In this document: in pieces, positions 1 through 57,913 of the stretch
Numbering within the stretch: the first letter of the stretch is position 1
Layout of the letters: every line of letters starts with the position of its first letter
Assembly: GCA_018883125.1 (NCBI GenBank)
Contig: VEQR01000008.1
Coordinates: forward strand, 1 to 57,913
Source of the DNA: Candidatus Kapaibacterium sp.
Lineage (GTDB): Bacteria; Bacteroidota; Ignavibacteria; Kapaibacteriales; Kapaibacteriaceae
Direction of reading: 5' to 3'
Length of the DNA stretch: 57,913 nt
The notes under the pieces: generated by a model
The model's database searches: none
What the model saw: only the letters and a program-made list of their open reading frames with translations
Told to the model about the DNA's origin: nothing
Position numbers and translations under genes: made by a program

Positions 1-1
1 C

Positions 2-634
2 ACGGTTCGGAACAATCTTCCTGACTGGACATCGACCACGCACGGGGCACTGGCCCAGCTGTTTTTGATGATCGCGCTTGGCATCACCCTCCTGACCTCG
101 AAGCGGTGGAACACCGAGAAGTCTACAGTGCCGATGGCTCGCAGCACGGCTACCGTTGTAGTACTTACTTGGGCGTTGACGTTTCTGCAGTTTGTGCTCG
201 GAGCGCTAACGCGTCACACGCTGTCGTGGGGTGTCAGTAACAGTTTCCCGCACTGGAGCGATGCCGGCTTCTTCCCGTCGGCCGAAATGTGGCAGTATTC
301 ACAGGTCATCATTCACTTTGTGCACCGTACTCTGGCCTATGTGGTTGCCGGTATGATTGTTGCGCAGTTTATCAAGCTGCGTCGTGAAGGAGCCCCTTCC
401 GAGATCATCCGCACGGCTCTCACATCACTGGCGTTGGTGGGTGTGCAGATTCTGCTTGGTGCCGGAATCCTCTGGACCGCTCGTGGCGAGCTTGTGACGA
501 CGCTTCACGTAATGGTGGGTGTAACGATCCTGATCCTCAACGCCTCGACGATGATGTCCGTTCTCCGTCAGCCCCTTCGTCGATCATCCGAGAAGGATGT
601 CAGGGGGCTTGCCCATCAAGGGGGAGGACGGTAA
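2..634 (+). CDS. ctaA: Heme A synthase (CtaA/COX15 family), C-terminal part
   Basis: Heme A synthase oxidises the C8 methyl of heme O to a formyl group, giving heme A for aa3/caa3 oxidases, in the inner membrane. The frame is open from the left window edge, so the N-terminus lies outside. The visible part begins near an HGALAQLF motif typical of this family. Two later histidine-bearing helices, around HFVHRT and TLHVMVG, match the conserved heme-ligand positions. At least four hydrophobic helices are present. The stop is followed two bases later by ctaB, with the ctaB ribosome site (GGGGAGG, 621-627) inside the ctaA end, so the two are co-transcribed. The family call is strong. The missing start is due to the window edge, not a lesion. 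Confidence 0.93.
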   Translation, partial: TVRNNLPDWTSTTHGALAQLFLMIALGITLLTSKRWNTEKSTVPMARSTATVVVLTWALTFLQFVLGALTRHTLSWGVSNSFPHWSDAGFFPSAEMWQYSQVIIHFVHRTLAYVVAGMIVAQFIKLRREGAPSEIIRTALTSLALVGVQILLGAGILWTARGELVTTLHVMVGVTILILNASTMMSVLRQPLRRSSEKDVRGLAHQGGGR

Positions 635-636
635 CG

Positions 637-1557
637 ATGGCGCATAACACGGATCTTGCCTTGGACGCTCAGGTTGATGAAGCGAAGACGTCGCGTGCTG
701 CGGCGTACTATGAGCTGACTAAACCCGGGATCAGTAAGATGGTCATGATGACAACGCTGGCTGGATACTACCTTGCCCTGCCATCATCATCATCCATCCT
801 TTCTCCGGATGGCGCAGCAAAGCTTGCGACTACCTTGTTTGGGACGCTGCTTATCAGTAGCGGCAGTTGTGTTGTGAATCACATCATGGAACGCAATGTC
901 GATGCGCGGATGAAGCGCACTGCCAAGCGTCCGATTCCCGCAGGAATCATCACGCTTGCGAATGCTTCGGTGTTTGCGGCAATCCTTTCATTGGGTGGCG
1001 CCGCACTTCTTTACACCGTGAACACGCTGACGTTCTGGCTTGCCATTGCGACGTGGCTGAGCTATGTGTTGGTATACACACCGATGAAGACGAGGTCGTC
1101 GCTGGCCGTTATCGTCGGTGGCGTGCCGGGCGCTCTGCCGTTCATGGGCGGCTGGACGGCCGTTACCGGTCAGGCAGATCCAATGGCATGGGTTCTATTT
1201 GCGATCCTTTTCTTCTGGCAACTCCCGCACTTCTATGCGCTTTCCTGGATGTACCGTTCCGATTACCGGGAAGGGGGCATGGTGTTGCGCGCTGTTTCGG
1301 ATGACAGTGGAAAAACTCTTGCCGTGCAGATGACGCTTACCAGCGTTCTCCTGCTCGCATCGTCACTGGTGCCAACAATTCTTGGTGTAACCGGAACGAT
1401 CTATGCTGCTGGCGTTGGCTTGCTTGGTGTGTGGCTTACACTTCAGAGCGCGTTTTTCTACCGTCAGCCCGACGCGGCAACAGCCCGCAAGGTTCTCCTT
1501 ACGTCGTACGCGGTCCTTATGGGGATCGTTGTACTCATGTTTCTCGACAAACAATGA
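637..1557 (+). CDS. ctaB: Protoheme IX farnesyltransferase (heme O synthase)
   Basis: This UbiA-superfamily prenyltransferase adds a farnesyl group to heme b to make heme O, the substrate of the upstream CtaA. The 306-residue length is usual. The first Asp-rich prenyl-diphosphate motif is seen around residues 81-94 (NHIMERNVDARMKR), followed by the conserved RPIPAG. A second loop has the YTPMK sequence near residue 148. Eight to nine hydrophobic helices are apparent. The start is supported by GGGGAGG ten bases upstream. It lies between ctaA and ctaE in what reads as one oxidase-assembly operon. Confidence 0.96.
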   Translation: MAHNTDLALDAQVDEAKTSRAAAYYELTKPGISKMVMMTTLAGYYLALPSSSSILSPDGAAKLATTLFGTLLISSGSCVVNHIMERNVDARMKRTAKRPIPAGIITLANASVFAAILSLGGAALLYTVNTLTFWLAIATWLSYVLVYTPMKTRSSLAVIVGGVPGALPFMGGWTAVTGQADPMAWVLFAILFFWQLPHFYALSWMYRSDYREGGMVLRAVSDDSGKTLAVQMTLTSVLLLASSLVPTILGVTGTIYAAGVGLLGVWLTLQSAFFYRQPDAATARKVLLTSYAVLMGIVVLMFLDKQ

Positions 1558-1578
1558 TCAATCATCACAGGTGGTAGC

Positions 1579-2178
1579 ATGTCTGCAGCACTGAATCTTT
1601 CTCACGAGCCGGTCACCAAGATCGCCCATGGCAAGCTGGCCATGTGGGCGTTTCTTGCCTCCGAGCTCATGTTCTTCACGGGGTTCTTCGGCACCTTCAT
1701 TGTGCTCAGGAATACCAACTATCAGGCATTCTACGAAGCCTCGCATCACCTTGCTTGGCCCCTTGCCTTGGTGAATACCTTTTTGCTGATCGGCAGCTCG
1801 CTCACGATGGCGTTGGCGATCTACAATCTCGAGCGGAAGAATAACGGCCAGTTCCAGACCTTTCTCGGTCTGACGATTTTGGGCGGCGTGGGCTTTCTCG
1901 TCGTCAAGTATTTCGAATACAGCGCCAAGTGGCATGACGGGCTTTTCCCTGGTCAGGAAAACCACACGCTGTTCTACTCATTTTACTTTATCATGACCGG
2001 TTTCCACGCTCTTCACGTGGTGGCCGGAATGATCCCGATGATCTTCATGCTGGTGAAGTCCTACACAAAGAAGGGATATCCGTATCCGGTGAAGGTTGAG
2101 GCACTGGGCCTGTATTGGCACTTTGTGGACCTTATGTGGATCTTCATCTTCCCAGCACTGTATCTCATCTTCCCATAA
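1579..2178 (+). CDS. ctaE: Cytochrome c oxidase subunit III
   Basis: Subunit III of a heme-copper oxidase, an inner-membrane helper of the catalytic subunit that stabilises proton uptake. The 199-residue protein is the short five-helix form. Helix 1 has the SELMFF(T)GFF pattern, and the end has the family signature around LYWHFVDLMWIF. The start has a GGTGG Shine-Dalgarno-like sequence eight bases upstream. It follows ctaB by 21 bases and precedes subunit IV by 35 bases. Subunits I and II are not in the window and presumably lie upstream or elsewhere. Confidence 0.95.
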   Translation: MSAALNLSHEPVTKIAHGKLAMWAFLASELMFFTGFFGTFIVLRNTNYQAFYEASHHLAWPLALVNTFLLIGSSLTMALAIYNLERKNNGQFQTFLGLTILGGVGFLVVKYFEYSAKWHDGLFPGQENHTLFYSFYFIMTGFHALHVVAGMIPMIFMLVKSYTKKGYPYPVKVEALGLYWHFVDLMWIFIFPALYLIFP

Positions 2179-2213
2179 TCAGACAATTAACTCCCGTTCC
2201 CTGGAGAAATCCC

Positions 2214-2594
2214 ATGAGTCACGATCACGGAAACGTTATTCCGGCCTACATGAAGGTTTTCGCAACGCTCTGCGTGATGACGCTGCTCACTGTAGCAGCT
2301 GCGAAGATCGATCCATTCCACGGCATGCATAACGGATACATCTTCAACATTACTCTTGGTCTGGCAATTGCCGTCTTCAAGGTGATTTGCGTGATGTACA
2401 TCTTTATGCACCTGAAGTTCGACAACCCATTCCTGCGCTTCTTCGTATACGTTCCGGTGTTTCTCTTCTTTGTTATGACGTTCGGACTGAACCTTGAGTT
2501 CGGTCATGCTCCGTCGAACAACAAGGTCACACGTACCGTATACGAGCAGCTGCATCCCGGTGAGCATCACGGTGCTGGGCACGGCGGACACTGA
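2214..2594 (+). CDS. ctaF: Cytochrome c oxidase subunit IV (caa3-type)
   Basis: A 126-residue small oxidase subunit with three predicted membrane helices. The last-but-one helix carries the VMYIFMHLKF pattern characteristic of caa3/bo3 subunit IV. The tail is histidine- and glycine-rich (ending GEHHGAGHGGH), as is the beginning (MSHDHG); these may bind metal, which is inference. The frame is open further upstream, but the ATG at 2214 is chosen because CTGGAG sits eight bases before it and the longer form would run through the end of ctaE. It belongs to the same operon as ctaE and the Sco gene. Confidence 0.9.
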   Translation: MSHDHGNVIPAYMKVFATLCVMTLLTVAAAKIDPFHGMHNGYIFNITLGLAIAVFKVICVMYIFMHLKFDNPFLRFFVYVPVFLFFVMTFGLNLEFGHAPSNNKVTRTVYEQLHPGEHHGAGHGGH

Positions 2595-2602
2595 CCACAG
2601 TA

Positions 2603-3187
2603 ATGACGCTGCTTCGATCAGGCGCAATTGTTGCGCTCCTCAGTGTTGCCGTTTTGTCTTCGTCGTGTACGACGGAGACGAAGGATGCAGCTGATGCACG
2701 CTCACCGTGGGATACCCTGCCGGTGCTGCGAGTGGTTTCGTCGTTCGAAGGTATCGACCAGGATAGCGCCACGTTCACAGCTGAAGCAATGAAGGGGCGC
2801 CCATGGCTTGCGTCATTCTTCTTCAGCCGCTGCGGAACGGTGTGTCCGGCGCTCAATAGTGTGCTTTCCGGCGTCTATCGTGAATTCTCTGGCAAGGTTT
2901 CTTTTGTGTCGCTCACGTCAGATCCAGAGTACGATACTCCGAGCGTTCTGCACGAGTATGCCGGACGGTATGGAGCGCAGCGGAGCACGTGGGCGTTTGT
3001 GAATCTTCCGCTCGACTCGATGATCTCGGTTTCGAGTAACGATCTCGGTCTGGTTTCGCCGACCAATCCTGATCTGCACTCCACACGATTCGTACTCATA
3101 GACACGGCCATGCAGGTACGTGGATACTTCGACAGTGCCGATCCGGCCGACGTCGAAAAACTCCGAGGAATTCTCAAGACACTATGA
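2603..3187 (+). CDS. SCO1/SenC family copper chaperone, probable lipoprotein
   Basis: Sco proteins deliver copper to, or reduce, the CuA site of oxidase subunit II. This 194-residue protein has a hydrophobic leader ending in LSSSC (Cys22), which reads as a lipoprotein signal. The thioredoxin-fold motif CGTVC (Cys77, Cys81) is followed by the third copper ligand, His159, in DLHSTRFVLID. All three expected ligands are therefore present. It starts nine bases after subunit IV and its stop overlaps the next start (ATGA), indicating translational coupling. Placement inside an oxidase operon fits a CuA assembly role. Confidence 0.92.
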   Translation: MTLLRSGAIVALLSVAVLSSSCTTETKDAADARSPWDTLPVLRVVSSFEGIDQDSATFTAEAMKGRPWLASFFFSRCGTVCPALNSVLSGVYREFSGKVSFVSLTSDPEYDTPSVLHEYAGRYGAQRSTWAFVNLPLDSMISVSSNDLGLVSPTNPDLHSTRFVLIDTAMQVRGYFDSADPADVEKLRGILKTL

Positions 3188-3630
3188 TGGACCTCAGTCA
3201 ACTCCCGGCACTCAACGCAATGCTCAACGCCATTTCGGCGGTGCTGCTCGTTGTTGGATACCGCCTCATTCGTGCAAAGAAGATCGAACAGCATCGGAAG
3301 GTGATGATCACGGCGTTTGTGATTTCTGTCGTCTTCCTGCTCTGCTACTTGTTGCACAAGTGGCATCTGTACACGACAACTGGAAGCCCCAACACTACAT
3401 TCCCCGGTGATGGTGTTTGGCGAGCGGTGTATCTGGTGATCCTTTTCACGCATGTTTCGCTTGCGGTAACAGTGCCTGTCTTGGCGGTCATTTCAATTCG
3501 TAGGGGGCTTTCCATGTCGGTTGAAGCCCACCGACGAATTGTACGATACACTTTGCCGATCTGGTTGTATGTATCGGTGACTGGTGTGATCGTGTACTTC
3601 ATGTTGTACCAATGGTTTGGTAGGGCGTAA
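3184..3630 (+). CDS. DUF420 family membrane protein (CtaM-like oxidase assembly)
   Basis: A 148-residue protein with four predicted helices and conserved histidines in helix-proximal positions (EQHRKVM, LLHKWHLY, FTHVSLA, EAHRRIVRYTLP). This matches DUF420, whose Bacillus/Staphylococcus member CtaM is needed for heme-copper oxidase maturation. The function here is transferred from that family and from the operon context. It starts at an ATGA overlap with the Sco gene; the next in-frame ATG (3187) is equally possible. Its stop overlaps the following start as TAATG. A CtaM-type role in heme insertion is likely but not shown by sequence alone. Confidence 0.85.
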   Translation: MMDLSQLPALNAMLNAISAVLLVVGYRLIRAKKIEQHRKVMITAFVISVVFLLCYLLHKWHLYTTTGSPNTTFPGDGVWRAVYLVILFTHVSLAVTVPVLAVISIRRGLSMSVEAHRRIVRYTLPIWLYVSVTGVIVYFMLYQWFGRA

Positions 3631-3857
3631 TGAAGGTTATGATCTCGATTCTCGTCTTTCTGCTTGCTAGCGTCAGCGCGCTCATGGCATGTCCTGCCTG
3701 TAAGGATAGCTATACCAAAGGCGGCCAAAACGCGGCGGTAGGGGATGCATATTCGTTGTCAGTGATGGTGATGCTGGCGGTGCCGATCACGATACTGACA
3801 ATCGCGATTGTGATGATCGCACGACGTCTTCGACAACATCCGAATTCCATCGCGTGA
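3630..3857 (+). CDS. Small membrane protein with CPxC motif, unknown function
   Basis: A 75-residue protein. It has a signal-like hydrophobic N-terminus (residues 1-19) followed directly by CPACKDSY (Cys21 and Cys24), a short polar stretch with KGGQN, a second hydrophobic helix at about residues 42-64, and a basic tail. I do not recognise a named family. The start overlaps the DUF420 stop (TAATG), so it is the last gene of the oxidase-assembly operon. A CPxC pair on the outer face, beside Sco and DUF420, suggests a redox or metal-binding accessory for the oxidase or for the downstream complex III. That role is inference only. Confidence 0.7.
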   Translation: MKVMISILVFLLASVSALMACPACKDSYTKGGQNAAVGDAYSLSVMVMLAVPITILTIAIVMIARRLRQHPNSIA

Positions 3858-3883
3858 TTCATGTGGACAACCATGCGATGTAG

Positions 3884-3906
3884 GTTCACTGTGAACGGTA
3901 TATTTG
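3884..3906 (+). promoter_or_regulatory. actA promoter with adjoining inverted repeat (possible operator)
   Basis: A TAnnTTTG -7 element (TATATTTG, 3899-3906) lies 27 bases before the actA start. Immediately upstream, at 3884-3896, is a perfect inverted repeat GTTCAC-T-GTGAAC that fills the spacer where polymerase binds. No TTG is seen 21 bases upstream, so the promoter may be weak or activator-dependent. A regulator binding the repeat is inferred. Confidence 0.6.
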
Positions 3907-3933
3907 CACGACATTTTTAGCTGAGGGAAGCGA

Positions 3934-4692
3934 ATGTTTTCACGCAAGTTCGACATGGGGGTCAAGATCGGCGGGGCTGTCGCAGGCGGCGTCGTAGCGG
4001 TACTTGTCCTCATTGGATACTTCGGATTCCGGAACAGTTTTGCCGATGTAGGCTATCGGCCTGAACAGCCGGTACCATTCTCACACAAGCTTCATGCTGG
4101 GCAGCTGCAGATCCACTGTCAGTACTGCCACGCTGGTGTGGAGAAGTCGGCCCATTCGCCAGTGCCTACAACCCAGACGTGTATGAACTGCCACACGGCT
4201 GTTAAGGCGGAGTCGCCAAAGCTTCAGCTTGTCCGCGACTCATACGAGTCGGGCAATCCCATCCAGTGGGTGCGTATACATAAGGTACCAGACTACGCGC
4301 ACTTCAACCACAGCCGCCACATCCGCGCACAGATCGATTGTAAGTCGTGCCACGGCCCTGTCGAAGAGATGGGCGTCGTATCGCAATTCAAGCCCCTTAG
4401 CATGGGATGGTGTCTTGATTGTCATCGAAATCCCGAAGCGAACATCGTGGGTGCCCGTCCGATTTCTGGCGTGTTCACCGGTAAGGTGCATGACATGAAG
4501 AACCTGCTTGATAGCAGCTATATCTTCACGCCGATCAAAGCACAGGTGCACGATAAGGGCGAACTTGAGCCTCTCACGGTTCCGCAGTATGGCGGATATC
4601 ACACCAAGGTCCCGCCGGTGACGGTTGCCGGCATCCCGCACCCGAAGAAGGCCGGCATCGGTCCGGAGAACTGCTCGTCGTGTCACTATTGA
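3934..4692 (+). CDS. actA: Alternative complex III subunit A, pentaheme cytochrome c
   Basis: ActA is the multiheme cytochrome of alternative complex III, which oxidises quinol and passes electrons towards cytochrome c or the oxidase. The 252-residue protein has one N-terminal anchor helix (about 14-31) and five CxxCH heme sites at 62-66, 83-87, 136-140, 160-164 and 247-251. Several further histidines (FSHKLH, HFNHSRH) are likely distal ligands. Five hemes is the family norm. It has its own promoter and is separated from the oxidase-assembly genes by 76 bases. The 3' end of the gene holds an alternative in-frame start for actB, which I judged less likely. Confidence 0.95.
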   Translation: MFSRKFDMGVKIGGAVAGGVVAVLVLIGYFGFRNSFADVGYRPEQPVPFSHKLHAGQLQIHCQYCHAGVEKSAHSPVPTTQTCMNCHTAVKAESPKLQLVRDSYESGNPIQWVRIHKVPDYAHFNHSRHIRAQIDCKSCHGPVEEMGVVSQFKPLSMGWCLDCHRNPEANIVGARPISGVFTGKVHDMKNLLDSSYIFTPIKAQVHDKGELEPLTVPQYGGYHTKVPPVTVAGIPHPKKAGIGPENCSSCHY

Positions 4693-4748
4693 TCTGGCGC
4701 AGCCCGCCCACTCTCAACAAGAACGAAAACTCCCAACAAGGTTCGAAT

Positions 4749-7721
4749 ATGTCCGACCGTTCACTCCATGCATCGAACAACCCTTTGTGGAAGAGCATCG
4801 ACGAGCTCGCCGAGGGTCGCGGAGAGACAGCAGAGTTTGCTCCAGGAACAACATCCTCGGCCCTGGTCGATTCGACCGTCAGTCGCCGAAGTTTCATGGC
4901 ACTTGTCTCTGCGTCAATGGCTCTGACGGCTGCAGCATGCCGTCGACCTGAGCAGAAGCTTGTCCCATCGGTCAAGTCACTACAGAATGCCACACCGGGT
5001 CTGCCGATCTATTACGCTTCGGTCTACTCGCATCGCAACATCGCCTATGGCGCTGTTGTCAAGACTCGTGAGGGACGCCCCATCAAGGTCACCGGCAACG
5101 CGTCGCACCCGAACGCTCCACGTGGTGCCGCCAACGCAGAAATGCAGGCATCTCTATTGTCGCTCTACGATCCGGACCGCATTCGTCGTGCGAAGATCAA
5201 CGGTCAGCAAACCTCCTATGATGCGGCAGTCAGCAAGATCGCTGCGGCCATCAGTGAAGGGGCTGCCAATGGAAAGAAGACAGCCCTCATCGTTGATGAA
5301 CATTGCTCGCCCACGTATTCTCAGCTTTTGAACGAATTCATCGCCGCTGTGCCCAGTGCCGTGGTAGTGAGCGTTCCTGCTGTCTGCCACGACGGTGCGG
5401 CGCAGGCCAACGCTGCTGTCTTTGGACGTGATGCAGAGATCCTGCCGGACCTATCGAAGGCCTCGGTCATTGTTAGCGTGGATGCGGACTTCCTTGGTGC
5501 GGATAAATCGGCACTGTATCACACCACGCGGTTCTCATCGCGCCGTACGCCGAGCAAGGCGAATCCAACGATGTCACACCTGACGGTAGTTGAGGCGCAG
5601 TATTCGGCAACTGGTATGAATGCCGATAAGCGTCACCGCGTTGCGCCGTCCCAAGTGGAATCGTTCCTTGAAGATCTGCACGCCAGCATCGTTGGAGGGG
5701 CATCATCATCAAACGCAGCAGTGGCTGCCGCAGCTCAGCGACTTAAGAGCGCCGGAGCAGGTAATGGCGTTGTCCTCGCGGGCGCGCATCTTTCCGCGCA
5801 TGCCCATGGCCTTGCTATTGCGATCAACAGCGCCCTCGGTTCGGTGGGAGCAGGGAAGATCGTTGATCCATCCGTAACCCTGCCAAACTCCGGACAAAAG
5901 GGTGTCGCCATTGCTGACGCCACGTCGCAGATGCAGGCCGGTAATGTCCACGCAGCGATCTTCCTCGACGTGAACCCTGAATACTCAGCGTCGCGTGCGT
6001 TCAAGAATGCCCTGCTCAAAGACGTCAAGTTCCGCGCTGCAATCAACCTGTATGACGATGAGACCTCACAGATTTCTGATGTCAGCATTCCTGCCGCGCA
6101 CTGGCTTGAGTCATGGGGAACAGCGGTCAGCCCGGATGGAACGGTAAGTGTTCAGCAGCCGGTTATCGCGCCGTTGTGCGATGGTATTCCGTCGCTGTGT
6201 GACACGCTCATCAACATCGGCAAAAAGGTCAATGCAGCATTTATGGCCACTACGGCCAGCTATGCTGATTACGTCAAGGCAGCTGTGATGACGGCCTACC
6301 CCGGCACCAACTGGACGGATGCGCTTCAGGTTGGCGCCGTGTCCGGAACGGCGCGCCCGTCATCCGATGCAGCAATGAACCTCGGTGCCGTCGCTTCTCT
6401 CGTAAAAGCAAGTGTCCCATCAGGTCGGGTGCTCATGACTGTTCCGTCAAGTGCGCTCTATGATGGACGTCTGGCAAACAATGGATGGCTTCAGGAACTG
6501 CCGGATCCAGTAACGAAGGTCACCTGGGGTAACGTTGCCCTCATCAGTCCGGCAACGGCCGTTGGCCTTGGACTTGCAACGTCGGCGGAGGATCTGAAGG
6601 CTCTGTCAAAGGCAAATGAGAAGGTGATTTCGATCACCACGGCAAATGGAAGCATTGAGTTGCCGGCTCTTGTTCAGCCCGGTATGGCCGACGATACTAT
6701 TGCTGTTTCCCTTGGATACGGTCGCACGTCGGCCGGAACCATCGGCAGCGGTGTTGGAGCCAATGCCTTTGCTGTTGGCGGCGCTGGTTATCACCAGGTA
6801 AAGGATGTTACGGTCACGGGAGACCGCGTTCGTATCGCAACAACGCAGAACCATCACACACTTGGCGAAACGCCTGGTGATACACCGAACGAGCGTAACG
6901 TTGCTCGTGCACTGACGCTGAGCGAACTCATCAAGCTTGACGAGTCGATCGAAGCAGAGTATCTCAAGAATGAGGCTGGCAAGCCCCTTTCCATCGTGAG
7001 TGACTATGAGTACAAGGGCCACCGCTGGGGAATGGTGATTGACATGAGCGCCTGTACTGGTTGCTCTTCATGTGTGGTTGCCTGCCAAAGTGAGAATAAC
7101 ATTCCAGTCGTTGGCAAGGAGCAAGTGCTGATCGGCCGCGAGATGCACTGGATCCGTCTTGACCGGTATTATTCGGGATCGCTGCAGGACCCATCGGCAA
7201 CGCTTCTCGAGCCGATGCTGTGTCAGCACTGCGAAAACGCTCCGTGCGAGAATGTGTGTCCGGTAGCTGCTACCACGCACTCGCCGGAAGGTCTGAATGA
7301 GATGACCTATAACCGCTGTGTTGGCACGCGCTACTGTTTGAACAACTGTCCGTATAAGGTCCGCCGATTCAACTTCCTGAACTACAAGGACGAGCGTCAG
7401 CCGCTCGACCTTGTATTCAACCCTGAAGTCTCTGGCCGTATGCGCGGTATCATGGAAAAGTGCACCTTCTGCGTTCAACGTCTGCATGAAGCCAAGTGGC
7501 ATGCTCGTGATGCGGGCCGTGCACGCGTTATGGACGGTGAGGCTATCACGGCATGTCAGGAAGCATGTCCGGCCGGCGCGATCATTTTTGGCGACATCAA
7601 TGACAAGAGCAGCAAGGTCGCTGCGGCCCGTGGGAGCGAACGTAGTTTCCACGTCCTTGCCGAGATCAATACGCGGCCATCGGTAACCTATTTGGCCAAG
7701 GTCATCAACGACAGGGCCTGA
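4749..7721 (+). CDS. actB: Alternative complex III subunit B, iron-sulfur protein
   Basis: ActB combines an N-terminal half related to molybdopterin oxidoreductases (in this family without cofactor) and a C-terminal ferredoxin-like half that carries electrons from the quinol site. Residues 45-50 (SRRSFM) form a twin-arginine signal, followed by a hydrophobic stretch ending in AAAC, which may be lipidated. The iron-sulfur region starts at Cys769 (CTGCSSCVVAC). It continues through CQHC-ENAPC-ENVCP and CVGTRYCLNNCP, then CTFC and finally CQEACP near 936. That is enough for three 4Fe-4S clusters and one 3Fe-4S cluster. The ATG at 4749 is chosen over the upstream in-frame start at 4680, which overlaps actA and adds an atypical leader. 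Length is 990 residues. Confidence 0.95.
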   Translation: MSDRSLHASNNPLWKSIDELAEGRGETAEFAPGTTSSALVDSTVSRRSFMALVSASMALTAAACRRPEQKLVPSVKSLQNATPGLPIYYASVYSHRNIAYGAVVKTREGRPIKVTGNASHPNAPRGAANAEMQASLLSLYDPDRIRRAKINGQQTSYDAAVSKIAAAISEGAANGKKTALIVDEHCSPTYSQLLNEFIAAVPSAVVVSVPAVCHDGAAQANAAVFGRDAEILPDLSKASVIVSVDADFLGADKSALYHTTRFSSRRTPSKANPTMSHLTVVEAQYSATGMNADKRHRVAPSQVESFLEDLHASIVGGASSSNAAVAAAAQRLKSAGAGNGVVLAGAHLSAHAHGLAIAINSALGSVGAGKIVDPSVTLPNSGQKGVAIADATSQMQAGNVHAAIFLDVNPEYSASRAFKNALLKDVKFRAAINLYDDETSQISDVSIPAAHWLESWGTAVSPDGTVSVQQPVIAPLCDGIPSLCDTLINIGKKVNAAFMATTASYADYVKAAVMTAYPGTNWTDALQVGAVSGTARPSSDAAMNLGAVASLVKASVPSGRVLMTVPSSALYDGRLANNGWLQELPDPVTKVTWGNVALISPATAVGLGLATSAEDLKALSKANEKVISITTANGSIELPALVQPGMADDTIAVSLGYGRTSAGTIGSGVGANAFAVGGAGYHQVKDVTVTGDRVRIATTQNHHTLGETPGDTPNERNVARALTLSELIKLDESIEAEYLKNEAGKPLSIVSDYEYKGHRWGMVIDMSACTGCSSCVVACQSENNIPVVGKEQVLIGREMHWIRLDRYYSGSLQDPSATLLEPMLCQHCENAPCENVCPVAATTHSPEGLNEMTYNRCVGTRYCLNNCPYKVRRFNFLNYKDERQPLDLVFNPEVSGRMRGIMEKCTFCVQRLHEAKWHARDAGRARVMDGEAITACQEACPAGAIIFGDINDKSSKVAAARGSERSFHVLAEINTRPSVTYLAKVINDRA

Positions 7722-7773
7722 TACTTCTCAACTACGACTGATTTAACGAACGATTCACTGACGGGAACCAAAC

Positions 7774-9195
7774 ATGACGGTGGTCCAGGAACAAGAGCGA
7801 ATGCAGGGCATGGCGCACGGCGAAGAGCCGGTGCGTGAAGACCTCGTCCTCGGTAATCCAACGATGCGCGACGTAACGGCACGCATCGCCAGCATCGTGG
7901 AGTCGAAGATCACGATGAAGTACCTCGCCACGCTCAGCGTGACCGGCGCAATGGCTGCGTGGGGACTGTTCGCGTTGTACTACACGATCACAACCGGTAT
8001 CGGTGTATGGGGCTTGAACAATCCGATCGGTTGGGGATGGGACATCACGAACTTCGTGTTCTGGATCGGTATCGGTCATGCCGGTACGCTGATCTCGGCC
8101 ATCTTGTTCCTCTTCCGTCAGAAGTGGCGTACTGCCATTAACCGATCGGCAGAGGCGATGACGATTTTTGCCGTGATCTGTGCACTGACGATGGTGCTCA
8201 GTCACACGGGGCGTCCGTGGCTGTTCTACTGGCTGCTACCGTACCCGAATCAAATGGCAATGTGGGTGAACTTCCGATCGCCACTCATGTGGGACGTGTT
8301 CGCCGTGAACACCTATTTCACGGTGTCGGCCCTCTTCTGGTTCGTTGGACTTATTCCTGACCTTGCTACTCTTCGCAACTACGTCAAGGGGCCGATCGCG
8401 CAGAAGGTCTACGGCGTACTGTCGCTTGGCTGGACGGGTTCAACGCGTAACTGGCACCACTACGAGATCGCCTACATGATCTTGGCCGGTATTTCAACGC
8501 CGCTGGTTCTTTCGGTTCACTCGGTGGTTTCCTTCGACTTTACCGTTGGCATCCTTCCTGGATGGCATACCACGATCTTCCCACCATATTTCGTTGCCGG
8601 CGCTATCTTCTCCGGGTTCGCCATGGTGATGACGCTGCTGGTGATCACGCGTGAGATTCTTGACCTGAAGCAGTTCATCACGCTGAAGCACTTTGAGAAC
8701 ATGAACAAGATCATGCTCGCTACGGGCATGATGGTGGGCTACGCCTACATTCTGGAGTTCTTCATCGCCTGGTACTCTGGCAGCGACTGGGAACGCTGGA
8801 TCTTTATCAATCGTGCTTTCGGTGACTATGCTTGGGCGTACTGGACAATGTTCACCTGCAACGTGGTTTCACCACAGGTGTTCTGGTTCAAAAAGGCACG
8901 TCGCAACATTCCGCTGATGTTCATCATCTCGATCTTCATCAACATCGGCATGTGGTTTGAGCGTTTCACGATCATCGCCACCACACTGCATCATGACTTC
9001 CTTCCGGCGTCGTGGGGCTATTACTCACCAACGTGGGTTGAGATTTCCATCTTCATTGGCACGTTCGGAATATTCCTGACGCTGTTCCTGCTGTTTGCCA
9101 AGTTTGTTCCGGTGATCGCCATTGCTGAGATCAAGAGCATCATGCCCGGAGCTCAGCCGACGCATCATCACGACCATCATGGCGATGCCCACTGA
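7774..9195 (+). CDS. actC: Alternative complex III subunit C, NrfD/PsrC-like quinol-binding membrane subunit
   Basis: ActC is one of two large NrfD-like membrane subunits and is the likely quinol-oxidising one. The 473-residue protein has about ten predicted helices after a roughly 45-residue cytoplasmic N-terminus. Conserved NrfD-type features are seen, such as [15 protein letters not shown] near residues 107-121 and [10 protein letters not shown] near 248-257. The C-terminus is histidine-rich ([10 protein letters not shown]). It lies 52 bases after actB and 44 bases before actD in the conserved act gene order, so the identification rests on both sequence and context. Confidence 0.94.
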
Positions 9196-9239
9196 TCCCT
9201 TTTTGACACACCACCTGCACTGAAGAACGAAGGTCACTT

Positions 9240-9782
9240 ATGAGTACGAAACCCGTTGGCGTCATCGGAGAGATCACGGATGTGAATCTCACCATGAAGG
9301 TCGCCGAAAAGCTGCGCGATGCAGGTTTTCGCAACTGGGACATTCACACCCCGTATCCTGTTCACGGTCTCGACAAGGCCATGGGAATCAAGCGGTCCAT
9401 ACTTACGTACATCTCCTTTGCCGGTCTGCTTGGGGGCATCTCTACGGCACTTGGTCTGCAGTTTTGGACAGGTGCCGTTGATTACAAGCTCAACATTGGT
9501 GGCAAGGGCTTCTTTGACTGGCAGTTCTCGATTCCGATCGATTTCGAATTGTCAATTTTGGGCACGGCCATCTTCACCGTTGTGGGCCTTTTCCACCTTT
9601 GCCGCATTCCAACGTGGTATAACAAGTACCAAGACGACGAGTCATTCAAGAAGGCCACAGACGATGTGTTCGTTGTGACGATCGATGCCGATGATGATCG
9701 TTTCTCGGCAACGGAAACCGCGTCACTGCTTTCGAACCTTGGTGTTGGAAATGTGCACCTTGTGCACGCGTCGGCCAACTGA
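9240..9782 (+). CDS. actD: Alternative complex III subunit D (DUF3341)
   Basis: The 180-residue protein matches the DUF3341 family, a peripheral/membrane-hairpin subunit of alternative complex III. It has an N-terminal soluble domain beginning with a VGVIGEI strand and a YPVHGLDKAMG motif typical of ActD. Two predicted helices follow at about 57-78 and 99-123, then a C-terminal soluble segment. A GAAGG ribosome site lies nine bases before the ATG. Its exact role is structural or in proton movement, known only from homologues. It is flanked by actC and actE. Confidence 0.92.
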   Translation: MSTKPVGVIGEITDVNLTMKVAEKLRDAGFRNWDIHTPYPVHGLDKAMGIKRSILTYISFAGLLGGISTALGLQFWTGAVDYKLNIGGKGFFDWQFSIPIDFELSILGTAIFTVVGLFHLCRIPTWYNKYQDDESFKKATDDVFVVTIDADDDRFSATETASLLSNLGVGNVHLVHASAN

Positions 9783-9807
9783 TGTTGCATTTCACGACTA
9801 CACACGT

Positions 9808-10428
9808 ATGAAACTTTCGTTCTCAAAACTCGTGCAAATCGCCGCCGTTCTCGGACTCGTGGTGCTTGCCGTGATGCTCTTTTCCGGAAACATGACGTGG
9901 TTCTCTACGGAGCCCCCTGTCGAAATCCAGCCGAATCTGGACCATCAGTTCCGGGCCATCCCACAATCGCCGAACACGTTCTTTGCCGATGGCAAGAGCC
10001 TGCGCGAGCCGGTTGAAGGCTCAATTGCTCGGGGTGCACAGCCATACGCGCTCGGACAGGGTGACATCGATGCAGCCGAAACGGCAAATGTTGATCCGAA
10101 CCTGCCCAACACGGAGTTTGTTTTGGCTCGTGGACAAAACCGGTTCAACACATTCTGCTCTCCATGTCACTACTACAACGGTCAGAGCGAAAACTCTGCC
10201 GTGTCGAAAAAGGGCTGGGCAGGGATACCAAATCTGACGCGTCCGGAGACGGCTGCGCTGTCCAACGCTAGGATTTTCCACATTATCAGTGCTGGACAGA
10301 ATCTGATGCCGAGCTATGCTGACAAGATCGACCCGATCGATCGTTGGGCTATCATTCGCTACCTGCGATCGCTTCAAGGCGTCGAGGGTGTTGCAAGTAA
10401 ACCCGTCGCATCGACGGCCACGAACTGA
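9808..10428 (+). CDS. actE: Alternative complex III subunit E, monoheme cytochrome c
   Basis: A 206-residue membrane-anchored cytochrome c that passes electrons from complex III. One N-terminal helix (about 9-27) contains no lipobox cysteine, so it is read as a transmembrane anchor rather than a lipoprotein. The single heme site CSPCH is at 117-121 and the likely axial Met167 is in NLMPSYAD. The frame is open for 41 codons upstream, inside actD, but the ATG at 9808 begins a normal anchor sequence. No clear Shine-Dalgarno is visible. It is flanked by actD and actF. Confidence 0.93.
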   Translation: MKLSFSKLVQIAAVLGLVVLAVMLFSGNMTWFSTEPPVEIQPNLDHQFRAIPQSPNTFFADGKSLREPVEGSIARGAQPYALGQGDIDAAETANVDPNLPNTEFVLARGQNRFNTFCSPCHYYNGQSENSAVSKKGWAGIPNLTRPETAALSNARIFHIISAGQNLMPSYADKIDPIDRWAIIRYLRSLQGVEGVASKPVASTATN

Positions 10429-10447
10429 GGAAGGGGAGTACACACAC

Positions 10448-11686
10448 ATGAGTAACGTCCAATTGGGGTCAACCCCGTTCGTTGGAAAGATGAATCAGAT
10501 CGGCATGGCGCTTGCCGGCATCGGTGCGCTGGGTCTTGCCGGCGTGTACGCAATGGGCGGGCCTGAGCGCTTTTTCGCCGACTACCTCCTTGGCTTCTGG
10601 TACTTCGGTGGTATCAGCGTCACAATGCTCTTCTTCTCGGCTCTGCAGTATCTGGCACGTGCTGGATGGAGTGCCTCGATTCGTCGCATTGCTGAGAACT
10701 ATACGGGGATGGTTCCGTTCCTGCTCGTGGCAATGCTCCCGATCATCGCTAATGTCTTCATGGGTCATCATTCGATCTATGAATGGGCTCACTTTGACGA
10801 AGGCGTGAGTGTGCTCCAATCCGACGCGATTCTTAAGAAGAAGGCAGCCTACTTCAATCAGGGCATGTTCACGTTTGACTTCTTTGTCATTCGCCTTGTG
10901 ATGTACTGTGCACTCTGGTTTGTTATGCGTCGGTTTATCGTCGGTAACTCGCTTAAGCAGGACACAATGCCGGGTGACCTTACACCGACGCGTGCAAATT
11001 GGAAGCGCTCAGCCCCGTTTGTTCTCTTGTATGCAGTTACTATCACGTTCGCTGCATTCGACCTTCTGATGACGCTCGAGCCGCACTGGTTCTCGACGAT
11101 CTGGGGTGTGTATGCATTCGCTGGTCACTTCGTGGCATCTCTGTCGATCATTGCCATGACGATGGTTGTCCTGCGCAACAATGGCTATCTCAGCGGATAC
11201 ATCCGTGACGAGCACTACCATGACATTGGTAAGCTGATGTTTGCCTTCTCGGTGTTCTGGACATACATCGCCTTCTCGCAATACTTCATCATCTGGTATG
11301 CGAATCTGCCTGAGGAAACAGTGTACTTCTCGAACCGCATGACCCATGGGTGGGAGTATGTCGGCTACGCGCTGGTCCTGTCGCACTTCGTGGTCCCGTT
11401 CATGCTCCTGCTCCGCCAGGATGTAAAGCGCAAGTCGAAGATGCTTGTGGCGGCCGGAATCGTCATCCTCGTGTCGCACTTCATTGACATCACGTGGATT
11501 GTTATGCCTGCTGTTGGGCACCACATTCTGAAATCAGAAACCATCACGCTTGGTTGGCAGGAGTTAACAGGTTGGCTGTTCTTTGCAGGACTGTTCCTGC
11601 TGATGGCTGCGCGTCAGTTCAAGGCCAATAATAGCGTCGCCATTAACGATCCGCTCATTGGCGAGTCGTTCGAATACCACGCCTAA
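10448..11686 (+). CDS. actF: Alternative complex III subunit F, second NrfD-like membrane subunit
   Basis: ActF is the second large integral subunit. The 412-residue protein shows about ten predicted helices and charged or histidine residues inside helices (MGHHSIYEW, EPHWFSTIWGVYAF, VGHHIL), in line with a role in proton transfer. The start at 10448 is preceded by GAGGAAGGGGA; the frame is open further upstream but only through the end of actE. It closes the act operon, since a strong terminator follows 25 bases after the stop. Confidence 0.94.
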   Translation: MSNVQLGSTPFVGKMNQIGMALAGIGALGLAGVYAMGGPERFFADYLLGFWYFGGISVTMLFFSALQYLARAGWSASIRRIAENYTGMVPFLLVAMLPIIANVFMGHHSIYEWAHFDEGVSVLQSDAILKKKAAYFNQGMFTFDFFVIRLVMYCALWFVMRRFIVGNSLKQDTMPGDLTPTRANWKRSAPFVLLYAVTITFAAFDLLMTLEPHWFSTIWGVYAFAGHFVASLSIIAMTMVVLRNNGYLSGYIRDEHYHDIGKLMFAFSVFWTYIAFSQYFIIWYANLPEETVYFSNRMTHGWEYVGYALVLSHFVVPFMLLLRQDVKRKSKMLVAAGIVILVSHFIDITWIVMPAVGHHILKSETITLGWQELTGWLFFAGLFLLMAARQFKANNSVAINDPLIGESFEYHA

Positions 11687-11710
11687 AAGGCCCCTTCACA
11701 GCTCCTTCAG

Positions 11711-11746
11711 CGGCCTCGATATCTCTCGGTATCGAGGCCGTTTTCG
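11711..11746 (+). terminator. Rho-independent terminator after actF
   Basis: A perfect 11-bp stem, CGGCCTCGATA (11711-11721) with TATCGAGGCCG (11730-11740), has an 8-base loop and is followed by TTTTCG. It ends the act operon and sits just upstream of the lpdA promoter. Confidence 0.9.
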
Positions 11747-11762
11747 TTGAGGGGAAACTCCG

Positions 11763-11770
11763 TAACTTTG
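11763..11770 (+). promoter_or_regulatory. -7 element upstream of lpdA
   Basis: TAACTTTG matches the Bacteroidota TAnnTTTG -7 consensus. It lies 46 bases before the lpdA ATG and directly after the act terminator, whose T-run occupies the -33 region. No exact TTG is seen at the N21 distance. Confidence 0.6.
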
Positions 11771-11816
11771 CCGCGCAATTCACCACCATGTATCATCGAA
11801 TCAGCGCCATTCCATC

Positions 11817-13220
11817 ATGAACACCCATACGTTCGACCTTGTTGTTATTGGTTCCGGCCCCGGCGGATATGTTGCCGCAATTCGAGCTGCTCAGCTCGGC
11901 CTGAAGGTCGCCTGCGTTGAGCGCGACCGTCTCGGCGGCGTCTGTCTCAATTGGGGATGTATCCCGTCAAAGTCCCTCCTGAAGAATGCTGAATACATGA
12001 ACTTCTTGAAGCATGCCGACGAGTACGGGTTCGGCGTGAAGAATCTTGAGGTGGACTTCACCAAGGTAATCTCCCGCTCGCGTGGCGTTGCCGACCGCAT
12101 GAGCGGTGGCGTTGCCTTCCTGTTTAAGAAGAATAAGATCACGCAGATCAAGGGATGGGGGTCGATCAAGTCGAATACAACTGTCGAGGTCAAGGATGAC
12201 AAGGGGGCGGTAACAGATCTCGTCACCGCCAAGACGATCATGGTGGCCACCGGTGCGCGCCCACGTACGATCCCGGGAATTGAAGTTGATCGCGAGTATG
12301 TGCTGACGTCGACCGAAGCAATGCTTCAGCAGAAGACGCCCACGTCGCTCATCGTCATGGGGGCCGGTGCAATCGGCATCGAGTTCGCATACTTTTATCA
12401 GTCCTTTGGCACAGCCGTCACGGTGATCGAAATGCAGGACCGCATTCTCCCCGTGGAAGACGATGATGTGTGCAAGGAGCTGCGCAAGACCTTCGAGCGC
12501 GACGGAATGAAGATCCTCACAGAAACCAAGGTGATGTCCGCCAAGAAGAAGGGTAAGGGCGTAGAGGTGATCATTGAGCGTAAGGACGGAACCAAGGAGA
12601 CACTCACGGCTGACCTTGCTCTGAATGCCATTGGCGTGCAGGGTAACATCGAGAACATCGGGCTCGAGAACGTCGGCATCACTGTAGAGCGCGGCTGGAT
12701 CAAGGTGGACAAGTTCCTCCGTACCAATGTCCCGAACATCTATGCTATTGGCGACGTAGCAGGAGCCCCGTGGCTGGCTCACAAGGCTTCTGCTGAGGGC
12801 GTGGTTGCCGCAGAACACATCGCCGGACATCACACCGATGGTGTTGACTACAACAATATCCCCGGATGTACCTATTGTCAGCCACAGGTTGCCAGCATTG
12901 GTCTCACGGAGAAGAAGGCCAAGGAAGCCGGGCACGACGTCAAGGTTGGCAAGTTCCCATTCACTGCCAACGGCAAGGCGCATGGCATCGGCAAGGCGCA
13001 GGGATTTGTGAAGCTTGTGTTTGATGCGAAGTATGGAGAACTTCTTGGTGCGCACATGATCGGTCCGGACGTCACGGAGATGATCGGCGAGCTCGGAATC
13101 GCGCGTGCACTCGGTGCAACGGGCCCAGCTATTTTCAAGACCGTCCACGCCCACCCAACGCTAAGCGAAGCGATCATGGAATCGGCTGCGCTGGCCTACG
13201 ATGAGTGTGTGAACCTGTAA
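11817..13220 (+). CDS. lpdA: Dihydrolipoamide dehydrogenase (E3)
   Basis: This flavoprotein reoxidises dihydrolipoyl groups of 2-oxoacid dehydrogenase complexes or the glycine cleavage system, reducing NAD+. The 467-residue length is normal. The N-terminal FAD-binding GSGPGGYVAA is followed by the redox disulfide GGVCLNWGC (Cys43, Cys48). The NAD-binding GAGAIGIEFA lies near residue 182 and the C-terminal His-bearing HAHPTLSEA near residue 444. It is followed four bases later by lipB, which attaches the octanoyl precursor of lipoate, so the pair forms a lipoyl-metabolism unit. An E1 component lies about 15 kb away (27782). Confidence 0.96.
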   Translation: MNTHTFDLVVIGSGPGGYVAAIRAAQLGLKVACVERDRLGGVCLNWGCIPSKSLLKNAEYMNFLKHADEYGFGVKNLEVDFTKVISRSRGVADRMSGGVAFLFKKNKITQIKGWGSIKSNTTVEVKDDKGAVTDLVTAKTIMVATGARPRTIPGIEVDREYVLTSTEAMLQQKTPTSLIVMGAGAIGIEFAYFYQSFGTAVTVIEMQDRILPVEDDDVCKELRKTFERDGMKILTETKVMSAKKKGKGVEVIIERKDGTKETLTADLALNAIGVQGNIENIGLENVGITVERGWIKVDKFLRTNVPNIYAIGDVAGAPWLAHKASAEGVVAAEHIAGHHTDGVDYNNIPGCTYCQPQVASIGLTEKKAKEAGHDVKVGKFPFTANGKAHGIGKAQGFVKLVFDAKYGELLGAHMIGPDVTEMIGELGIARALGATGPAIFKTVHAHPTLSEAIMESAALAYDECVNL

Positions 13221-13223
13221 GGT

Positions 13224-13859
13224 ATGCTCGTTCAGGATTGGGGAACAATTGAATTTCACGATGCATGGCGTCGGCAGCGAGAGCTTGTCGACGCCGTTTT
13301 GCATCAGGACCATCCAGATACGCTGGTGTTCTGTGAGCATCCAAGCGTCATCACGCTCGGCCGCACAACGCAGCAGGGGAGTGTGGTAACCCAGCGCGAT
13401 ATTCTCTCGCAACGGGGTGTCGATGTGATCGAGATCGACCGCGGAGGAGAAGCAACAGTGCACAACCCTGGTCAGATCGTTGGTTATCCGATCTTTCATC
13501 TGCAGCGCACCAAGCCCGATCTTCACTGGTTCCTGCGCACAGTAGAGCAGTCCGTCATTGATGCGCTGCAGAGTTTCGGTCTTGAATCGGGTCGTGTTGA
13601 AGGACTTACGGGTGTATGGATCGAGTCGCAGAGGAAGATCTGTGCGATCGGCATCCATTGTAGCCGCTGGGTGACCTCGCATGGCTTCGCATTAAATGTC
13701 AGCAACGACCTTGGATTGTTCAGTGATATCATACCATGTGGCATCACGGAGCGGGGCGTAACATCAATCCAGCGAGAACTGACATCGTGTCCAGGCCTTA
13801 ATGACGTGCGCGTTGAGCTTGCACAACACTTCAAGCGCAACTTTCAACAAACCACATAA
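13224..13859 (+). CDS. lipB: Octanoyl-ACP:protein octanoyltransferase
   Basis: LipB moves an octanoyl group from acyl carrier protein to lipoyl domains, the first step of lipoate assembly. The 211-residue protein contains the family signature RGGEATVHNPGQ. The catalytic pair is Lys138 in RKICAIGI and Cys172 in IIPCGI. It starts four bases after the lpdA stop and so is probably translated from the same mRNA. No lipA is seen in the window. Confidence 0.95.
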   Translation: MLVQDWGTIEFHDAWRRQRELVDAVLHQDHPDTLVFCEHPSVITLGRTTQQGSVVTQRDILSQRGVDVIEIDRGGEATVHNPGQIVGYPIFHLQRTKPDLHWFLRTVEQSVIDALQSFGLESGRVEGLTGVWIESQRKICAIGIHCSRWVTSHGFALNVSNDLGLFSDIIPCGITERGVTSIQRELTSCPGLNDVRVELAQHFKRNFQQTT

Positions 13860-14033
13860 ATGCATAAGCTTATGGATGTTATGGGGTTGTCCACACAAAC
13901 CCATGCATTAGCCCGATGGAATCGGCAGACTGACGATAAGGCACTACGAAAATATACGTATATGTGAATAAGTCTGGGGATAACTGTAAGTCGTTTGCTT
14001 GTAAGGGGCTTGCCGAAAACCTGAAAAAATGCA
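13860..14033. other. Intergenic region with DnaA-box-like 9-mers (possible origin or regulatory site)
   Basis: No gene is visible between lipB and tRNA-Gly. The stretch contains a 12-bp palindrome CATAAGCTTATG (13863-13874) and a near-perfect inverted repeat at 13881-13904 enclosing TTGTCCACA (13887-13895). It also has an AT-rich segment around 13948-13963. Two minus-strand boxes lie 12 bases apart: TTATTCACA at 13963-13971, a perfect TTATNCACA match, and TTATCCCCA at 13975-13983, one mismatch. Box clustering and the AT-rich patch resemble a bacterial origin. Genes run in the same direction on both sides, which argues against that. Confidence 0.35.
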
Positions 14034-14066
14034 TTTGACATAATCCGTTCCCCCCGTGTATGTTTG
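14034..14066 (+). promoter_or_regulatory. tRNA-Gly promoter
   Basis: TTTG (14034-14037), then a 21-base gap, then TATGTTTG (14059-14066). This is the full -33/-7 arrangement, and it repeats with the same spacing before rplS and before the YceD/rpmF genes. The tRNA begins 18 bases after the -7 element. Confidence 0.75.
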
Positions 14067-14084
14067 CAGTGTTGAAAATCGAAT

Positions 14085-14158
<74 letters not shown>

Positions 14159-14192
14159 GACGGCGCAAGTCGTCACTTCCTCTTTATGCTGC

Positions 14193-14238
14193 ATGCCTTG
14201 CCATCTCATTCCCCCCTGATGGCGAGGCATTTTTTTTG
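14193..14238 (+). terminator. Rho-independent terminator after tRNA-Gly
   Basis: A 13-bp stem, ATGCCTTGCCATC (14193-14205) with GATGGCGAGGCAT (14218-14230), contains one G-T wobble and a 12-base C-rich loop. A run of T bases follows (14230-14237). Confidence 0.9.
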
Positions 14239-14383
14239 TTACATGGTGAAGACTGCTACCCCTTTTTTATACCGTAGATTCCATGTGAATCGGACACTAG
14301 GGACCAAGGAGTATGCGTCACTATCTGGGCCTTTGAGCAGGCTGCTCGTGACGAACCATCACACCTACTAACGTTTGATAACG

Positions 14384-17300
14384 ATGAAGCAAAACGTGCC
14401 ATTGAGAGGTCATGTACAACACCCGAAATCGGCCCTGATCCTATTCGTGGTTTGTTGGACTGTTAGTCTACTTTGTTTCTCTTTCAGTGCATCGGCAGCA
14501 ACGGATGAGTCTGTCCAGGTCATTCGATCCACGTCTACCGAGCTTGTGGTGCGAATCAGCAATCGGATGGGCCTTGACACGCTAGTGTCTGGTGGCAGGA
14601 GATATCTGCGTCCACAAACCAATGGTGCCCGTATGATGGTCGAATCGGGCCGCCGATTGTACGTTCGATCATTTGACGTCATCGTACCTGATCGCAATGC
14701 GTTTATTCTTGAGGGAGCTCAATACGCATCGACCGATGTTTCTCTTGATTGCTCCCTGATGGAGAACATCGCCTATGACACACCGAACACCGCTTGCTCT
14801 CAGCGTGTATGTCTGACCTACGATGGAATTGCCGGAAACCGGCATATCGCCCGGCTCGACGTTGTTGTGGCCCAACAAGAGTTTTGTGCGGCGGTTTCGA
14901 TTCTCACTGATGTCACCGTACGTATTCGTTTTGCCGACAAGGGGTTTGCGCCGCATCTAGCGGAGCAATTCCCTTCGCCTCTGCGAGTCCTGAATCCCGA
15001 GGCACCGTGGTACGTCCAGCGTGAGTCATTTGGTCGTGTGCCATCCAAGACTTCAGTGGAGGATGTCCAGGCCGAGACTCCAATGACGTTCTACCGATTC
15101 ACGATCTCGCGCGAAGGCATCTATCGCATCACTGCCGACCAGTTGAAAGGGGCGGGCATTGCGACTGACGCGGACGCTGCTGGTAGCATCAAGGTGTTTG
15201 GAGGTGGTGGACTCGAGCTTTCCGAGAGAGTAGAAGCTGCACTCAGCAACCAGCTTCGGGAACAACCCATAATCGTCGAAACCAATCCCGATGGGTCGAT
15301 CCGAGAGATCATCTTCTATGCCACCGGAACAACTGGCTGGAGGAACACTGGCGATTCAATACGTCATTACATCAACCATTACGCTACGGAGTCGGGATAC
15401 TATTTGGCAGTTGGAGGGGGCCCCGGCGAGCGAGCGAAGGTTCGAGGATCGTCGAAGCTGGAGCCTACTATTCGCCCGACGCTGACAACCGGACGTGTGT
15501 TCATTGAAGATGAGATCGTCAATCCATTCTCCATGGGGTCTGGACGTCGGTGGCTTGGACGCTCCATCGAGAATCGATCTTCGGTATCCATTACCACACC
15601 ACTGCCCGGGATTGTTCCAACCGGAACGGTCCAGTATCGCTTCGTTGTTGGACATCGCGGCAACCTCTCGGGTACGGTTACGCTCTCAGAATCGGGAACA
15701 ACGGTAGGTCAGGTAAGTCTGCCTGATGTGCCTGAATACATGGACGCCTATACGTCGATCGGATGGGGAAGTATCGCAGCATCGCGCATTCCATCTGACG
15801 GACGGAGCGTTCTGCGGTTAGCCTATTCATCGTCCGACAACGGTTCCACCGGAGTCATCGACTGGTTAGAGATCCATTACCCGCAGAGTCTCGACGCGCA
15901 AGCCAACTCCTACACCTTCTGGTCACTTCCTGGTGATGGCGGTACACAAGAGTATTCGATCAATGGGTTTTCGGGCGGCGTCTATGGATTTGAAGTCACC
16001 GATCCGTCGCGCCCGGCTCTTGTTGCAAACATAGCCTCTGTGGGTGGCATGTTTGTTTTGCGTGAACAGATCGGGAAGGGTTCCTTGCGTCGGTATTTCA
16101 TCAGTGGAAATCTTCAAAGTGTTGGTTCACTCTCGCGGGTGGCTATGCCTGACATTCTTGCTCCTGAACGCGAGGCAAACGTTATCGTGATCACTCATCC
16201 TGATCTTCTGGCCTCAGCGCGGGAGTTTGCCACGTATCGCCAAAGCCAGGGACGGTTCACGGTAAGTGTGACCACGACCGAAGAGATCTATGCGCGCTAT
16301 TCCTATGGGATGTTGGATCCGACCGCCATCCGCGACTACATCGCTCAGGCCTACGCCAAGTGGCGAAATACCCTCACGCACGTGGTACTCTGGGGAGATG
16401 GACACTTTGACTATAAGAATTTGTCGACGCAGCAGAAGAACTATATCATTCCGTACGAGAGTCTTGATCCGGATAACGCATCGATAGGACTTGCCACGTA
16501 TACCACTGATGACTTTTACGCTCGTATCAGCGGGGAAGACCGTCGGCCGGATATTGCGATTGGTCGCGTACCGGCTCGCAGTGACGCTGATGCACGGGCA
16601 TACATCAGCAAGGTCCGCGCCTATGAGAGCAGTGCATCCCGCGATGACTGGCGTACACGGATAACGTTGGTTGCCGATGATGGGACGAAGGAGAACAACC
16701 TTACCGACGGATCAACACATCTTGATCAGAATGAGGCGCTTGCCAAATTCGTTGTGCCGAAGGAGTTCCAGCAGAAGAAGATCTATATGGTCGAGTATCC
16801 GACCGAAAATGTTGCACGAGGACGTCGCAAACCCGCAGTGACGCAGGAGCTTCTCTCGACGATCAACACGAGTGGCTCGCTCCTGTTGAACTACATCGGA
16901 CACGGTAACCCTCGCGTGTGGGCACACGAGCAGATCTTTGTGCGAGAGACAACACCGGGCGATATGCTGAACGTGTCTAAGCCATTCTTCCTTACCGCGG
17001 CTACGTGTGACTTCGCTCGCTATGATATGACCGATCTGCAGTCGGGAGCCGAAGAATTGCTCCTGAAGGCAGACGGTGGAGCGATCGGTGTGTTCTCTGC
17101 GGCGCGAGTGGTGTTCTCCTCGGACAATGCTCGTTTGAACAACGAGTTCTACGGGGATCTTTTCACTCGCCTTGCCGATGGAACATATCCCACCGTGGGA
17201 CAGACCATGTATCGCGTCAAGCAGATATTCAACAACACAAACGATGAGAAGTTTTTGATCCTAGGTGATCCGACGATGAAATTGCTGGTGCCGGATCATC

Positions 17301-18379
17301 ATGTTCGATTTACAACACTGAACGGTCGAGACATTGATTCCGATACCACCCCAATTACGGTTGAAGCACTCAGCACGGTTAATCTCTCAGGTATTATCAC
17401 ATCACCAAACGATTCCGTTTCCGATGTGTCATTCAATGGATACGTAACGATCTCGTTAACGGATGCAGCAAGAACTGTAACTGTTTATGACAATGATGCG
17501 AGTAACTCCAAGAACGTCTTCTTGCGTCCCGGTGCAGCGCTCGTCAAAGGATCATTCAAGGTTGTCAAGGGGCGGTTCACTGCCACTTTTGTTGTTCCCA
17601 AGGACATTTCATTTTCTCAAAATCTTGCCGCCCTCTACGGGTACGCAGCGTCTGACGATAAGCGCTTTGCCATGGGCGTTACTCGACGAGTTGTTGTCGA
17701 TGGCGTTTCCGACGTTCAAGATCCGGAAACAGATGGTCCAGACCTGCAGGTGTATCTCGACTCACGGAAGTTCCTCCCCGGCGGGATCGTTCGGAAGAAC
17801 CCTGTACTGATCATTGACCTGTCTGATGCAACAGGTATTAATACCACAGGACTTGGAATTGGACACGATATCACGGCGCAGTTCAACAACTCCAACGATG
17901 TTGACATTCTCACGCCGTCCTTCACAACATCTCTCGATAATCCCCGGGCAGGTACTGCGCAGAAGCAGATCTTCGGTCTCGGTGCCGGTATGCACACGGT
18001 AACCGTTCGCGGGTGGGATGTCTACAACAACATGTCGCAGAAGAGCACGATGTTCCGAATTCCCGAGGATAATGGGTCGATTGTTGGCGAAGGCTTGTAC
18101 AATTTTCCGAACCCTTTCTCGACTTCTACCACTATCCGCTTCACGCATGCGAGCCAACGACCGTTTACGGCAACTGTTTCGATCTACGACATTAGCGGTG
18201 CCCGTCTGATCGAGCGTCCAATGCAGATCATCGACATGCAAACGGCAGATGTGGTATGGGACGGACTCGATGAATTGGGAGATGCTGCTCAGTCAGGTAT
18301 CTATCAGGTGGTAGTGCAGCTGAAAGATGCCGATGGTTCCGTCTCGCATGTAAGTGGTAAAGTAACCCTCATTCGCTAA
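14384..18379 (+). CDS. porU: Type IX secretion system sortase PorU (C25 gingipain-like peptidase)
   Basis: PorU is the outer-membrane sortase that removes C-terminal signals of type IX cargo and attaches cargo to surface lipopolysaccharide. The 1331-residue protein has a signal peptide (to about residue 42, ending SASAA). A long beta-rich N-terminal region follows, then a C25 peptidase domain with the catalytic dyad His840 (YIGHGNPRVW) and Cys875 (TAATCDFARYD). The last ~80 residues form a type A sorting-like domain (FPNPFS, GIYQVVV, ending SGKVTLIR). The ATG at 14384 is preferred to a TTG nine bases earlier. porV follows 38 bases after the stop, the usual partner. No other type IX core gene is in the window. 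Confidence 0.93.
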   Translation: MKQNVPLRGHVQHPKSALILFVVCWTVSLLCFSFSASAATDESVQVIRSTSTELVVRISNRMGLDTLVSGGRRYLRPQTNGARMMVESGRRLYVRSFDVIVPDRNAFILEGAQYASTDVSLDCSLMENIAYDTPNTACSQRVCLTYDGIAGNRHIARLDVVVAQQEFCAAVSILTDVTVRIRFADKGFAPHLAEQFPSPLRVLNPEAPWYVQRESFGRVPSKTSVEDVQAETPMTFYRFTISREGIYRITADQLKGAGIATDADAAGSIKVFGGGGLELSERVEAALSNQLREQPIIVETNPDGSIREIIFYATGTTGWRNTGDSIRHYINHYATESGYYLAVGGGPGERAKVRGSSKLEPTIRPTLTTGRVFIEDEIVNPFSMGSGRRWLGRSIENRSSVSITTPLPGIVPTGTVQYRFVVGHRGNLSGTVTLSESGTTVGQVSLPDVPEYMDAYTSIGWGSIAASRIPSDGRSVLRLAYSSSDNGSTGVIDWLEIHYPQSLDAQANSYTFWSLPGDGGTQEYSINGFSGGVYGFEVTDPSRPALVANIASVGGMFVLREQIGKGSLRRYFISGNLQSVGSLSRVAMPDILAPEREANVIVITHPDLLASAREFATYRQSQGRFTVSVTTTEEIYARYSYGMLDPTAIRDYIAQAYAKWRNTLTHVVLWGDGHFDYKNLSTQQKNYIIPYESLDPDNASIGLATYTTDDFYARISGEDRRPDIAIGRVPARSDADARAYISKVRAYESSASRDDWRTRITLVADDGTKENNLTDGSTHLDQNEALAKFVVPKEFQQKKIYMVEYPTENVARGRRKPAVTQELLSTINTSGSLLLNYIGHGNPRVWAHEQIFVRETTPGDMLNVSKPFFLTAATCDFARYDMTDLQSGAEELLLKADGGAIGVFSAARVVFSSDNARLNNEFYGDLFTRLADGTYPTVGQTMYRVKQIFNNTNDEKFLILGDPTMKLLVPDHHVRFTTLNGRDIDSDTTPITVEALSTVNLSGIITSPNDSVSDVSFNGYVTISLTDAARTVTVYDNDASNSKNVFLRPGAALVKGSFKVVKGRFTATFVVPKDISFSQNLAALYGYAASDDKRFAMGVTRRVVVDGVSDVQDPETDGPDLQVYLDSRKFLPGGIVRKNPVLIIDLSDATGINTTGLGIGHDITAQFNNSNDVDILTPSFTTSLDNPRAGTAQKQIFGLGAGMHTVTVRGWDVYNNMSQKSTMFRIPEDNGSIVGEGLYNFPNPFSTSTTIRFTHASQRPFTATVSIYDISGARLIERPMQIIDMQTADVVWDGLDELGDAAQSGIYQVVVQLKDADGSVSHVSGKVTLIR

Positions 18380-18384
18380 CTTTG
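18377..18384 (+). promoter_or_regulatory. -7 element upstream of porV
   Basis: TAACTTTG overlaps the porU stop codon and lies 33 bases before the porV ATG, so porV may be expressed separately from porU. A TATAAT-like sequence at 18402-18407 is also present and could be coincidental. Confidence 0.45.
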
Positions 18385-18417
18385 CCCCCTGTCAATGTGG
18401 GTATAATGGAGTTTTAC

Positions 18418-19509
18418 ATGACGGTAGTCCGGCAAATTGTTCTCGGTCTTGCGGCACTCTTCGCAACGTCATCGCTTGCTCTGGCGCAGGCAGGGGGCGC
18501 GGCGGTTCCGTTCCTGCTCATCACGCCGGACTCGCGTGCCAGTGGCATGGGCGATGTCGGCACGGCAATGACGGAGGACATCAACGCCGTGTTCTGGAAT
18601 ACGGGCGCCCTTGCCTTCAATGACGCATCGAACCAGGTGGCACTGAGTTTTGCCAAGTGGCTGCCGCAATTCAATGCCGATCTTTACTATTCCTACGGGA
18701 CCTACGGCCAGTACGTCGAAGAGCTCGGCGGTACGATTGCTGGTTCGTTCATCTTCATGAACTTAGGTGAGTTCACCAAGACCAATGAAAATGGGCAGGC
18801 ACTAGGCAAGTTCCGCTCGAACGAATTCTGCCTTGGCGTTTCCTACGGAACGCAAGTCGGTAAAGATGTTGGCTTGGGTGTGCAGGTCAAGTACATTCAG
18901 TCGAATCTGGCCCCGGCCAGTGCTGGTACTCCGGGCGCAGGCGTGGGCATATCGAGTGCCTTTGATATCGGTGTTCTCTGGCGTCCGTCGGACCTGAGCA
19001 TCTTCGGTGAGGACCTTAGCAACCGACTGCGCGTTGGTGCAAACCTCCAGAACTTCGGTCCAAAGATGACCTATGACCGCGAATCTGATCCGCTTCCGAC
19101 CAATCTGCGCGTTGGTGTTGCACTGACGGTCCTCGAGGATGAGTTCAATAAACTTACCTTCACGTCAGATGTGATGAAGCTTCTCGTGCGTCGTGATGGA
19201 AGTAATTCGGATCCACTTCCCATCTCGCTTGTTACATCGTGGGAGCGTGGTGGACTGGAAACAGGCTTTGGCATGGAATATGTCTATGACAAGTCGGTTG
19301 CCCTTCGCGGAGGCTACTTCACAGAGCCGGCGGCTGCCGGTGCCCGTGAGTATTTCACCCTCGGCGCCGGGGTAAACTATGACATCTTCCGTGCCGACTT
19401 CAGCTACTACATCACTGTTGAGCAAAACCACCCGCTTGGCAATACTCTCCGCTTCTCCTTGATCGTTGACTGGGGTCGCGAAGGCACAGGTAGCTCGTCT
19501 GGTAACTAA
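18418..19509 (+). CDS. porV: Type IX secretion outer-membrane protein PorV
   Basis: PorV is a FadL-like beta-barrel that shuttles type IX cargo from the translocon to PorU. The mature N-terminus carries the family hallmark PFLLITPDSRASGMGD, then AVFWNTGALAF. The rest alternates in a beta-strand pattern and ends in a barrel-like strand (LRFSLIVDWG) before a short tail. A signal peptide ending ALAQA spans about residues 1-22. The ATG at 18418 is chosen because GGAG lies seven bases upstream; in-frame starts exist at 18406 and 18382. Length is 363 residues. It adjoins porU. Confidence 0.92.
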   Translation: MTVVRQIVLGLAALFATSSLALAQAGGAAVPFLLITPDSRASGMGDVGTAMTEDINAVFWNTGALAFNDASNQVALSFAKWLPQFNADLYYSYGTYGQYVEELGGTIAGSFIFMNLGEFTKTNENGQALGKFRSNEFCLGVSYGTQVGKDVGLGVQVKYIQSNLAPASAGTPGAGVGISSAFDIGVLWRPSDLSIFGEDLSNRLRVGANLQNFGPKMTYDRESDPLPTNLRVGVALTVLEDEFNKLTFTSDVMKLLVRRDGSNSDPLPISLVTSWERGGLETGFGMEYVYDKSVALRGGYFTEPAAAGAREYFTLGAGVNYDIFRADFSYYITVEQNHPLGNTLRFSLIVDWGREGTGSSSGN

Positions 19510-19518
19510 GGACCGTGT

Positions 19519-20115
19519 TCAGCCCTTCCTGCGCCGGCGCAGGAACCAGATCAGCGCTGCAACGGCGATCGCCCCGGTGATCACCCATCCGTAGGCGGTG
19601 AGGTACCCTTCGACGTCGCGCCAGCGTTGCCCCACAGTCGTTCCTATCCACAGCAGTACTGCGTTCCAAGCGAGGGCGCTCACGGCGCTGTACGCCAATG
19701 TGCGCGGCAGCGGAAGGCGCACAACGCCGGCTGCAAAGGCCACAACGGCGCGCGTGCCGGCAAGAAATCTGTTGGCGATGATAATCAGTCCGTGATACCG
19801 GTCAAATAGCTTTTCGACCCGTACCAGCATCTCTCGTGTGATGAAGGGCACAAGAGGTGAATCCGCAATGGCTTCGCCGTAGCGCCTGCCCAGCAAATAG
19901 GCCGTGCAGAAACCGCCGATAGAACCAAGCGTGGAACTGATGAGAAAGGTTGAGAAGTCTCCGAGCCCCATGCCAACAAGTGATCCGATAAAGACCATGA
20001 GCACATCGCTTGGCGATGGGGGAAAGAGATTCTCGACGTAGGCAACACCAAAGGCGGTGACGACAAGTGCCCAGGTCGGAAAACTTTGCAGAAGTGTGAT
20101 GAGTGATTCGATCAT
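19519..20115 (-). CDS. DedA family (SNARE-associated/VTT) membrane protein
   Basis: DedA proteins are inner-membrane proteins linked to lipid-carrier flipping and membrane homeostasis. The 198-residue protein has the re-entrant loop motif ENLFPPSPSD near residues 28-37 and the second motif NRFLAGTRAVVAFAAG near 111-126. Helices follow and a very basic C-terminus (RRRRKG). It runs opposite to porV, with stops only nine bases apart, and divergently from pruA. A near-match -7 element (TAGGTTCG, minus strand, 20143-20136) lies 20 bases before the start. The substrate is not predictable. Confidence 0.9.
   Translation of the reverse strand: MIESLITLLQSFPTWALVVTAFGVAYVENLFPPSPSDVLMVFIGSLVGMGLGDFSTFLISSTLGSIGGFCTAYLLGRRYGEAIADSPLVPFITREMLVRVEKLFDRYHGLIIIANRFLAGTRAVVAFAAGVVRLPLPRTLAYSAVSALAWNAVLLWIGTTVGQRWRDVEGYLTAYGWVITGAIAVAALIWFLRRRRKG
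19526..19545. repeat. Perfect 20-bp palindrome in the 3' end of dedA
   Basis: TTCCTGCGCC is followed directly by its exact complement GGCGCAGGAA. The palindrome codes for the arginine-rich dedA tail and lies at the convergent junction with porV, so it could fold in both transcripts and act as a bidirectional end. No T-run follows on either side, so termination is only a suggestion. Confidence 0.5.
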
Positions 20116-20157
20116 GTGATGGCGATGTTGGTGAGCGAACCTACGACACAGACGATG

Positions 20158-20165
20158 TAAATTTG
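20158..20165 (+). promoter_or_regulatory. -7 element upstream of pruA
   Basis: TAAATTTG matches TAnnTTTG and lies 24 bases before the pruA ATG. An upstream TTG is 27 bases away (20128-20130), longer than the 21-base gap seen in the best promoters here. Confidence 0.6.
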
Positions 20166-20189
20166 CGATTCATACAACCAGAGGAATTC

Positions 20190-21737
20190 ATGAAGCCGTT
20201 TGTCAATGAAGCGTATCACGACTTTACCAAGCCGGCAGTTGCTGCAAAGCAGCGTGCTGCGGTTGATGCCGTGCGTGCAACGTTTGGTAAGGAGTACCCG
20301 AACATCATCAATGGTCGGCGCGTCAAGACCGACAAGAAGACGATCAGCTCCAACCCTGCAGCACCAAAGGAAACGATCGGTGTTTTTCAGAAGTCTGGAA
20401 TAGAACATGCTGAGCAGGCGATGAAGGCTGCACAGAAGGCCTTTGAGTCATGGAAGAACGTCGACCCCAAGAAGCGTGCTGCTGTGCTCTTCAAGGCTGC
20501 CAACATCATCCGACGTCGCCGTCTGGAAATCAATGCTTGGATGATCAGTGAGGTTGGAAAGAACTACCTTGAGGCCGATGCTGATACCTGTGAAGCGATT
20601 GACTTCCTTGATTTCTATGGACGTGAGATGCTACGTCTTGCCGGACCGCAGCCGATCGTGCCGCAGCCCGGCGAAAAGAACGAGCTTCTCTATATTCCGA
20701 TGGGTGTTGGTGTTGTTATCCCACCGTGGAACTTCCCGTTTGCGATCCTTGCGGGGATGTCCTCTGCCGCTATAGTGGCAGGGAACACTGTGGTTTTGAA
20801 GCCGTCGAGCGATTCGCCGATGATGGGATGGTTGTTCCAGGAGATTATGACCGAAGCTGGCCTGCCCCCTGGCGTGCTGAACTTCTTGGTTGCCTCGGGA
20901 GCGGAAGCCGGTGATTATCTGGTAGCTCATCCAAAGACGCGGTTCATCTCATTCACAGGATCGATGCAGGTTGGTCTTCACGTGAATGAGCTTGCGGCAA
21001 AGACGCAGCCGGGTCAGATCTGGATCAAGCGTGTTGTGGCCGAGATGGGTGGCAAGGATGCCATCATCGTCGATGCCGACACCGATATCGACACGGCAGT
21101 TCATGGAGTTGTGGCTGCGGCATTTGGTTTTCAAGGTCAAAAGTGCTCCGCCTGCTCGCGTGCCATCGTTGATGCAAAGGTGTATGATGAGTTCGTTGCC
21201 AAGCTGAAGATCGCTGTTGATGAGATCAAGATCGGTGACCCGAAGGACGACGCCCGCATGGGGCCAGTGGTATCTCCCCGTGCGGAGAAGACCATCCTCG
21301 AATACATCGAGATCGGCAAGAAGGAAGGCAAGCTCATCTGCGGCGGCTCCAAGGTTGCCGGTGCGGCCGGCTACTTCATCCAGCCAACGGTCTTTGTGAA
21401 CGTCAAGCCAAACGCTCGTCTGATGCAGGAGGAGATTTTCGGACCGGTGCTTGCCGTGTGCAAGGCAAAGGACTTTGACCATGCCCTGGAGATCGCCAAT
21501 AACACGATCTATGGTCTAACCGGTGCCGTCTATACCCGCAGCGCCAAGAAACTCGCACGCGCGCGCCAGGAATTCCATTGCGGCAACCTGTATCTGAATC
21601 GTAAGTGCACCGGAGCGATGGTTGGTGGACACCCGTTTGGTGGTTTTAACATGAGTGGCACGGATTCGAAGGCCGGCGGACATGACTACCTGCTTCTGTT
21701 CCTTCAGGCAAAATCTGTGGCAACGAAGATCTCATGA
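20190..21737 (+). CDS. pruA: 1-pyrroline-5-carboxylate (L-glutamate gamma-semialdehyde) dehydrogenase
   Basis: Oxidises glutamate semialdehyde to glutamate with NAD+, the second step of proline breakdown. The ATG at 20190 has AGAGGA upstream and gives 515 residues, the usual length of the RocA-type single-function enzyme. The catalytic Cys319 is in GQKCSACSR and Glu285 in AEMGGKDAI. The cofactor-site VVIPPWNFPFAI lies near residues 175-186. No proline dehydrogenase gene is visible nearby. Its stop overlaps the start of the next gene (ATGA), so the unknown secreted protein downstream is translated with it. Confidence 0.95.
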   Translation: MKPFVNEAYHDFTKPAVAAKQRAAVDAVRATFGKEYPNIINGRRVKTDKKTISSNPAAPKETIGVFQKSGIEHAEQAMKAAQKAFESWKNVDPKKRAAVLFKAANIIRRRRLEINAWMISEVGKNYLEADADTCEAIDFLDFYGREMLRLAGPQPIVPQPGEKNELLYIPMGVGVVIPPWNFPFAILAGMSSAAIVAGNTVVLKPSSDSPMMGWLFQEIMTEAGLPPGVLNFLVASGAEAGDYLVAHPKTRFISFTGSMQVGLHVNELAAKTQPGQIWIKRVVAEMGGKDAIIVDADTDIDTAVHGVVAAAFGFQGQKCSACSRAIVDAKVYDEFVAKLKIAVDEIKIGDPKDDARMGPVVSPRAEKTILEYIEIGKKEGKLICGGSKVAGAAGYFIQPTVFVNVKPNARLMQEEIFGPVLAVCKAKDFDHALEIANNTIYGLTGAVYTRSAKKLARARQEFHCGNLYLNRKCTGAMVGGHPFGGFNMSGTDSKAGGHDYLLLFLQAKSVATKIS

Positions 21738-22504
21738 TGTCTGACCGACCAAACCGTGGAGCACATATCGTGCTCATCATAGCCTTCTTCGTTGGCTTGT
21801 GTGCCAGCGGACCTGCGAGTTCAGCTCAATCCATGACGGACAAGGCTCCGCTCGCAACGTACGGACAACTGCACGGTACATGGTTCAACGGAAAGTTCAT
21901 TGAAGAACTCAGTACGTCTCACTCCCTGGGGAACGCGGTTGCTCGACTCTCTGTAGATGAGCCTATTTGGATCCGCATCGATTCGACCATCGAAAGCGGA
22001 AGAGTCCAGGCCGGAATGGGGCTCTCAAGAACCGACACAATGGTGCTGATGCAGTTGATGGTTCCCCGGGCTGGATTGAATTGGGGACTAGGCTACGTCG
22101 AGCAGCCGAGCTGGATGCTTTCCTACGACACACAGAAGGGAACGTATGTTGCCCTCACACCCTTGGACAGTATGGAGGCTGCGCCAATTGTGATGGGCAA
22201 GCTTCCTTCGAAGAATCCCGATCCACAGTTCATGCTGCGTCGCATGGTCAACGCCTCGGTGCTGGCTGGTACGTGGAAGTCGGCCTCGGGTCAGAAGGTT
22301 AGTATTACCAATGATCAGACGCTCACGATCAATGGTGACCGCATTCCGTATCAGCTCACGTTTGACGATGGTGGAGAGCGGATCCGAATCACCAGCACGG
22401 CCGGACAGCCCCGTTCATGGACAGCCGGCCGAAAGGGTTCTGTGCTGACGCTGACACCATCGACTGGTCAGCCCCTTGTTCTGACGCCGGAGCGAAAGGA
22501 CTAA
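21734..22504 (+). CDS. Secreted protein of unknown function
   Basis: I do not recognise the family. The 256-residue protein has a hydrophobic leader (about residues 11-31) ending SSAQS, so it is probably exported. The mature part appears beta-rich and has two segments beginning with a G-T-W triplet (LHGTWFNGKF near residue 46 and LAGTWKSASG near 178). The second is followed by alternating strands, as in small lipocalin-like or GTW repeat folds; that resemblance is only suggestive. It starts at an ATGA overlap with pruA, suggesting coupled expression. A functional tie to proline use is not evident. Confidence 0.75.
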   Translation: MMSDRPNRGAHIVLIIAFFVGLCASGPASSAQSMTDKAPLATYGQLHGTWFNGKFIEELSTSHSLGNAVARLSVDEPIWIRIDSTIESGRVQAGMGLSRTDTMVLMQLMVPRAGLNWGLGYVEQPSWMLSYDTQKGTYVALTPLDSMEAAPIVMGKLPSKNPDPQFMLRRMVNASVLAGTWKSASGQKVSITNDQTLTINGDRIPYQLTFDDGGERIRITSTAGQPRSWTAGRKGSVLTLTPSTGQPLVLTPERKD

Positions 22505-22551
22505 CGGGGGGAATTCTTGAACGCCACGTAAGTACTTTGATTCCATGCCAC

Positions 22552-22583
22552 TTGGATGTCGTTCAAAAAAATCCGTATCTTTG
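22552..22583 (+). promoter_or_regulatory. rplS promoter
   Basis: TTG (22552-22554), a 21-base gap, then TATCTTTG (22576-22583). The geometry matches the tRNA-Gly and YceD/rpmF promoters exactly. The mRNA leader would be about 80 bases. Confidence 0.8.
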
Positions 22584-22596
22584 CGGCCCTTCAAAC

Positions 22597-22620
22597 AGCA
22601 AGACTGATGGCGGTCTTGTT
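22597..22620 (+). promoter_or_regulatory. Hairpin in the rplS mRNA leader
   Basis: AGCAAGAC (22597-22604) pairs with GTCTTGTT (22613-22620), including one G-T wobble, around an 8-base loop. It is placed soon after the transcription start and before the ribosome site. It could be a site for ribosomal-protein feedback, which is inference. Confidence 0.4.
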
Positions 22621-22668
22621 GGTCAGGTCCACTGAAGTTTCTCACGAAAACACCACCGGAGTAAAAAC

Positions 22669-23052
22669 ATGCACCCAAAAGTCAAAGCAATAGAAACCAT
22701 AGCTGCCACAGAGGCCTTTGAGCAGCGTCAGGCTAAGGCCGGCGAAGCTTCACCAGTAATCCCTGACTTCCGTCCGGGTGATACAGTGAAGATCGCGGTG
22801 CGCGTTGTGGAAGGTGAAAAGGAGCGTATCCAGAACTTCCAGGGCGTGATCATCGCTCGACGCGGAAGCGGAATGAATGAGACATTCCGCGTTCGGAAGA
22901 TCTCCAACGGAGTAGGCGTAGAGCGCATCTTCCCGATCCACTCGCCGATCATTCAGTCCATGCAGGTTCTTAAGAGTGGTGATGTGCGTCGTGCCAAGCT
23001 GTACTATCTGCGCGGCATGAGCGATAAGAAGATCCGTCAAAAGCTGTCGTAA
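22669..23052 (+). CDS. rplS: 50S ribosomal protein L19
   Basis: L19 sits at the interface of the 30S and 50S subunits. The 127-residue protein contains the family signature [16 protein letters not shown], then [16 protein letters not shown] and the ending [16 protein letters not shown] site lies upstream of the ATG. It is unusual in standing alone: in many bacteria rplS follows trmD and rpsP, but here it has its own promoter and a terminator right after it. Confidence 0.97.
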
Positions 23053-23093
23053 TCCGAAGGCTCCTTGGGAGTCAGAAAAATCAGCAATTTCGA

Positions 23094-23122
23094 GGCCCCG
23101 CACGCGCGGGGCCTTTTCTTTT
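23094..23122 (+). terminator. Rho-independent terminator after rplS
   Basis: A perfect 8-bp GC stem, GGCCCCGC (23094-23101) with GCGGGGCC (23106-23113), has a 4-base loop and is followed by TTTTCTTTTT. Confidence 0.93.
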
Positions 23123-23137
23123 TGACCAAATCGTTAC

Positions 23138-24379
23138 ATGCGCGTTTCCATCGTTTCCATCGGCGATGAAGTTCTCATCGGACAGATCCTTAACCGCAAT
23201 GCTGCGTGGTTGGCAGAGGAGCTCACTCTGGCCGGTTGCACGCTCGTTGAGCATGTAACGATCGGCGACGTAGCGGTGCAACTGACGCAGACGCTCGATC
23301 GACTTTCCTTGGCCAGCGAGATGATCATCATGACAGGGGGCTTGGGGCCAACGCATGATGACATCACCAAGGATGTTCTCACATCGTATACGAACGATCT
23401 GCTGGTGGTTTCTGAAGGCTGGCTCTCGCATCTGCATAACTGGATGCGCGAGCGCGGTCGCCAGGTTACCGAGCGCAATGCCGGTCAGGCGCTCATACCA
23501 TCGCGCGCGACAATTCTTCCAAATCCAATTGGTACGGCCCCCGGACTTCTACTGAACCACCACGAGTGCCTTCTGGTTGCATTGCCGGGCGTGCCCAAGG
23601 AAATGCAGGAGATCACAACGCACCATGTGCTGCCGATGCTGCGGGAGCGCATTAATGCCGCACGTGAGCAGCGAAGTGAGTATGTAACGCTTCTTACTAC
23701 TGGTGTGGCTGAGAGTACGCTTGCTGACATCATTGGCGATCCGACCGAGTTTCTCGGTGATTGTTCTCTGGCCTTCCTTCCGAGTTATCATGGGGTTAGG
23801 CTGCGGATTGGGGCGCGCAGTGCCAGCCCCCTTACCCGTGAGCAGGAGCTCTGGCGGGTGCGCGATGTGCTGATGCAGCGCGTTGGTACGCATGTGTTCG
23901 GCGAAGGCAAACAGACCCTTGCTGAGGTTGTCGGCCTACGACTTCGTGAGCTTGGTCAGACGCTGGCCATTGCTGAGTCGTGCACCAGCGGTATGCTCGG
24001 AGCGCGCCTTACGGATGTCAGCGGGTCTAGCCTGTGGTTCCTTGGCGGCGTGATGTGCTACAGCAACGCCTCCAAGGTCCGGGATGTGGGCGTTGACGAG
24101 CAGACTCTTGTGCGCCATGGCGCCGTGAGCAAAGAGGTGGCCGCGGAGCTGGCCAGCGGCATTCGAGAGCGGTTTCAGAGTACCTACGGTATCGGAATCA
24201 CCGGCGTTGCCGGACCCGGTGGCGGATCGGAACAGAAGCCCGTCGGTACAGTCTACATTGCGGTGTCTTCGCCGCAGCGGTGCGTGCCCATTCGCTTTCA
24301 GTTCGGCGACGATCGCCATGTCAATCGAGAACGAAGCGTTGGGGCAGCTCTTAGCATGCTTTGGAAGGAACTCGCGTGA
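23138..24379 (+). CDS. cinA: CinA family protein (MoaB-like domain plus NMN amidohydrolase domain)
   Basis: CinA proteins combine an N-terminal molybdopterin-binding-like domain, reported to act as an ADP-ribose pyrophosphatase in some bacteria, with a C-terminal nicotinamide-mononucleotide deamidase involved in NAD salvage. The 413-residue protein has GDEVLIGQILN near residue 9 and MTGGLGPTHDD near 64-76. In the C-terminal domain it has AESCTSGMLGARLTD near 282 and GITGVAGPGGG near 352. The full two-domain length is normal. It starts right after the rplS terminator and its stop overlaps the tsaD start (GTGA). Confidence 0.93.
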   Translation: MRVSIVSIGDEVLIGQILNRNAAWLAEELTLAGCTLVEHVTIGDVAVQLTQTLDRLSLASEMIIMTGGLGPTHDDITKDVLTSYTNDLLVVSEGWLSHLHNWMRERGRQVTERNAGQALIPSRATILPNPIGTAPGLLLNHHECLLVALPGVPKEMQEITTHHVLPMLRERINAAREQRSEYVTLLTTGVAESTLADIIGDPTEFLGDCSLAFLPSYHGVRLRIGARSASPLTREQELWRVRDVLMQRVGTHVFGEGKQTLAEVVGLRLRELGQTLAIAESCTSGMLGARLTDVSGSSLWFLGGVMCYSNASKVRDVGVDEQTLVRHGAVSKEVAAELASGIRERFQSTYGIGITGVAGPGGGSEQKPVGTVYIAVSSPQRCVPIRFQFGDDRHVNRERSVGAALSMLWKELA

Positions 24380-25377
24380 CGATCCTGGCAATTGAGACGT
24401 CGTGCGACGATACGGCATCTGCCGTCCTTGTTGACGGTCATGTGCGTAGTAACGTCATCTCGTCACAGGCCGTCCATGATCTGTACGGCGGAATCGTGCC
24501 CGAGCTTGCCTCACGTGAGCATGTCCGACTAATCTCGCAGATCGTTGATGCTGCGATAAGCAAGGCGGGCATTGCTCTGTCCGACATCGATGCGATCGCC
24601 GTCACCAATGGTCCGGGGCTTGCCGGTTCTCTGCTCGTTGGTTGTCATTACGCCAAGGGGCTTGCTCTTGCTCTTGGCGTGCCGTTGTATCCTATACATC
24701 ACATCGAAGCGCACGTGTATTCGGGGTATCTCGAGGATCCATCGCTGACCTATCCGAGTATTGCTCTGGTCGTCAGCGGCGGACATACCAGCATATTTCT
24801 CCTCGAGGGTCCGACAGAGTATCGCATTCTGGGGTCGACCACCGATGATGCGGCCGGCGAAGCTTTTGACAAGATCGCCAAGATGATGGGACTGGGCTAT
24901 CCCGGGGGCCCTGCCATCGACCGCCATGCGCAGGCTGGTAATGCCGAAGCGTTTGCTTTTCCGCGCGGTCGGATGCAGGAGGACTCCTACGACTTTTCCT
25001 TCAGCGGTCTGAAAACCGCTGTTCGCCGAGTGGTCGACCGTATCACAGGATCCGGCGAGCCCCTTCCCATTGACGACCTGTGCGCCTCAGCGCAGCGGGC
25101 AATCGTGGACGTGCTTGTACGCAAGACCATGCGCGCTGCGCGCGAGAACAACGTTGCGACGGTTGCCATTGCCGGTGGCGTTAGCGCTAACTCAGAGCTG
25201 CGTCAGTCGATGCAGACGCGCTGCCTAGAGGCAGGGATAACGTTCATCGCTCCTCGTATGCAATACTGCGTGGACAACGCAGCCATGATCGCTCACGTAG
25301 CCCAGATGCGTGTTGCCCACGGCGTTGCGGCCTCGATGGACTTTGCCATCGAGCCGAAAGCCATACGCAGCCGATAG
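24376..25377 (+). CDS. tsaD: tRNA N6-threonylcarbamoyladenosine transferase subunit TsaD
   Basis: TsaD, with TsaB and TsaE, transfers threonylcarbamoyl to A37 of tRNAs that read ANN codons. The 333-residue ASKHA-fold protein begins with LAIETSCDDT. It has the metal-binding HxxxH at His109 and His113 (HHIEAHVYS) and later SGGHTSIFLL and GGVSANSELR. The start is a GTG overlapping the cinA stop; a TTG 15 bases earlier is less likely because the family begins near this point. It faces glyA, with 12 bases between the stops and no clear terminator. Confidence 0.96.
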   Translation: MTILAIETSCDDTASAVLVDGHVRSNVISSQAVHDLYGGIVPELASREHVRLISQIVDAAISKAGIALSDIDAIAVTNGPGLAGSLLVGCHYAKGLALALGVPLYPIHHIEAHVYSGYLEDPSLTYPSIALVVSGGHTSIFLLEGPTEYRILGSTTDDAAGEAFDKIAKMMGLGYPGGPAIDRHAQAGNAEAFAFPRGRMQEDSYDFSFSGLKTAVRRVVDRITGSGEPLPIDDLCASAQRAIVDVLVRKTMRAARENNVATVAIAGGVSANSELRQSMQTRCLEAGITFIAPRMQYCVDNAAMIAHVAQMRVAHGVAASMDFAIEPKAIRSR

Positions 25378-25389
25378 GGGGCTGGCGAG

Positions 25390-26685
25390 TTACAGCGTTG
25401 GATACAGCGGGAAGCCGTTGCAGAATGTCTTCACATCTGCTTTTACAGCGGCGTAGACGTCCTCGTTGCCAACGTTGCTGATTACATGATCAATGAACCG
25501 TGCGATTTGTCGCATATCGTCCTCGACCATACCGCGGCTTGTCATAGCTGCTGCACCGAGACGAATGCCGCTCGTCACCAGCGGTGGCTGCGTGTCATAC
25601 GGCACCGCGTTCTTGTTACAGGTTATGCCCGCGGCATCAAGGGCATTCTCCGCCTGCTTGCCCGTGACGTTCTTATTCCGAAGGTCGATGAGCATCAGGT
25701 GATTGTCTGTGCCACCAGAAACGATATTGTAATCGTGCTTCATGAGCTCATCGGCCATGGCCGCGGCGTTGCGTACAACCTGCTTCGTGTACTCATCAAA
25801 GCTGTCCGTTAAACACTCGCCAAAGGCAACGGCCTTCGCTGCGATCACGTGCATAAGCGGTCCGCCCTGAATCCCCGGCATCACCATCGAATCGAGAAGT
25901 TCGCCCATAAGCTTCTTGCGTCCGCTCTTCGGAGCAACCTTGCCAAATGGATTCTCGTAATTCTTGCCCATCACGATGAGGCCACCGCGCGGACCGCGCA
26001 GGGTCTTGTGCGTTGTTGACGTCACAATATCACAGTATGGAACGGGGCTCATCAATCGCCCTTTGGCAATGAGTCCGGCAGGGTGGGCAATGTCAGCAAG
26101 GAGAAATGCACCAACCTTGTCGGCGATCTCACGGAAGGCTGCAAAGTCGATCTCGCGGGAATAGGCACTTGCTCCCACCGTGATCATCTTCGGACGGTGT
26201 TGCTTGGCCAAGTCCTCAACAACGTTGTAATCGAGTCGCTCGGTCTGCTTGTCCAGGCCGTAGCCAATGAAGTTGTAGAACATGCCCGAGAAGTTGACAG
26301 GTGAGCCGTGCGTTAAGTGTCCGCCGTGCGACAGGTCCATCCCAAGCACGGTATCACCGGGCTTAAGATAGGTGAAGTACACGGCCATGTTCGCGCCCGA
26401 GCCGGAGTGTGGCTGCACGTTGGCGTATTCGGCACCGAAGAGTGTCTTCAAACGCTCAATGGCGATGTTCTCGGCAACGTCTACCCATTCGCATCCCCCG
26501 TAGTAGCGCTTGCCCGGATAGCCCTCGGCGTACTTGTTCGTCAGGATGCTGCCTTGCGCTTCCATGACGCTGAGAGAGGTGAAATTCTCACTGGCGATCA
26601 GTTCGATTTTGTCGCATTGGCGACCATATTCGCCCCGTACGGCATCAAATACCTCGGGGTCCGTAGCGTGAAGATGAGAGTACAT
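25390..26685 (-). CDS. glyA: Serine hydroxymethyltransferase
   Basis: A PLP enzyme that converts serine and tetrahydrofolate to glycine and methylene-tetrahydrofolate. The 431-residue protein includes the PLP-lysine motif [12 protein letters not shown], the N-terminal ASENFTS, and [13 protein letters not shown]. It is on the minus strand, convergent with tsaD, and 48 bases downstream of the start of another minus-strand gene's 3' end (26734). No promoter with a full TAnnTTTG match was found in the short upstream gap, so it may be read from the upstream gene. Confidence 0.97.
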
Positions 26686-26733
26686 TGCTTGTGGTGAGTG
26701 TCGATGAAAAATCGTGTGTGAGATAAGGGTGCG

Positions 26734-27687
26734 TCAGCGGTGAACCGACAGCGGCACGATGAAGTTCTGCGTGGACGAGCGGATGACCAGAGAGTACATA
26801 CCTGTGACAAGGTTGGCAACGTCGATTACCATCGCCGGTGATTCCACAAATCGACGGTGTGCAAGGGGCGTTGTGGAACCAGTCACCGAGACGATCTCAA
26901 GGTCAACAACCGAGCCAACGAGAGACTGCGGCAAGGTCAGCACGGCAACGTCTCCGGCAGGATTTGGTGCCAGTGCAAAACGTGCGTCGTGGGCGTATTC
27001 AGACACCGACGTGAAGTCAGCCGAATCGAGACAGGTCGTCTCGCCGGTAGCAATGTTGTTGACGCATAACAAGCCACTGAATGCACCTTGGCCTTGGCCT
27101 GGGTCCGGCTGCCCGGTGCTGGACCAGTTGAGGATCCAGTAAAACTTGCCGATGTCAAAGAGTCCAGGAACGCTTTCCACAGCAGATGTCAGCACAGCAA
27201 GCGAAGCCGAACTATCCGGGTATGCCGTCGAGAAAGCGGAGAACTTTGGACTTTTTTTCAATGCGGTGATAAGTGCCGCACCCTGCGTGAACTTGTCAGG
27301 AAGGGGAATCGTACCAATACCATCGGTCAACCCATCCGCAGGGATCTCGGTACCGGCCGGAAGTGGTGGTGGGGAGCAGGAGAACAACACACGGATCAGC
27401 GGAACCAGCGCCGTGGTGTCCTTGGCGGCGCTGCGCACAACATAGACCCACGCTGCTGACTTGCCGTCCTTGGAGCTCATGGCAAGACTGAGGGATGTCG
27501 CACCTAGCGGTACGTCAAGTCCTACTGCTACAATTCCGATCACCTCACCGTCAGTTGCACCAGTAATCGAGGTTTTAGCTGTACTCAGACACTGACCTGG
27601 CTCATAGGTCGGTATGCTGAACTGAGCATTCACGCGTGCGGATAACAACAGCACGGCGATTCCGACAACGAGAAAGAAACTCTTCAT
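26734..27687 (-). CDS. Secreted protein with type IX sorting domain, unknown function
   Basis: The 317-residue protein has a clear signal peptide (residues 1-21, ending VNAQ), a body that matches no family I know, and a C-terminal ~80-residue beta domain. That domain begins with the ALAPNPAGD motif and ends with GMYSLVIRS and a basic tail. This is the type A sorting domain recognised by the type IX system, so the protein is probably carried out by the system that includes PorU/PorV. Several cysteines lie in the body. It reads away from a divergent promoter pair shared with the E1 gene and precedes glyA. Confidence 0.75.
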   Translation of the reverse strand: MKSFFLVVGIAVLLLSARVNAQFSIPTYEPGQCLSTAKTSITGATDGEVIGIVAVGLDVPLGATSLSLAMSSKDGKSAAWVYVVRSAAKDTTALVPLIRVLFSCSPPPLPAGTEIPADGLTDGIGTIPLPDKFTQGAALITALKKSPKFSAFSTAYPDSSASLAVLTSAVESVPGLFDIGKFYWILNWSSTGQPDPGQGQGAFSGLLCVNNIATGETTCLDSADFTSVSEYAHDARFALAPNPAGDVAVLTLPQSLVGSVVDLEIVSVTGSTTPLAHRRFVESPAMVIDVANLVTGMYSLVIRSSTQNFIVPLSVHR

Positions 27688-27724
27688 GACCGGATTCCGG
27701 TAAAGTGGGAAACGAACATCCCTG

Positions 27725-27750
27725 CAAATCTACCACGGTCCGTAGTTTTG
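27725..27750. promoter_or_regulatory. Back-to-back divergent -7 elements
   Basis: The minus strand carries TAGATTTG (27732 down to 27725), serving the secreted-protein gene. The plus strand carries TAGTTTTG (27743-27750), serving the E1 gene. Only ten bases separate them, so the two polymerase sites must overlap. Confidence 0.6.
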
Positions 27751-27781
27751 CCCCGTTCGACCGAATAAAAATAGAGGCAGC

Positions 27782-29830
27782 ATGACCAAGAATGAGTGGC
27801 TTGAGGTGGCGAGAACCGTTTTGGCCTCGCGCATCATCGATACGATCGAAGAGACTGAACTAGCCCCCTCAGGGCGAGTCACCTATCAGTTCTCGGCCCG
27901 CGGGCACGAACTGCCTCAGGCGATTCTGGGTCATGCCCTGCGTCAGGGGCATGATGGCGCTACGGTGTATTACCGCTCACGGCCGTTTGTGATCGCAGCC
28001 GGAATGACCTACGAGGAGTCATTCGCCGGACCACTGGCACTCTCGGGCAGTCGCAACGGCGGACGTGACATTGGCGTAGTTCACTCACTACCGAACCGAA
28101 ATGGCGTTACGGTACTTCCTGCATCAGGGGACGTTGGCGCGCAGTACACTCCATGTGTCGGCTGGGCTCAAGCTATCAGTTATCACGCTACTGTTCTCAA
28201 CGATGATTCATGGAAAGGGGCTATTGCCGTTGCCCTCGGTGGCGACGGTTCAACAGCGACAAATGGATTTTGGGCAGCGTTGAACATCGCAACCACGCTG
28301 AAGCTTCCAATGATCTTCTTCATCGAGGACAATCAGTTTGGGATCAGTGTGCCAGGCACGATGCAGACGCCGGGTGGCAACATCGCAGAGAATCTTGCTG
28401 CCTTTGGTGGTCTGCGCATTGTTGACGTTGATGGAACGAATCCAGAAGAATCCGACCGGTTGATCTCCAAGACCGTTGATCATGTGCGTGAATCACAACG
28501 TCCGGCACTTCTTCGCGTTCGTGTTCCTCGCATCTGCGGACACAGCGGAGCAGACAACCAGTCCTACAAGACTCCGGAGCAGCGTGAAGACGACGTTTCA
28601 CGCGATCCGGTTAATAAACTTCGCTCGATGTTCATCCGCAAGAAGTACATGACCGAAGAGGGATGGGAAGAGTTTGTTGCTTCTGTCAATGATGAAGTTG
28701 TGCAGGCCCGTGATGCCGCTCTTGCCCAGGCGCAGCCAGAACCGGCAGATGCACTCACCATGGTGTTCTTTGACGGTACGCCGCAGAAACATGGTGGACT
28801 TCTCGGAGATGGAATTGAGCCCCCTTCATCAACTGGCTTGAAGGTCGAAGATGGTCCACGGGTAAACCTTATCGAAGCCGTCAAACGAACACTGGATCGC
28901 GAGCTCACGGTCAACACGCGCTGTGTGGTCTTCGGCGAAGACGTTGGTATGAAAGGGGGCGTACACGGCGCCACGGTCGACCTACAAGTCCGCCACGGAG
29001 CGGGGCGCGTCTTTGACACATCGCTCAACGAGGATGGCATCATCGGTCGCGCAGTTGGCATGGCCGCTGCGGGCCTTGTGCCGGTGCCGGAGATCCAGTT
29101 CCGTAAGTATCTCGATCCGGCCACCGAGCAGATCAATGACTGCGGAACACTGCGCTGGCGCACCAATGGCGACTTTGCCGCGCCGATGGTGGTGCGCATT
29201 CCGGTTGGGTTCTCCAAGCGCACGGGCGACCCCTGGCACAGCGTCAGCGGGGAAGCGATCTTCGCCCATACGATCGGCTGGCGAGTTGCCATGCCATCCA
29301 ACGCTCAGGATGCCGTTGGCCTTCTGCGCACGGCTCTGCGCGGAAACGACCCGACGTTCTTCCTTGAGCATCGGGCCATTCAGGACACAGCACCGGGTAG
29401 GGGCGTGTATCCGGGAGATGATTATCTGGTCCCGTTCGGGGTTGCCACGATTGTGCGCCCCGGTACACGGGCAACGATCGTGACCTGGGGCGAAATGGTT
29501 CACCGCGCAAAGTCGGCTGTGGAGCTCACCGGAGAGGACATTGAGATCATCGATCTTCGGACGATTGTGCCATGGGATCGCGAAGCGGTGCTATCATCGG
29601 TTCGACGCACCAATCGCTGCATGGTACTTCACGAGGATACCATTACGGCCGGCTTCGGAGCTGAGATCGCCGCAACGATCACCAGCGATTGCTTCAGCTC
29701 GTTGGACGCTCCCGTCGTGCGGTGTGCATCGGTCGACGTGCCGATCCCGTACAACAAGGGCATGATGGACGCTGTGATTCCAACCATCGAACGAGTAGCT
29801 TCGGAGCTCCGGTCATTGCTGGCGTACTGA
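27782..29830 (+). CDS. 2-oxoacid dehydrogenase E1, alpha and beta subunits fused
   Basis: The thiamine-diphosphate E1 component decarboxylates a 2-oxoacid, probably branched-chain, and acylates E2. The 682-residue protein joins an alpha part (residues ~1-330) to a beta part (~360-682). The alpha part has the ThDP/Mg motif starting GGDGSTATNGFWAALN near residue 152 and GHSGADNQSYK. The beta part begins RVNLIEAV and includes FGEDVGMKGG and NEDGIIG. E2 is not nearby and E3 may be lpdA. The fused form is known in Bacteroidota, but the substrate (branched-chain or pyruvate) cannot be fixed from sequence here. It has its own promoter at 27743. Confidence 0.88.
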   Translation: MTKNEWLEVARTVLASRIIDTIEETELAPSGRVTYQFSARGHELPQAILGHALRQGHDGATVYYRSRPFVIAAGMTYEESFAGPLALSGSRNGGRDIGVVHSLPNRNGVTVLPASGDVGAQYTPCVGWAQAISYHATVLNDDSWKGAIAVALGGDGSTATNGFWAALNIATTLKLPMIFFIEDNQFGISVPGTMQTPGGNIAENLAAFGGLRIVDVDGTNPEESDRLISKTVDHVRESQRPALLRVRVPRICGHSGADNQSYKTPEQREDDVSRDPVNKLRSMFIRKKYMTEEGWEEFVASVNDEVVQARDAALAQAQPEPADALTMVFFDGTPQKHGGLLGDGIEPPSSTGLKVEDGPRVNLIEAVKRTLDRELTVNTRCVVFGEDVGMKGGVHGATVDLQVRHGAGRVFDTSLNEDGIIGRAVGMAAAGLVPVPEIQFRKYLDPATEQINDCGTLRWRTNGDFAAPMVVRIPVGFSKRTGDPWHSVSGEAIFAHTIGWRVAMPSNAQDAVGLLRTALRGNDPTFFLEHRAIQDTAPGRGVYPGDDYLVPFGVATIVRPGTRATIVTWGEMVHRAKSAVELTGEDIEIIDLRTIVPWDREAVLSSVRRTNRCMVLHEDTITAGFGAEIAATITSDCFSSLDAPVVRCASVDVPIPYNKGMMDAVIPTIERVASELRSLLAY

Positions 29831-29840
29831 TGCCACATAG

Positions 29841-31853
29841 ATGAAGAAGCTCGTCCTCAAACCGGCAACGATAGCCCCTTCGGGGAAAGCGTATCGCATT
29901 CCCTACGAGCAGGTTTTGAACGAGCAGCAGCTTCGTGCCGTAATGCACACTAACGGACCGGCACTTGTTCTTGCCGGCGCCGGGACGGGCAAAACACGAA
30001 CGCTGACCTATCGTGTGGCACGATTGGTAGAAGACGGAGTGGATCCGACGTCGATCCTCCTGCTGACTTTTACTCGCAAGGCCGCAGGGGAGATGCTTCG
30101 GCGCGCTTCGGCGCTTTTGGATGGTCGATGTGAGCGCGTCTCCGGGGGGACGTTTCATGCATTCGCGTGGACGACTCTGCGACGATTTGGTGTGCCGGGC
30201 GGCCAGGAATCGGCCCCGCCTGTTCAGATCCTCGATCAGTCTGATGCCGAAGACGTGATGAGTCTTGTGAGATCCCGATCTGACATCACTCGTAAGCGAA
30301 AGCGTTTCCCGAACAAGTCAACGCTGCACGACATGTACTCCAAGGCCGTGAACATGTCGAAGCCACTTGTCGACGTCATTGCGGATCAGTACACCCAGTT
30401 CATTGACGATGCCGAAGAGATCGGCAGGATCATCCGAGGCTATAACTCCTACAAGCACGATAACGGACTCTTCGATTATGACGATCTGCTGCTGTATCTG
30501 CTGGCAGCCACTCGAGATGAACGCATAGGTCCGGTGCTGCGCGCTCAGTTCCGCTACGTAATGGTGGATGAATACCAGGACACGAATAACCTGCAACATC
30601 AGATCATCAAGGGTCTGGTTGGCCAAAGCGGCAACATCATGGTCGTGGGCGATGATGCCCAGAGTATTTATTCCTTCCGTGGCTCGAACGTTCGCAACAT
30701 CCACATGGTGCCACAGACCTTTACTCCATGCGAGATCATTCGCCTGGAGCAGAACTATCGAAGTACGCAGCAGATATTGGATGTCTGCAATGCGATCATA
30801 GACGGGGCTCCTGGCATGTTCGACAAGCACCTGCAGAGCACGTTGCCCCCTGGCGATGCACCGATGCTTGTTTCGGCCATCAACGAGCGTCAGCAGTCGC
30901 AGTTTGTTGTGCAGCAGATCCTTGAGCTGCGCGAGACCGGTGTGCCCCTTTCCGAAATGGCTGTTCTTGTTCGGAGCGGATTTTTGTCCTTCGATATGGA
31001 GATCGAACTGCAGAAGGCAAACGTTCCTTTTCGAAAGTTCGGTGGACTTCGCTTTGCCGAAGCCGCGCATGTGAAGGACGTTATCGCTCGACTGCGCCTG
31101 ACCGAGAATCCGCGCGACGTCATCAGCTGGCATCGAGTTCTGGTGCAGCTCGAAGGCATCGGCCAGAAGACAGCCGAAACAGTGATCGAAGCACTTCTTG
31201 CCGAATCCGATCCACTGGCAGATCCGGAGCGATCATTTGGTGTAGGCCCGAAGGCAGCTTCGGTTGTTGCGGGTCTCGTTGCCATGCTTGCGCGCGCTCG
31301 GACGGTGACGCAAGCGCAGCAGAGATGTTCAATGATCGCTGATGCCTATCATGGCGTGCTGCAGTCCGTCTACGACGACGCTCCGAAGCGATGGAAAGAC
31401 ATCGAGACCATCGTGGCGATCGCCTCGCGGTACGGAACTGTGTCGGAGTTCCTTGCCGACATCGCCCTAGAGCCGCCTACCGACACTCTTGATGATATTG
31501 ATCCGGACGATGCTGAGAACGAGTTTGTAACGCTTTCTACGATCCATTCGGCCAAGGGTCTCGAATGGAACACCGTCTTCCTGTTGTGGGTCAACGAAGG
31601 TCGCATACCCTCGGCACGCAGTGCGGATAATGAGGAGAGCCTCGAGGAGGAGCGACGACTACTCTACGTGGCCGCCACCAGGGCCAAGCGTCGATTGTGT
31701 CTTCTCTACCCATCGATCATGCTCGAATGGCAGAATTCGGATGTCCTTGGCAAGCCGAGTCGATTTCTCGATCCCGTCACGTCTGAGCTGCTGCCGCACT
31801 TTTATCTCCAGGAAGATACCACAGCGACTGACGACCAACATCTGATCGGATGA
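29841..31853 (+). CDS. UvrD/Rep/PcrA-family DNA helicase
   Basis: A superfamily 1A 3'-5' helicase for repair or replication restart. The 670-residue protein shows the Walker A AGAGTGKTRTL near residues 42-52, motif II VDEYQDTN near 241-248, motif III GDDAQSIYSFRGS, and the late motifs STIHSAKGLEWNTVFL and YVAATRAKRRL. It lacks the long C-terminal tail of many UvrD proteins, so it is on the short side. It follows the E1 gene by ten bases and precedes the HAD phosphatase by four, suggesting one transcript although the functions differ. Confidence 0.93.
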   Translation: MKKLVLKPATIAPSGKAYRIPYEQVLNEQQLRAVMHTNGPALVLAGAGTGKTRTLTYRVARLVEDGVDPTSILLLTFTRKAAGEMLRRASALLDGRCERVSGGTFHAFAWTTLRRFGVPGGQESAPPVQILDQSDAEDVMSLVRSRSDITRKRKRFPNKSTLHDMYSKAVNMSKPLVDVIADQYTQFIDDAEEIGRIIRGYNSYKHDNGLFDYDDLLLYLLAATRDERIGPVLRAQFRYVMVDEYQDTNNLQHQIIKGLVGQSGNIMVVGDDAQSIYSFRGSNVRNIHMVPQTFTPCEIIRLEQNYRSTQQILDVCNAIIDGAPGMFDKHLQSTLPPGDAPMLVSAINERQQSQFVVQQILELRETGVPLSEMAVLVRSGFLSFDMEIELQKANVPFRKFGGLRFAEAAHVKDVIARLRLTENPRDVISWHRVLVQLEGIGQKTAETVIEALLAESDPLADPERSFGVGPKAASVVAGLVAMLARARTVTQAQQRCSMIADAYHGVLQSVYDDAPKRWKDIETIVAIASRYGTVSEFLADIALEPPTDTLDDIDPDDAENEFVTLSTIHSAKGLEWNTVFLLWVNEGRIPSARSADNEESLEEERRLLYVAATRAKRRLCLLYPSIMLEWQNSDVLGKPSRFLDPVTSELLPHFYLQEDTTATDDQHLIG

Positions 31854-31857
31854 CACA

Positions 31858-32382
31858 ATGAAACGCGCACTGTTTCTCGACCGCGACGGTATCATCAACA
31901 AGCGTATCATCGGCGGATATGTCCGCTCGCCCCTTGAGTTTGAGCTGCTATCTGACGTGCTGCCAATTCTTGTGTCTGCCCGCCAGAAGGGGTATCTGCT
32001 TATTCTCATCACGAATCAGCAGGGCGTTGGCAAGGGGCTGATGACAACGTCAGACCTAGACGCAGTCCACGAAGCAATGCAGTCACTACTCGATAGGCAC
32101 GGAGCGCGTCTCGACGCCATTTATGCCTGCACAGATCTTGCCGCGTCAAATAGCCCGCGCCGCAAACCCGCTCCGGGCATGCTCCTTGAAGCCATTGCCG
32201 AACACAACCTCGACGCCGAACAATGCTGGTTCCTTGGCGACTCGATCACGGATGCTCAGGCAGGCAAGGCAGCCGGCGTCAGAACTGCTCTGGTAGGGGA
32301 GTTCTCGACCAACGATGCGGATATCAGCACACCGAATCTTGCGCAGATGCAAAGGACCCTTTCAACTGTCCTCCGCTATTGA
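31858..32382 (+). CDS. HAD-IIIA family phosphatase (GmhB/histidinol-phosphatase-like)
   Basis: The 174-residue protein has the HAD motifs DRDGIIN (residues 8-14), LITNQQGVGKG (about 49-59), the KPAPGM lysine and GDSITDAQAG. This places it with heptose-bisphosphate phosphatase (GmhB) and histidinol phosphatase. The zinc-binding cysteine loop usual in GmhB is absent: only one Cys (ACTDLAAS) stands where three Cys and a His would be. The substrate is therefore uncertain. kdsA and lptC lie 3 kb further on, so an LPS-precursor role is possible but not shown. Confidence 0.8.
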   Translation: MKRALFLDRDGIINKRIIGGYVRSPLEFELLSDVLPILVSARQKGYLLILITNQQGVGKGLMTTSDLDAVHEAMQSLLDRHGARLDAIYACTDLAASNSPRRKPAPGMLLEAIAEHNLDAEQCWFLGDSITDAQAGKAAGVRTALVGEFSTNDADISTPNLAQMQRTLSTVLRY

Positions 32383-32410
32383 AGCCCCAATAGATAGGTG
32401 TATCGATACA

Positions 32411-32490
32411 GTACTTCCGTACTTCCGTAATTCCGTACTTCCGTACTTCCGTAATTCCGTACTTCCGTACTTCCGTACTTCCGTACCTCC
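32411..32490. repeat. Ten-copy 8-bp tandem repeat between convergent genes
   Basis: Ten uninterrupted 8-bp units fill 80 bases. The main unit is GTACTTCC (A), copies 3 and 6 are GTAATTCC (B), and the last is GTACCTCC (C), giving A-A-B-A-A-B-A-A-A-C. The repeat ends exactly at the ftsK stop codon and starts 29 bases after the HAD gene stop. The A-A-B order shows a 24-bp higher unit, consistent with slippage expansion. Confidence 0.95.
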
Positions 32491-35367
32491 TCACAAATAC
32501 GCTTCCAGCTCGCTCTCGCTTTGCAGCAGAACCGGACGCCCGCGTGAGCCATCCGGTGGGCCGACGATTCCCGTCATTTCGAGTTCGTCTACGATGCGTG
32601 CGGCGCGGGCATAGCCGATCTTGAGTCGGCGCTGAAGTGTAGATGTGCTGGCCTGCTGAAGCTGAATAAAGATGCGTGCCGCATCCTCGAACAAGGCGTC
32701 ACGGTCGCTACCGGAGGCGCCCCCTGACCCGGAACGCTTGTTAACGGAAGGGAGCATGTACGGGGTGGAGTATCCGCGCTGTTTACCGATCCATTCGCAT
32801 ATCGCCTCGACCTCTTCCGTCGAGATGAAGGCGTTCTGCATACGGATCGGCATCGGCGTGTTACCCGGCGCAAACAGCATGTCCCCATTGCCGATAAGGT
32901 GCTCAGCACCGGTACCGTCAAGGATGGTTCGCGAATCGATACGTGAACTAACTTGGTAGGCGATGCGAGCAGGGAAGTTGGCCTTAATTAGCCCCGTTAC
33001 CACGTCAACGCTCGGGCGCTGCGTGGCCACAACGCAGTGGATGCCCACGGCGCGTGCCAGCTGAGCAAGGCGGCAAATCGGTTCTTCGACTTCTTTCGAG
33101 GCCGTCATCATCAGGTCGGCCAGCTCGTCGATGATCACCACGATGTACGGCATCGGGCGATGCGCAAAGCCCCCCTTGTCCTTGATCTTCCCTTCACGAA
33201 CACGCTGGTTGTAATCGAGCACGTTTCGCTGACCGGCTGCCGCAAGAATGCTAAAGCGCTGCTGCATTTCCTCCACCAGGGCCTTGAGTACAATCACGGC
33301 GTTTTGCGGGGAGGTCACGATCGACTCATTGATGTCCGGTGAGATCGCCAGATAGTGATCGCGAAGCGATGCATAGAGATTCATTTCAACGCGCTTCGGA
33401 TCGACGATCACAAACTTGAGGTCTCTCGGATGCATTCGATACAGCAGCGAGGCAATGATCGTATTGATGCCAACTGACTTACCCTTGCCGGTTGCGCCAG
33501 CAATGAGAAGGTGGGGCATTTTGGTCAGATCAGCGCAGAACACCTCTCCGACCACCGTCTTACCCATGGCCAGCGGCAGCTTGATCTTATCGTCGTGGTA
33601 CTTCTGACTCTTGATGATTGAGCTAAAGCGAACGATCGACGGATTATGGTTCGGAATCTCTATGCCCACCGTTCCTTTGCCCGGGATAGGGGCAATGATG
33701 CGAACGCCCTGGGCCTTGAGTGCAAGTGCAATATCGTCGGCAAGGTTTTCAATCTGCGAGACCTTGATGCCTGAGGCTGGTACAAACTCGTATTGCGTTA
33801 CAACCGGACCCGGCGTCACCGTCAAGTTCTCGATGCGAACCTTGAACGTTGCAAGCTTCTCCTGCAGCGTCTGTGCATTGGCCTCCAGCTCTGCGTCATC
33901 AATAGCCCCTTCCTGAGGGATATCAACCAGTAGACCGGCGGTAGGGGGCTTGTAGGCAATCTCTTCGTCGTACATCGTGACGTTCGAGAGCTGAACCTCT
34001 GGCTCAATAGGAAAGAGCGTGTCCTGCACTGTCACAGTCAAGGGCCGTTGCACGGTTACCTTGGACGCGGGTGGGGTAGTAACCTCTATTCCATCATCAT
34101 CATCAGAGTCCTCGACGTCTTCGTCCACGCCGGGATCAATCGTGTCCGGCTCATCCTCGTCGCGATGGAAGAGCGTGATGTCCTTCTGCGGATGCAGCTG
34201 TTGGAGACGCTTTTCCACTTCGCTGAGATCCACCGATGGGGTGCTTGAACTCGCCGGTGCTGCCGGTGGAATCGGCGCTCCGGCAGAACGAACGTCGGCG
34301 GATGGATCCTGCTTGATCGGACGTAGAATGCGAACCGAACCCGAGAGCTGCTGACCATAGATCGAATCCCCGCCGGCTTCTGAACCTTGTTCTGCGTCCT
34401 GCGCATCCGAGTCCCGGCGAAGTATGGTCATCGGCTCGTCATCAAGATTTGCCGGGCGAATGATGGCATTCTTTGCCGTCGAGAAGAACTTTGAGCGTCG
34501 CGTGGCTGTCGGAATCTCGATCGATTCATCGCTCTCCGTCTGAACAACATCAGAATCAACCTCTTCATCGTCGTCGATGATATCGTCGAGGTCGCCTTCG
34601 TTGGTTCGCGAGGAACGGGGTTCTTTGGTCCACACGTATGACAGCAGATGCTGCATTCTGGCACGAAAGCTACCGAGTCGATCATCAAGCGAAGTTGAAA
34701 CTCTGCGCATGTCGATCTGTAATCCGAAAACAAACGCCGCTGCGCTCAATAGCAGCCATACCACGAGGCTGCCGAAACGTCCAATAAACTGCGTTGTAAT
34801 CCCAGCGAGAAACTGTCCGATCGCTCCGGTTGCTTCGCGCGGAATGAAATCGAAGCCATCAATCAGCTGCAACGTAGCAATAAGCGTTGCCAGCGAGGTA
34901 AATGCTCCGATTGAAACGATCGAGCGTCGCGCAACAAGGGGAGTGATGCGTTGCCACCGGAAAAGATCTCGCGCCCAGAAGAGCAGCAGCACAGGCAGAA
35001 CAATGGACCAGATGCCGAGGCATACCGTGAACATCCAGTTAGCCAGAACCGCACCAAAGAGTCCGATCCAGTTGTGCGTCTGGTCAAACTTCATGCGAAT
35101 GTCACTGTCGCCCTGGACAACACGCATGATATCGCGCATCGTCAGTTGGGCGTTTGCTTCGTCGGCCCGCGAGTAGGACACCATGGCAACGATCATCAGC
35201 AGCGAAAGAACGCCCAGGAGGACCGCACCGATGCGAAAGCGACGAAGCCGGTCGACCTCGTCGTTGAGCGTACGCTGCTTCGGACGCGGGGACTCGTCGC
35301 CGAGCGACGCGTCCTCCGTGGTCGAAGAGCGACGTTTGATTGGTATATGTTCCGGACGTGGGGCCAT
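32491..35367 (-). CDS. ftsK: DNA translocase FtsK
   Basis: FtsK couples septation to chromosome-dimer resolution by pumping DNA. The 958-residue protein has four to five N-terminal helices (about residues 40-220) and a long acidic and proline-bearing linker. A motor follows with Walker A AGATGKGKSVGIN near residue 625 and Walker B YIVVIIDELADLM. A C-terminal winged-helix gamma domain ends the protein. The ATG at 35367 is chosen; a longer frame to 35433 would overlap divergent kdsA. Its 3' end abuts the 8-bp tandem repeat. Confidence 0.95.
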   Translation of the reverse strand: MAPRPEHIPIKRRSSTTEDASLGDESPRPKQRTLNDEVDRLRRFRIGAVLLGVLSLLMIVAMVSYSRADEANAQLTMRDIMRVVQGDSDIRMKFDQTHNWIGLFGAVLANWMFTVCLGIWSIVLPVLLLFWARDLFRWQRITPLVARRSIVSIGAFTSLATLIATLQLIDGFDFIPREATGAIGQFLAGITTQFIGRFGSLVVWLLLSAAAFVFGLQIDMRRVSTSLDDRLGSFRARMQHLLSYVWTKEPRSSRTNEGDLDDIIDDDEEVDSDVVQTESDESIEIPTATRRSKFFSTAKNAIIRPANLDDEPMTILRRDSDAQDAEQGSEAGGDSIYGQQLSGSVRILRPIKQDPSADVRSAGAPIPPAAPASSSTPSVDLSEVEKRLQQLHPQKDITLFHRDEDEPDTIDPGVDEDVEDSDDDDGIEVTTPPASKVTVQRPLTVTVQDTLFPIEPEVQLSNVTMYDEEIAYKPPTAGLLVDIPQEGAIDDAELEANAQTLQEKLATFKVRIENLTVTPGPVVTQYEFVPASGIKVSQIENLADDIALALKAQGVRIIAPIPGKGTVGIEIPNHNPSIVRFSSIIKSQKYHDDKIKLPLAMGKTVVGEVFCADLTKMPHLLIAGATGKGKSVGINTIIASLLYRMHPRDLKFVIVDPKRVEMNLYASLRDHYLAISPDINESIVTSPQNAVIVLKALVEEMQQRFSILAAAGQRNVLDYNQRVREGKIKDKGGFAHRPMPYIVVIIDELADLMMTASKEVEEPICRLAQLARAVGIHCVVATQRPSVDVVTGLIKANFPARIAYQVSSRIDSRTILDGTGAEHLIGNGDMLFAPGNTPMPIRMQNAFISTEEVEAICEWIGKQRGYSTPYMLPSVNKRSGSGGASGSDRDALFEDAARIFIQLQQASTSTLQRRLKIGYARAARIVDELEMTGIVGPPDGSRGRPVLLQSESELEAYL

Positions 35368-35412
35368 TTGCCTCGATGCTGCGCCCCAATTTAATGGTAA
35401 TTTCGGCCATTC

Positions 35413-36192
35413 ATGCAGACGCACTCGCAACATCCGATCATCATTGCCGGGCCGTGCCTCGTTGAGTCATCAGACCTCATCATGCGCGTGGCTGAACAAC
35501 TGGCGAACATCTGTCGTGATCTGCCGGTAGAACTTGTGCTCAAAGGCAGTTATCGAAAGGCAAACCGCACTAGTGCCGGTTCGTTCTCTGGAATCGGTGA
35601 TGAGTTGGCACTGCAGGCGCTACACGATGCCGGACGAGCTCACGGACTTCGCACGCTTACAGACATCCACAGCGATGCTGAAGCGGCCATGGCGGCCCCT
35701 TTCGTTGACGTGATCCAGATCCCTGCCTTCCTCAGTCGCCAGACGTCGCTTCTTCAGGCCGCTGCTGCTACGGGGCGTACAGTGAACATCAAGAAGGCGC
35801 AATTCATGGCGCCGGACGACATGGCAAAAGCGGCCGAGAAGGTTGCGGTTGCCGGAAACAGCAACATCTGGCTAACGGAACGGGGCACGAGTTTCGGTTA
35901 TCATGATCTCGTGGTGGACTTCAGGTCCTTGGTAATCATGCAGCAAACAGGCTATCCGGTGATTTTCGATGCTACGCATAGTGTGCAGCAACCTTCCATC
36001 GGTGCGCAGTCTGGCGGACGTCGGGAGTTCATTCCTGCGCTTGCCAGAGCCGCTGCCGCCGTTGGCATTGATGGACTCTTTGTGGAGACCCATCCAGATC
36101 CGTCCAATGCCAAGAGTGACGCAGCCACCCAACTGCCGCTTGCTGAGATGGCGGAGTTCCTGACCATGGTTTTGGATTACTGGCACCGATGA
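35413..36192 (+). CDS. kdsA: 3-deoxy-8-phosphooctulonate (KDO-8-P) synthase
   Basis: Condenses phosphoenolpyruvate and arabinose-5-phosphate to KDO-8-phosphate for the LPS inner core. The 259-residue protein has IIIAGPCLVES at the N-terminus. Cys15 in GPC marks the metal-dependent class, unlike the Asn-containing E. coli enzyme. Further motifs are KKAQFMAPDDM and TERGTSFGYHDLV. A near-match -7 element (TAATTTCG, 35397-35404) lies only nine bases before the ATG, so the leader may be very short. It starts the tightly packed kdsA-lptC-tpiA-pgsA-pgpA operon. Confidence 0.96.
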   Translation: MQTHSQHPIIIAGPCLVESSDLIMRVAEQLANICRDLPVELVLKGSYRKANRTSAGSFSGIGDELALQALHDAGRAHGLRTLTDIHSDAEAAMAAPFVDVIQIPAFLSRQTSLLQAAAATGRTVNIKKAQFMAPDDMAKAAEKVAVAGNSNIWLTERGTSFGYHDLVVDFRSLVIMQQTGYPVIFDATHSVQQPSIGAQSGGRREFIPALARAAAAVGIDGLFVETHPDPSNAKSDAATQLPLAEMAEFLTMVLDYWHR

Positions 36193-36725
36193 GACCTGGG
36201 CACCTTGCCGCTGTCATGATTGCGGCACTTGCTTCCGGCTGTGCTCAGAAGCATTCAGGGACAAGCGTCGCGCAGGATCCGTTTGTGTCAGCCCCCTCGC
36301 AGATGGCAACAAACATCGTCGTGACGTTTTCTGATTCGACCATTGTGAAGGCTCGGCTCTATGCGAGCGTCGGACGGGTGTTCGAGCAGGAGGCGAAGAC
36401 AACAATGAGTGGGCCGGTAACGGTTGACTTTTTCGATCGCGACAATCAGCGTCCTGCGGCTCGCCTTACGTCGGACTCCTGTGTCGTGGACGACAGAACA
36501 AAGAACATGACTGCCATCGGCAATGTCCGTGTGGTCTCGCTTCGACGTGATGTGACATTAACCTCAAGCGAGCTGTCGTGGATCCAGTCCACTCAGCGGA
36601 TTCGCACCGAGCGCGCAGTGCGCATCGAGACGCCACAGGAGCTCATCAATGGTGTGGGTTTCGAATCCAATCAGGATCTTAGTTCTTACCGTTTATGGCG
36701 TGTCAGCGGAGTACAACAGAAGTGA
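36189..36725 (+). CDS. lptC: LPS export periplasmic protein LptC, predicted lipoprotein
   Basis: LptC links the LptBFG transporter to LptA and carries LPS across the periplasm. The 178-residue protein starts with a leader ending LASGC (Cys18), so it is probably lipid-anchored instead of helix-anchored as in E. coli. The body is beta-rich with the LptC/OstA-like pattern (PVTVDFFDRD, NMTAIGNVRVVS, TLTSSELSW). It overlaps kdsA (ATGA) and tpiA (GTGA). The assignment rests on fold pattern, size and the kdsA neighbour. Confidence 0.82.
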   Translation: MRPGHLAAVMIAALASGCAQKHSGTSVAQDPFVSAPSQMATNIVVTFSDSTIVKARLYASVGRVFEQEAKTTMSGPVTVDFFDRDNQRPAARLTSDSCVVDDRTKNMTAIGNVRVVSLRRDVTLTSSELSWIQSTQRIRTERAVRIETPQELINGVGFESNQDLSSYRLWRVSGVQQK

Positions 36726-37480
36726 GATCCACCCTGGTTGTTGGTAACTGGAAGATGAACCTCCTGCGCAATGAGGCCCTTGATCTTGTCGCAGAACTTG
36801 GGCGTCTTGGTGCCGTCGCGAATGAGTTGGTGGATGTGGTCATCTGTCCGCCTTTTACTGCGTTGACATCGCTCGCCGATCATGGCATGCATGGTATCAA
36901 GCTGGGTGCACAGAACTGTCACTTCAGCCAGAAGGGGGCGTACACGGGAGAGGTCAGCGCGGAGATGCTCTGCGACGTCGGATGTTCGTATGTGATCATC
37001 GGACACAGCGAACGCCGCAGAGACTATAACGAGACAGATGCCGAGATCGGACGGAAGGCGCATCATGCCTTGCAGGTCGGACTGCGTCCGATCATTTGCG
37101 TGGGAGAGCTTCTCGAGGAACGCCAAAGCGGCAAGACGCTTGAAGTCCTCTTTCGTCAGATCGACGAGATCGTTGAAACTGCCGGTGCCGACGTCGTTTC
37201 GAAATCAGTCATCGCCTACGAGCCCGTTTGGGCAATTGGCACGGGGCTAGCAGCAACTTCCGCGCAGGTGCAAGACGTACATGCGGCCATCCGTGCTCAT
37301 CTGGAAGAGATTACTGTGTCTGGCGCTGTTCCGATCCTCTACGGAGGGAGCGTTACCGCCGCCAATGCTGCTGGACTGTTCAGCTGTCAGGATGTAGATG
37401 GTGCACTCGTTGGTGGTGCATCTCTGAAGGCACAGGAGTTTGCCCAGATCGTTCACGAAGCGCGGCAAAGAACTCGATGA
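36722..37480 (+). CDS. tpiA: Triosephosphate isomerase
   Basis: Interconverts dihydroxyacetone phosphate and glyceraldehyde-3-phosphate. The GTG at 36722 overlaps the lptC stop (GTGA) and gives 252 residues that begin RSTLVVGNWKMN as usual. The catalytic set falls at the classical numbers: Lys11, His95 (IGHSERR) and Glu167 (AYEPVWAIGTG). An ATG 27 bases upstream would add an atypical leader. Its stop overlaps the pgsA start. A glycolytic gene inside an LPS/phospholipid operon fits supply of glycerol-3-phosphate precursors, which is inference. Confidence 0.96.
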   Translation: MRSTLVVGNWKMNLLRNEALDLVAELGRLGAVANELVDVVICPPFTALTSLADHGMHGIKLGAQNCHFSQKGAYTGEVSAEMLCDVGCSYVIIGHSERRRDYNETDAEIGRKAHHALQVGLRPIICVGELLEERQSGKTLEVLFRQIDEIVETAGADVVSKSVIAYEPVWAIGTGLAATSAQVQDVHAAIRAHLEEITVSGAVPILYGGSVTAANAAGLFSCQDVDGALVGGASLKAQEFAQIVHEARQRTR

Positions 37481-38070
37481 AGTTCACCTACGCCAACATC
37501 GTTACGCTGAGTCGGTTCTTCATGGCACCGATCTTCCTGATCTTCATGCTTTCGGACTCACCGGCCGGTACGATCATCGCTCTGATCGTCTTTGTTCTTG
37601 CAGCGCTTTCAGATTGGCTTGACGGATATCTTGCACGCAAGTATGGCGAGGTAACTGATCATGGCGTGTTCCTTGATCCACTTGCCGACAAGGTGCTAAC
37701 CACGTCGGCGTTTGTCGCGCTCTACATGCTCAACATCATGGACATGTGGATGCTCGTGGTGATCGTTCTCCGAGATTTTGCTACCACGGCGATGCGCTCG
37801 ATTGCCGATGATCGAGGCATGACGATGCAAACCAGCAAGGTGGCAAAGGTGAAGACCTTTCTGCAGATGGTCGTTATCATCATTGCCGTTCTCTGTCTTG
37901 CCATTCACCGGGCTGCGCCGGTGAACTCGCAGCTATGGGGCTATGCATCATTCGTCCTGGTCTATGGATGGATCACGGCCGGCCTCCTGCTTGTGACTGC
38001 TCTTTCGATCTACAGTTTATTCCAATACATCATCGTCAACAGGAGACTCTTCAGCCGTGGCAGCACATAA
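37477..38070 (+). CDS. pgsA: CDP-diacylglycerol--glycerol-3-phosphate 3-phosphatidyltransferase
   Basis: Makes phosphatidylglycerophosphate in the inner membrane. The 197-residue protein has the CDP-alcohol phosphotransferase signature DG-x2-AR-x8-G-x3-D-x3-D at about residues 49-71, and helices around it. The ATG at 37477 overlaps the tpiA stop (ATGA); the frame runs further upstream only inside tpiA. It is directly followed, with a 14-base overlap, by pgpA, which removes the phosphate from its product, making the pathway pair explicit. Confidence 0.94.
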   Translation: MKFTYANIVTLSRFFMAPIFLIFMLSDSPAGTIIALIVFVLAALSDWLDGYLARKYGEVTDHGVFLDPLADKVLTTSAFVALYMLNIMDMWMLVVIVLRDFATTAMRSIADDRGMTMQTSKVAKVKTFLQMVVIIIAVLCLAIHRAAPVNSQLWGYASFVLVYGWITAGLLLVTALSIYSLFQYIIVNRRLFSRGST

Positions 38071-38584
38071 GATCGCCCCTCCCAAGCTCACCTCATTACA
38101 AGACTACGTGGCCACCTTTGGTGGTGTGGGTCTGTTGCCGATCATGCCCGGCTCCTACTGCAGCGTCATAGTGGCCCTGCCAGCATTGTATTTGAGTTTG
38201 TTCACCACCGTCTCGTCGGCGAGTATCATGATCGGCTATGGACTGGCGGCAGTAGTGTTCTCCATCATTGGCCACTGGAGTATCAAGCATATTCAAGGGT
38301 CGTGGGGGCACGATCCAAGTGTGGTGGTCATTGATGAGGCTGTTGGTATGAGCTTGACACTCATGTTCCCGGCTGCCTCTGCCGGGCTTGCCTTATGGTT
38401 GACAGCTGTATTGCTGTTCCGCATCTTCGACGTCATGAAGCCATGGCCAATGAACGTTATCAATGATAGAACCGAGGCGTGGTCTGTGATCGCTGATGAC
38501 GCTGTGGCAGGCCTTGTGGCGGGACTTGCAACGCAGATCGTGGCTGCTGCGATCATGACGCTCGGTTTATCGATACAGATGTAA
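38057..38584 (+). CDS. pgpA: Phosphatidylglycerophosphatase A
   Basis: Dephosphorylates phosphatidylglycerophosphate to phosphatidylglycerol. The 175-residue protein has the PgpA signature GGVGLLPIMPGSYCSV near residues 23-37 and DPSVVVIDEAVGM near 92-104, plus four hydrophobic helices. The GTG start at 38057 has CAGGAGA upstream and lies inside the pgsA end. It is the last gene of the kdsA operon, and a hairpin follows 22 bases after the stop. Confidence 0.92.
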   Translation: MAAHKIAPPKLTSLQDYVATFGGVGLLPIMPGSYCSVIVALPALYLSLFTTVSSASIMIGYGLAAVVFSIIGHWSIKHIQGSWGHDPSVVVIDEAVGMSLTLMFPAASAGLALWLTAVLLFRIFDVMKPWPMNVINDRTEAWSVIADDAVAGLVAGLATQIVAAAIMTLGLSIQM

Positions 38585-38603
38585 ATGATGCCGTAGAAGA
38601 CTC

Positions 38604-38702
38604 TGAAAGCCCCTTGTTATGGGGCTTTTAGCCGATTTGTTCCGTGAAAAGCCCGTTAAATAGGTCGATGTGGACAAATCATCCTTGAAAAGCCCCGTCA
38701 TA
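38604..38702 (+). repeat. Three TGAAA(A)GCCC boxes at 41-base spacing
   Basis: TGAAAGCCCC at 38604, TGAAAAGCCC at 38645 and TGAAAAGCCCC at 38686 are spaced exactly 41 bases apart, close to four helical turns. The last two share a longer direct repeat (TCCxTGAAAAGCCC). The rest of each 41-base unit is poorly conserved. The boxes lie upstream of the HU-like gene, and the first overlaps the pgpA terminator. Confidence 0.55.
38606..38630 (+). terminator. Probable terminator after pgpA
   Basis: AAAGCCCC (38606-38613) pairs with GGGGCTTT (38621-38628) around a 7-base loop, followed by only TTTTA overall, so the U-tract is short. Confidence 0.65.
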
Positions 38703-38762
38703 GCTCAATAATTTGCTTCGAGTCAATTACTTTTTCTCCAATCGTACTACATGGGGTTCCCT

Positions 38763-39113
38763 ATGAACAAGGCACAGCTGATCGAAGCTATTGCCGGTGG
38801 TGCTGGTCTGAGCAAGTCGCAGGCAGACAGCGCACTCAATGCATGCATCGGTGCTATCAAGGCCGAGCTCGGTAAGGGTGGCAGCGTTTCTCTCATCGGT
38901 TTTGGTTCGTTCAGCGTTGGAAAGCGCGGCGCACGCACAGGCCGTAACCCGGCCACGGGTGCAACGATCAAGATCGCCGCACGCAAGGTGGCTCGCTTCT
39001 CAGCAGGTGCAGACCTGAAGTCGGTTGTTAATGGCGACAAGAAGGCCGGTGCCAAGAAGGCAGCACCAGCGAAGAAGGCAGCTCCAGCAAAGAAGGCAGC
39101 AAAGAAGAAGTGA
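38763..39113 (+). CDS. HU/IHF-family DNA-binding protein with lysine/alanine-rich tail
   Basis: A nucleoid protein that bends and compacts DNA. The first ~92 residues form a normal HU fold beginning MNKAQLIEAIA and including the DNA-gripping arm GRNPATGATI. They are followed by a ~23-residue tail of KKAAPAK-type repeats, like histone H1 or the eukaryote-like HU tails of some bacteria, giving 116 residues in all. The ATG at 38763 is chosen since HU proteins begin here; an ATG 12 bases upstream also exists. A strong terminator follows. Confidence 0.93.
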   Translation: MNKAQLIEAIAGGAGLSKSQADSALNACIGAIKAELGKGGSVSLIGFGSFSVGKRGARTGRNPATGATIKIAARKVARFSAGADLKSVVNGDKKAGAKKAAPAKKAAPAKKAAKKK

Positions 39114-39130
39114 TGATCGGTCGTAACAGA

Positions 39131-39156
39131 GCCCGCCAATCGGCGGGCTTTTTTTT
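39131..39156 (+). terminator. Rho-independent terminator after the HU-like gene
   Basis: GCCCGCC (39131-39137) pairs with GGCGGGC (39142-39148) around a 4-base loop, followed by eight T bases. The pyrB -7 element begins five bases after the T-run. Confidence 0.95.
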
Positions 39157-39160
39157 GCCC

Positions 39161-39168
39161 TATTTTTG
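39161..39168 (+). promoter_or_regulatory. -7 element just upstream of pyrB
   Basis: TATTTTTG matches TAnnTTTG and ends six bases before the pyrB ATG at 39175. A transcript starting at the usual distance would begin at or next to the start codon, giving a leaderless mRNA. Confidence 0.6.
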
Positions 39169-39174
39169 ACGTCG

Positions 39175-40089
39175 ATGCCTGCACGACACTTACTGACCAC
39201 GGATGATCTGACGCTTGATGCGATCCATTCGATCATTGAGCGGGCTTCGCAGTTTCTCACACCGACGGGACTTGGCGAAACGTCGCTTGACACGCTTGCG
39301 TCTAAGCGGTTTGTTCTAGCGTTCTTCGAACCGTCTACGCGCACGCGTTTGTCGTTTGAGTCTGCGGTGCAACGGACCGGAGCTTCATGTGTGCATTTCA
39401 CGGAAGCCGGAAGCAGTGTTGAGAAAGGCGAGTCGCTCCAGGAAACGATCCGAACGATCGAATCGATGGGATTCGATGGGATCATCATGCGTCATGCGGA
39501 AAACGGAACGCATGCGCAGATCGCTTCACATACATCCATGAGTGTGATCAATGCCGGTGAGGGAACGCAGTCGCACCCGACGCAGGCATTGCTGGACGCG
39601 TCGACCATTCACGAGCGATTCGGCAGCATTGGTGGTCGGCGCGTGGTGATCGTGGGGGATCTTCTGCATTCGCGCGTGGCACGGTCCACCGCATCGTTGC
39701 TCTCGCGGCTCGGCGCTGAGGTAGCCTGGTGTGCCCCTTCGAGTCTTGCACCCGTGGACGCCTCAACGATGACGCGCCGCATAGATAGCGTCGAGTCGGC
39801 GATGAAATGGGCAGATGTTGTTTTCGTTTTGCGCATACAGCGCGAGCGAATAATCTCGGACGTGGTGCCGGATGTTGATGAGTATCGCCGACTGTATTCC
39901 GTCACCAAAGAGCTGGCGTGTTCATTTCCAGACGTCTGCATCATGCATCCCGGTCCGGTGAATGTTGGCGTCGAACTCGACGAAGCCGTGCTCGATATGC
40001 CGCAATGTCTCGTGCATCGTCAGGTCACGCACGGCGTGGCAATCCGAATGTCTGTCCTCGAACATTACTGTCGTTCAACAACCCCCTGA
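39175..40089 (+). CDS. pyrB: Aspartate carbamoyltransferase catalytic subunit
   Basis: Joins carbamoyl phosphate and aspartate in pyrimidine synthesis. The 304-residue protein has the carbamoyl-phosphate motif [12 protein letters not shown] near residues 48-59, then [14 protein letters not shown] and [11 protein letters not shown] near the end. The first in-frame start, a TTG at 39166, lies inside the -7 element, so the ATG at 39175 is taken. No pyrI is seen. carB follows 17 bases later, supplying carbamoyl phosphate. carA is not in the window. Confidence 0.95.
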
Positions 40090-40106
40090 TCACCAAAAAA
40101 GAGCCC

Positions 40107-43100
40107 ATGCCAAAGCGTCACGATATCAAAACCATTCTCGTCATCGGTTCCGGCCCCATCGTCATCGGTCAGGCTTGTGAGTTTGACTACTCAGGAACAC
40201 AGGCCTGCAAAGTGCTGCGCGAGGAAGGGTACCGGGTTGTGCTGATCAACTCCAATCCGGCGACCATCATGACGGACCCAGAGATTGCCGATGCGACGTA
40301 CGTCGAGCCAATTACGCCGGAGTACATCGAGGAGATCATTAAGAAGGAACGTCCGGATGCGATCCTTCCCACAATGGGCGGTCAGGTAGCACTGAACGCG
40401 GCAGTTGCTCTGCACGAGCATGGCATACTTGAGAAGTATGGAATTGAACTGATCGGGTCGAAGATCGAGTCGATCCATAAGGCTGAGGACCGCGAGCTCT
40501 TCCTGCACGCCATGCAGCGCATTGGCATGGATATGCCTAAAGGGGGCTTTGTACACGAGTTCGAAGAAGGCATGAAGATGATCGACCTTGTGGGGTTCCC
40601 GGCGATCATCCGTCCATCTTTTACGCTTGGAGGCACCGGCGGCGGAATTGCCTATAACATGGAGGAGTATCGCGAGATGCTCCGCAACGGACTTGCTGCA
40701 AGCCCCATTCAACGCGTGCTTGTTGAAGAGAGTATTATCGGCTGGAAAGAGTACGAACTCGAAGTGATGCGCGACACAAAGGACAACGTCGTGATCATCT
40801 GTTCGATCGAGAATGTGGACCCGATGGGTGTGCACACGGGTGACTCGATCACTGTTGCGCCGGCGCAGACGCTGACGGACCGCGAATATCAACGAATGCG
40901 CGATGCATCTCTGAAGATCATTCGCGAGATCGGTGTCGAGACGGGCGGCTCGAACATTCAGTTCGCTGTTAATCCCGCAACGGGTCGTATGATCGTGATC
41001 GAAATGAATCCGCGTGTCTCGCGAAGCTCAGCACTGGCGTCGAAGGCAACAGGATTCCCGATCGCCAAAATGGCAGCGAAGCTCGCAGTTGGCTATACCC
41101 TCGATGAGATCACGAACGATATCACCAAGAAGACTCCGGCATGTTTCGAGCCGTCGATCGACTACGTCGTTGTGAAGATTCCGCGCTGGGATTTTGAGAA
41201 GTTCCACGAGGCGGACAACTCACTCGGCATTCAGATGAAGTCCGTCGGCGAGGCGATGGCCTTTGGGCGGACCTTCAAGGAGGCTCTTCAGAAAGCTATT
41301 CGCTCGCTGGAGCAAAAGCGCTTTGGTTTCGGTTTCGACAGTGCGTACTTCTTTGATTCTCTTCCGCAGGATGAGTCTGAGATCGCCCCCTTGCATGCTC
41401 GACTGCGTAAGCGCATGTCGACGTCCATCTTTGACCTTTGCGAAGCACTTGCTGCGGGTATGAGTACGGAGGATATCCATGCCCTTACGAAGTACGACCC
41501 GTGGTTCATTGCACAATGTCGGCAGATTGTTGATGCGGCAATGGAGCTTCGTGCCGACGTTGAGAAGGGGGCTGTGAGTCTTGCATCGATCGATGCTCCT
41601 CGATTGCGTCGATTGAAGCGCTACGGTTTCAGTGATGTTCAGCTGAGCTTTCTCTTTGGTGCTACCGAACTGCAGGTACGGGCGCGTCGAGGCGAACTAT
41701 CCGTTGTGCCGGTGTTCAAGACTGTTGACACCTGTGCCGCAGAGTTTGAGTCCGACACGCCATATCATTATTCCTGCTACGACACCGAGAACGAGGCAAT
41801 TGCGAGCGATCGCAAAAAGGTCATCATACTTGGAAGCGGACCAAACCGTATCGGGCAGGGGATCGAGTTTGATTACTGTTGCGTGCAGGGTGTGTTTGCT
41901 CTGCGCAAGGCCGGCTATGAGGCCATAATGATCAACTGCAACCCGGAGACAGTGTCGACGGATTACGACACCACGAGTCGGCTCTATTTTGAGCCGTTGA
42001 CCTTCGAGGATGTCATGAACGTCATCGATCTTGAACGTCCGGATGGAGTGGTGATCACCTTCGGCGGGCAGACGCCGCTCAAGCTCGCACATGCGCTACA
42101 GGCTGCCGGTGTGCCCCTTCTCGGCACATCGCCGGAGGGGATCGACCTAGCGGAAGACCGCAAACGCTTTGGTGACCTTATTTCATCTCTCGGAATACCA
42201 TGTCCGCCATGGGGGACAAGCACCACCGAGAACGAGGCTGTTGAGATCGCCGATCGGATCGGCTATCCGGTGTTGGTACGTCCGTCATACGTGCTTGGTG
42301 GACGTGCCATGCAGATCTGTTACCGCGAAGACGCTTTGCGCACATATATGCGCTCTGCTATCGCGCAGGACCCGACGCGTCCGGTACTGATTGATCATTT
42401 TCTCGAAAACGCTCTGGAATTCGACGTTGACGCCATCAGCGATGGCACAACGACTGTCATTGGTGGAATCATGCAGCACATCGAAGAGGCTGGCATCCAT
42501 TCGGGTGATTCTTCCTGCGTGCTGCCTCCGTACAATGTTGGAGAGGATCTCATTGATACCATGCGTGAGTATGCCAGAGCCATGGCAAAGGAGCTCAAGG
42601 TTGTTGGACTCATGAACATCCAGTTCGCTGTGCAGACCGGCACGGTGTATGTCCTGGAGGTCAATCCCCGCGCATCGAGAACCGTTCCATTTGTATCGAA
42701 GGCAACCGGCGTGCAACTTGCCCAGCTGGCAACACGGGTGATGACCGGTGAGCCCCTTGCCGATCTGGCCGTACCGGAGTTTACCACAACGATGCAGCGC
42801 ACGGCCATAAAGGAGTCCGTGTTCCCATTTGCCAAGTTCCCGCACGCCAGCGTCTTCCTCGGTCCGGAGATGCGCAGTACGGGAGAGGTCATGGGTATGG
42901 ATCGCTCATTTGGGCGGGCCATCATCAAGTCGCATATTTCATCGGGGAACGGGCTGCCAGTCACGGGCAATGTGTTCATCTCGCTGAGTACCCATGACAA
43001 GACCCCGCGGGCCGTCGAGCTGGCAGGGGGCTACAGAGACCTTGGCTTTTCCATCCTAGCAACGCGCGGCACGGCCGAATTCTTGCGTCAGCACGGCGTC

Positions 43101-43373
43101 GAAGCACAGGCTGTGCTGAAGCATTATGAGGGGCGTCCAAGCATTGTCGATCAGATCGCCAATGGCGAAGTGCAGATTGTCATTAACACGCCGCTTGGCG
43201 AGAATGCTCGCTATGACGAGGCCGTGATGGGACGTACAGCCATGAAGTACAAAGTACCATTCTTTACGACACTGGCGGCTGCTGAGGCATCACTGCAGGG
43301 TATCGTTGCCCTCGGTAAGGAATCTGCCTCCGTCATGTCTCTGCAGGATCACTATGCAGGCACGGCGTCCTGA
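40107..43373 (+). CDS. carB: Carbamoyl-phosphate synthase large subunit
   Basis: Makes carbamoyl phosphate from glutamine-derived ammonia, bicarbonate and two ATP. The 1088-residue protein has two ATP-grasp halves, beginning near [12 protein letters not shown] and near [15 protein letters not shown]-terminal MGS-like allosteric domain starts around the [16 protein letters not shown] segment. The ATG at 40107 starts a standard [12 protein letters not shown]; the frame runs further upstream within pyrB. The gene is full length, so the enzyme should be complete once CarA is supplied elsewhere. prmC overlaps its 3' end by 20 bases. Confidence 0.97.
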
Positions 43374-44232
43374 GGTCCCGGCGGTCTGGACCGTTCGGGA
43401 CCTCGTTAACTGGGGCAAGGAGTTCTTTACCTCCAAGGGAATCGATGAGGCACGGCTGACCATTGAGTTGATGGTGTGCTCGGTATTGTCGATCCGACGC
43501 ATAGAGCTGTACACTGATCATGATCGGCCCCTTACCAAGGAAGAACTTGCCCGACTCCGTGCAATGGTGCAGCGTCGGGTGAAGCATGAGCCCCTTCAAT
43601 ACATCATCGGCACGGCGGACTTCTATGGTCGGAGCTTTGAGGTAAACCCCTCGGTGCTCATTCCGCGGCCGGAAACAGAGATTCTTGTGGACCTCGTGCT
43701 GCGTCATGCTCGGTCCAGCGCGCGACCGATGTACTGCCTCGACATTGGCACCGGCAGCGGCATCATTCCTGTAACGGTGGCTGCTGAGATACCTGAGACT
43801 ACGTGGACCTGTATGGATATCTCAGAGCCTGCTCTTTCGTGCGCTCATTCCAACGCGCTTCGCCACGGGGTTGGGGACCGGTTGATGTTCGTTGATGGGA
43901 GTTTTCTCGAGTTGCTGCCGGCGGGCGCACCGTGGGACATCATCACCATGAATCCGCCGTACATCGCCGAATCTGACATAGCCGAACTTCAACCCGAAGT
44001 GCGAGACTACGAACCGGAACAAGCGTTGACCGATCACGCGGATGGACTGACCTTTTACCGGCGTTTTGCCGATGTTCTTGGCGATGCGCTCGCCCCTGAT
44101 GGAAGGGGCTTCCTTGAAATCGGACATGGTCAAGCACGCGACGTCGTTTCCATTCTCGAATCTGCCGGTGCCCGCTGTGAGGTCAGGGCCGATCTGGCAG
44201 GAATTGAGCGAACCGTCATTGTGAGCCGCTAG
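43354..44232 (+). CDS. prmC: Release factor glutamine methyltransferase
   Basis: Methylates the GGQ glutamine of peptide-release factors. The 292-residue protein has an N-terminal helical domain. The SAM-binding [12 protein letters not shown] lies near residues 129-140 and the catalytic NPPYIAESD near 199-207. The ATG at 43354 overlaps the end of carB and has a weak AGGAT site; an in-frame start at 43306 would lengthen the overlap. prfA is not adjacent here, although it often is in other bacteria. Confidence 0.93.
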
Positions 44233-44311
44233 CGCCGGAGGTTTCTTCGAAATGGCGAGTCGTGAAGAAGTCGTATGTTTCACCCTTAGCTTCAACCATT
44301 TGGATACCACC

Positions 44312-45016
44312 ATGCGTATGCCCATCATTCTGCTCGTGATCTCATTGGTCCTTGGTGCCTGTGCGAGCAAAGATCCGGTTTCTCCCACACCAACCGGGAT
44401 CAAAGTACCGGCTGTTGGCTCCACATTTGAGCTTGATGCCTATGGGACAGATCCTACAGGAAAGAAGATTCCTGACTCCGAGTATTCGCTTCTACAATCC
44501 GTTCTCGCCTCGGGCGCGGTCTTTGGTGGCAAGTCGGGTGTGTGGTCCATAGAGAGCAATGACAAGGTCACCGGAGAACCGGTTGATACCTCATACATGT
44601 GCCTGGATAGTAAGCAGGATGTTCTGTTATACTTTCCGGATCTAAGTGTTGATGGTTCTCCGAAATGGTTTCGTCTGCCCGTCACCACCGGTCTTGTTTC
44701 GATCGATTCGGCGTCGCAGACGGAGGACATAAATGGGATACCGCTCCAATTCACATTGAAGGTCAAAGCTGAACGCAGTACAGATGAGCCCATCCTCGTT
44801 GGCACATCCAGTATCTCTACGAGGAAGATCGTGATGACCGTGTCAGTTACCATTTTGGCTCAGGGCCAAGTCATCGAGACTATCGAATTCAAGCAGCATC
44901 TGTGGTTTGCGCCAACGCTCGGCACGTTTGCTCAAAGGAGTTCCGATGCCTACGAAGCCGGCTGCGACGTCCAGGACGGGGAATTTGTGAAGCTCACCAA
45001 GTACACACTGAAATAG
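44312..45016 (+). CDS. Lipoprotein of unknown function, copy 1 of a tandem pair
   Basis: The family is not recognised. The 234-residue protein has a lipoprotein leader ending VLGACA (Cys17), then a Pro/Ser-rich linker. A beta-rich body follows with GKSGVWS, a YMCLD cysteine and DEPILVGT segments, and ends KLTKYTLK. Its downstream neighbour is a paralogue with the same landmarks in the same order. The ATG at 44312 is taken since it begins the signal sequence; an in-frame start at 44252 would put 20 residues before it. A TATGTTTC sequence (44274-44281) may be a weak -7 element. Confidence 0.75.
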   Translation: MRMPIILLVISLVLGACASKDPVSPTPTGIKVPAVGSTFELDAYGTDPTGKKIPDSEYSLLQSVLASGAVFGGKSGVWSIESNDKVTGEPVDTSYMCLDSKQDVLLYFPDLSVDGSPKWFRLPVTTGLVSIDSASQTEDINGIPLQFTLKVKAERSTDEPILVGTSSISTRKIVMTVSVTILAQGQVIETIEFKQHLWFAPTLGTFAQRSSDAYEAGCDVQDGEFVKLTKYTLK

Positions 45017-45068
45017 TCCTGATACCGGGCCGTTGAATCTATTTGCGTCACTACTGCTCTTACCACAC

Positions 45069-45767
45069 ATGAAACATGCATTTCTTTGGGCCCTCGTGGC
45101 CGTCTTCGCCGTGTCCTGCTCGAAGGACGAACCCACATCACCCGAGCCTTCGGGTCCGCGTCGGCTGACCGTTGGTAGTAGCTTTACGTATGAAGGGTAT
45201 CAGCTCGATGCCGCCGGAATCAAAAAAGCGGGAACGGACTTCGAGGCGATCTACACCGTTATCGACTCAAATCTCTCGTATGCCGGTAAGACCGGCGTCT
45301 GGGCTCTTCGAACCACTGGGCCAACTGGCGCGGACACCGTTTACCAGTGCATTGATGCCAACAACGACCTGCTTCAGTTCACCGAGATCGGCAACGAAAA
45401 CAAGGTGTCGTTCTGGGTGCGCTTCCCGGTAAGCACCACTGCTGAGTCCAAAGATTCCACGACGGCCACGCAAACCGTCAACGGAGTGCCCATAAACATC
45501 CAGTACGTTTGGACAGTTGAAAGGCAGGGGGATTCCCCGATCCTTGTCGGTACAGAGTCCGTCACTGCCACGTCCATGGTCCTTCGACTCGTTGTCAAGG
45601 CCACGGCCTTTGGCCAGACAGTTCTGAACGTCACTATCTCTCAGTCGGCCGCATTTGCCCCCAAGATCGGTGCCTTTGTGCTCCAAAGCGGTAATGAACA
45701 GACCATCAACGCTGGCAACGTGGTTCCTGGTTTTTACCAGAAAATGAAGGCGTACACGCTGAAGTGA
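45069..45767 (+). CDS. Lipoprotein of unknown function, copy 2 of a tandem pair
   Basis: The 232-residue protein has a lipoprotein leader ending AVSCS (Cys17). The body mirrors copy 1: VGSSF near residue 35, GKTGVWAL, VYQCID, NGVPI, DSPILVGT, a FAPKIGAF block and the ending KMKAYTLK. Copy 1 has VGSTF, GKSGVWSI, SYMCLD, NGIPL, DEPILVGT, FAPTLGTF and KLTKYTLK in the same order. The pair therefore arose by tandem duplication and has since diverged. The start at 45069 is preferred to 45033. A terminator follows. Confidence 0.75.
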   Translation: MKHAFLWALVAVFAVSCSKDEPTSPEPSGPRRLTVGSSFTYEGYQLDAAGIKKAGTDFEAIYTVIDSNLSYAGKTGVWALRTTGPTGADTVYQCIDANNDLLQFTEIGNENKVSFWVRFPVSTTAESKDSTTATQTVNGVPINIQYVWTVERQGDSPILVGTESVTATSMVLRLVVKATAFGQTVLNVTISQSAAFAPKIGAFVLQSGNEQTINAGNVVPGFYQKMKAYTLK

Positions 45768-45782
45768 TATTGCCAAATGAAC

Positions 45783-45815
45783 ACGTGGTAGGAGCCGATT
45801 CTCTACCACGTTTTT
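45783..45815 (+). terminator. Rho-independent terminator after the lipoprotein pair
   Basis: ACGTGGTAG (45783-45791) pairs with CTACCACGT (45803-45811) around an 11-base loop, followed by TTTTT. It separates the lipoprotein genes from the ExbB cluster. Confidence 0.92.
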
Positions 45816-45817
45816 CG

Positions 45818-45825
45818 TAGGTTTG
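45818..45825 (+). promoter_or_regulatory. -7 element upstream of exbB
   Basis: TAGGTTTG matches TAnnTTTG and begins two bases after the preceding terminator. The leader to the exbB ATG would be about 75 bases. The terminator stem fills the -33 region. Confidence 0.6.
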
Positions 45826-45905
45826 CCGCACCTGAGCGGCATTCGGTGCCTGCAGGACATTCTGTCTCGAAACAAACACTATTCTCATCTCACAAGGGTT
45901 GATGT

Positions 45906-46685
45906 ATGAAGAACATGACGAACGCGATCTTCATCGGTGGATGCTTGGTTGCGGCCTACTTGCTGTACTACTTGGTGCTTGGAAACGCCGGCAACTTCAA
46001 CGATCCGGAGAAGCTGGATCCGAAGAATGCACTCGGTACGATCTACACCGGTGGATTTCTTGTAGGTCTGCTCATGGCCTGTATCCTTATCGCCCTGACC
46101 TTTACGATCGAGCGGATGTTCACCATCGCCAAGGCTGGTGGTAGCGGTAACGTCAAGGACTTTTCGTCGAACGTCGTAGGCCTTGTAAAGTCTGGTAACT
46201 ACGATGCTGCGATCGCAGCTTGCGACGAGCAGCGCGGTTCGCTTGCCAACGTTCTGCGCGCTGCGGTTGAGCGTTTCCGTGTTGTCGAAAAGGACGGATC
46301 GCTTAACGCTGACCAGAAGCTCTCCGAAACGCAGCGTGTAATCGATGAGAATATGAATCTTGAAACGCCGCTTCTTGAAAAGAACCTGTCGATCCTATCG
46401 ACAGTTGCATCTGTTGCCACGATGATCGGTCTCCTCGGTACGACACTTGGTATGATCCGGTCGTTCCAAGCCCTTGGTGCATCTGGAACAGTTTCGGCTC
46501 AGGCTCTTTCGATCGGTATCTCCGAAGCTCTATACAACACGGCTGGCGGTCTTATCGCCGCTATCATTTCGATCGTGGCATTCAACTTCTTCACGACGAA
46601 GGTTGACGATTTCACGTATCACATGGATGAAGCCATTCTTGAGATGATGGAAACGCTGTCGCTCAAGACGGGAACCAAGATCTGA
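45906..46685 (+). CDS. exbB: MotA/TolQ/ExbB proton channel protein
   Basis: Forms the proton channel that, with ExbD, drives TonB. The 259-residue protein has an N-terminal helix, a second helix near residues 45-67 (GFLVGLLMACILIALTFTIERM), a cytoplasmic domain, and two helices near 160-225. The conserved TMIGLLGTTLGMIRSFQ is at about 176-192. It leads exbD, exbD and tonB on one transcript. The extra N-terminal helix and the polar loop before helix 2 are common in Bacteroidota ExbB. Confidence 0.94.
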   Translation: MKNMTNAIFIGGCLVAAYLLYYLVLGNAGNFNDPEKLDPKNALGTIYTGGFLVGLLMACILIALTFTIERMFTIAKAGGSGNVKDFSSNVVGLVKSGNYDAAIAACDEQRGSLANVLRAAVERFRVVEKDGSLNADQKLSETQRVIDENMNLETPLLEKNLSILSTVASVATMIGLLGTTLGMIRSFQALGASGTVSAQALSIGISEALYNTAGGLIAAIISIVAFNFFTTKVDDFTYHMDEAILEMMETLSLKTGTKI

Positions 46686-46734
46686 TTCTGCGGCCCGAAA
46701 GCCGGCAGAGCCCCCTTCCCAACGGAGAACTTTC

Positions 46735-47259
46735 ATGTCGAAGATCAAAAAGAAGCGCCTTGGATTTGTGCTGGACATGACGCCGCTGGTGGACATTACG
46801 TTCCTCCTGCTGACGTTCTTCATGTTCACGGCCAAGTTCAAGAGTGAGTCCGAAAACCAGCAGAAGGTCGAGATCAAGCGCCCCAAGACCCAAGCCGACA
46901 CGGCAAAGCTTGCCGATAAGGACCTGGTGATGATCAAAGTGGGCGTTGATTCCGTCCTGAAGGATACGGCATGGTACGTGTCGATGATCAACGAGCAGGA
47001 CGTCGTTGACCTGCGCCGGGCGATGATCGAGGCCAAGTTCCCGGGAGTGGATGAAAAGACCGTCTCTTTCAAGGTGATGGATACGGTTTGGCTTGGAAAG
47101 ATCATTCAGTCGTGCCGGATGGTCAACCAAAAGGCTTCTTTTGCGATGGATGCCGACAGGCGTTTGCGGTATGAATGGGTGGAGAAGGCAGTGAACGAAA
47201 TGCGCAAGAACCGCGCAACAACGTTCAACTTCGTCACCGAGAAGAAGCAGGGTCTGTAA
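46735..47259 (+). CDS. exbD: ExbD/TolR family protein, first copy
   Basis: ExbD couples the proton channel to TonB. The 174-residue protein begins KKKRLGFVLDMTPLVDITFLLLTFFM, where the Asp of the LVDITF segment in the single helix is the proton-carrying residue. A ~130-residue periplasmic domain follows. It starts 49 bases after exbB. The following ExbD differs mainly in the periplasmic part, so the two copies are unlikely to be redundant. Confidence 0.93.
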   Translation: MSKIKKKRLGFVLDMTPLVDITFLLLTFFMFTAKFKSESENQQKVEIKRPKTQADTAKLADKDLVMIKVGVDSVLKDTAWYVSMINEQDVVDLRRAMIEAKFPGVDEKTVSFKVMDTVWLGKIIQSCRMVNQKASFAMDADRRLRYEWVEKAVNEMRKNRATTFNFVTEKKQGL

Positions 47260-47263
47260 GAAT

Positions 47264-47282
47264 CCCACCCTCACGGGGTGGG
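47264..47282 (+). other. Intercistronic hairpin between the two exbD genes
   Basis: CCCACCC (47264-47270) pairs with GGGTGGG (47276-47282) around a 5-base loop and has no T-run. It could affect mRNA decay or relative expression, not termination. Confidence 0.5.
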
Positions 47283-47326
47283 GAGCTGACTGAACACAAC
47301 CAAATTCGAGCGAAAACGAGGTTAAC

Positions 47327-47878
47327 ATGGCTGGTGGCGGCGGAGATTTAGGCGGAGGGAAATCCCAACGCCGGGGCAAAAAGGGAAAGCGGAAGGCCAA
47401 GAAGCGTCTTGGATTCCGTCTTGACATGACGCCCCTGGTGGACATCACCTTTCTGCTCCTGACATTCTTCATGCTCACGACGTCGATGATCACTCCACAG
47501 ACGATGGAGATGAACGTCCCGCCGGAGCTCGACGTGCCGATCGAGGTCAAGCAGTCGGAATTGCTGACCGTGCGCCTGCGTGACGACGGTACGATCTTCT
47601 ACAACATGGGCATGGACGCGCCGGAGAAGATTGCTTTGAAGGCTCTTCGTAAGGTGATCGTCGATCAAAATGTCCAATTGAAGAATCGGTGCATCGTCGT
47701 TCTCAAGGCATCTTCGAACGCCCCCTACGGTATGGTTGTGACGATCCTTGACGAGCTGAATCTTGCCGAGCCGGACATTCTGGCCGGGCTCAAGGCCGCC
47801 GGTATTAATGAGCGCAAGCGCAAGTTTACGGTTGCACCGATGGAAGCCAAAGACCAAGAGGAGATTAAGGGGCTATGA
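47327..47878 (+). CDS. exbD: ExbD/TolR family protein, second copy
   Basis: The 183-residue protein has a glycine- and lysine-rich N-terminus (MAGGGGDLGGG, then a KRKAKK stretch). It shares the core LDMTPLVDITFLLLTFFML helix with the first copy, including the functional Asp. The periplasmic half is different. Its stop overlaps the tonB start (ATGA). A pair of unlike ExbD proteins next to one ExbB and one TonB is frequent in Bacteroidota and may form a mixed complex. Their exact roles are inferred. Confidence 0.92.
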   Translation: MAGGGGDLGGGKSQRRGKKGKRKAKKRLGFRLDMTPLVDITFLLLTFFMLTTSMITPQTMEMNVPPELDVPIEVKQSELLTVRLRDDGTIFYNMGMDAPEKIALKALRKVIVDQNVQLKNRCIVVLKASSNAPYGMVVTILDELNLAEPDILAGLKAAGINERKRKFTVAPMEAKDQEEIKGL

Positions 47879-48645
47879 GCACTGCAGCAAACGTATCCGA
47901 TGCAACCGTGCTTCAGTACGGTGCCCAGGAGATCAAGGAGCTCATCCGTCAGAATACGCGGAAGGCTTTCATCCGTGTGATGACGTTGCTTTTGCTGATC
48001 GCATTCTACACCTTCGTTGGCCCTATCATCAGTGAGTGGATCTTTCCGTCACCGAAAGTTGTGAAGGTCCGCCTTGCCAAGATCAGTCTTGACGCTCTGC
48101 CCCCTCCGCAGAGCCAGACTGAAGAGGCTCCGCCCCCACCTCCGGTCAACACACCAACTGGTCCGGCGGCTCGTGCCGGTACACCGGTTCCGGTTCCCGA
48201 TGCGGAACTTGCCCCCGATGTGAAGGACTTCGCCAACGTTGATGAGATCAACCGTGCCTCAGCAGTGGGTGGCAGTGGCGAGGATAATGGAGATTTTGCC
48301 AGCAATATCGGAGAGCCGGTAAAGATTGAACGCGAAGTTGAAGAGCCGGAGAACGACTTTTTCTCGGTGGAAGAAACACCGAAGCACGATGAGACCGCGC
48401 TGATGCGTCGCGTTCGATATCCTGATATGGCTCGTCGTAACGGCATCGAGGGAACTGTGCTCATCAGTGCTCTTATCGGAAAAAATGGAAGCGTAGAAAA
48501 GATCAAGGTGATTGACAGCGACAATCAGATGCTTGATGACGCTGCGTTGAAGGCCGTTCAGGAAACTACCTTCACGCCTGCAAAGCAGAATGGTCAACCG
48601 GTCCGTTGCTGGATCCAGTTGCCGATCCGCTTCAGTCTTCGCTAA
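47875..48645 (+). CDS. tonB: TonB-family energy transducer
   Basis: Spans the periplasm to energise outer-membrane transporters. The 256-residue protein has one N-terminal helix near residues 33-50 and a proline-rich region (about 78-105, with PPPPP). A C-terminal TonB domain at about 175-256 contains RYPDMARRNGIEGTVLIS and ends PVRCWIQLPIRFSLR. AAGGGGCT stands directly before the ATG and supplies the ribosome site. It is translationally coupled to the second exbD. Confidence 0.93.
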   Translation: MSTAANVSDATVLQYGAQEIKELIRQNTRKAFIRVMTLLLLIAFYTFVGPIISEWIFPSPKVVKVRLAKISLDALPPPQSQTEEAPPPPPVNTPTGPAARAGTPVPVPDAELAPDVKDFANVDEINRASAVGGSGEDNGDFASNIGEPVKIEREVEEPENDFFSVEETPKHDETALMRRVRYPDMARRNGIEGTVLISALIGKNGSVEKIKVIDSDNQMLDDAALKAVQETTFTPAKQNGQPVRCWIQLPIRFSLR

Positions 48646-48729
48646 ATTCTCCGCGGAATACCAGTCGGTGCATAACGTGTTGCTGATTCATTGCACACAA
48701 GGCCGTCGGCAATTCGACTGGGATTCGAT

Positions 48730-48945
48730 ATGATGACTGCCCTGAACGTTGTGATTCGCTCCGCAGTTATCGTCCTCGGTGCTATGATGGTCATGGGAGT
48801 TTTGTCGGCCTTTCCGGCTGAATCGCCCCTGAACCAAACATTTGGTGTCATCGTCGTATTGTTCGGCATCTACAGAATGGTGCACTACGTTTCACTCAGG
48901 CGACGTGAGGAGCGCGACGATGACGACCATGCAAACAACACCTGA
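48730..48945 (+). CDS. Small two-helix membrane protein, unknown function
   Basis: The family is not recognised. The 71-residue protein has two hydrophobic helices (about residues 5-27 and 37-55) and a very polar tail rich in Arg, Glu and Asp (RRREERDDDDHANN). Its last codons overlap the start of the PstS-like gene in another frame, so it belongs to the TonB-cluster transcript. An upstream in-frame start at 48691 exists. No function is assigned. A regulator or assembly factor for the channel is possible. Confidence 0.6.
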   Translation: MMTALNVVIRSAVIVLGAMMVMGVLSAFPAESPLNQTFGVIVVLFGIYRMVHYVSLRRREERDDDDHANNT

Positions 48946-49876
48946 TCCCAATAGACTGTTGGCTGGTGCAGTGGCAATGCTGCTCTTTGCCAGCGTATTG
49001 ATTTCGTGTGGTGGGGAAGACCGTCCACCAACGGAGAGTGCAGTAGCCGGCGAGGTAACTGTACTTGTTGACGAGGAGATCCGTCCGCTTCTTGATTCAA
49101 TTGTGATATACCATGCCCGGGAAAACCCAAGGGCACAGGTAACACTTAAGACACTACCCGCAAGTGTGATCATGCATGGAATGATCGACCGCTCGGATAG
49201 GGTAGCGATCATTGCCCGGGACTACACCCATCAAGAAGATTCCCTGATGTCGGCTGCACAAATTGATACCGTTGCTAGGGCCCTGATTGCCCGCGACGCA
49301 TTGGTGTTCTTTGTGGCGAAGTCCTTTCCGTACGATACGATGAATGCCGAGCATATCCGGCAGTGGCTTGCCGGCAAAGGCGGTGTTACGGCATCGTATC
49401 CAAAGCTTAAACGGCCTCCAGTCTTCGTTGTGCCAGGGGGCTCGGCGGGCTCAGTGTACGGCAATATCTCGAACGTGGTGCTGCGGGGCGGTCAACCATC
49501 GAATGCTATGCTGGCAACTGTTTCAGCTCACAGCGATGTGGTCCATCAGGTAGTTGGCAACACGGATCTTATTGGCGTGGGATATCTCTCGCAAATCCGT
49601 AAGGATACGTCGGTGAAGCCCCTTCGCCTGAGTTACACGGCAGCTGATGGAACTCATGAATGGCCGAAACCCGTTCATGCATCCTACTTGATAATGGGAA
49701 AGTATCCCTTTCCCGTGCCGATCTTTGCCTACGTGAACTCCAAGCCAAGTCAGCATGATCTGGCTTTTGGGTTCATGCAGTTCGCCACTCGAAGCAGTAA
49801 GGCACAGTTCAGTTTATTCAACGCGGGTATCGAACCCGCACATGCCAAGTTCACGCTATATCTTCCAGAGGACTAA
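48920..49876 (+). CDS. PstS-like periplasmic-binding-fold lipoprotein
   Basis: Shows a phosphate-binding-protein-like (PBP superfamily) fold. The 318-residue protein has a lipoprotein leader with LISCGG (Cys30) and a body with VLVDEEIRPLLDSI, VPGGSAGSVYGNISN and FGFMQFAT segments. AGGAG lies eight bases before the ATG at 48920. There is no PstABC transporter nearby. It sits between a TonB cluster and a TPR protein, an arrangement I recall from other Bacteroidota, where it appears to serve the TonB system. What it binds is not evident, and PstS-type phosphate uptake is not implied. Confidence 0.8.
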   Translation: MTTMQTTPDPNRLLAGAVAMLLFASVLISCGGEDRPPTESAVAGEVTVLVDEEIRPLLDSIVIYHARENPRAQVTLKTLPASVIMHGMIDRSDRVAIIARDYTHQEDSLMSAAQIDTVARALIARDALVFFVAKSFPYDTMNAEHIRQWLAGKGGVTASYPKLKRPPVFVVPGGSAGSVYGNISNVVLRGGQPSNAMLATVSAHSDVVHQVVGNTDLIGVGYLSQIRKDTSVKPLRLSYTAADGTHEWPKPVHASYLIMGKYPFPVPIFAYVNSKPSQHDLAFGFMQFATRSSKAQFSLFNAGIEPAHAKFTLYLPED

Positions 49877-49883
49877 GGGAGCC

Positions 49884-51605
49884 ATGAAACGGATCGGAAC
49901 ACTGATCGTACTTCTGACGTCGGTCTTTGCGGCGTCGTACACAACGGTCTTTGCTGATGAATTTGACAACGCCAAGAAAGCCGTTGCTGCAGGCGATTTT
50001 CTGCAAGCGCTCACACATATTCGCGCGGCAATTGCCGAAAAGCCGCAGGACATTGATCGCATTCAGCTTGGTGCAGCGATCTATCTCGAGATGGAGATCA
50101 AGGATACGGCCCTGACGTATGCCCGCCGGGTGTACGAAGATGATGACGATCAGGCAGATGCTGTGGTGCTCCTTAGCAGGGCCCTAGTAGAATCGGATCG
50201 TGCGGCCGAAGCCTGTGCGCTATTAAAAAAGTTCCGTCGGAATGACGATAACGTAGAGCTGGCCCTTGCCCATGTGAACGCGCTCGTTGCCGCTGATTCC
50301 ACCAGCGCCGCAGAGCTGGTGGCCGCAACAGCCCGTCAGAAGTACCCGAAGTCGGCCGATGCATATTTGGCGCTCGGCAATCTGTACTTCAGCTGGAAGC
50401 CGATCCCGGTTTTTGACTTGGCCGTTCAGAATTACAACGACGCGATTGCCATCAATGCCAATCTTGTGCAGGCGCACTTTAACCTGGCCATTTGTTATTG
50501 GCGAATGGGCAACCGCGAGTCGGATGACGCCCTGTCAAACGAGTACTTCAATAAGTGTCTCAGCGAGTGGGCTATTGTCTCGAAGCTCGATCCTAAGAAC
50601 GCTCGTGCTTGGTATGAACAGGGGAAGATCTATTACTTGGCAAAGCGCTACCCAAGTGCTTCCAATGCACTGAAGACCTACCGCGAACTTCGTCCGCTTG
50701 GCACAGGTGAGATCATGGCGTCATGGTATCTGGGCGAGTCGCTGTTCAAGCAGGGCCTGTGTGACGATGCGAAGAAGCACCTCGAGGATGCCGCAACCCA
50801 GATCGATTCGCTGAAGCCAAAGGTAGCGGTCATGCTTGCCCGCTGTAACTTCCAGGCAAAAAAGTGGCCGGAGTGTGTTGCCTCGTATGCCTCGGCAGCC
50901 GCCGTTGATTCGCTCTGGGAGGGAATGGATTACTGGAAATATGGAACTGCACTTATCAATGCGGGTGACACGACAAAGTCTATCGACGTGATGTTCCAGG
51001 CAGCCAAGATTGAGCCAAAGCAGTGCAAGTTGATGGAGCGTTTTGCCTATCTGCTTCAGAGCAAGAAACGCTATTCCTCATCAAATGAGGTCTACCGCGG
51101 CCGTCTTGCCAACTGTTCTGACAGTACCGACGCAAAGATCCATGTGCTGATCGGCAATAACTTCTATGCTGACAGTCTTGTTGACAGTGCGATCGCAAGC
51201 TACGAGCGGGCTACCGGCATCAATCCAAAGATGATGTGGGGCATTCAGCGACTTGGTGACACGTATCTGCTTCGAGGAGATGTTGCCAAGGGGCGCCCCC
51301 TGCTTGATCAGGTCATTGCCAATGCTGCCACAACCACGTCGGCCGATGAAAAGAGATATGCCATCGCGGCCATTGCCAGTCTGAATGGCCTTGACATCAA
51401 GGATAAAAAATGGCAGTCGATCGTAGACCGCTCTTCTCTTGCCACATCTATCGATCCCAAATCCGTGGTATCGTGGTTGTACCTGGGCATCGGATATCAG
51501 GGAACGGGCGATAAGGACAAGGCGCGTTCTGCCTATCAGGAGGCATTGAAGCTGGATCCCAATAACACGTCAGCAAAGAAGAATCTCCAAAGCCTGAGCA
51601 ACTGA
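49884..51605 (+). CDS. Tetratricopeptide-repeat protein
   Basis: The 573-residue protein has a signal peptide (residues 1-24, ending TVFAD) and then many helical TPR-like repeats across its length. The last repeat is clear: WLYLGIGYQGTGDKDKARSAYQEALKLDPNN. TPR proteins act as scaffolds for protein complexes. The ATG at 49884 has AAGGGAG upstream; the frame is open earlier inside the previous gene. It ends the ExbBD-TonB-PstS-like-TPR cluster, so it probably works in the periplasm with that system. The partner is not known. Confidence 0.88.
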   Translation: MKRIGTLIVLLTSVFAASYTTVFADEFDNAKKAVAAGDFLQALTHIRAAIAEKPQDIDRIQLGAAIYLEMEIKDTALTYARRVYEDDDDQADAVVLLSRALVESDRAAEACALLKKFRRNDDNVELALAHVNALVAADSTSAAELVAATARQKYPKSADAYLALGNLYFSWKPIPVFDLAVQNYNDAIAINANLVQAHFNLAICYWRMGNRESDDALSNEYFNKCLSEWAIVSKLDPKNARAWYEQGKIYYLAKRYPSASNALKTYRELRPLGTGEIMASWYLGESLFKQGLCDDAKKHLEDAATQIDSLKPKVAVMLARCNFQAKKWPECVASYASAAAVDSLWEGMDYWKYGTALINAGDTTKSIDVMFQAAKIEPKQCKLMERFAYLLQSKKRYSSSNEVYRGRLANCSDSTDAKIHVLIGNNFYADSLVDSAIASYERATGINPKMMWGIQRLGDTYLLRGDVAKGRPLLDQVIANAATTTSADEKRYAIAAIASLNGLDIKDKKWQSIVDRSSLATSIDPKSVVSWLYLGIGYQGTGDKDKARSAYQEALKLDPNNTSAKKNLQSLSN

Positions 51606-51644
51606 CGGATAGACGTTCCTGTGGACCATTTTAGCCAACGGAAC

Positions 51645-51676
51645 TTGGCAAAAAGGGCCTGATTGCCTTATTTTTG
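51645..51676 (+). promoter_or_regulatory. Promoter of the YceD-rpmF-fatty acid genes
   Basis: TTG (51645-51647), a 21-base gap, then TATTTTTG (51669-51676). This matches the geometry before rplS and tRNA-Gly. It overlaps a longer in-frame start (TTG 51663) of the next gene, which supports the later ATG. Confidence 0.75.
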
Positions 51677-51710
51677 TGGTCTTGTCACAACCGAAGACTG
51701 CCGAAGCGCC

Positions 51711-52229
51711 ATGGTCTTGCTTGAAATCGTCGGAATGCGAGAAGGGGCCAGCCCCTTTTCCATCACCACCCCAGTGGAGGATATCCCGGGGCTAAGCAAG
51801 GAGTTTCATGGTGAAGTACTCGTCGAAGGACGCATCATTAAGTCAGGACGGCGGTACGTCATTGATGCATCTGCAAGTGCTGAGGGAGTATTCGTCTGTG
51901 ACAGGTCTCTGGAGGAATTTCACGAGACGATCTCGGCGGACTTTCATCTTGAGTACGTGATTGATTCGGCCCTTGCGGCGCGACAGGCGGCAATCAAGCT
52001 TGACCTGGACGATGAGCAGGATCGAGGCATTGGCGAGGACGACAGAACCATTGACATTACAGAGGACGTACGGCAAGTGCTCACGGTGGCCATTCCGATG
52101 CAGCACATTGCTCCGGCCTACAGGGACGTACCGCTTGAGGAAATCTATCCCACGCTGAAGGCATCCAAGGATGAGCAAGCACCGATAGACGACCGCTGGG
52201 CGGCACTGCAACAACTCAAACGCACGTAA
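51711..52229 (+). CDS. YceD/DUF177 family protein
   Basis: DUF177 proteins are tied to 23S rRNA metabolism in several bacteria. The 172-residue protein has the typical VFVCDRSLEEF segment near residues 62-72 and a C-terminal acidic/polar region. It stands directly before rpmF, a classical arrangement. The ATG at 51711 is preferred because the promoter -7 element lies inside the longer frame that starts at 51663. Function is inferred from family and neighbour. Confidence 0.85.
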   Translation: MVLLEIVGMREGASPFSITTPVEDIPGLSKEFHGEVLVEGRIIKSGRRYVIDASASAEGVFVCDRSLEEFHETISADFHLEYVIDSALAARQAAIKLDLDDEQDRGIGEDDRTIDITEDVRQVLTVAIPMQHIAPAYRDVPLEEIYPTLKASKDEQAPIDDRWAALQQLKRT

Positions 52230-52245
52230 ATCGAGGAACACACTC

Positions 52246-52422
52246 ATGCCAAATCCAAAGCGCCGTCATTCGAAGTCGCGCAGCGCCAAGCGCCGTACGC
52301 ACTACAAGGCATCAGCCCCAACCATTATGTCGTGCCCGAATTGCAGCGCGGCCAAGCAGCCGCACATCGTCTGTCACTCGTGCGGGTACTACAACGGCCG
52401 GAAGATCATTAACGTCGACTGA
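52246..52422 (+). CDS. rpmF: 50S ribosomal protein L32
   Basis: The 58-residue protein begins MPNPKRRHSKSRSAKRR and has a four-cysteine zinc ribbon: CPNC, then CHSCG. It is translated 16 bases after the YceD stop and has GAGGAAC upstream. It precedes the plsX-fab genes, the usual rpmF-plsX neighbourhood. Confidence 0.97.
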   Translation: MPNPKRRHSKSRSAKRRTHYKASAPTIMSCPNCSAAKQPHIVCHSCGYYNGRKIINVD

Positions 52423-52452
52423 TCAGTCTGACGCATTAATACGGCAGCAACG

Positions 52453-53523
52453 GTGAACGAATCTGTCGACCGCACGCAAGCCCCCTTGCAACGTCCACTC
52501 CGTGTGGTTGTGGACGCCATGGGAGGCGACTTTGCACCCGCCAGTGAGGTAGGGGGCGCAATAATTGCGCTTTCAAAGCTTGGCAACGATGTTGAGATCG
52601 TCCTCGTAGGAAGGGAAGGCGACGTACGAGCGGAGCTTGCCAAGCACCCACAGGCTGCTGGCGAGGCGCGCTTGGTTGTGCTTCATGCATCGGACGTTGT
52701 GACGATGTCCGACGAACCGTCGTCGATCGTGAAAAGTCGCAAGGAGTCATCCCTCTATATGGGTCTCGACATGGTCCGACGAGGCGACGCCGATGCCTTC
52801 GTCTCTGCCGGTAACACGGGCGGGGTTATGGCAACAGCTACTATGCTCTGCGGTCGTATTCCCGGCGTTAGCAGGCCAACAATTGGTACGTTCTTTCCGA
52901 CTCTTACCAACAAGCCAACCCTCGTCGTTGATATTGGTGCGAACGTCGACAGCAAACCACGCTTTCTGCACGACTTTGCCGTGATGGGAAGCGTGTTCTC
53001 GCATCTGATGCTTGGCATCGATAAGCCGACCGTTGGACTTCTCAATGTCGGCGAAGAGAAGAGCAAGGGTACAGAAGTAGCCCGCGAAACGCACGAGCTG
53101 CTCTCGAACAGTACTGTAAACTTCGTTGGTAATGTGGAAGGACGCGACATCCTCAAGGGCACCGTTGACATCGTTGTGTGCGACGGCTTTGAAGGGAACA
53201 TCGTTCTCAAGTTTGCCGAGAGCATCCTGACATTCCTCAAGGAACGTTTCAAGGCCTACGCTAACCGGGGCATTCTTCAGAAGCTGACCATTGCGGCGTT
53301 CCGCCCTGTGCTACGAAAGGTTCTTAGCGGACTCGACTATCAGGAGTACGGCGGCGTTCCGCTGCTCGGCATCAACGGAGTGGTCATCATCGGACATGGG
53401 AGCGGGTCGGCCCTTGCCCTGAGCAATATGATCCTGCGAGCCGTCGAAGTTGTCCGCAAGGACGTCAATGGGACCATTCAGCGTGCCCTTCAGGAGGCCG
53501 CGAACTCGAAGGACCATCAATGA
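52453..53523 (+). CDS. plsX: Phosphate acyltransferase PlsX
   Basis: Converts acyl-ACP to acyl-phosphate for phospholipid synthesis. The 356-residue protein has VVVDAMGGDFAP near residues 18-29 and SAGNTGGVMA near 116-125, plus the late CDGFEGNIVLK. The start is a GTG at 52453. Its stop overlaps the fabH start (ATGA), as expected for the conserved plsX-fabH pair. Confidence 0.95.
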   Translation: MNESVDRTQAPLQRPLRVVVDAMGGDFAPASEVGGAIIALSKLGNDVEIVLVGREGDVRAELAKHPQAAGEARLVVLHASDVVTMSDEPSSIVKSRKESSLYMGLDMVRRGDADAFVSAGNTGGVMATATMLCGRIPGVSRPTIGTFFPTLTNKPTLVVDIGANVDSKPRFLHDFAVMGSVFSHLMLGIDKPTVGLLNVGEEKSKGTEVARETHELLSNSTVNFVGNVEGRDILKGTVDIVVCDGFEGNIVLKFAESILTFLKERFKAYANRGILQKLTIAAFRPVLRKVLSGLDYQEYGGVPLLGINGVVIIGHGSGSALALSNMILRAVEVVRKDVNGTIQRALQEAANSKDHQ

Positions 53524-54521
53524 AGGCAATCGTTACGGCGATCGCACACAGCGTCCCACCGGACGTGTATGACAACAACTGGTTTACCGAGCGAATCGAT
53601 ACAACCGATGAGTGGATCCAGACGCGGACCGGCATCAAAGAGCGGCATTTTGCTTTCGAAGGTGGCCTCACGGACATCCTGCTTCCGGCGGCGCAGGAAG
53701 TTCTGCGTCAGCGTGGAATCACGGCCGATGAGATCGACTGCATCATCATCGCAACAGTTACTCCTGACCGCATCTTCCCGTCGAGCGCTGCGATCCTGCA
53801 GCACAAGCTCGGAGCAAAGAATGCTTGGGGATTCGACCTTGCCGGTGCCTGCAGCGGCTTCCTGTACGCGCTCGTCACGGGTGCAAAGATGGTCGAAGCC
53901 GGCGCAGCAAAGAAGATGCTTGTTCTTGGTGGCGACAAAATGAGTGCCATCCTGAATTTTGATGATCGCACCACCTGCGTTCTCTTCGGAGATGGTGGGG
54001 GGGCGGTTCTTCTCGAGCCGTCCGAATCGGATGAGTATGGTGTTGTCGATCACATCCTGCGAATGGATGGAGCCGGAGAAGTTCACCTGCATCAGAAGGC
54101 AGGGGGCTCACTGCGTCCACCAAGCATTGAAACCGTTACCAACCGCGAACACTATGTGTACCAAGAGGGACAGGCCGTCTTCAAGAGTGCCGTTAAGGGT
54201 ATGGCCGATGTCTCCTTTGAGATCATGGAACGTAATCATCTGACGGCCGACGACGTAGCGTGGCTTGTTCCGCACCAGGCGAACCTGCGTATCATTGATG
54301 CGACGGCTGAGCGTATGGGGCTGAGCAAAGAAAAAGTGATGATCAATATCGAACGATACGGTAACACCACCGCAGGGACGATTCCGATTTGTCTTTCGGA
54401 GCTCTACAGTACCAACCGGGTGAAGAAGGGCGACTACCTCGTGCTGTCGTCATTCGGCGCCGGGTACACATGGGGTGCCGTGCTTTTGCGATGGTCGCTT
54501 GAACAGAAGGACAAGGCGTAG
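53520..54521 (+). CDS. fabH: Beta-ketoacyl-ACP synthase III
   Basis: Starts fatty-acid synthesis by condensing an acyl-CoA with malonyl-ACP. The 333-residue protein has the full catalytic triad: Cys111 (LAGACSGFL), His252 (VPHQANLRI) and Asn282 (YGNTTAG). The start is an ATG overlapping the plsX stop (ATGA), and fabD follows four bases after its end. In Bacteroidota the FabH primer is often branched-chain, consistent with the E1 gene in this window, but that link is inference. Confidence 0.96.
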   Translation: MKAIVTAIAHSVPPDVYDNNWFTERIDTTDEWIQTRTGIKERHFAFEGGLTDILLPAAQEVLRQRGITADEIDCIIIATVTPDRIFPSSAAILQHKLGAKNAWGFDLAGACSGFLYALVTGAKMVEAGAAKKMLVLGGDKMSAILNFDDRTTCVLFGDGGGAVLLEPSESDEYGVVDHILRMDGAGEVHLHQKAGGSLRPPSIETVTNREHYVYQEGQAVFKSAVKGMADVSFEIMERNHLTADDVAWLVPHQANLRIIDATAERMGLSKEKVMINIERYGNTTAGTIPICLSELYSTNRVKKGDYLVLSSFGAGYTWGAVLLRWSLEQKDKA

Positions 54522-54525
54522 AGAA

Positions 54526-55464
54526 ATGTCGAAAGCATTACTGTTTTCCGGTCAGGGGTCGCAGTACGTCGGTATGACGAAAGATCTCCTTGACGCCTAC
54601 GACACCGCACGCCAGATGGCGGCAAATGCCAATGATATCCTTGGTTACGACCTCGTCTCGATCATGACCGAGGGTCCGGAAGAGGAACTCCGAAAAACGG
54701 TCAATACCCAGCCGGCGCTGTTTCTGCATGAGGCAATCCTCGTTGCTCTGGCTCCAATGCCTGAGGCAACGGCCGTTGCCGGACACTCACTTGGCGAATA
54801 CTCTGCGCTGCATGCAGCCGGTGTGCTGACCTTTGAAGACGCGCTTCGACTTGTGCAGCTGCGTGCTGAGCTGATGTTCAATGCGGGTAATGCCGTACCG
54901 GGTACCATGGCTGCCATCGTTGGACTCGACGATGACGCTGTGCGTGAGATCTGCAATGAACTCAATGGACGCGATGGCAATGTGATCGTTCCGGCGAATT
55001 TCAACTCACCAGGTCAAGTAGTTGTGAGCGGCTCGGCTGACTACGTGCGCTCCTGCTTGCCCGTGTTCAAAGAGCGCGGCGCGAAGATGGTGAAGGAACT
55101 TCAGGTCAGTGGTGCGTTTCACTCGCCCCTTCTGGCTGAAGCAGAAGAGGGACTGGCGCAGAAAATCCGTGCAACGGAGTTCTCATCACCGCGAATGCCC
55201 GTATATGTCAATGTAAACGCCTGTGCCGTCACAATTTCCGATGAGCTGAAAGAATGCGCGATTCGGCAGCTGACCTCGCCGGTGCTATGGACATCCACCA
55301 TGTATGCAATGTGGTCGGAAGGCATCACCTCCTTCTGTGAGGTCGGTCCCGGAAAGGTGCTACAGGGGCTTGTAAAGCGTACGCTCGCAGAGGCCACCAT
55401 TGACGGGGTTGATACCGCATCGGATGTTGCCCGCCGGACCGCGCGGTTCATTGCAGAAAATTGA
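54526..55464 (+). CDS. fabD: Malonyl-CoA:ACP transacylase
   Basis: Loads malonate onto acyl carrier protein. The 312-residue protein starts MSKALLFSGQGSQYVGM. The catalytic Ser88 is in GHSLGEY and His199 in GAFHSPLL. The frame runs earlier into fabH, but the ATG at 54526 is the conserved start. It lies in the fab operon between fabH and fabG. Confidence 0.96.
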   Translation: MSKALLFSGQGSQYVGMTKDLLDAYDTARQMAANANDILGYDLVSIMTEGPEEELRKTVNTQPALFLHEAILVALAPMPEATAVAGHSLGEYSALHAAGVLTFEDALRLVQLRAELMFNAGNAVPGTMAAIVGLDDDAVREICNELNGRDGNVIVPANFNSPGQVVVSGSADYVRSCLPVFKERGAKMVKELQVSGAFHSPLLAEAEEGLAQKIRATEFSSPRMPVYVNVNACAVTISDELKECAIRQLTSPVLWTSTMYAMWSEGITSFCEVGPGKVLQGLVKRTLAEATIDGVDTASDVARRTARFIAEN

Positions 55465-55480
55465 AACATCAGGAGTAATC

Positions 55481-56233
55481 GTGAAGACCTTTGACCATAG
55501 TGGTAAAGTCTTTGCCATCACGGGCGGATCCCGGGGAATAGGCGAGGCCATCGTTCGGCGTCTTTGCGCCGAGGGGGCTCATGTTTATGCTACCTATAAC
55601 TCGAACCCTGAGCGTTCTGCAGCCGTGGCAGCCGAGATCGCCGCAGCTGGCGGAACGGTGACGTTCGTTCAGGCGAATGTTGCCGACGAAGCCAGCGTCA
55701 AAGACTTTATCGAGACGGTGGTCGCTCAGGGCGGTCGTATCGACGGATTGGTCAATAATGCCGGTATCACTCGCGACGGGCTGATCATGCGAATGAGCAC
55801 GCAGGATTGGCAGGATGTGCTGGACACCAACCTGACCGGTGTGTTCTATGCCTGCCGTGCGGCTGCTCGCCCGATGATGTCTCAGCGTAGCGGACGCATC
55901 GTGAACATTGGGAGCATCGTTGGCCTGCAAGGAAATGCCGGACAGGTCAACTATAGCAGTGCCAAAGCTGGTCTTGTTGGACTTACCAAATCGCTTGCAC
56001 GTGAGCTCTCCAGTCGTAACATTTCAGTAAATTGCGTGGCTCCTGGTTATGTTGAAACAGACATGACGGCCAAGCTCACGGACGACCAGAAGGCAGCTTT
56101 TTTTGGCAACATCCCCCTCAAGCGGGGTGCCGCGCCGGACGAGATTGCCTCAGTCGTATCTTTTTTCTTGGCCCAAGAGTCTTCGTACATCACCGGACAG
56201 GTCCTGAACGTCTGCGGCGGCCTGGCAATGTGA
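55481..56233 (+). CDS. fabG: 3-oxoacyl-ACP reductase
   Basis: Reduces 3-oxoacyl-ACP with NADPH. The 250-residue short-chain dehydrogenase has the dinucleotide motif GGSRGIGEA near residues 14-22 and the catalytic Ser145 (NIGSIVG), Tyr158 and Lys162 (YSSAK). The start is a GTG at 55481 with AGGAG five bases upstream; a longer frame begins at 55400 inside fabD. acpP follows after a short intergenic gap with its own -7 element. Confidence 0.96.
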   Translation: MKTFDHSGKVFAITGGSRGIGEAIVRRLCAEGAHVYATYNSNPERSAAVAAEIAAAGGTVTFVQANVADEASVKDFIETVVAQGGRIDGLVNNAGITRDGLIMRMSTQDWQDVLDTNLTGVFYACRAAARPMMSQRSGRIVNIGSIVGLQGNAGQVNYSSAKAGLVGLTKSLARELSSRNISVNCVAPGYVETDMTAKLTDDQKAAFFGNIPLKRGAAPDEIASVVSFFLAQESSYITGQVLNVCGGLAM

Positions 56234-56250
56234 GTGGCACAAGCAGACGC

Positions 56251-56258
56251 TAGATTTG
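56251..56258 (+). promoter_or_regulatory. -7 element upstream of acpP
   Basis: TAGATTTG matches TAnnTTTG and is followed by CACGATTTTT, very like the sequence after the actA element (CACGACATTTTT). It lies 37 bases before the acpP ATG, so acpP and fabF may be transcribed separately from the upstream fab genes. Confidence 0.6.
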
Positions 56259-56295
56259 CACGATTTTTCAACCTCATTTTCAGTAAGGGTTTACT

Positions 56296-56532
56296 ATGTC
56301 AGCAGTGGCACAAAAGGTAACGGAGATCATCGTTTCCAAGCTTGGAGTCGAAGAATCTCAGGTGACACCAACGGCTTCGTTCACAAGCGACCTTGGTGCA
56401 GATTCTCTGGACACCGTAGAGCTCATCATGGAGTTCGAAAAGGCTTTCAATCTTACGATTGACGACAGCGATGCTGAGAAGATCCAAACCGTTGGCGATG
56501 CTATCAGCTTCATTGAATCACAAGCATCCTAA
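56296..56532 (+). CDS. acpP: Acyl carrier protein
   Basis: The 78-residue acidic helical protein carries the phosphopantetheine site [11 protein letters not shown] with Ser37. It is the soluble carrier for all fab enzymes here. It has its own -7 element at 56251 and is followed by fabF. Confidence 0.98.
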
Positions 56533-56580
56533 TTCAAACTTCGTAGCTCCACGCTCATCTCTCAGAAATTTGGCATTCGT

Positions 56581-57837
56581 ATGTCGAGAACCATACCTCG
56601 TGTTGTGATCACCGGAGTCGGTGCCGTGACGCCCCTTGGCAACACCGCACAGGACTTTTGGAATGGAATGATGGAAGGCCGCAGCGGTGCGGGCCCCATT
56701 ACGCGTTTTGACGCAACCGAGTTCGACACCCGTTTTGCCTGTGAGGTGAAGAACTACGACCCGACATTGCACATCACTCGCAAAGAGGTTCAGCGAATGG
56801 ACCTCTTTGCGCAGTATGCGATGTCCTGCGCCGTGATGGCCGTTGAGGATTCGGGGCTGGATATTTCCACGTGTGACCAAGAACGGGCCGGGGTTGTGTT
56901 TGGCTCAGGTATTGGCGGCATGTGGACGTATCACCACCAGCAACAGAATCTTTACGACCGCAACGGAAAGCCCGATCGCATATCTCCGCTCTTTATCCCG
57001 ATGCTGATCTCGGATATCGCTGCCGGTCACATTGCCATTCGCTACGGCCTCAAAGGCCCGAATTATGCAACCGTGTCTGCCTGTGCAACGTCTTCGCATG
57101 CTATCGCCGACGCCTTCATGCTCATGCAGCGTGGCATGGCCGATGTCATGCTTGCCGGCGGCAGTGAGGCGGTTGTCTGCCCTATGGGTATTGGTGGCTT
57201 CAATTCCATGAAGGCACTGTCTACACGCAATGACAGTCCGGAAACAGCGAGTCGTCCGTTCGATAAAGATCGCGATGGCTTTGTCATGGGTGAAGGGGGC
57301 GGAGTACTCGTGATGGAAACACTCGAGCATGCCACCAAGCGCGGAGCCAACATTCTTGCCGAGATCGTGGGCATTGGTCTTACCGACGATGCGTATCACA
57401 TCACACAGCCGGCCCCGGGCGGGGAGGGTGCTGTGAGATCCATGCGTATGGCTTTGGCAGACGCTGGTCTTCAGCCTGAAGACATCGACTACGTGAACGC
57501 CCACGGCACTTCAACGTATTTCAATGACAAATCGGAGTCGGCAGCCATCCGAACTGTCTTCGGAGACTGGGCGAATTCCATGCTTGTGAGCTCAACAAAG
57601 TCCATGACGGGTCACCTTCTTGGAGCCGCCGGTGCCATCGAAGCCATTGCTACGGTGCTGGCCATTAAGAATGGCATCGCCCCGCCGACGATCAACCAGA
57701 TCACACCTGATCCTGACTGCACGCTGGATTATGTGGCCAATGCGCCGCGTAAGCATCCGATTCGTGCTGCCATCAGCAACACCTTCGGGTTCGGCGGACA
57801 TAACGCCACACTCTGCTTCAAGTCTTACAGCGAGTAA
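56581..57837 (+). CDS. fabF: Beta-ketoacyl-ACP synthase II
   Basis: Elongates acyl-ACP chains by condensing with malonyl-ACP. The 418-residue protein has the catalytic Cys168 (VSACATSSH), His308 (NAHGTSTYF) and His345 (MTGHLLGAAG), plus the C-terminal NTFGFGGHN. It closes the visible fab operon and is followed 38 bases later by a further start codon. Confidence 0.97.
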   Translation: MSRTIPRVVITGVGAVTPLGNTAQDFWNGMMEGRSGAGPITRFDATEFDTRFACEVKNYDPTLHITRKEVQRMDLFAQYAMSCAVMAVEDSGLDISTCDQERAGVVFGSGIGGMWTYHHQQQNLYDRNGKPDRISPLFIPMLISDIAAGHIAIRYGLKGPNYATVSACATSSHAIADAFMLMQRGMADVMLAGGSEAVVCPMGIGGFNSMKALSTRNDSPETASRPFDKDRDGFVMGEGGGVLVMETLEHATKRGANILAEIVGIGLTDDAYHITQPAPGGEGAVRSMRMALADAGLQPEDIDYVNAHGTSTYFNDKSESAAIRTVFGDWANSMLVSSTKSMTGHLLGAAGAIEAIATVLAIKNGIAPPTINQITPDPDCTLDYVANAPRKHPIRAAISNTFGFGGHNATLCFKSYSE

Positions 57838-57875
57838 GAAGCCCCTTTCCGAAAGTACCAAGTAGAGCACGCCCC

Positions 57876-57913
57876 GTGAAGGACATCGTTCGACAGCTCT
57901 ACGCGAATCTCTT
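57876..57913 (+). CDS. rnc: Start of a gene cut by the window edge, probably ribonuclease III
   Basis: A GTG at 57876 opens a frame (MKDIVRQLYANL) that runs off the edge. The position right after fabF is where rnc is commonly found. Twelve residues are too few to prove it. Confidence 0.35.
   Translation, partial: MKDIVRQLYANL

Follow-up and report, generated by a model that had tools for sequence, protein, structure and literature searches.

Seven co-directional genes, all on the plus strand, occupy positions 45906–51605 of the window (the whole 57,913-nucleotide stretch of DNA analysed here), which belongs to a Candidatus Kapaibacterium-type MAG of the Bacteroidota. The genes have no internal stops and are spaced by −26 to +84 bp. 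They encode an ExbB-type protein, two ExbD proteins, TonB, a small protein with two predicted membrane helices (2TM), a PstS-like lipoprotein (PstSL) and an exported TPR protein (Table 1). The 2TM gene overlaps that of PstSL by 26 bp. For the last two genes we give the likely starts, 48920 for PstSL and 49884 for TPR, instead of those of the longest open reading frames (ORFs; 48842 and 49755); they were chosen by eye from the lipobox, the signal peptide and the spacing, not by a signal-peptide program. The first-pass annotation of this DNA had placed a small two-helix protein and an exported TPR protein in the cluster, and both are retained here.

Table 1. Genes of the cluster, with positions in the window.
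Product	Coordinates	Strand	Length	Assignment
ExbB-type proton-channel subunit	45906..46685	+	259 aa	Pfam MotA_ExbB, 1.9e-30
ExbD1	46735..47259	+	174 aa	Pfam ExbD, 5.8e-15; membrane-helix Asp kept in DMTPLVDI
ExbD2	47327..47878	+	183 aa	Pfam ExbD, 8e-21; Asp motif as in ExbD1
TonB	47875..48645	+	256 aa	Pfam TonB_C, 4.4e-26
2TM	48730..48945	+	71 aa	Two predicted membrane helices; outside accepted families
PstSL lipoprotein	48920..49876	+	318 aa	PBP_like_2, 1.2e-06 (barely above the Pfam cut-off); PstS fold, a type II periplasmic binding protein
TPR, exported	49884..51605	+	573 aa	Pfam TPR families (scan from the longer ORF start, 49755)

ExbB, ExbD and TonB C-terminal domains are thus all encoded together at the locus, as detected with Pfam. 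The proteins score below the cut-offs of the NCBIfam exbB, exbB2, tolQ, tolR, ExbD_1 and ExbD_2 equivalogs (tolQ, 105.6 versus 221; tolR, 59.5 versus 127.3). The copy of the PDB that we searched held no close relative of the window ExbB, the best match being TolQ at 86 bits, and TonB matched C-terminal domains only. A profile of the ExbB family (A5) nevertheless tells motor-bearing genomes apart from the rest. ExbD1 and ExbD2 are the sole two ExbDs of the genome, and the earlier remark that they are unlike is borne out by a tree in which a single branch (support 0.999) parts 36 first copies from 36 second copies, each set forming its own clade. The Asp motif of the ExbD membrane helix, which we take to mark the proton site, is present in 35/36 ExbD1 and 36/36 ExbD2 sequences. 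TonB consists of an N-terminal YGAxE(L/I)K motif that is common to the loci, one transmembrane (TM) helix, a proline-rich linker and TonB_C. Plug domains of TonB-dependent transporters were found in 60/60 relatives, and the genome itself has 20 Plug matches. Because the ExbD pair is the only one in a genome with 20 plug domains, no other ExbD-type motor can serve these transporters, so that the cluster probably encodes the general Ton motor of the bacterium.

Downstream of tonB, the 2TM protein has invariant G17, G39 and R49 residues in 17 aligned sequences. Six members were scanned against Pfam without a match above the cut-off, giving only scattered sub-threshold matches. The 2TM profile was built from short ORFs alone, an earlier version having pulled in PstSL ORFs. 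The TPR protein is predicted to form a helical TPR superhelix that begins at residue 26 and runs to the C-terminus (AlphaFold2 pLDDT 90.6), and the profile of its family matches 3u4t colinearly. Its other matches are many and generic, and its tol_pal_ybgF score is 51.7 versus a cut-off of 90.1. The TPR and periplasmic-binding-protein folds are both generic and say nothing about partners.

PstSL carries the lipobox LISC, which includes Cys30; a lipobox regular expression matches 46/62 PstSL sequences, a count confounded by uncertain starts. Its AlphaFold2 model (pLDDT 89.7) has an intact clamshell and superimposes on 4gd5 as a PstS fold (Z 25.1, rmsd 2.9, 242 aligned residues). Two motifs that we take to form the phosphate site are largely gone: GS[SDT]T occurs in 1/62 PstSL and 8/8 true PstS sequences, and R..SGT in 0/62 and 7/8, respectively, with neither found in the window protein. 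A regular expression for loop 2 did not discriminate, matching only 2/8 true PstS. PstSL reaches 31.2 bits on TIGR02136, for which the cut-off is 206.6, and falls outside the true-PstS clade in our tree; the copy of the PDB searched contained no close relatives of it other than phosphate receptors. The genome's other PstS scores 257.4 on the same model and adjoins PstC and PstA on a separate contig. No PstC or PstA permease genes were found at the PstSL locus, so that the first-pass statement that an ABC transporter is missing holds for the locus, the real pst operon of the genome being elsewhere. Because the clamshell is kept and the two phosphate-site motifs are lost, the likelier role of PstSL is to bind proteins rather than to supply phosphate uptake, in agreement with the first-pass view of a binding-protein-fold lipoprotein that does not serve that uptake. 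The first-pass idea that PstSL may sense or scaffold the TonB machine is kept here as a hypothesis.

We surveyed 56 loci with a cluster-type PstSL. The whole arrangement is present in 37 of them (one cut at a contig end and one with extra tonB genes); only TonB is left nearby in 2, 2TM–PstSL–TPR or PstSL–TPR stands without exb/tonB in 9, and 8 have neither. If the count is confined to the 48 loci where TPR comes after PstSL or the sequence is cut before it, 37 adjoin the motor, so the PstS-like and TPR genes are not found mostly apart from exb/tonB, the outcome that the first-pass annotation had named as fatal to its proposal. In 49/57 relatives that have both, PstSL shares its contig and strand with ExbD and lies downstream of it by 1.05–4.25 kb, and the gene order persists down to 13–26% PstSL identity to the window protein, which argues that the arrangement is beyond chance. 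Conserved synteny and co-distribution likewise rule out PstSL and TPR as chance neighbours.

PstSL is not beside exb/tonB in every genome. We saw 12 genomes in which the cluster is split; the triplet is wholly separate in 10, and TonB stays beside it in the other two (G145 and G090). In 9/9 split genomes tested, exbB–exbD–exbD–tonB is intact elsewhere, with ExbB scores of 324–367 bits, whereas the matching ExbB is missing from 40/40 tested genomes without a cluster-type PstSL, in which the best ExbB reaches at most 146.5 bits. The splits look secondary, because triplet-only PstSL sequences nest among full-cluster ones in the tree. Conversely, exbB–exbD–exbD–tonB occurs without the triplet in Chlorobi-type genomes (L092–L094) and at the f21 and f36 loci examined (L102 and L103). 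Judged by gene order and co-occurrence, the conserved unit is two modules, exbB–exbD–exbD–tonB and 2TM–PstSL–TPR, which are found together even when split, and the 2TM, PstSL and TPR genes are co-inherited with the motor. The single system proposed in the first-pass annotation therefore stands as one cluster, its gene order holding up in the survey, but it is really two modules, with 2TM as a core member, and is broad in Bacteroidota, not specific to the window.

The cluster shares with the proteobacterial Ton system its ExbB, ExbD and TonB domains, their placement in one operon and TonB-dependent transporters in the genome. It differs in having two anciently distinct ExbDs, in scoring under the NCBIfam equivalog cut-offs and in adding 2TM, PstSL and TPR; the window TonB also lacks a His in its TM helix, and the N-terminal His of TonB varies among loci. 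ExbB, two ExbDs, TonB and a nearby TPR gene also occur at a Zixibacteriota locus (L051), where searches for 2TM and PstSL found none, and, by the description in the part of the source covered, in Fibrobacter succinogenes (exbB–exbD–exbD–tonB, FSU_2400–2403; TPR genes FSU_2397/2398; PMC6851124). In Bacteroides thetaiotaomicron, a five-gene block, BT2664–68, likened to the cluster by its annotation in a table of the source, unites a substrate-binding protein, ExbD and ExbB, and is jointly down 2.7–3.1-fold under iron depletion (PMC10434189).

Our favoured reading, for which the chances seem to us about balanced, is that the cluster encodes the general Ton motor together with three conserved accessory proteins, which would act as its periplasmic coupling or regulatory module. 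Going by gene content, an ExbB pentamer of the usual kind would surround one ExbD1 and one ExbD2 as a heteromeric axle; two homomeric ExbD motors sharing ExbB are also possible. The axle would drive TonB to open the ~20 TonB-dependent transporters. 2TM would sit in the inner membrane next to ExbB and TonB, and the TPR superhelix and lipid-anchored PstSL may together make up a structure in the periplasm by which TonB is held or positioned between the motor and the outer membrane.

Other readings give PstSL a different part. It could be a ligand sensor: on binding a small molecule in the periplasm, it would act through 2TM and TPR to turn the Ton motor on or off. The intact clamshell would suit this, and genomes of the Chlorobi type (L085) and of f36 (L080) encode divergent PstS-like lipoproteins next to membrane diguanylate cyclases, which suggests that such proteins can be signalling inputs. 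However, those proteins form a separate tree branch, the cluster has no regulatory protein, and the two phosphate-site motifs are gone with no replacement ligand site found, leaving a sensor unlikely. A role for PstSL as a conventional receptor of phosphate or oxyanions, with TPR a bystander in a neighbourhood due to chance or operon packing, is highly improbable: the PstS fold and the weak PstS family score speak for it, but the present data already contradict it, through a family score far under the cut-off, the far stronger score of the PstS beside PstC and PstA, the lost motifs, and synteny over long range with co-distribution.

The cluster might instead be, or also be, a Bacteroidota substitute for Tol–Pal, in which the motor, a CpoB-like TPR protein and PstSL, as an outer-membrane lipoprotein standing in for Pal, would draw the outer membrane inwards when the cell divides. 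Like Tol–Pal (TolQRA, TolB, Pal and CpoB), it joins an ExbB/ExbD-type motor to a lipoprotein and a periplasmic TPR protein, its parts resembling TolQ–TolR–TolA–lipoprotein–CpoB; all functions must fall to a single ExbD pair; TolB_N was detected in 0/30 relatives but did turn up in three control genomes; and the part of one report covered describes no identifiable tol–pal loci in Bacteroidetes (PMC12204202). Yet the cluster has TonB_C and not TolA, its motor is needed for 20 TonB-dependent-transporter plugs, its lipoprotein is a binding-protein fold without a Pfam match to the peptidoglycan-binding OmpA domain, and the same part of that report has PorE as the proposed tether (PMC12204202). We regard this reading as doubtful. 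A two-module envelope motor of Bacteroidota, in which a heteromeric-ExbD Ton motor is paired with a dedicated 2TM–PstSL–TPR clutch that connects TonB to outer-membrane clients, and which also does Tol–Pal work in lineages lacking any other ExbD-type motor, is a quite improbable reading.

In the full-text literature covered, which takes in few subscription journals and no preprints, we found no description of the seven-gene unit, in keeping with the first-pass suggestion of an incompletely described system. A central part of Bacteroidota ecology is TonB-dependent transport, for example by SusCD. Here a Ton motor, the proton-driven machine behind nutrient import across the outer membrane, is kept with three unstudied partner genes by much of the phylum, probably including some gut species, and if three additional proteins accompany the Ton motor in a large part of Bacteroidota, models derived from Escherichia coli would be incomplete there. 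The cluster is also a concrete starting point for studying how a phylum without identified tol–pal loci, as described in the part of the source covered (PMC12204202), stabilises its outer membrane.

The window contig belongs to a 2.9-Mb MAG whose closest named relatives are MAGs of Candidatus Kapaibacterium and Ignavibacteria, which places it in the Kapabacteria group of Bacteroidota. The contig carries seven genes in the same direction, encoding ExbB, ExbD1, ExbD2, TonB, a small two-helix membrane protein (2TM), a PstS-like lipoprotein (PstSL) and an exported TPR protein, with successive gaps of 49, 67, −4, 84, −26 and 7 bp. Upstream lie two small lipoprotein genes and a putative prmC, named from its sequence; downstream lies yceD–rpmF–plsX–fabH, in which YceD has a Pfam call and the other names are assigned from sequence. 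The two small lipoproteins (31% identity over 236 amino acids) match no Pfam or NCBIfam family and recur at loci L031, L032 and L036, and the pair is therefore local to close relatives.

Coordinates of the features discussed (L numbers are fetched loci)
Feature	Locus	Coordinates	Observation
exbB to TPR gene cluster	window	45906-51605	seven genes
Small lipoprotein pair	window	44252-45767	paralogous; 5′ of exbB
tonB-type ORFs	L125	2151-6215	five ORFs in one exb cluster
tonB-type ORF	L125	3050-4030	three TonB_C stretches; two other ORFs have two each
exbB-exbD-exbD-tonB	L102	4508-12500	TonB_C only 14.7 bits; then a 1619-aa TPR protein
Second PstS-like gene	L110 (genome G151)	5904-7172	distant from exb genes; own tree branch
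Second PstS-like gene	L111 (genome G133)	5935-6855	distant from exb genes; own tree branch
PstS-like lipoprotein and membrane protein	L085	6477-8672	GGDEF diguanylate cyclase
PstS-like lipoprotein and membrane protein	L088	6294-8513	
PstS-like lipoprotein and membrane protein	L080	4439-6807	GGDEF diguanylate cyclase

The first-pass annotation had asked for a survey of the gene order, and the order proved conserved. Among 60 relatives, PstSL is present in 59 and ExbD in 57; in 49 of the 57 genomes with both, PstSL lies 1.05-4.25 kb downstream of ExbD on the same contig and strand, and in the other eight the two are on separate contigs. In five of these eight (G005, G006, G015, G049 and G059) PstSL is near a contig end, so assembly breaks likely account for the separation; G025 is ambiguous, its PstSL being read in two segments next to TonB and TPR genes on a contig of small size, and G030 and G046 are true splits of the 2TM–PstSL–TPR triplet from the exbB–exbD–exbD–tonB motor. 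Fifteen of 20 named Kapabacteria-group loci span the region and all 15 have the gene order (including L043, in which the profile missed 2TM and tblastn found it); in the remaining five the contig ends within the cluster.

Across 158 Bacteroidota genomes, sampled evenly, every genome had ExbD, and a PstSL profile based on varied cluster proteins, triplet members among them, and so leaning towards cluster-type proteins, matched 123 at E 1e-8, a count that includes true PstS. Neighbourhoods were fetched and 67 loci classified, five of them Kapabacteriales from outside the sample. At least 160 bits, a line chosen after the scores were known, was taken to mark cluster-type PstSL; 56 loci reached it. 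Of the 11 below it, L106 is an incomplete contig, and the rest carry either the PstS proper of the genome or another PstS-like gene. The whole arrangement occurs at 37 of the 56: ExbB, at least two ExbDs, TonB, 2TM and TPR are all in place at 35, and we also counted L059, which ends before TPR, and L125, which has extra tonB genes besides the full set. The triplet stands alone at eight loci, PstSL–TPR with 2TM not detected at one, and TonB without ExbB or ExbD is beside PstSL at two; the eight partnerless loci are second copies in G133 and G151 plus six, largely PstS-like genes in tandem, that belong to families f21 and f36.

Genomes in which triplet and motor lie apart give the strongest test of their co-inheritance. 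A profile of cluster-type ExbB was searched in 49 genomes from the sample and the relatives, nine split and 40 picked for absence of cluster-type PstSL (three further split genomes, G072, G090 and G181, lay outside this set). All nine split genomes (G030, G046, G066, G076, G091, G145, G165, G176 and G198) gave a match of 324-367 bits, with exbB–exbD–exbD–tonB intact around it, and none of the 40 had an ExbB above 146.5 bits. Motor and triplet share a contig and strand in G145, G165 and G198, about 17-21 kb apart. Because triplet-only rows nest among full-cluster rows in the midpoint-rooted PstSL tree, the joined state looks older than the split one. Motors without a triplet, at three loci of family f23 (presumably Chlorobi-type) and at L102 and L103 (f21/f36), count against full coupling. 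The link between triplet and motor is well supported, and we hold it to be very probable. At a Zixibacteriota locus, in which neither 2TM nor PstSL was found, a TPR gene lies upstream of exbB–exbD–exbD–tonB, and a passage on Fibrobacter succinogenes places TPR genes close to a block of this type (PMC6851124). The TPR–motor association may therefore predate 2TM–PstSL.

The two ExbD copies had been described as unlike, and so they are: one branch (support 0.999) parts all first from all second ExbDs in the 36 loci with exactly two. Of the first copies, 35 of 36 carry a DMTP(L/M)VD-type motif, as do all 36 second copies. In the published motor we take the wheel to be ExbB and the axle ExbD. That motor is described as having a dimeric axle within a pentameric wheel (PMC9389320), and so the simplest guess, by analogy, would be an axle that pairs one ExbD1 with one ExbD2; unlike tolR-like gene pairs are already mentioned for other bacteria (excerpt of PMC12204202). 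Some Kapabacteriales clusters carry extra tonB genes, two in L127-L130 and five tonB-type ORFs (four checked with Pfam) between exbD2 and PstSL in L125, so one motor may feed several TonBs. L128 also has a third exbD.

PstSL scores 31.2 bits against the PstS family model (cut-off 206.6); the genome’s other PstS, followed by PstC and PstA, scores 257.4. True PstS form one clade (100/100, eight rows) apart from all cluster-type PstSL, with the GS[SDT]T motif in 8/8 versus 1/62 and R..SGT in 7/8 versus 0/62. The AlphaFold2 model (pLDDT 89.7) has a PstS fold, and a Cys occupies the expected lipobox position in all 15 Kapabacteria-group relatives taken for alignment (column at least 90% conserved in the profile), which upholds the earlier description as a PstS-like lipoprotein. 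A PstS-like lipoprotein gene adjoins a membrane-protein gene in genomes of the Chlorobi type and of f36, near LolC/E- or FtsX-like permease genes (table), and the two are possibly a binding-protein-to-c-di-GMP pair.

The TPR model (pLDDT 90.6, pTM 0.67) shows helical repeats from end to end, with generic structural matches. Its family profile gives an unbroken colinear alignment of 262 positions (7.7e-64) with 3u4t, a structure that covers the C-terminal portion of a TPR protein from Cytophaga hutchinsonii and may represent part of an orthologue. 2TM fell into no accepted family in any of six members tested, and three of its internal residues (G17, G39 and R49) are invariant. Our preferred reading gives 2TM, PstSL and TPR a structural or positioning role; sensing is a live rival, as is a Tol-Pal-like role. 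A search for TolB_N was negative in all 30 relatives examined and positive in three control genomes, and a 2025 paper, which puts PorE forward instead, reports that Bacteroidetes have no tol-pal loci that can be identified (PMC12204202).

As for what the motor serves, an excerpt on Bacteroides thetaiotaomicron lists BT2664-68 as ‘substrate-binding domain-containing protein, biopolymer transporters ExbD, MotA/TolQ/ExbB’, with expression down 2.7-3.1-fold under iron depletion (PMC10434189). The hmu hemin-uptake operon moved in the opposite direction in that study, and the fall is consistent with a motor of general use, not one specific to iron, BT2664-68 being matched to the cluster by annotation. 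ExbD1 and ExbD2 are the only ExbDs in the window’s genome, which has 20 plug-domain matches; among the 60 relatives, exactly two ExbDs occur in 53, three in four and none in three, and all 60 have 8 to 56 plug domains. Given the sole ExbDs and the 20 plug domains, the cluster motor is by elimination the predicted general Ton motor, and in all likelihood it would power the cell’s TonB-dependent transporters.
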